Shown piece by piece: positions 1 through 16,660 of a stretch of DNA of 16,660 nucleotides (its first letter is position 1; the number at the start of each line of letters is the position of its first letter). Made by a program: the position numbers and the translations under genes. Source of the stretch: Flavobacterium sp. (lineage in GTDB: Bacteria > Bacteroidota > Bacteroidia > Flavobacteriales > Flavobacteriaceae); the NCBI GenBank assembly GCA_018062725.1, contig JAGORP010000037.1, positions 1 through 16,660 on the forward strand, given 5' to 3'. Under the pieces are notes generated by a model. The model saw nothing but the letters and a program-made list of their open reading frames with translations. It made no database searches and had not been told where the DNA came from.

Positions 1-2
1 GG

Positions 3-938
3 ATAGCTTTGGGCATAAATTATTTTAAAACTTTGGTTGGTTCTTTCAAAAATTGGCCGGTGTATTATTGGATGTGGGGCACAGGAATCGTATTAATGAT
101 TTATCATTTTACCGAAGCGCATCTTTGGTTGTTGCCTTATTTCAGAGAACATTTTGTGCAGAATTTAGCCATGCAATGGAAAGCCGGCGGTTCCTATGTT
201 GGTTCCTGGAACATGCTCGTGTATGGAACGGCTATTTATGTAATGACAAAAATCAATGGGGATGATAACTATGCAAGGTCGAGTAAAGCTTTTTTCTTTT
301 ATTTTTTAGGATTGACCAATTTGATGTTCGGTTGGGCGCATCACATTTATATTGTACCCACAGCTCCTTGGATACGTTATTTGGCTTACGGGATCAGTAT
401 GACCGAATGGATTATTCTGTTTTCAATTATTTATGATTGGAAAAGAGATTTATCGAAAGAGAAAAAGACTCAGTTTGCTTTAGCGTTTCAGTTTATGCTC
501 ATGGCCGATTTTTGGGTGTTTTTAAACCTTGTATTGGCTTTGTTGATTTCTATACCAGCGATCAATTTGTTTACGCACGGAACGCATATTACTGTAGCGC
601 ATTCTATGGGAACGACCATTGGGATAAATACACTGATATTGCTTTCTTCAATTACCTTTATTTTGGAATCAAATCACTGTTTTATAGCCATAAGAAGAAT
701 TAAAACAGGAATCCGTATTTTTCATAATTCGTTTATCCTTTTTTGGATTAGTTTGCTTTTGATGGGAGTTAAAAAAATCTATTGGTCACATTTTCAACCC
801 TTTCTTTCTTTTGGGAAATTTCAGGATTCGATGCATGGGTTGTATTTGCTCTTTGTGTTTTTTGGACTGGGAATTTTCGTGGGATTAGCGCTTATTGTAT
901 TTGAATTACTGAAAAATATTAAAAAACAACCGTTTTAA
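3..938 (+). CDS. NorB-like heme-copper oxidase superfamily subunit I, 5'-truncated by window edge
   Basis: The reading frame is open to the left edge (ATA GCT TTG...), so the TTG at 9 is not a credible start and the N-terminal helices are outside the window. Numbering from that TTG, 309 residues are visible, almost all hydrophobic helices. A His-His pair at 111-112 in a WAHHIY context matches the helix VII non-heme iron/copper ligands. Glu133 lies 22 residues later, the same spacing as the H258/E280 pair I recall for Pseudomonas cNorB, which favours a nitric oxide reductase-type protein over an oxygen reductase. His33 and Glu36 (YHFTEAH) are candidates for the helix VI ligand region. Helix X carries THGTHITVAHSMG; His198 fits the high-spin heme ligand, but the position of the second conserved His is Met200. 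Such proteins are often named cbb3-type oxidase subunit I in flavobacterial genomes. The probable role is membrane NO reduction to N2O, consistent with the nearby nos and ric genes. The exact subfamily is uncertain. Confidence 0.72.
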   Translation: MALGINYFKTLVGSFKNWPVYYWMWGTGIVLMIYHFTEAHLWLLPYFREHFVQNLAMQWKAGGSYVGSWNMLVYGTAIYVMTKINGDDNYARSSKAFFFYFLGLTNLMFGWAHHIYIVPTAPWIRYLAYGISMTEWIILFSIIYDWKRDLSKEKKTQFALAFQFMLMADFWVFLNLVLALLISIPAINLFTHGTHITVAHSMGTTIGINTLILLSSITFILESNHCFIAIRRIKTGIRIFHNSFILFWISLLLMGVKKIYWSHFQPFLSFGKFQDSMHGLYLLFVFFGLGIFVGLALIVFELLKNIKKQPF

Positions 939-962
939 TTTCAGATGTAAAATAAATATAAT

Positions 963-1637
963 TTATCGGAAAGCCAATTTTAGTCTAGCATCTGAAAACA
1001 GCTCCTTTTCCAAACTCTTCTTTGAATTTGGAAGTTCGGCTATAGTTTTTACATTATTTATGAAATGTTGTATGTAATATATTCCTGTATATTCATTGTA
1101 TTTTAAATAGTCAATCATTTCATTAATTTCTTCTTTTGCGAGTAATTTGGAGTGATAAGTTGTCCGAACTTCAAACGCAATTGTGGCATCTAACAAATGA
1201 TGTAAAGATTTTTCAAATTGATCAAATAAATCGGATTGAGTAATATAAGAAAACGAATTTTTAGTAGCCTTAAAATCTAATGAGACATAGTCTACCAGTT
1301 GTTGGTCAAGAAGATACTTTAAAACATCTGGTCTTGAACCATTAGTGTCAACTTTTACTAAAAAGCCCATATTTTTGATGGTTCGGATTTGATTTGCAAT
1401 GTCTTTGTGGAGTAAACATTCACCACCACTGAAAACTACGGCATCAAGTAATCCTTTCCGAGTTTCTAAAAAAGAAACGATGTTGGAAAAGGGAAATTTT
1501 CCTTTTCCAAACACAATTTCTGGATTGTAACAATACAAACACTGCATGTTGCAACCTGCATACCATAAGATACAGGCCGATTTATTAGGATAATCCAACA
1601 AAGTAAACGGTGTGATATTGAAAATGGGCTTCGTCAT
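963..1637 (-). CDS. nrdG: Anaerobic ribonucleotide reductase activating enzyme (radical SAM)
   Basis: This 224-residue cytosolic radical SAM protein would use a [4Fe-4S] cluster and S-adenosylmethionine to generate the glycyl radical on class III ribonucleotide reductase. The cluster motif CNMQCLYC is at residues 29-36 (C-x3-C-x2-C), and the SAM-contacting SGGE is at 70-73. The N-terminal ITPFTLLDYPNKSACILWYAGC is typical of NrdG-like activases of the pflA-like branch. The ATG follows the TAA of the small upstream ORF directly (TAAATG), so translational coupling is likely and the start is well fixed. It is the last gene of the ric-nrdD-nrdG unit. It converges on the NorB-like gene with only 24 bases between the stops and no visible hairpin. 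The family assignment is secure; that its substrate is the neighbouring split NrdD is inferred from position. Confidence 0.9.
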   Translation of the reverse strand: MTKPIFNITPFTLLDYPNKSACILWYAGCNMQCLYCYNPEIVFGKGKFPFSNIVSFLETRKGLLDAVVFSGGECLLHKDIANQIRTIKNMGFLVKVDTNGSRPDVLKYLLDQQLVDYVSLDFKATKNSFSYITQSDLFDQFEKSLHHLLDATIAFEVRTTYHSKLLAKEEINEMIDYLKYNEYTGIYYIQHFINNVKTIAELPNSKKSLEKELFSDARLKLAFR

Positions 1638-1796
1638 TTAACACTCTTTAAAATAGCTTCGTTGCTTGTGTTCTCCTTTTTTTCCAATATTAAAACTCTC
1701 TACTGGGCGATGATATCCCATCACTCTAGTATATACCAAGCATTTGGTTCTTAAATGTTGATTTTCTTCTAAAATCTGATTAGTTTTTGTTTTCAT
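1638..1796 (-). CDS. Separate glycyl-radical C-terminal piece of anaerobic ribonucleotide reductase (52 aa)
   Basis: This small ORF begins with ATG at 1796 and ends with TAA at 1640-1638, giving 52 residues. Residues 22-38 read TRVMGYHRPVESFNIG and are followed by KKGEHKQRSYF. This corresponds to the glycyl-radical segment that closes canonical NrdD proteins (E. coli type RVCGYLG...RPFN.GK..E...R). Gly27 in RVMGY is therefore the predicted radical-bearing residue. The large neighbouring NrdD ends just after its zinc motif and lacks this segment. The ORF overlaps the end of nrdD by 17 bases in the +1 frame and abuts nrdG (TAAATG). The most economical reading is a genuine split subunit that docks on NrdD, comparable in principle to the spare-part protein GrcA/YfiD of pyruvate formate-lyase. 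A programmed +1 frameshift or a sequencing error is less likely, because the joint linker would be about 20 residues longer than in E. coli and the ORF has its own start. Confidence 0.85.
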   Translation of the reverse strand: MKTKTNQILEENQHLRTKCLVYTRVMGYHRPVESFNIGKKGEHKQRSYFKEC

Positions 1797-3894
1797 AGTA
1801 TGTATTATTTTGATTTTCTAATAGGTTTTCGTCACATTTCGGACAAAATTCGTGTTCGCCGTTAAGGTAACCATGAATTGGACACACACTAAATACGGGT
1901 GTAACAGTGATGTAAGGTAATTTGAATTGAGTTAAAACCGTTTTAACGAAGTTTTTACAGGCTTCGGGAGAGCTTATTCTCTCGTTCATATACAAATGCA
2001 ATACGGTACCTCCGGTATATTTACATTGTAATTCATCTTGTATGAATAGTGCTTCAAACGGATCTTGGGTGAAATCAACAGGAATTTGAGAACTATTGGT
2101 GTAATAAATATTTTCATCCATTCCAGCTTGTAAGATGTTTGGATAGCGTTTTTTATCTTCTTTAGCAAAACGATACGTTGTCCCTTCAGCTGGCGTAGCC
2201 TCGAGATTGTAAAGATTTCCAGTAGCTTCCTGAAATTCTTTCATACGATTGCGAATGTAATCTAAAATTTCAATGGAAAGGGTATGTCCAAAAGGAGTAG
2301 TTATGTCTTCTTTATCTTCCGTAAAATTGCGAACCATTTCATTCATTCCATTAACGCCAATGGTTGAAAAGTGATTTCTAAAATGAGGCAAATATCTTTT
2401 GGTATACGGATATAAACCACGGTCATACATTTCTTGAATGAATTGTCGTTTCTTTTCCAAGGTTGATTGAGCGATTGTCAAGAGTTTTTCCAATTGAAAG
2501 AATAATGCTTCTTTTTTACCTTGATAAACATAGCCTAATCGCGCCATATTAATGGTTACCACACCAATACTTCCGGTCATTTCAGCACTACCAAATAATC
2601 CGTTACCTCGTTTTAATAGTTCTCTTAAATCGAGTTGTAAGCGACAACACATACTCCGAACAGCATTAGGTTTATAAGCATTCGGATTTTCGACTTTATT
2701 GCCGTTTTCGTCTAAATGAAATTGACTTCCAATGAAATTTTGAAAATAGGACGATCCAATTTTTGCTGTGTTTTCAAATAAGAGTTCGGTGTTTTCCCCT
2801 TGCCAGTCAAAATCTTCAGTAATGTTAACAGTTGGAATAGGGAAGGTGAAGGGTTGACCATTCGCATCGCCTTCCGTCATCACCGTGTAATATGCTTTAT
2901 TGATGAGGTTCATTTCGGGTTGAAAATGTTCGTAGCGCATTTCTATTAGCGAATTCACGCCACGTTCGTTGGCTCGGGCCAAAGTATTTTCATTGGTTAT
3001 GGTTTCAAATAAATGATGGTCATTTTTTGTCGGAATTTGTTCTTTTAAATCGGAAGGCACTACCCAATCTAAAGTGATATTTGTAAAAGGCGATTGCCCC
3101 CAACGAGCAGGTACATTTAAGTTGTAAACAAAACTGCGAACCGCTTTCAAGACTTCTTCAAAAGTCAAATTATCTTTGAAAACATAAGGCGCTAAATACG
3201 TATCGAAGGAGCTGAATGCTTGAGCGCCAGCCCATTCGCTTTGTAAAATTCCGAGAAAGTTAGCCATTTGCCCTAATGCTTCTCTAAAATGGGAGGGTGC
3301 TTTGCTTTCCACACGACCTCGAACACCATTAAAACCATCATTGAGTAAAACCCTTAAACTCCATCCCGCACAATAACCGGTCAGACAATCCAAATCATGA
3401 ATATGCAAATCTCCATTACGGTGGGCATATCCTTCTTCTTTGGAATAAATTTTATCCAACCAATAATTAGCGATGATTTTCCCTGCAACATTATTTACTA
3501 AACCCGAATTGGAATACGAAGTATTAGCGTTGGCATTAATACGCCAATCCGTTTGGGAAATGTATTCTTCTACGGTTTGCGTAGTGTCTACATAAGTTGT
3601 GTCGTGATTCAATCCTTGAATGTGTTCCCGTTGTAATTTGCGTGTGTGACGGTACAACATAAAGGAACGCATGACTGTAAAATATTGTTTTTCAAAAAGC
3701 GTTTTTTCGATAATGTCCTGAATTTCTTCGACAGCCCAAGTTTCTTTTGAATGAACGGCTGCCAAAACTTGTTCAAAAACACGCTCATCAATCGGAAGGG
3801 AAACACTTGTAAAACTCTTGACTATGGCATCCTTAATTTTAAAAGGTTCAAAAGGTTTATAATCGCCGTTTCTTTTGATAACATATTTTTCCAT
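1780..3894 (-). CDS. nrdD: Anaerobic (class III) ribonucleoside-triphosphate reductase, large part lacking the glycyl-radical tail
   Basis: The 704-residue protein reduces ribonucleotides to deoxyribonucleotides under anoxia. Residues 1-95 form an ATP-cone regulatory domain (begins MEKYVIKRNGDYKPFEPFKI). The catalytic barrel follows, with typical class III stretches such as GDLHIHDLDC (161-170), a MCCRL Cys pair at 415-419 and TGSIGVVTIN at 440-449. Near the C-terminus, CPIH (671-674) and CPKC (684-687) make a zinc site with C-x2-H and C-x2-C halves. The protein then ends 17 residues later without the RVxGY glycyl-radical motif. That motif is on the overlapping small ORF at 1638-1796, so this polypeptide alone should be catalytically incomplete. 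The gene follows ric after a 39-base gap and precedes the small ORF and nrdG, forming an anaerobic or NO-stress operon. Assignment to NrdD is secure; the split is read directly from the sequence. Confidence 0.93.
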   Translation of the reverse strand: MEKYVIKRNGDYKPFEPFKIKDAIVKSFTSVSLPIDERVFEQVLAAVHSKETWAVEEIQDIIEKTLFEKQYFTVMRSFMLYRHTRKLQREHIQGLNHDTTYVDTTQTVEEYISQTDWRINANANTSYSNSGLVNNVAGKIIANYWLDKIYSKEEGYAHRNGDLHIHDLDCLTGYCAGWSLRVLLNDGFNGVRGRVESKAPSHFREALGQMANFLGILQSEWAGAQAFSSFDTYLAPYVFKDNLTFEEVLKAVRSFVYNLNVPARWGQSPFTNITLDWVVPSDLKEQIPTKNDHHLFETITNENTLARANERGVNSLIEMRYEHFQPEMNLINKAYYTVMTEGDANGQPFTFPIPTVNITEDFDWQGENTELLFENTAKIGSSYFQNFIGSQFHLDENGNKVENPNAYKPNAVRSMCCRLQLDLRELLKRGNGLFGSAEMTGSIGVVTINMARLGYVYQGKKEALFFQLEKLLTIAQSTLEKKRQFIQEMYDRGLYPYTKRYLPHFRNHFSTIGVNGMNEMVRNFTEDKEDITTPFGHTLSIEILDYIRNRMKEFQEATGNLYNLEATPAEGTTYRFAKEDKKRYPNILQAGMDENIYYTNSSQIPVDFTQDPFEALFIQDELQCKYTGGTVLHLYMNERISSPEACKNFVKTVLTQFKLPYITVTPVFSVCPIHGYLNGEHEFCPKCDENLLENQNNTYYENKN

Positions 3895-3933
3895 GATGAG
3901 CGTGTTTATTTGGTTGGTTTAGTTTAGGAATAA

Positions 3934-4662
3934 TTAGTCGAGATTAAATTGAGTTTCCATGGCTTGCGCTTTTGGAAATACAATATTATTTTCTAGATGT
4001 ATGTGTTTGTGTAAATCTTGTTCAAATTCTTTTAGCATAGCATAAGTAACTTTGTAGGTTTCACAGGCATCTGCAGGCGGATTGTAATCATTTGTCAATT
4101 GAGCAATTTTACGGAAGCGTTCTCCTTCATTTTCATGTTCGTCTTGCATCATCGCAATCGGATTGATTACGGTTCCGAAAGGAGGTTGTTCAATGGAGAC
4201 ATGGTCTCTAAGTGCGTAATACATTTTTTTAACAAATGGAAATAAAATCAGTTCTTCTTTCTTCATGTGTTGGGCCAATTCACCTGCACAAATTTTAAAG
4301 TGAAGCGTAATTTCAAAAAGTTCCGGATGTCTTTCTCCATGCACTTTACAAAGTTTATCAAGATAGAAAAGAAGTGCGGTAGATTTTTCTTCTACATAGC
4401 GGTGGTGCGTTTTTTCAATGTAGTCAATCAGTAAGTCTACTGGCCAAGATTTAAAATCAATTGTGTTATCCGATTTCGATTCTAATACTACATTTAATTC
4501 GTTTTGAATCAATGTAGGATCTAACCCTTTTTTTTCACAAACTTCTTCTAAAGTTCGGTTGCCTTTGCAGCAAAAATCTATTCCGTATTTGGAAAAAATG
4601 GCCGCGGTTCTAAAATCACCGGCTACAAATTCTCCTACAGTTATTTGTTCTAAAGTATTCAT
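3934..4662 (-). CDS. ric: Iron-sulfur cluster repair di-iron protein (Ric / ScdA / YtfE family)
   Basis: This 242-residue cytosolic protein belongs to the family that restores Fe-S clusters damaged by nitric oxide or oxidants. Residues 1-55 are the ScdA-type N-terminal domain with GIDFCCKGNRTLEEVC (27-42). The rest is a hemerythrin-like four-helix bundle. Candidate di-iron ligands are His86 (KTHH), His108 (KVHG), His132 with Glu136 (HMKKE), His176 (DEHENEG) and His222 with Glu224 (HIHLENN). The length matches full-length Ric. It is the first gene of the nrd operon and is preceded by a palindrome and -10 element matching those of the nos operon, which fits NO-linked induction. The ATG at 4662 lies about 35 bases from the inferred transcription start. 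The family is well supported; which Fe-S proteins it serves (NadA next door is one candidate) is inference. Confidence 0.92.
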   Translation of the reverse strand: MNTLEQITVGEFVAGDFRTAAIFSKYGIDFCCKGNRTLEEVCEKKGLDPTLIQNELNVVLESKSDNTIDFKSWPVDLLIDYIEKTHHRYVEEKSTALLFYLDKLCKVHGERHPELFEITLHFKICAGELAQHMKKEELILFPFVKKMYYALRDHVSIEQPPFGTVINPIAMMQDEHENEGERFRKIAQLTNDYNPPADACETYKVTYAMLKEFEQDLHKHIHLENNIVFPKAQAMETQFNLD

Positions 4663-4703
4663 AATAAATATGTTTTAAAATTAAAGTATCAATTATTGTC
4701 TTT

Positions 4704-4711
4704 CAAAAGTA
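4704..4711 (-). promoter_or_regulatory. Predicted ric promoter -10 element (TACTTTTG)
   Basis: Read on the minus strand, this octamer is TACTTTTG, an exact match to the Bacteroidota sigma consensus TAnnTTTG. It lies 42 bases upstream of the ric ATG. Its proximal end is 37.5 bases from the centre of the palindrome at 4734-4749. A start site about 6-7 bases downstream would place that palindrome near -43, as in class II activation by Crp/Fnr proteins. The consensus is known; the function here is inferred. Confidence 0.6.
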
Positions 4712-4730
4712 AGACGGTAAGACGGTACCG
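4711..4730. repeat. Tandem 8-bp repeat AAGACGGT x2 running into palindrome CGGTACCG
   Basis: AAGACGGT occurs twice in tandem (4711-4718 and 4719-4726), and the second copy runs into the self-complementary CGGTACCG (4723-4730). The block lies between the predicted ric -10 element and the Crp/Fnr-like palindrome, a position where a bound repressor could block ric transcription. The repeat is seen directly; any regulatory role is unproven. Confidence 0.45.
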
Positions 4731-4733
4731 AAA

Positions 4734-4749
4734 TATGATTAAAGTCATA
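4734..4749. promoter_or_regulatory. Predicted Crp/Fnr-type operator between ric and nadA (TATGATTAAAGTCATA)
   Basis: The site has inverted arms TATGA and TCATA separated by six bases, which resembles the Fnr-type TTGAT-N4-ATCAA. An almost identical site, TATGATCGTAATCATA, precedes the nos operon at 14434-14449. Here it sits at nearly equal distance from a minus-strand -10 for ric (37.5 bases) and a weaker plus-strand -10 for nadA (36.5 bases), so it could act on both divergent genes. The regulator is not in this window. The repeat is visible; binding by an Fnr/DNR-like protein is inferred. Confidence 0.6.
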
Positions 4750-4770
4750 GAAAATGGACTTTTTTGGTAG

Positions 4771-4778
4771 TTATTTTG
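4771..4778 (+). promoter_or_regulatory. Possible nadA promoter -10 element (TTATTTTG)
   Basis: TTATTTTG differs at one position from TAnnTTTG. It ends 36.5 bases from the centre of the palindrome at 4734-4749 and 20 bases upstream of the nadA ATG. The spacing mirrors that on the ric side, which is the main reason for listing it. In such an AT-rich region a one-mismatch match can occur by chance. Confidence 0.4.
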
Positions 4779-4798
4779 TAATCAATTAAACACAACAC

Positions 4799-5728
4799 AT
4801 GGAAAGTTTAAAAGAGAAGATACTGCAGTTAAAAAAAGAGAAAAATGCTGTGATTTTAGCACATTATTATCAGCAACCCGAAATTCAAGAAATTGCCGAT
4901 TATGTTGGAGATAGCCTAGGATTATCCCAAGAAGCAGAAAAAGTTAACGCTAAAATTATCGTGTTTGCAGGGGTGCATTTTATGGCCGAAACGGCAAAAT
5001 TACTTAACCCATCAAAAAAAGTTTTATTGCCCGATTTAGCAGCGGGTTGCTCATTGGCCGAATCCTGTCCGCCGGATATTTTTAAAAAATTTATAGATGC
5101 CCATCCTAATCATATCGTGATTACTTATGTGAATTGTTCGGCTGAAATTAAAGCTTTGAGTCATATCGTTTGTACGTCTTCAAATGCCGAAAAAATAGTA
5201 AATTCTGTTCCCGAAAATATTCCGATAATTTTTGCCCCCGATAAGAATTTGGGGAATTACATCAATAAAAAAACAGGCCGGAAAATGCTTCTTTGGGATG
5301 GAAGTTGTGTCGTTCATGAAGCCTTTTCTTTAGACAAATTGATCACTTTACACAAACAACATCCAGACGCTACAATTATTGCGCATCCCGAATCGGAAAG
5401 TCATATTTTGGAAACAGCGAGTTATATCGGCTCAACTTCAGGTATGATTCATTTTGTGAAACAAAGTCCGAAAAAAAAGTTCATCGTCGCTACCGAAGCC
5501 GGAATTTTATACAAAATGCAAGAAGAAGTACCCGAAAAGATCTTAATCCCTGCGCCTTCAGTAGAAGACAATACTTGTGCTTGTAGCGAATGTGGTTATA
5601 TGAAACTCAATACACTTCAAAAAGTGTACGATTGTTTACTTTTAGAGTCTCCCGAAATTGAGGTGCCCAAAGCAATTGCTGATAAGGCCATTGTTCCCAT
5701 CAAACGAATGTTAGAATTGTCTAAATAA
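4799..5728 (+). CDS. nadA: Quinolinate synthase A
   Basis: The enzyme condenses iminoaspartate with dihydroxyacetone phosphate to quinolinate in de novo NAD synthesis, using an oxygen-labile [4Fe-4S] cluster. The 309-residue length fits the family. [20 protein letters not shown] at 21-40 is the hallmark N-terminal motif. Likely cluster ligands are Cys84 ([10 protein letters not shown]), Cys170 ([10 protein letters not shown]) and one cysteine of CACSEC (260-265), most probably Cys265 just before GYMKLN. Further family motifs are AHPE (195-198) and GSTSGM (211-216). The stop TAA shares one base with the ATG of nadB (TAATG), so the two are translationally coupled and supply the same pathway. 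Divergence from ric across a shared palindrome suggests co-regulation with Fe-S repair under anoxia or NO, which is inference. Confidence 0.95.
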
Positions 5729-7287
5729 TGAAGATAGAAACGGATTACTTAATTTTAGGCTCTGGTATTGCTGGGATGACAGTCGCTATCAAATTGGCAC
5801 AACAATTTCCTGACCGAAAAATATTGATTGTTACCAAAGCTACAGAAGACGAATCCAATACCAAATACGCACAAGGCGGAATTGCCATTGTAAGTGACGG
5901 GGTAAACGACGACTTTGAAAAGCATATTAACGATACTTTAGTTTGTGGTGACGGTTTATGCGATCCTGAAATCGTTGAAATGGTTGTTAAAGAAGGACCA
6001 AAACGCCTAGCGGAATTGATTCAATGGGGCACTCATTTTGATACAACTACTGATGGAACTCTCGATCTTGGAAAAGAAGGAGGTCATTCTAATAATCGGG
6101 TTGTACATTTTAAAGACCAAACGGGTAAAGAAATTGAACGAGCTATTTTGGTAAAAGCGCATCAGAAAAAGAACATTGAAATTCTCGATTTTCATTTTGC
6201 GATCGATTTACTTGCGACTAATAACAAATGTTATGGAGCTTATGTTTTAGATGAAAAAAGCAATAAAATTGATACGATATATTCTCGATTTACCATTTTA
6301 GCGACAGGCGGCATCGGACAAGTCTACCAACAAACAACAAATCCTAAAATTGCCACTGGTGATGGAATTGCGATGGCAATTCGGGCCAAAGCAATTGTAA
6401 AGGAAATGGAATTTATCCAGTTTCATCCGACTGCTTTGTATGCACCCAATTCGGCTTCAACATTCTTAATTTCGGAAGCGGTTCGTGGTTTTGGCGGACA
6501 ATTGAAAACCAAAAACGGACATCGGTTTATGTTCGATTATGACCAACGAGGAGAATTAGCGTCGCGAGATATTGTTTCGAGAAGTATTGAAGCCGAACTT
6601 AAAAAATCGAATGAGGCTTGTGTGTATTTAGATTGTACTCATTTGAATAGCATTGAATTCCAAAAACATTTTCCTACAATTTATCAGAATTGCTTGTCGG
6701 AAGGGATTGATGTTACTGTTGATTGGATTCCAGTAATTCCGACGCAACATTATTTATGTGGTGGAATTGTCGTGAACCGAGAAGGTAAAACTTCAATTGA
6801 AAACTTATTTGCTTGTGGTGAATGTTCCCGAACCGGTTTACATGGCGCCAATCGATTGGCCTCTAATTCTTTATTGGAAGCGCTAGTGTATGCACATCAA
6901 ATTTTTAACGCTTTAAAGGAATTGGATCTCCAAGAAAGAGAAACTAAAGTTATCTTTCCAGATTATTTTTATCGAAAACGTAATCCGTTAGACTCAAATT
7001 TTACCCATGACCTTAGAGAAAAACTGCAAAATAGCATGCAACAAAATGTTGGAATTGTTCGAAATGATATTCAGCTGAAAAGCACTTTAAAAGAGTTACT
7101 TTCCTGGAAAAAAGAATGCCAAAAAGTAGAACAGGAACATTCGGTTTCTAAAGATTTTTTGGAACTTAAGAATTGTATTGAAGTCAGCATACCAATTGTG
7201 TCTTTTTCATTAGAACGCAGTCAAAACAAAGGAAGTTTTTATAAAGAAAAGAATCTACAAACCTCCAATTCTAACCAAACTGCCTAA
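5728..7287 (+). CDS. nadB: L-aspartate oxidase
   Basis: This 519-residue flavoprotein oxidises L-aspartate to iminoaspartate, the NadA substrate, and in this family can use oxygen or fumarate as acceptor. The FAD-binding GSGIAGM is at 11-17. Other family signatures include KYAQGGIAIV, EGGHSNNRVVHFKDQTGKEI, EFIQFHPTAL, TQHYLCGGI and the near-C-terminal flavin motif ACGECSRTGLHGANRLASNS. The length is close to the usual ~530-540 residues, with a helical C-terminal domain. It overlaps nadA by one base. Its last 33 bases overlap, tail to tail, the end of the minus-strand CopD-like gene; both frames look genuine, and there is no space for a standard terminator between the two operons. Confidence 0.95.
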   Translation: MKIETDYLILGSGIAGMTVAIKLAQQFPDRKILIVTKATEDESNTKYAQGGIAIVSDGVNDDFEKHINDTLVCGDGLCDPEIVEMVVKEGPKRLAELIQWGTHFDTTTDGTLDLGKEGGHSNNRVVHFKDQTGKEIERAILVKAHQKKNIEILDFHFAIDLLATNNKCYGAYVLDEKSNKIDTIYSRFTILATGGIGQVYQQTTNPKIATGDGIAMAIRAKAIVKEMEFIQFHPTALYAPNSASTFLISEAVRGFGGQLKTKNGHRFMFDYDQRGELASRDIVSRSIEAELKKSNEACVYLDCTHLNSIEFQKHFPTIYQNCLSEGIDVTVDWIPVIPTQHYLCGGIVVNREGKTSIENLFACGECSRTGLHGANRLASNSLLEALVYAHQIFNALKELDLQERETKVIFPDYFYRKRNPLDSNFTHDLREKLQNSMQQNVGIVRNDIQLKSTLKELLSWKKECQKVEQEHSVSKDFLELKNCIEVSIPIVSFSLERSQNKGSFYKEKNLQTSNSNQTA

Positions 7288-7698
7288 AATTAACATGGCT
7301 ATGCCAATAATGGTGATGGTTACAATTTGAATCGATACAGGTAATAATCGTTCGGATTTGACTTTCGGAAACACAAACAATTGGGCATTAATTGCCATTC
7401 CGAATGTTATGATTAATAACGTTAATTTGGTCGAAACGATTTTTTCGATACTAGTTGTAAACGAAAACCATTTGGTAAAAGTAACATCATAATCATAGGC
7501 CATTAAAATGCCGGTCACAACCAAAATAATAAGCGATGGCATGCCTATTGGCTCAAATTTATCTTTAAAATTAATAAGAATTTGAGCTTCTTTCTTTTTT
7601 ATTGCTTCTGGCAAATACCGAAAGCATAAAAAAAGATGACCACCTACCCAAATTGATGCGGCCAATAAATGACAAATTAAGATAAGATGATGTGTCAT
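7255..7698 (-). CDS. CopD-like four-helix membrane protein at the end of the nos operon
   Basis: This 147-residue integral membrane protein has four predicted helices, roughly at residues 3-25, 50-68, 88-108 and 120-140. The first carries ICHLLAASIWVGGHLFLCF, with His10 and His21 in a spacing typical of the CopD / DUF2214-like family linked to copper handling and possibly heme. Its ATG shares one base with the stop of the globin gene (TAATG), making it the final gene of the nos transcript. A role in copper supply to NosZ or in a membrane redox step would suit the context, but the sequence does not prove either. The 3' end overlaps nadB by 33 bases. Confidence 0.7.
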   Translation of the reverse strand: MTHHLILICHLLAASIWVGGHLFLCFRYLPEAIKKKEAQILINFKDKFEPIGMPSLIILVVTGILMAYDYDVTFTKWFSFTTSIEKIVSTKLTLLIITFGMAINAQLFVFPKVKSERLLPVSIQIVTITIIGIAMLILGSLVRIGGL

Positions 7699-8069
7699 TA
7701 GCTCAAAGTTTTATACATCATAGCAGCAGATATATTTAACGCTCTATTTTTGATTTCTTCGGCTTTTACCCCTTCAAAGAGTTTGTCTACGGTTTCGGTG
7801 AAAAGCTTATTCCAATGTCCAAAATGTGTTGGGTTCATCGGACTTTTCTCATGTAATTCTTTGTGTTTTGCCATTGGATTTCCGTCATAATTTCCAGTAA
7901 AAAAAAGAATGTTTTCCCAAAAATTATACATTTTAGGCAAATGATTTTCCCAATTTACATGGGCAACATCGTTAAATAAATAGCCTATTATTTCATCGGT
8001 TTTTACTTTTTCGTAAAAGGTATTGACCAATTTCTCGATGTCTTTACGGTTTCGGATATCGGTTTTCAT
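7698..8069 (-). CDS. Group III truncated (2/2) hemoglobin
   Basis: This is a 123-residue heme globin of the group III truncated class (Campylobacter Ctb type). Visible family residues are Tyr19 in LVNTFYEKV (B10 position), the KMYNFWENILF stretch of the E helix (47-57), the GNPMAKHKEL segment with His69 as the probable proximal F8 ligand (His73 is the alternative), and HFGHW with Trp86 at the G8 position. Group III globins are linked to NO or peroxynitrite chemistry, oxygen scavenging or ligand transfer, though roles vary. The ATG lies one base after the nosY stop, and its stop overlaps the CopD-like ATG. It is therefore embedded in the nos operon and was probably recruited to deal with NO or O2 during denitrification. 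There is no N-terminal signal, so it is cytosolic. Confidence 0.88.
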   Translation of the reverse strand: MKTDIRNRKDIEKLVNTFYEKVKTDEIIGYLFNDVAHVNWENHLPKMYNFWENILFFTGNYDGNPMAKHKELHEKSPMNPTHFGHWNKLFTETVDKLFEGVKAEEIKNRALNISAAMMYKTLS

Positions 8070-8070
8070 G

Positions 8071-8838
8071 TTACAAATCTTTTTTGTTGAATTTTTTAAG
8101 TGAGATTAAAAACGGAACAATCGCCCATAGACACAGCAACACAAATGAAATTACTAAGCCGACTGCCGTTCCGAAGAAATCTTTAAAAATTGCTCCAGTA
8201 TAACCCATCATTGCCGAAACGTCTAAATGCATCAGAATTTGAATGCGTGCTAAATCAATTGGACTCATAGCAGTTATGCCTACCATAGCATTTTCTATTG
8301 GATAATCAGACAATTGGAACAATAAAAAGAGTACAATACCATCAAACAATAAAGCAAAAAATAACCATATCATGATCGCAATCCCGATGCCTTTTGCCTT
8401 GTCACGCGTTACTATTGAACTCAAGAAGGCCAAGGCTACAAAAATGATTGAAATGAGACAACCCACTACAATCATCATGAGCCCAAGACTATCAGGTGCA
8501 TTGATTAACAACGGAATTCCGGCGCCAATTCCAAATGCTAGTACCATAGATAGGGATAATCCCAGGAACAAACTTGTCCAAATTTTTCTACGTTTGATAG
8601 GTTGACTTAGAAGTAATTCAATAAATTCTGAGCTGTTATACAAATAAATGGTGGCAAATAAGATGGATACCAGTGGAACAGTGAAAAGAATTACGTTGAG
8701 AATGGTCAGTAATCCTTTAGCAGAATTGTCTTCTAAGGCAAATGAACTCCAGGAAAGTGCGGCCAAAATTAAGGTGTACGCCAACACGATTTTGTTCCTA
8801 AGTATATCGAGTAATATGATTTTAATGATTCGGTTCAT
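8071..8838 (-). CDS. nosY: NosY, permease of the Nos ABC transporter
   Basis: This 255-residue membrane protein has about six hydrophobic segments (near residues 17-34, 49-67, 94-111, 118-140, 150-175 and 226-245). It resembles ABC-2 type permeases, with LYNSSEFIELLLSQPIKRRKIW after the second helix as the coupling-helix region. With NosF and periplasmic NosD it forms the complex needed to mature the tetranuclear CuZ centre of NosZ. Its start overlaps the end of nosF by 17 bases, and the globin starts one base after its stop. The order nosD-F-Y supports the name, since the sequence class alone would only give ABC-2 permease. Confidence 0.9.
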   Translation of the reverse strand: MNRIIKIILLDILRNKIVLAYTLILAALSWSSFALEDNSAKGLLTILNVILFTVPLVSILFATIYLYNSSEFIELLLSQPIKRRKIWTSLFLGLSLSMVLAFGIGAGIPLLINAPDSLGLMMIVVGCLISIIFVALAFLSSIVTRDKAKGIGIAIMIWLFFALLFDGIVLFLLFQLSDYPIENAMVGITAMSPIDLARIQILMHLDVSAMMGYTGAIFKDFFGTAVGLVISFVLLCLWAIVPFLISLKKFNKKDL

Positions 8839-9544
8839 GGCGGTTGTTTTTTAAGATTTTAGCAATCGCTTTAGAGATTCTGGTTTCATCGGTTTCAGCC
8901 TTTATAATTGCTGTATTTTTGTGAAAATGAACTTTTCCATCTTGCATAAAAATAATTTCGGTAATTAAATCGTCCAATTCACTTAGTAAGTGAGATGTAA
9001 TGAGAATTAGTTTGCCTTTTTCTTTTTCACGGATGATTTTTTCTTTTAAAATTTCGGAAGCTAATGGATCTAAACCAGCAGTGGGTTCGTCTAAAATTAA
9101 TACTTCCGGATTGAATAAGAAAGCCAAAACGGCGCTAACTTTTTGCGTAGTTCCTCCCGAAAGTGTTCGCATTTGTTTGTCGAACATTTTTTCTAATTCG
9201 AAAGCATGAATTAACTCTTCGTCTAAATTAGTTGAGGTATTACGCACTTTTTTAATCATTTCAATGATTTGACCAATGGTCATGTTGTCGGGATAGCGAC
9301 CAATTTGTGGCATATAGCCAATATTTTCTCGGTACAAATAGTCACCGAGAATAGATTTTTTATTAAAAGTAATAGCACCAGTATCGGGTATAACCATGCC
9401 TAAAATAGCTTTGATTAAAGTCGTTTTTCCGCAACCATTGGGTCCTATTAATGCAATACATTCACCTTTTTGAAATGAAAGGTTAATGTCTTGAAGCGCG
9501 GCTAATTTGCCGAACTTTTTAGTAATATTTTGTATTTCAATCAT
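8822..9544 (-). CDS. nosF: NosF, ATPase of the Nos ABC transporter
   Basis: This is a 240-residue ABC ATPase. The Walker A motif GPNGCGKT is at 34-41, the Q-loop Gln at 80, the signature LSGGT at 128-132, Walker B LILDEP at 149-154 with GLDP following, and the switch His at 185. It would energise NosY-NosD in copper-centre assembly of NosZ. It overlaps nosD by four bases (ATGA) and nosY by 17, so the three are co-translated. The ATPase class is certain; the Nos role rests on its position between nosD and nosY. Confidence 0.92.
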   Translation of the reverse strand: MIEIQNITKKFGKLAALQDINLSFQKGECIALIGPNGCGKTTLIKAILGMVIPDTGAITFNKKSILGDYLYRENIGYMPQIGRYPDNMTIGQIIEMIKKVRNTSTNLDEELIHAFELEKMFDKQMRTLSGGTTQKVSAVLAFLFNPEVLILDEPTAGLDPLASEILKEKIIREKEKGKLILITSHLLSELDDLITEIIFMQDGKVHFHKNTAIIKAETDETRISKAIAKILKNNRHEPNH

Positions 9545-10770
9545 AAGGGCAGTGACTTCATTAGGGGCGTATTGTCTATAAAATTATCGGGTGTAATGCT
9601 AGGGAGTACTTTTTCAGATTTATCTAAAAGGGTAATCATAAAACTACGATACAAGATCATGGCCGACGGATTGTTTTCGGTTAAAACGGCAAACAAACTC
9701 AGCGGATGATAAGGAACATCACCAATACCATCTTTGTTCAAATCATAGCCTTCATATTTGTCCCAGTAATTACTATTAAAAGTATTGAGTACTAAACTTC
9801 CGTTGGTACTAATGTCAAAAGTATTGCCAACATAATTATTGTATACGATTTCATTTTCCATGCAACTGGCTTGTATTTTCATGCCCCATCCATTGGCTTC
9901 AAAAATATTTTTTTCGACTTTAATTCGAGAGGTACCTTCCATATAAATCCCGGAAGTGTTACGAGCAAAACGATTGTTAAAAATATAACTGTCGGAAATC
10001 TCTTTTAGTAATAATCCATAGGCAGAATCTCCCCAATTTTCTTCAAAATAGTTATTAAACATTTTTACATTTTTAGTAAACATCACGGCAACTCCGGCAC
10101 CATTTCCTTTGAATACATTGGTGATATAGGAATCGTCATTCGAAAACATAAAATGCAAGCCATAACGAATATTATTATTTGAAACGTTTCGCCAAATGAT
10201 CGATTGGGTAACAAATTCAAAATAAATTCCGTCACGATGGCCTGAAATTTTGTTACCTATGATCTGTAGGTTTTCACTTTTCCAGCAGTGAATGCCGTTT
10301 CCTATGAGTTGTTCTTGTTTACCATACGCTTTAATCGTATTGTTTTTAACGATACTGTTTTTACAATTTTGAAGGTAAATTCCAAAGAAATTATTATCTA
10401 AAAAATTATTTTCAAGATGAACAAAATTTCGATCATAAACTTTAATTCCGCAAGGATCATCTAGGGCTGCATAACCAGAATTGATAATTTTAAACCCTTT
10501 GACAATCACACTGTCGGCTGCTATAGATAAGACTTCAAATTTATTTTGCCCGTCGAGTGTTGGGTAGTTTTTACCTAAAAAAGTGATTTTTTTGTTAATA
10601 ATAATATTTCCTTCTTTGTAAATTCCTTGGGAAACGATTATCGTATCTCCGTCATTTGCCATTGAAATTGCCTTTTTGATTGTTTTAACAGGAAAGGCTT
10701 TTCCAACAGAAATGATTTTAGCATTGCTTATAGCGTAAAAAAAGAATAAGATGTAAACTAATTTTTTCAT
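9541..10770 (-). CDS. nosD: NosD, periplasmic copper-centre maturation protein
   Basis: This 409-residue protein has a signal peptide (MKKLVYILFFFYAISNA) and many short repeats typical of a right-handed beta-helix (CASH / NosD repeat), for example NNFLDNNFFGIYLQNCKN and the NNTIKAYGKQ, NKISGHRDGI and NRFARNTSGI rungs. The C-terminal part has SNYWDKYEGYDLNKDGIGDV, a NosD-family signature, then a short helical tail. NosD works in the periplasm with NosF and NosY to deliver copper or sulfide to NosZ. It overlaps nosL and nosF by four bases on each side. The family assignment is strong. Confidence 0.93.
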   Translation of the reverse strand: MKKLVYILFFFYAISNAKIISVGKAFPVKTIKKAISMANDGDTIIVSQGIYKEGNIIINKKITFLGKNYPTLDGQNKFEVLSIAADSVIVKGFKIINSGYAALDDPCGIKVYDRNFVHLENNFLDNNFFGIYLQNCKNSIVKNNTIKAYGKQEQLIGNGIHCWKSENLQIIGNKISGHRDGIYFEFVTQSIIWRNVSNNNIRYGLHFMFSNDDSYITNVFKGNGAGVAVMFTKNVKMFNNYFEENWGDSAYGLLLKEISDSYIFNNRFARNTSGIYMEGTSRIKVEKNIFEANGWGMKIQASCMENEIVYNNYVGNTFDISTNGSLVLNTFNSNYWDKYEGYDLNKDGIGDVPYHPLSLFAVLTENNPSAMILYRSFMITLLDKSEKVLPSITPDNFIDNTPLMKSLPL

Positions 10771-11198
10771 TTATAGTTGTTGTAAACTTCTGCCCAATTA
10801 GTAGATTGAGCGTCGAGTTTTTTACCGAATTCGATTTGATCTGTGGCCGAACTAAAAGCAGCTATATTACCTCTCATGGGTGAATTGATTTTTCCACCTT
10901 TAATGAAATAGGCTGTTTCGACCGGAATAAGAGTGTTATCTTTTAGGTAATCATTTACAAAAAATGATTGATAAGGAACGACCGTATTTGACTTAGCAAA
11001 TTGTATCATACAAGCAGCATCATCAAACTTATGATACCTCCCTTTTTTAGTGATTAATTCGGCTGCAAATTTGCCATTTGAAATGGTCATTTTACAGTAA
11101 TCACAAAAATCTGAATTGATTTTGATAGGTTTGGGTTCTTTGGAGCCACAGGATAACAAGGTTAAAATTGAAATACTGGTTATAATGATGGTTTTCAT
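10767..11198 (-). CDS. nosL: NosL, copper-chaperone lipoprotein
   Basis: This 143-residue lipoprotein has a signal peptide ending LTLLSC, with lipidated Cys17. The NosL hallmark CDYCKM is at 32-37, followed by FDDAACM with Met64 and INSPMRG with Met108, which fit known Cu(I)-binding positions of the family. It would hand Cu(I) to apo-NosZ in the periplasm. Its ATG comes two bases after the stop of the NosB-like gene, and its end overlaps nosD by four bases (ATGA), so translation is coupled through nosL-D-F-Y. Confidence 0.93.
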   Translation of the reverse strand: MKTIIITSISILTLLSCGSKEPKPIKINSDFCDYCKMTISNGKFAAELITKKGRYHKFDDAACMIQFAKSNTVVPYQSFFVNDYLKDNTLIPVETAYFIKGGKINSPMRGNIAAFSSATDQIEFGKKLDAQSTNWAEVYNNYK

Positions 11199-11200
11199 GA

Positions 11201-11785
11201 CTAATTATTTTTAGTAAGCTTGTATTCTTTTAGTACCACTAAAGATAATAAAACACCAGCTACGGCCAACATCCAGCCACCCGTATCAGGTATCGAATAG
11301 GCCCCAAAATTTAATAATTGTTTGTATCCGATCAGTGGCGGTTGATAAGCCATGCCGGGTACTCTAATAGCTGCATTTGGATCAAGATTATGTCCGTATT
11401 GATAATTCCATCGGTAGAAATCGACAGCGGCTAACGCAATAAAAAATACATAAGTAAATAGGAAAACTAAGACAGCTTTTCTTTTGGCTATCCAAATTAA
11501 TACTATAGAAATAAGGGCAAAAACACTAAATATATAAGGTAAAACGGTGAATTCAAAAAAGTTTTCGGTATGTAATGTTGCCATTCCAATATAGTGATTC
11601 AATCCGTTGATAATTTCTACATCACCGCCTATTTTATTGGCGTGTAATCGAAGTACAAGTCCTTCAGGATATTGAGGTGCATCAAGTTGAATTTGCCACA
11701 TAGGAACAAATAACGCGCCGAAAAACAATAGTCCTGTTATCAAAAGAAATAGTTTTGATAAAAACGATAGTTGCATTTTTTTCAT
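11201..11785 (-). CDS. NosB-like membrane protein following nosZ
   Basis: This is a 194-residue protein with four predicted membrane helices (about 9-29, 80-100, 104-123 and 168-186). Two outward-facing segments are rich in possible metal ligands: His48, His64, Met68 and His72 between helices 1 and 2, and His132 and Met145 between helices 3 and 4. Clade II nos clusters, such as that of Wolinella, carry a four-helix membrane protein called NosB directly after nosZ. Position and topology fit that role, but I cannot prove homology by eye, so no symbol is given. It lies 51 bases downstream of nosZ, beyond a strong hairpin, and just before nosL. A part in copper delivery or electron transfer to NosZ is plausible. 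Confidence 0.6.
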   Translation of the reverse strand: MKKMQLSFLSKLFLLITGLLFFGALFVPMWQIQLDAPQYPEGLVLRLHANKIGGDVEIINGLNHYIGMATLHTENFFEFTVLPYIFSVFALISIVLIWIAKRKAVLVFLFTYVFFIALAAVDFYRWNYQYGHNLDPNAAIRVPGMAYQPPLIGYKQLLNFGAYSIPDTGGWMLAVAGVLLSLVVLKEYKLTKNN

Positions 11786-11799
11786 TTCGTTGGAGAAAA

Positions 11800-11828
11800 A
11801 AAGGGAACAAATAAAATTTGTTCCCTTT
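11800..11828 (-). terminator. Perfect 13-bp hairpin between nosZ and the NosB-like gene
   Basis: AAAGGGAACAAAT (11800-11812), a three-base loop and ATTTGTTCCCTTT (11816-11828) form a perfect stem. On the minus strand the second arm runs into a T-rich tract (CCCTTTTTTT), giving the form of an intrinsic terminator eight bases after the nosZ stop. Since nosL-D-F-Y must lie downstream, it probably acts as a partial terminator or 3' stabiliser that raises nosZ mRNA over the accessory genes. Confidence 0.75.
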
Positions 11829-11836
11829 GGTTAATT

Positions 11837-13816
11837 TTATTTGGTTGCCTTTGGTAAGTTGGTTCCCACACTCCAGGAGAGCGGAACATTACTTCCGGCT
11901 GGAGAAACTCTCACATAACCTTGCATTTCTTGGTGTAAGGCACTACAGAAATCGGTACAGTACATAGGATACATACCTGTCTTTTTAGGAAGCCATTTCA
12001 GCGTAGTTGTTTCCCCTGGCATAATAAGTAACTCCCCATTATCGGCACCTTTGATCGCAAATCCGTGTGGTACATCCCAATCTTGTTCTAAATTGGTTAC
12101 GTGGAAATAAACTTCGTCACCTACTTTAATTCCTTCAATATTATCGGGAGCAAAGTGAGATCGGATAGAGGTCATATACACATCTACTCTATTTCCTTTG
12201 CGAACCACTTTGGCTTCTTTTTCACCTTTGGCGGCAAAAGGATGGTTGTTATCGGAAATTTTATAGAATTTCAACTGACCGTTATTTCGGATTAATTCGG
12301 CTGGAGCGGCTTGAGCATAATGCGGTTCACCAATCGTTGGAAAATCTAATATTAACTGCATCTTATCGCCACTAATATCAAATATTTGAGCAGATTGAGC
12401 CAATTCTGGACCAGTTGGTAAATAGCGATCTTTGGTAATTTTATTGTAAGCGATTAAGTATTTTCCAAATGGTTTTTTACTATCACCACCAGGGATACAT
12501 AAGTGACCTACAGAATAATAAGTTGGAACTCTGTCTAATACTTTCAATGATTTAATATCCCATTTTACAACTTCAGAAGACACAAAGAAAGTAGTGTAAG
12601 CATTTCCTTTACCGTCAAATTCGGTGTGTAAAGGACCTAAACCTGGTTTTTGGACTTCACCATGTAAAGCGGCTTCATATTTTACAACCGGAATTCCACC
12701 ATAATCACCTTCAAATTTTTTATCTTTAATTGCTCCCATTAATTTATCAAAACTGAATACTGGAATTAAAGCGGCCAATTTACCTGAACCCACGATGAAT
12801 TCACCTGATGGATCTACGTCGCAACCATGAGGAGATTTTGGACAAGGAATCATGTAACAAATATCTTTTAAAGCAGCAGCATCCAATACTAATACTTCGT
12901 TTTTCATTTCAGAAGTAGCGGAATGTGTTTTTTCATTCCACTTGTTGTGCGCGTATTTTACGGTTTGTTTTTTTCCTTTTCCCGCTTTGATATATTCTTC
13001 TGCTTTTTTCCAGTTTACAGCCATGATAAAGTCTTTGTCACGTTGAGAAGCATTTACTTCTAGTAATGTATTGGCTTGTTCGGTATTGTAGCAAGAGAAG
13101 AAGAACCAACCGTGTGATTTTCCTTTACCGGCATGGGAAAGGTCAAAATTTACCCCTGGCGTTACGATTTGAAACGCTAAGTCCATTTCACCTTCCTTAC
13201 CTACTTTTACAAAACTGATATGACCTTTGAAGTTTTCTTTATAGGTGTTGATGGCAACATCTCCATTGGCATAATCAGGAGGTACGCTAAAACGTGTTCC
13301 TGCAACTACATATTCGGTATTTTCGGTAATGAACGGAGAAGAGTGATTTCCACCACTGTTGGGTAACTCAATAATCTCGGCTGTTTTGAAAGTTTTCAAA
13401 TCTATTCGAGCAATACGTGGCGTATTGTTGGCATTACCAAAAACCCAACGGCCGTCTACTTCTCCATTGGTTTGTGACATTTCGGTGTGATGTAAATCAT
13501 CCCAAGGCACGAAACCATTTGAAGTATTTAACATTGGTTTGGTTTCTTCACTATATCCCCAGCCTTTTTCTGGGTCTACCGAGAACACCGGAATTACTCT
13601 GAATAGTCTTCCACTCGGAAGTCCATAAACACTTAACTGTCCGCTGAATCCTCCCGATACAAAATTATAAAACTCATCATATTTACCTGGTGCCACGTAG
13701 GCTTTCTGAGCAGCATCACCACTAACAGCGTCCCCGGAATTTTTTGGTTTACAGGAAGTAAACAAAGTACTACCTAAGGCAATTGCAAAAAGTACCTTTA
13801 CAAACTTATTTTTCAT
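11837..13816 (-). CDS. nosZ: Nitrous-oxide reductase, clade II (atypical) type
   Basis: This 659-residue copper enzyme reduces N2O to N2 in the periplasm. It lacks a twin-arginine signal. Instead MKNKFVKVLFAIALGSTLFTSC looks like a Sec lipoprotein signal with Cys22, a trait of clade II enzymes. CuZ histidine candidates in order are His109 and His110 (DDLHH), His158 (GGNHSS), His330 (SPHG), His397 (LHTEF), His438 (GHLC) and His499 (EPHY). The C-terminal cupredoxin domain carries the CuA set: His584 region (VPHGF), Cys620 and Cys624 (CTDFC), His628 and Met631 (HQEM). Length fits the family. The preceding gene is a lipoprotein cytochrome c and the following genes are maturation factors. The stop is followed by a perfect hairpin. 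NosR and NosX, usual for clade I, are absent here, consistent with clade II. Confidence 0.96.
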   Translation of the reverse strand: MKNKFVKVLFAIALGSTLFTSCKPKNSGDAVSGDAAQKAYVAPGKYDEFYNFVSGGFSGQLSVYGLPSGRLFRVIPVFSVDPEKGWGYSEETKPMLNTSNGFVPWDDLHHTEMSQTNGEVDGRWVFGNANNTPRIARIDLKTFKTAEIIELPNSGGNHSSPFITENTEYVVAGTRFSVPPDYANGDVAINTYKENFKGHISFVKVGKEGEMDLAFQIVTPGVNFDLSHAGKGKSHGWFFFSCYNTEQANTLLEVNASQRDKDFIMAVNWKKAEEYIKAGKGKKQTVKYAHNKWNEKTHSATSEMKNEVLVLDAAALKDICYMIPCPKSPHGCDVDPSGEFIVGSGKLAALIPVFSFDKLMGAIKDKKFEGDYGGIPVVKYEAALHGEVQKPGLGPLHTEFDGKGNAYTTFFVSSEVVKWDIKSLKVLDRVPTYYSVGHLCIPGGDSKKPFGKYLIAYNKITKDRYLPTGPELAQSAQIFDISGDKMQLILDFPTIGEPHYAQAAPAELIRNNGQLKFYKISDNNHPFAAKGEKEAKVVRKGNRVDVYMTSIRSHFAPDNIEGIKVGDEVYFHVTNLEQDWDVPHGFAIKGADNGELLIMPGETTTLKWLPKKTGMYPMYCTDFCSALHQEMQGYVRVSPAGSNVPLSWSVGTNLPKATK

Positions 13817-13833
13817 TATAATTGATTTTAAAT

Positions 13834-13869
13834 AAGATTGGTTAGCACTTTAGCGGTTCAACCAATCTT
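13834..13869. repeat. Inverted repeat between the cytochrome c gene and nosZ
   Basis: AAGATTGGTT (13834-13843) and AACCAATCTT (13860-13869) make a 10-bp perfect stem with a 16-base loop. It lies in the 63-base gap between the cytochrome c stop and the nosZ start. The following minus-strand bases (ATTTAAAATC) form only a poor T-tract, so it may be an RNA processing or stability element or a weak terminator. Confidence 0.5.
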
Positions 13870-13879
13870 TGGTTTTGGT

Positions 13880-14377
13880 TTATTTTACACCGTCATTTTT
13901 GCGCATATATTCTAAGATATGACGAGCATCATCATCGGTAAGTCCTTGGTTAGGCATACGTACTAAACAGATTTCCAATTGTGCTTGAACTTCAGGATCT
14001 TTGTCAATCATTGGATCTGGATTGGTAATAAAGTTCATAATCCATTCTGGTTTTCTTCTTTCGGTTACACCTTTCCATCCTGGTCCCACTAATTTTTCAT
14101 CGGTTGTTTTATGACAAGAAGTACATTTTACTCCAGCTACTTCTTCTCCTTTAGTTGCCATGGCTTGATCTAGCGAAGCTCCTAATTCAACTGTGGTAAA
14201 TTTTCCTTCACCGCGGTGAGGGTCATAAGTAGCAGTACTAGCGGCTTCGGCTTCAGTTCCTTCAGAGACAGTGCCTTCTTCATTTGTTGATTTTGAAAAG
14301 TCTTCGGTTTGATTTTCCTTTTTTCCACAAGCTATAATTAGTGAAAAAACAAGTGCAGTTAAAAATAATTTTTTCAT
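13880..14377 (-). CDS. Lipoprotein monoheme cytochrome c, first gene of the nos operon
   Basis: Starting at ATG 14377 gives 165 residues with a lipoprotein signal, MKKLFLTALVFSLIIAC (Cys17), then a Glu/Thr/Ala-rich flexible linker (about 20-55) and a cytochrome c domain. Heme attachment is CTSCH at 85-89, and Met141 in VRMPNQGL is the likely sixth ligand. An in-frame ATG at 14407 would add ten residues, but it lies inside the predicted -10 element, upstream of the inferred transcription start, and would push the signal peptide inward; 14377 is preferred. Anchored outside the cytoplasmic membrane, the protein most likely passes electrons to NosZ. It heads the nos operon beneath a Crp/Fnr-type palindrome. 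Confidence 0.87.
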   Translation of the reverse strand: MKKLFLTALVFSLIIACGKKENQTEDFSKSTNEEGTVSEGTEAEAASTATYDPHRGEGKFTTVELGASLDQAMATKGEEVAGVKCTSCHKTTDEKLVGPGWKGVTERRKPEWIMNFITNPDPMIDKDPEVQAQLEICLVRMPNQGLTDDDARHILEYMRKNDGVK

Positions 14378-14404
14378 GATTGGATATGTTATTAATTCAT
14401 TACC

Positions 14405-14412
14405 CAAATTTA
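14405..14412 (-). promoter_or_regulatory. Predicted nos operon -10 element (TAAATTTG)
   Basis: On the minus strand this is TAAATTTG, an exact TAnnTTTG match. A start site near 14398-14400 would leave about 21 untranslated bases before the ATG at 14377 and place the centre of the palindrome at 14434-14449 near -42. The consensus is known for Bacteroidota; its use here is inferred from sequence and spacing. Confidence 0.65.
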
Positions 14413-14433
14413 GAAATCAAATGGGTCTTATTT

Positions 14434-14449
14434 TATGATCGTAATCATA
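14434..14449. promoter_or_regulatory. Predicted Crp/Fnr-type operator of the nos operon (TATGATCGTAATCATA)
   Basis: This is a perfect palindrome with 6-bp arms TATGAT and ATCATA around CGTA. It resembles the Fnr half-site TTGAT. Its centre is 36.5 bases from the nos -10 element, matching a class II activator position. A sister site is present between ric and nadA at 4734-4749 with the same spacing. The rest of the 190-base gap upstream (about 14450-14535) shows no gene I can support. Confidence 0.65.
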
Positions 14450-14535
14450 TCTATCTAAAATTCAGGAATTAACGTTTTGGGTCTAATTTGTTGATATGCC
14501 AATCGGTAATTAGTTGAAGAGTTTGTTCTTTAACA

Positions 14536-14563
14536 AAAAAGCACTTCATTAGAAGTGCTTTTT
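14536..14563 (-). terminator. Intrinsic terminator of the hydrolase-sigma-membrane protein operon
   Basis: AAAAAGCACTTC (14536-14547), loop ATTA and GAAGTGCTTTTT (14552-14563) form a perfect 12-bp stem. On the minus strand the hairpin ends in a run of six T and starts two bases after the stop of the gene at 14566. It separates this operon from the nos promoter region. The flanking A and T runs could let it work on both strands. Confidence 0.88.
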
Positions 14564-14565
14564 GA

Positions 14566-15159
14566 TTATTTCTCATATTGATTTTCCATTTCATTTACGG
14601 CATCAATTAATTTTTGAATTCGTTCATTTTCCAATTTCTTTTGTTTTTTTCCGAGATAGAAAAAAGCAAACAACATCCAACCGGCATAAATGCTAATGAC
14701 AATTATTTTCGAAAGTAGACTCATGGGGTGTAAAACTTCAATAAAATAAAATACAAAGGCAATATTTAAAACGATGAAATAGCCAGTACTAACCTTGGTG
14801 TTAATCGTTTTTTGTAAATCCAAAATGCTTTCTAATTCTTTTAATGTATTGGTAGGAGCCTGTCCAAAATCAATTTTCTTTAATTGGAGAGCTTGGTATA
14901 ACCTAAATCCCGAAAAAACGAGGATGCAAATTATCATTAGACCTAAGCCAACGAAGGTGCTGTAATTTTTAAAATCGATACTGGAACCAACATAGCACAA
15001 GGCTACAATTGTAAAAAGCAAAATAATTATTTGAATGCTTATTTTTTGAATAAAGGACTGTTTTTCTTTTTTTGCTCTGGAGATGATTAAAGAAACATCA
15101 GGAAGCTGCTTTTGCTGCTGTTGTTTCCATATTTCCTGAAGGGTATCAAATTCTTTCAT
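14566..15159 (-). CDS. Four-helix membrane protein, probable anti-sigma factor
   Basis: This 197-residue protein has an N-terminal cytoplasmic stretch (1-40, MKEFDTLQEIWKQQQQKQLP, Gln-rich). Four predicted helices follow, near 42-58, 68-88, 124-143 and 150-168, and the C-terminus is charged and coil-like (170-197). The start overlaps the ECF sigma gene by 14 bases, an arrangement usual for a membrane anti-sigma factor that holds its sigma until a signal is sensed. No zinc-binding anti-sigma motif is visible, so this role rests on context and topology. No enzyme motif is seen. Confidence 0.6.
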   Translation of the reverse strand: MKEFDTLQEIWKQQQQKQLPDVSLIISRAKKEKQSFIQKISIQIIILLFTIVALCYVGSSIDFKNYSTFVGLGLMIICILVFSGFRLYQALQLKKIDFGQAPTNTLKELESILDLQKTINTKVSTGYFIVLNIAFVFYFIEVLHPMSLLSKIIVISIYAGWMLFAFFYLGKKQKKLENERIQKLIDAVNEMENQYEK

Positions 15160-15640
15160 ATTTCGAATAAATTGTACTAAGTTGTTGTTTGATGCGATGA
15201 ACTTTAACTCTTACATTACCTTCTGAAATAGATGTTACTTCGGCGATTTCAGCATATGGAACTTCTTCCAATAATAAGGTGATGATTAATCGGTCCGTTT
15301 CCTGCAATTCGCTAATGCATTTGTATAAGAGCTGAATTTGGTTTTCGGTTTCGTTTGATTCTTCGCTAATTTTTAAAACGGCTTTTTCAAGTTCAATATT
15401 GGTTTGCTTTTTGTTAGAACGTAAAAACAATAAGCAAGTGTTAACAGTTATTCGATACAACCAAGTACTGACTTGTGATTCACCTCTAAATTTTTCTAAA
15501 TTTTCCCAAACTTTGATGAATACTTCTTGGAGTAAATCATCGGCTTGCATGCTATCGCCGGTATATCCCAAGCACAAACGGTGCACTTTTTGTGAATATT
15601 TAGAATAAATATCTTCAAATTGATTTTGGATAGTACTCAC
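15146..15640 (-). CDS. ECF-type RNA polymerase sigma factor
   Basis: This 164-residue extracytoplasmic-function sigma factor has region 2 with DDLLQEVFIKVWENLEKF at 34-51 and FRGESQVSTWLYRITVNT at 51-68. After a linker, region 4 at about 104-155 includes the helix-turn-helix EVPYAEIAEVTSISEGNVRV. It would direct polymerase to a small stress regulon. It lies nine bases after the hydrolase gene and overlaps the membrane protein gene by 14, giving one operon. A TGTAAC-containing promoter candidate upstream of the hydrolase may be its own target. Confidence 0.93.
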   Translation of the reverse strand: MSTIQNQFEDIYSKYSQKVHRLCLGYTGDSMQADDLLQEVFIKVWENLEKFRGESQVSTWLYRITVNTCLLFLRSNKKQTNIELEKAVLKISEESNETENQIQLLYKCISELQETDRLIITLLLEEVPYAEIAEVTSISEGNVRVKVHRIKQQLSTIYSKYERI

Positions 15641-15649
15641 AGTTTTGGC

Positions 15650-16507
15650 TTATGATTTTGAGTTTAAAAATAAGTCAATTTCGTGATAAAACCATTCGGG
15701 TTGGTCGTACATGATAAAATGTTTGGCATTGGCCACTTTGATGGTTTTGTTTTTTAATTGTGCATATTGAAGTCCGTATTCTTTTTCACTAGCTTCTTTT
15801 GTTCCCCAAAGACTGGTTAAAACTAAGATTGGAGCTTCAATTTTTGAAATATCTTGCCTTAAATCGGTAGTTGACATTTCCACAATAGTACTTCCCAAAG
15901 TTTTACGGTCACTTTTAAAACTCCACTCAGCAATTTGTTTGGCACGAACAGAATCATTTACTTGATGCAGCATTGCTTTGGTCATATTTTTTACATAGCC
16001 TTCTACTGGAAGCGATTCAAAATTTTTGATCACGGCTTGTTTATGTAACTGCGGATTGTTTTTGGTTCCTTCAGCTGTAGTTTCTGGTTTTCCAACCGCC
16101 GAAACAAATGGAAGTCCGTCAACGCAGATACTTCTTCCAAACATTTTAGGCTCGCTGCTTTGTACCCAAAGAGTCATGAATGCACCCAAACTATGGCCAA
16201 TTAACATTGGTTTTTTTAATTTTTTATCTTTTACATATTGAATGATGTCGTTGTGAACCGTTTTCAGAATTTCCTCTTCTTCAATCGGTTTTACACCACC
16301 AAAACCTGCAATAGTCAGTACGTGAAGTTGATAGTTGTTTTTTAAGTGCTCAACAGTTTCTTTCCAAACTTCACCACTACAAGAATAACCAGGAATTAAT
16401 AAAATAGGTTTTCCTTTGCCATATACAGCAACTTCAAAAGATTTATTTTGTGCGTTTGTAAAAGCAAAAAATAAGAATGTAATGATAATTAAAAATGACT
16501 TTTTCAT
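15650..16507 (-). CDS. Exported alpha/beta hydrolase
   Basis: This is a 285-residue protein with a Sec signal peptide (MKKSFLIIITFLFFAFTNAQ), so it probably acts in the periplasm. The alpha/beta hydrolase fold is shown by the oxyanion region PILLIPGYSCSG (34-45), the nucleophile elbow GHSLG with Ser106, and a catalytic His263 in AKHFIMYDQPEWF. At the usual acid position (VLTSLWGTKE, 229-238) no Asp is seen in the expected place; Asp130 after strand 6 (CVDGLP) may substitute. The substrate is unknown. It heads the operon with the ECF sigma factor and membrane protein, so it may help produce or remove the signal or respond to envelope stress. Confidence 0.85.
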   Translation of the reverse strand: MKKSFLIIITFLFFAFTNAQNKSFEVAVYGKGKPILLIPGYSCSGEVWKETVEHLKNNYQLHVLTIAGFGGVKPIEEEEILKTVHNDIIQYVKDKKLKKPMLIGHSLGAFMTLWVQSSEPKMFGRSICVDGLPFVSAVGKPETTAEGTKNNPQLHKQAVIKNFESLPVEGYVKNMTKAMLHQVNDSVRAKQIAEWSFKSDRKTLGSTIVEMSTTDLRQDISKIEAPILVLTSLWGTKEASEKEYGLQYAQLKNKTIKVANAKHFIMYDQPEWFYHEIDLFLNSKS

Positions 16508-16533
16508 GATATTTGTTTTTTAGTTTTTCTTTT

Positions 16534-16560
16534 GGATACAAGAAGAAATACATTGTTACA
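16534..16560 (-). promoter_or_regulatory. Candidate ECF sigma promoter upstream of the hydrolase operon
   Basis: On the minus strand TGTAACA (16560-16554) is followed after 14 bases by GTATCC (16539-16534), 26 bases before the hydrolase ATG. A TGTAAC-like -35 with a short GT-rich -10 resembles what I recall of Bacteroidota ECF promoters, so autoregulation by the sigma factor at 15146-15640 is possible. The match is by eye only. Confidence 0.4.
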
Positions 16561-16562
16561 AA

Positions 16563-16628
16563 AAAAAGTATTTTTTTTAGAAATATTTTTCAATTAACTG
16601 TGGATCAGTTGGTTAAAAAGTATTTTTT
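16563..16628. repeat. Two copies of AAAAAGTATTTTTT, 52 bases apart, upstream of the hydrolase operon
   Basis: The 14-mer occurs at 16563-16576 and 16615-16628, about five helical turns apart, and each copy is nearly self-complementary. Between them AACTG-TGGAT-CAGTT (16596-16610) is a short inverted repeat. The phased A/T tracts may bend the DNA upstream of the promoter. No gene is visible in 16508-16660. Confidence 0.35.
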
Positions 16629-16660
16629 GATGTTAAAGTATATTAGGTGTAAGGTTACTG

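Follow-up and report, generated by a model that had tools for sequence, protein, structure and literature searches.

A putative two-chain class III ribonucleotide reductase with its predicted glycyl-radical carrier on a separate small protein

We analysed a 16,660-nucleotide stretch of Flavobacterium sp. DNA (the window) and conclude, with a probability of about 0.92, that its nrdD locus would encode a class III ribonucleotide reductase of two chains, with the putative radical carrier as a small protein of its own. The initial annotation had proposed that a functional enzyme needs both chains, and this proposal is supported by conservation of the split, by the varying frame and spacing of the two parts, by selection on the small gene, by unlinked copies of it, by fused relatives and by the lack of a second complete nrdD in 14 related genomes. 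By analogy with known spare-part proteins, the small radical-bearing subunit is probably exchangeable and also used by phages. Full-text searches of the literature, which did not extend to one key 1999 paper, gave no earlier description of a two-chain class III enzyme.

The two chains of the window locus

All features described here lie on the reverse strand. The large chain (nrdD, 704 amino acids, 1780..3894) contains an ATP-cone (PF03477) and matches the Pfam NRDD profile PF13597 at positions 2-529 with an E-value of 1.1e-160, confirming the catalytic core; it also scores 1079 bits for NF006126 (cut-off 548). In its finger loop, Cys416-Cys417 (2644..2649) include the predicted thiyl-radical cysteine, Cys417, which sequence alignment pairs with the cysteine of GCR in P. 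copri NrdD and which is invariant in the 40 rows of our alignment A3. Close to its end lies the motif CPIHGYLNGEHEFCPKC (1834..1884; C671, H674, C684 and C687), whose cysteines are invariant and whose histidine is nearly invariant in the same alignment, and which, judging from the family, would bind zinc. As had been read from the window sequence, the chain ends 17 residues after CPKC and contains no RVxGY.

The glycyl-radical motif, which class III enzymes carry in the same chain, is found here on a separate ORF of 52 amino acids (1638..1796). Its RVMGY (residues 24-28, codons 1713..1727) includes the predicted radical Gly27 (codon 1716-1718), and all 15 rows of alignment A1 have the motif unchanged. 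In the Pfam NRDD profile the small ORF covers positions 532-562 (E 1.1e-6, 28 bits, cut-off 26.2), and since the large ORF accounts for positions 2-529, the two together make up one NrdD. The arrangement reported earlier was also seen by us: the small ORF begins, in a different frame, with an ATG 17 bases before nrdD ends (overlap 1780..1796), and its TAA abuts the ATG of nrdG (TAAATG). Directly 3' of the small ORF, nrdG (963..1637) encodes a radical-SAM activase that matches TIGR02495 (NrdG2) above the cut-off, so the expected partner activase is present; of 84 loci, 82 have NrdG close to nrdD. Upstream of nrdD, as context only, is a gene for a RIC/ScdA-type hemerythrin protein (3934..4662) with ScdA_N and Hemerythrin matches, from a family with a repair role. 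We found no clear Shine-Dalgarno site before the small ORF of the window, which counts against the two-chain reading.

In the enzyme that we propose, the ATP-cone, the zinc motif and the catalytic barrel, in which the thiyl cysteine sits, would come from the large chain, while the small chain would supply only the glycyl-radical loop and a C-terminal tail, sitting in trans where the usual C-terminal domain would be. NrdG would place the radical on Gly27 of the small chain, and nucleotide reduction would follow once the radical had passed to Cys417 in the large chain. With its radical borne on a small protein apart, such an enzyme could have a small chain that oxygen had cleaved or NO had damaged exchanged for a fresh one while keeping the large chain, and a phage could supply a small chain of its own. 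Such a form would alter the annotation, purification and modelling of class III enzymes; nrdD and nrdG alone should yield a dead enzyme, and the locus would offer a natural test system for radical subunit exchange after oxygen or NO damage.

An AlphaFold model of another locus (L038), in which both parts were joined in one tethered read-through chain, reached moderate confidence (pLDDT 73.8, pTM 0.72), with the blocks covering residues 731-760, around the radical loop, at a mean pLDDT of only 44-58. Its structural matches to NrdDs showed the expected fold only, and because of the tether and the low confidence at the radical loop the comparison adds little.

Conservation of the split and the question of a fused product

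The window and 80 fetched nrdD loci were compared: 79 of these 81 have a separate small ORF, and the other two break off at a contig edge. Searching short proteins of about 29-91 amino acids with the 52-residue ORF gave 2410 matches at E<=1, part of which may be ends of fused NrdDs from short contigs, and the top E-value among the best 120 of the 2410 was 5e-25; these matches, together with the ORF at 79 of 81 loci, exclude that the small ORF arose by chance. The small ORF is under strong purifying selection: its median pN/pS over 3069 pairs is 0.085, whereas the other frames give 1.7 and 2.7. Each of 14 related genomes that were opened contained one NrdD core and one small glycyl-radical domain within about 1.6 kb, and none had a second full nrdD.

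The split form was distinguished from the fused one by profile coordinates in sampled nrdD-bearing genomes. The Bacteroidota search suggested in the initial annotation detected it in 10 of 27 such genomes, and in Campylobacterota it is the usual form (126/149). It also occurs on named Pseudomonadota plasmids, among them pHG1 of Cupriavidus necator H16, where 142 bases and an AAGGAG sequence stand ahead of the small ATG (small gene WP_011154154); according to the part of PMC2864759 available to us, NrdDG is essential for complete denitrification in this strain. An Allochromatium vinosum plasmid likewise encodes a stand-alone chain (WP_012972376.1). Fused and split forms are interleaved in the tree, with about 12 interconversions. 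In 38 fused relatives (P0122-P0159) the glycyl-radical domain is 66-94% identical to the small chain of L038. The earlier expectation of a longer linker in the split form held as well: the tail that follows CPxC and the small chain's N-terminal extension, with script-chosen starts, add up to 25-51 amino acids (median 43, 77 loci) as compared with 8-33 in the 38 fused relatives. We considered, but do not claim, a role as a zinc ligand acting in trans for a near-invariant Cys eight residues before the radical Gly, because some fused relatives keep C/H/C/C with a Thr at that place.

Seen in a single genome, an ORF that ends early with its motif in another frame is what a sequencing or assembly frameshift, or an nrdD decaying to a pseudogene, would look like. 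We consider this explanation extremely improbable, since it is contradicted by the recurrence of this structure across many groups, in MAGs as well as in isolates, by the strong purifying selection and by the split gene being the sole nrdD in the 14 genomes. Programmed frameshifting or stop read-through, yielding one fused protein, could draw on 70 of 77 loci, the window among them, in which the small frame stays open as far back as the nrdD stop or beyond it, so that those loci alone would not exclude frameshifting; likewise, four same-frame loci with an open small frame would not by themselves exclude read-through of one stop, and in 28 of 149 Campylobacterota genomes the core and the small part share a frame with one to three stops between them. 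However, the frame of the small ORF relative to nrdD varies (+1 in 61, +2 in 8 and the same in 8 of the 77 loci scored), as do the intervening sequence and the gap, the script-chosen small ATG being placed between -41 and +818 bases relative to the nrdD stop. Past the end of nrdD, 7 of the 77 loci have an extra stop that shuts the small frame, so that the chains could be joined there neither by one frameshift nor by reading through the nrdD stop. Moreover, whole unrelated genes lie between nrdD and the small ORF in two loci (L026 and L072), and in two genomes (G486 and G620) the small genes are at least 95 kb from nrdD or on other contigs. As a general mechanism programmed frameshifting is contradicted by these variations, and a fused product is very unlikely.

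Unlinked and viral copies of the small gene

Some Campylobacterota have the small gene at a distance from nrdD and in as many as three copies, several of which lie in prophage-like DNA. One small copy in G486 and G620 is paired with an nrdG-like gene far from nrdD. Six unlinked copies adjoin phage-like ORFs. Of 80 viral contigs (IMG/VR), which form 49 clusters, 79 have the small gene without an NrdD core, and these viral copies match phrog_4132, a PHROG family without a function. In cultured phage records (INPHARED, tblastn) three small chains were searched: two (L176 and L270) gave no match, and the third (L230) gave two weak matches, both to annotated NrdDs, so the viral evidence consists of the IMG/VR contigs and prophage-like regions only.

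These data bear on what the separation of the small chain means within the two-chain reading. Neutral drift could have fixed an obligate heteromer whose small chain has no role in exchange or repair, a possibility that we hold to be real, if on balance improbable. It is in line with a single small gene in 168 of the 185 Campylobacterota genomes with a match and with its position within about 1.6 kb of the core in all 14 opened genomes, and the dozen or so interconversions are as for a nearly neutral trait. Against it stand the two or three copies in the other 17 of the 185 genomes, the phage-function PHROG matches flanking four of the six phage-adjacent unlinked copies, one of them weak, and the viral contigs that have the small gene and no core. 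We lean slightly towards the small chain being a consumable radical carrier that would be renewed after O2 or NO damage in split hosts, with viral copies working for the enzyme of the infected host in the way that T4 Y06I does for pyruvate formate-lyase (PFL). The unlinked, multiple and viral copies argue for such a role, as does the precedent of YfiD and Y06I (PMC8683613, in the part available). Further support comes from the genomic neighbourhood: the window lies in a nos/NO-related region, and of 84 loci 41 have a RIC-type gene and 12 a NorB-like gene close to nrdD. However, these neighbours may just mark anaerobic denitrifiers, and nearly all RIC matches come from Flavobacterium-type loci; split hosts need the small chain from the start, whereas YfiD rescues an already complete enzyme; and the search of cultured phage records, which yielded no such gene, also speaks against it. 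The interchangeable radical subunit proposed in the initial annotation gains indirect support from the multiple and unlinked copies and from the free copies on viral contigs, and its exchange after oxygen or NO damage stays a suggestion.

Whether phages carry a free NrdD radical subunit without an NrdD of their own, so as to activate, renew or take over the host anaerobic reductase, the split form making the radical carrier exchangeable, seems to us evenly balanced. If so, the small gene would add a new kind to the auxiliary metabolic genes of phages, and the viral copies would point to phage control of the host's anaerobic DNA-precursor supply.

Comparison with known systems

In the literature, as far as the sources were available in part, class III ribonucleotide reductase consists of a single chain whose radical domain is C-terminal. 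The nearest solved relatives of the window enzyme, by sequence and by model, are the NrdDs of P. copri, T. maritima, S. thermophilus and phage T4, with which it shares PF13597, the ATP-cone, the finger-loop Cys, the zinc motif and an NrdG-type activase. In P. copri NrdD the zinc site and the radical loop form one C-terminal domain (residues 676-739, Gly711; PMC11226230, in the part available), whereas in the window the large chain stops behind its zinc motif and a second protein has the radical loop. Fused NrdDs of the NF006126/PRK08270 type with RVMGYHRP (P0122-P0159) are likewise one chain; the NF006126 score given above is that of the window NrdD. Split ribonucleotide reductase genes, some of them functional, are known from phages, namely nrdA of Aeh1 and nrdD in T-even phages, phiAS4 and 949 (PMC3653736); they are ascribed to introns, inteins, homing endonucleases or unexplained breaks, and the available part of that paper describes no free-standing radical domain for them.

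The closest parallel is provided by GrcA/YfiD and phage T4 Y06I, which are also small stand-alone glycyl-radical domains and also phage-borne (PMC8683613, in the part available); the small chain is such a free-standing domain. GrcA/YfiD and Y06I, however, supplement a complete PFL after cleavage, while the small chain matches NRDD: it has no homology to the PFL C-terminus, NRDD being its only Pfam match at E<=1 and all its NCBIfam matches being ribonucleotide reductases, and a complete parent enzyme to rescue was absent from the split hosts opened, with a complete NrdD in 0 of 14 genomes. In the available part of PMC8683613 only YfiD and Y06I are validated, both for PFL, and possible spare parts for other glycyl radical enzymes are raised; if the phage reading is true, the spare-part system formed by the small chain would be a first among ribonucleotide reductases.

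Architecture and conservation of the split nrdD locus

The nrdD operon of the window lies on the minus strand, where nrdD itself (3894..1780, 704 aa) ends 17 residues past CPKC, and no glycyl-radical motif was found in this 704-residue chain. The motif, RVMGY with Gly27, is carried by a small ORF (1796..1638, minus strand, 52 aa) that overlaps the last 17 bases of nrdD in a different frame, and whose TAA abuts the ATG of nrdG, located directly 3' of it (1637..963, minus strand). In a Pfam profile search, the large chain covered positions 2-529 of PF13597 (NRDD) and the small chain positions 532-562, and because these ranges are complementary the two together make up one NrdD. The ORF coordinates and the profile bear out the initial annotation, which had described an NrdD lacking RVxGY with the motif on an overlapping ORF abutting nrdG. 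The window NrdD also well exceeded the cut-off of NF006126/PRK08270, a fused NrdD type, and its activase exceeded that of TIGR02495. Judging from sequence, we consider that the locus very probably encodes a two-chain class III ribonucleotide reductase (probability about 0.92).

Using the small ORF as query in a protein search restricted to lengths of about 29-91 aa, we obtained 2410 matching proteins at E<=1 and listed the top 120. Scanning genome contigs with NrdD gave 242 relatives, and the best 80 loci were taken, from Flavobacterium, other Bacteroidota and Campylobacterota. Together with the window, 79 of 79 judgeable loci had a separate small ORF; 77 were called split by script, L033 (with the variant RPIE) and L026 were added from separate inspection, and L010 and L058, which end at a contig edge, were left out of the count. 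These loci are partly non-independent, with 45 distinct 36-residue blocks among 78 loci. Relative to nrdD, the small ORF was in the +1 frame in 61 of the 77 loci, in the +2 frame in 8 and in the same frame in 8, and the position of its script-chosen ATG relative to the nrdD stop ranged between -41 and +818 bases. The small frame was open past the nrdD end in 66/77 loci, a further stop closed it beyond that end in seven (L009, L066, L071, L072, L073, L075 and L079), and in four (L038, L045, L064 and L080) core and small part shared a frame with the nrdD stop alone between them. An unrelated long ORF separated nrdD from the small ORF in L026, and two ORFs, NifU-type and proteasome-chaperone-like, did so in L072.

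Across 79 sequences, a 34-codon block of the small ORF gave a median pS of 0.80 and pN of 0.068 with a ratio of 0.085, to be read as a ratio of proportions since pS is near saturation; the two other frames of the same block gave 1.7 and 2.7. Sequencing error and gene decay are excluded by the conservation, the variation in frame and spacing, and the codon evidence. A general frameshift mechanism joining the two parts is likewise excluded by the varied frames and gaps, the extra stops, the intervening ORFs and the codon evidence. This agrees with the initial annotation, which had argued against a simple frameshift error. The initial annotation had also raised a second complete nrdD that could carry the function; by PF13597, none was found among 14 genomes of split loci, a set to which the window's own genome does not belong. 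Each of the 14 had one core and one small glycyl-radical domain on one contig within about 1.6 kb, and in one of them (G005) the two formed a single PF13597 match across one TAA.

Split and fused forms across phyla and plasmids

Split and fused forms were assigned by the coordinates of PF13597 matches. In Bacteroidota, where a search for split nrdD had been proposed as a check, 28 of 395 genomes matched and 27 passed the cut-off, with 10 split (including the centre genome G001, whose split status was known beforehand) and 17 fused; split cores scored 532-554 bits and fused proteins 633-675 (15) or 337-358 (2). One Bacteroidota genome (L135 in G244) has, besides an intact fused nrdD, a 108-residue open frame matching NRDD 488-560, either a relic or another type of free domain, and a short radical-SAM NrdG-like ORF in the locus. 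PF13597 matched 149 of 298 Campylobacterota genomes, and 126 of the 149 were split by profile, a count that includes G010 and G009, whose split was already established. The core ended at profile positions 528-537 in 98/149, and in 28/149 core and radical domain shared one frame with one to three stops between them. Fusions without stops numbered 21/149 (17 at 648-667 bits with a RITGY-type motif, 4 at 560-582 bits), the remaining two being another subfamily (G632) and a partial match (G531). All 126 split genomes were also among those matching A1, a model of 15 small chains. The 17 Campylobacterota genomes with the RITGY-type motif (loci L137-L153) carry a different type of fused NrdD, in which an RRITGYLVGT-like motif takes the place of RVMGYHRP.

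A search of named plasmids gave 28 records, of which 7 were opened. Split nrdD was found on plasmids of Cupriavidus necator H16 (pHG1), Paracoccus denitrificans, Azospira and Sulfuricurvum kujiense, and an Acidiphilium plasmid had a fused NrdD. Ahead of the small ATG in C. necator are 142 bases and an AAGGAG sequence, and the large chain without the radical domain has a computed mass of 76.19 kDa, reportedly the very mass stated for C. necator NrdD in a 1999 abstract by Siedow and colleagues. According to PMC2864759, NrdDG is indispensable for complete denitrification in this strain; if so, genetics has already shown that a split NrdD locus is important, although not the small gene alone. Bradyrhizobium japonicum p2S06B (L192, 1656-3974) has a core followed by the small gene and nrdG, with no gene listed for the core, whose frame shifts near 3725; because its last part reads in another frame, the core may be broken or misread in that record. 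On the conjugative Azospira plasmid pAZI09 (L195), the split nrdD, small chain and nrdG lie between class I ribonucleotide reductase alpha and beta genes, with an integrase and a Tn3 transposase after them.

Searching proteins of about 422-1342 aa with the glycyl-radical domain alone of a read-through chain returned 38 fused proteins at E<=0.001 among 39 candidates, including Chitinophaga silvisoli and an Arcticibacter MAG. Fusion of two genes is the usual sign that both chains work as one. In a quick tree of 96 NrdD cores without the radical domain (60 split and 36 fused, without eight near-identical fused proteins, most Flavobacterium loci and L068), fused cores stood beside split ones (P0138/P0139 by L072, L158 by L156), and the tree required 12 changes between forms, at least 7 of them forced by well supported branches, compared with 29 in shuffles. 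Long branches (L196, L108, L109, P0140) were flagged, as was unusual composition of five rows, the three split Pseudomonadota cores among them.

Unlinked small genes and viral contigs

At E<=1e-6, model A1 matched 185 of 397 Campylobacterota genomes, two or three times in 17 of the 185, counts that can include fused NrdDs. Among 10 chosen genomes opened for copy positions, G486 and G620 had three small genes each, all on contigs other than that of nrdD or at least 95 kb away from it, and in each genome one of the three was paired with an nrdG-like gene (L187, L184); G582, G617 and G641 had one near nrdD and one elsewhere; and G631 had an additional nrdD, lying in two frames and accompanied by a small gene of its own (L175, L181, L189, L190). 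The small protein of this second nrdD is identical to that near the intact one. By eye, phage-like ORFs adjoin six unlinked copies, and a PHROGs scan of seven of their flanking genes (L180 of G641 left out) found phage functions beside four: endolysin (L188), tail assembly chaperone (L182), MuB-like transposition protein (L185) and a weak Rz-like spanin (L176); L177 and L178 had neighbours in families of unknown function only. On Allochromatium vinosum pALVIN01 (L194/L278), which carries a siphovirus-type gene, a stand-alone small gene directly follows a CHAP-domain gene, and neither annotation nor tblastn revealed an NrdD core or NrdG within the 35 kb retrieved.

Searching IMG/VR with A1 returned 186 stretches and 184 relatives, of which 80 (L198-L277) were kept, representing 60 distinct 36-residue blocks and 49 clusters at 90% identity; membership of IMG/VR is a prediction and the contigs may be incomplete, with lengths of 108-212 kb in four of them. 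The RVMGY ORF was present in all 80, and neither NrdD core nor NrdG was found in the fetched part of 79. On whole contigs, PF13597 matched around the radical domain only in 77/80; L203 alone had core and domain, L213 had the domain and a marginal 503-529 match, and L214, its RVMGY ORF notwithstanding, had nothing above threshold. Because L198 and L208 share identical blocks with the prophage-like L178 and L188, the viral and prophage-like sets overlap in part as evidence. A scan of ten neighbouring proteins, taken from 7 contigs, showed virion or lysis genes in five of these contigs: tape measure (L249), major head and neck (L238), tail fibre (L265), endolysin (L253) and minor head (L204); L230 had a lipoprotein and unknown families, and L201 gave no match. 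All three small chains tested (L230, L198 and the window) matched phrog_4132, of 'unknown function'.

Taken together, conservation, frame variation, purifying selection, unlinked copies and fused relatives support the two-chain assembly that the split had been taken to imply, as far as sequence can indicate. That the small chain is an exchangeable spare part, phage use included, we hold to be an evenly balanced proposition.

Neighbourhood and comparison with known NrdD

Near the nrdD operon, an N2O reductase region (7255-13816) holds NosZ, NosL, Nos-like ORFs and a bacterial globin, and the NO/N2O context of the window further includes a COX1-family gene and a RIC-type hemerythrin. RIC was near nrdD in 41/84 loci, nearly all Flavobacterium-type and none from Campylobacterota, and a NorB-like gene in 12/84. 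This neighbourhood is compatible with a function in the renewal of damaged radical subunits and is not proof of it. The cysteine that precedes the radical glycine by eight residues (Cys19 in the window, 1740-1742) was present in 78/78 genomic and 78/80 viral chains, thus in 156/158 stand-alone chains, and in 30/38 fused proteins, the other 8/38 having threonine.

In the literature searched, mostly outside subscription journals, we found no description of a class III enzyme with a separate glycyl-radical chain. Databases already recognise the domain, since NCBI names such small proteins 'anaerobic ribonucleoside-triphosphate reductase'. The small chain would dock beside the zinc motif of the large chain, and NrdG may act on it when docked or before docking. 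In P. copri NrdD, a single C-terminal domain contains both zinc site and radical loop (PMC11226230); compared with that enzyme, the split chains are cut between these two elements.
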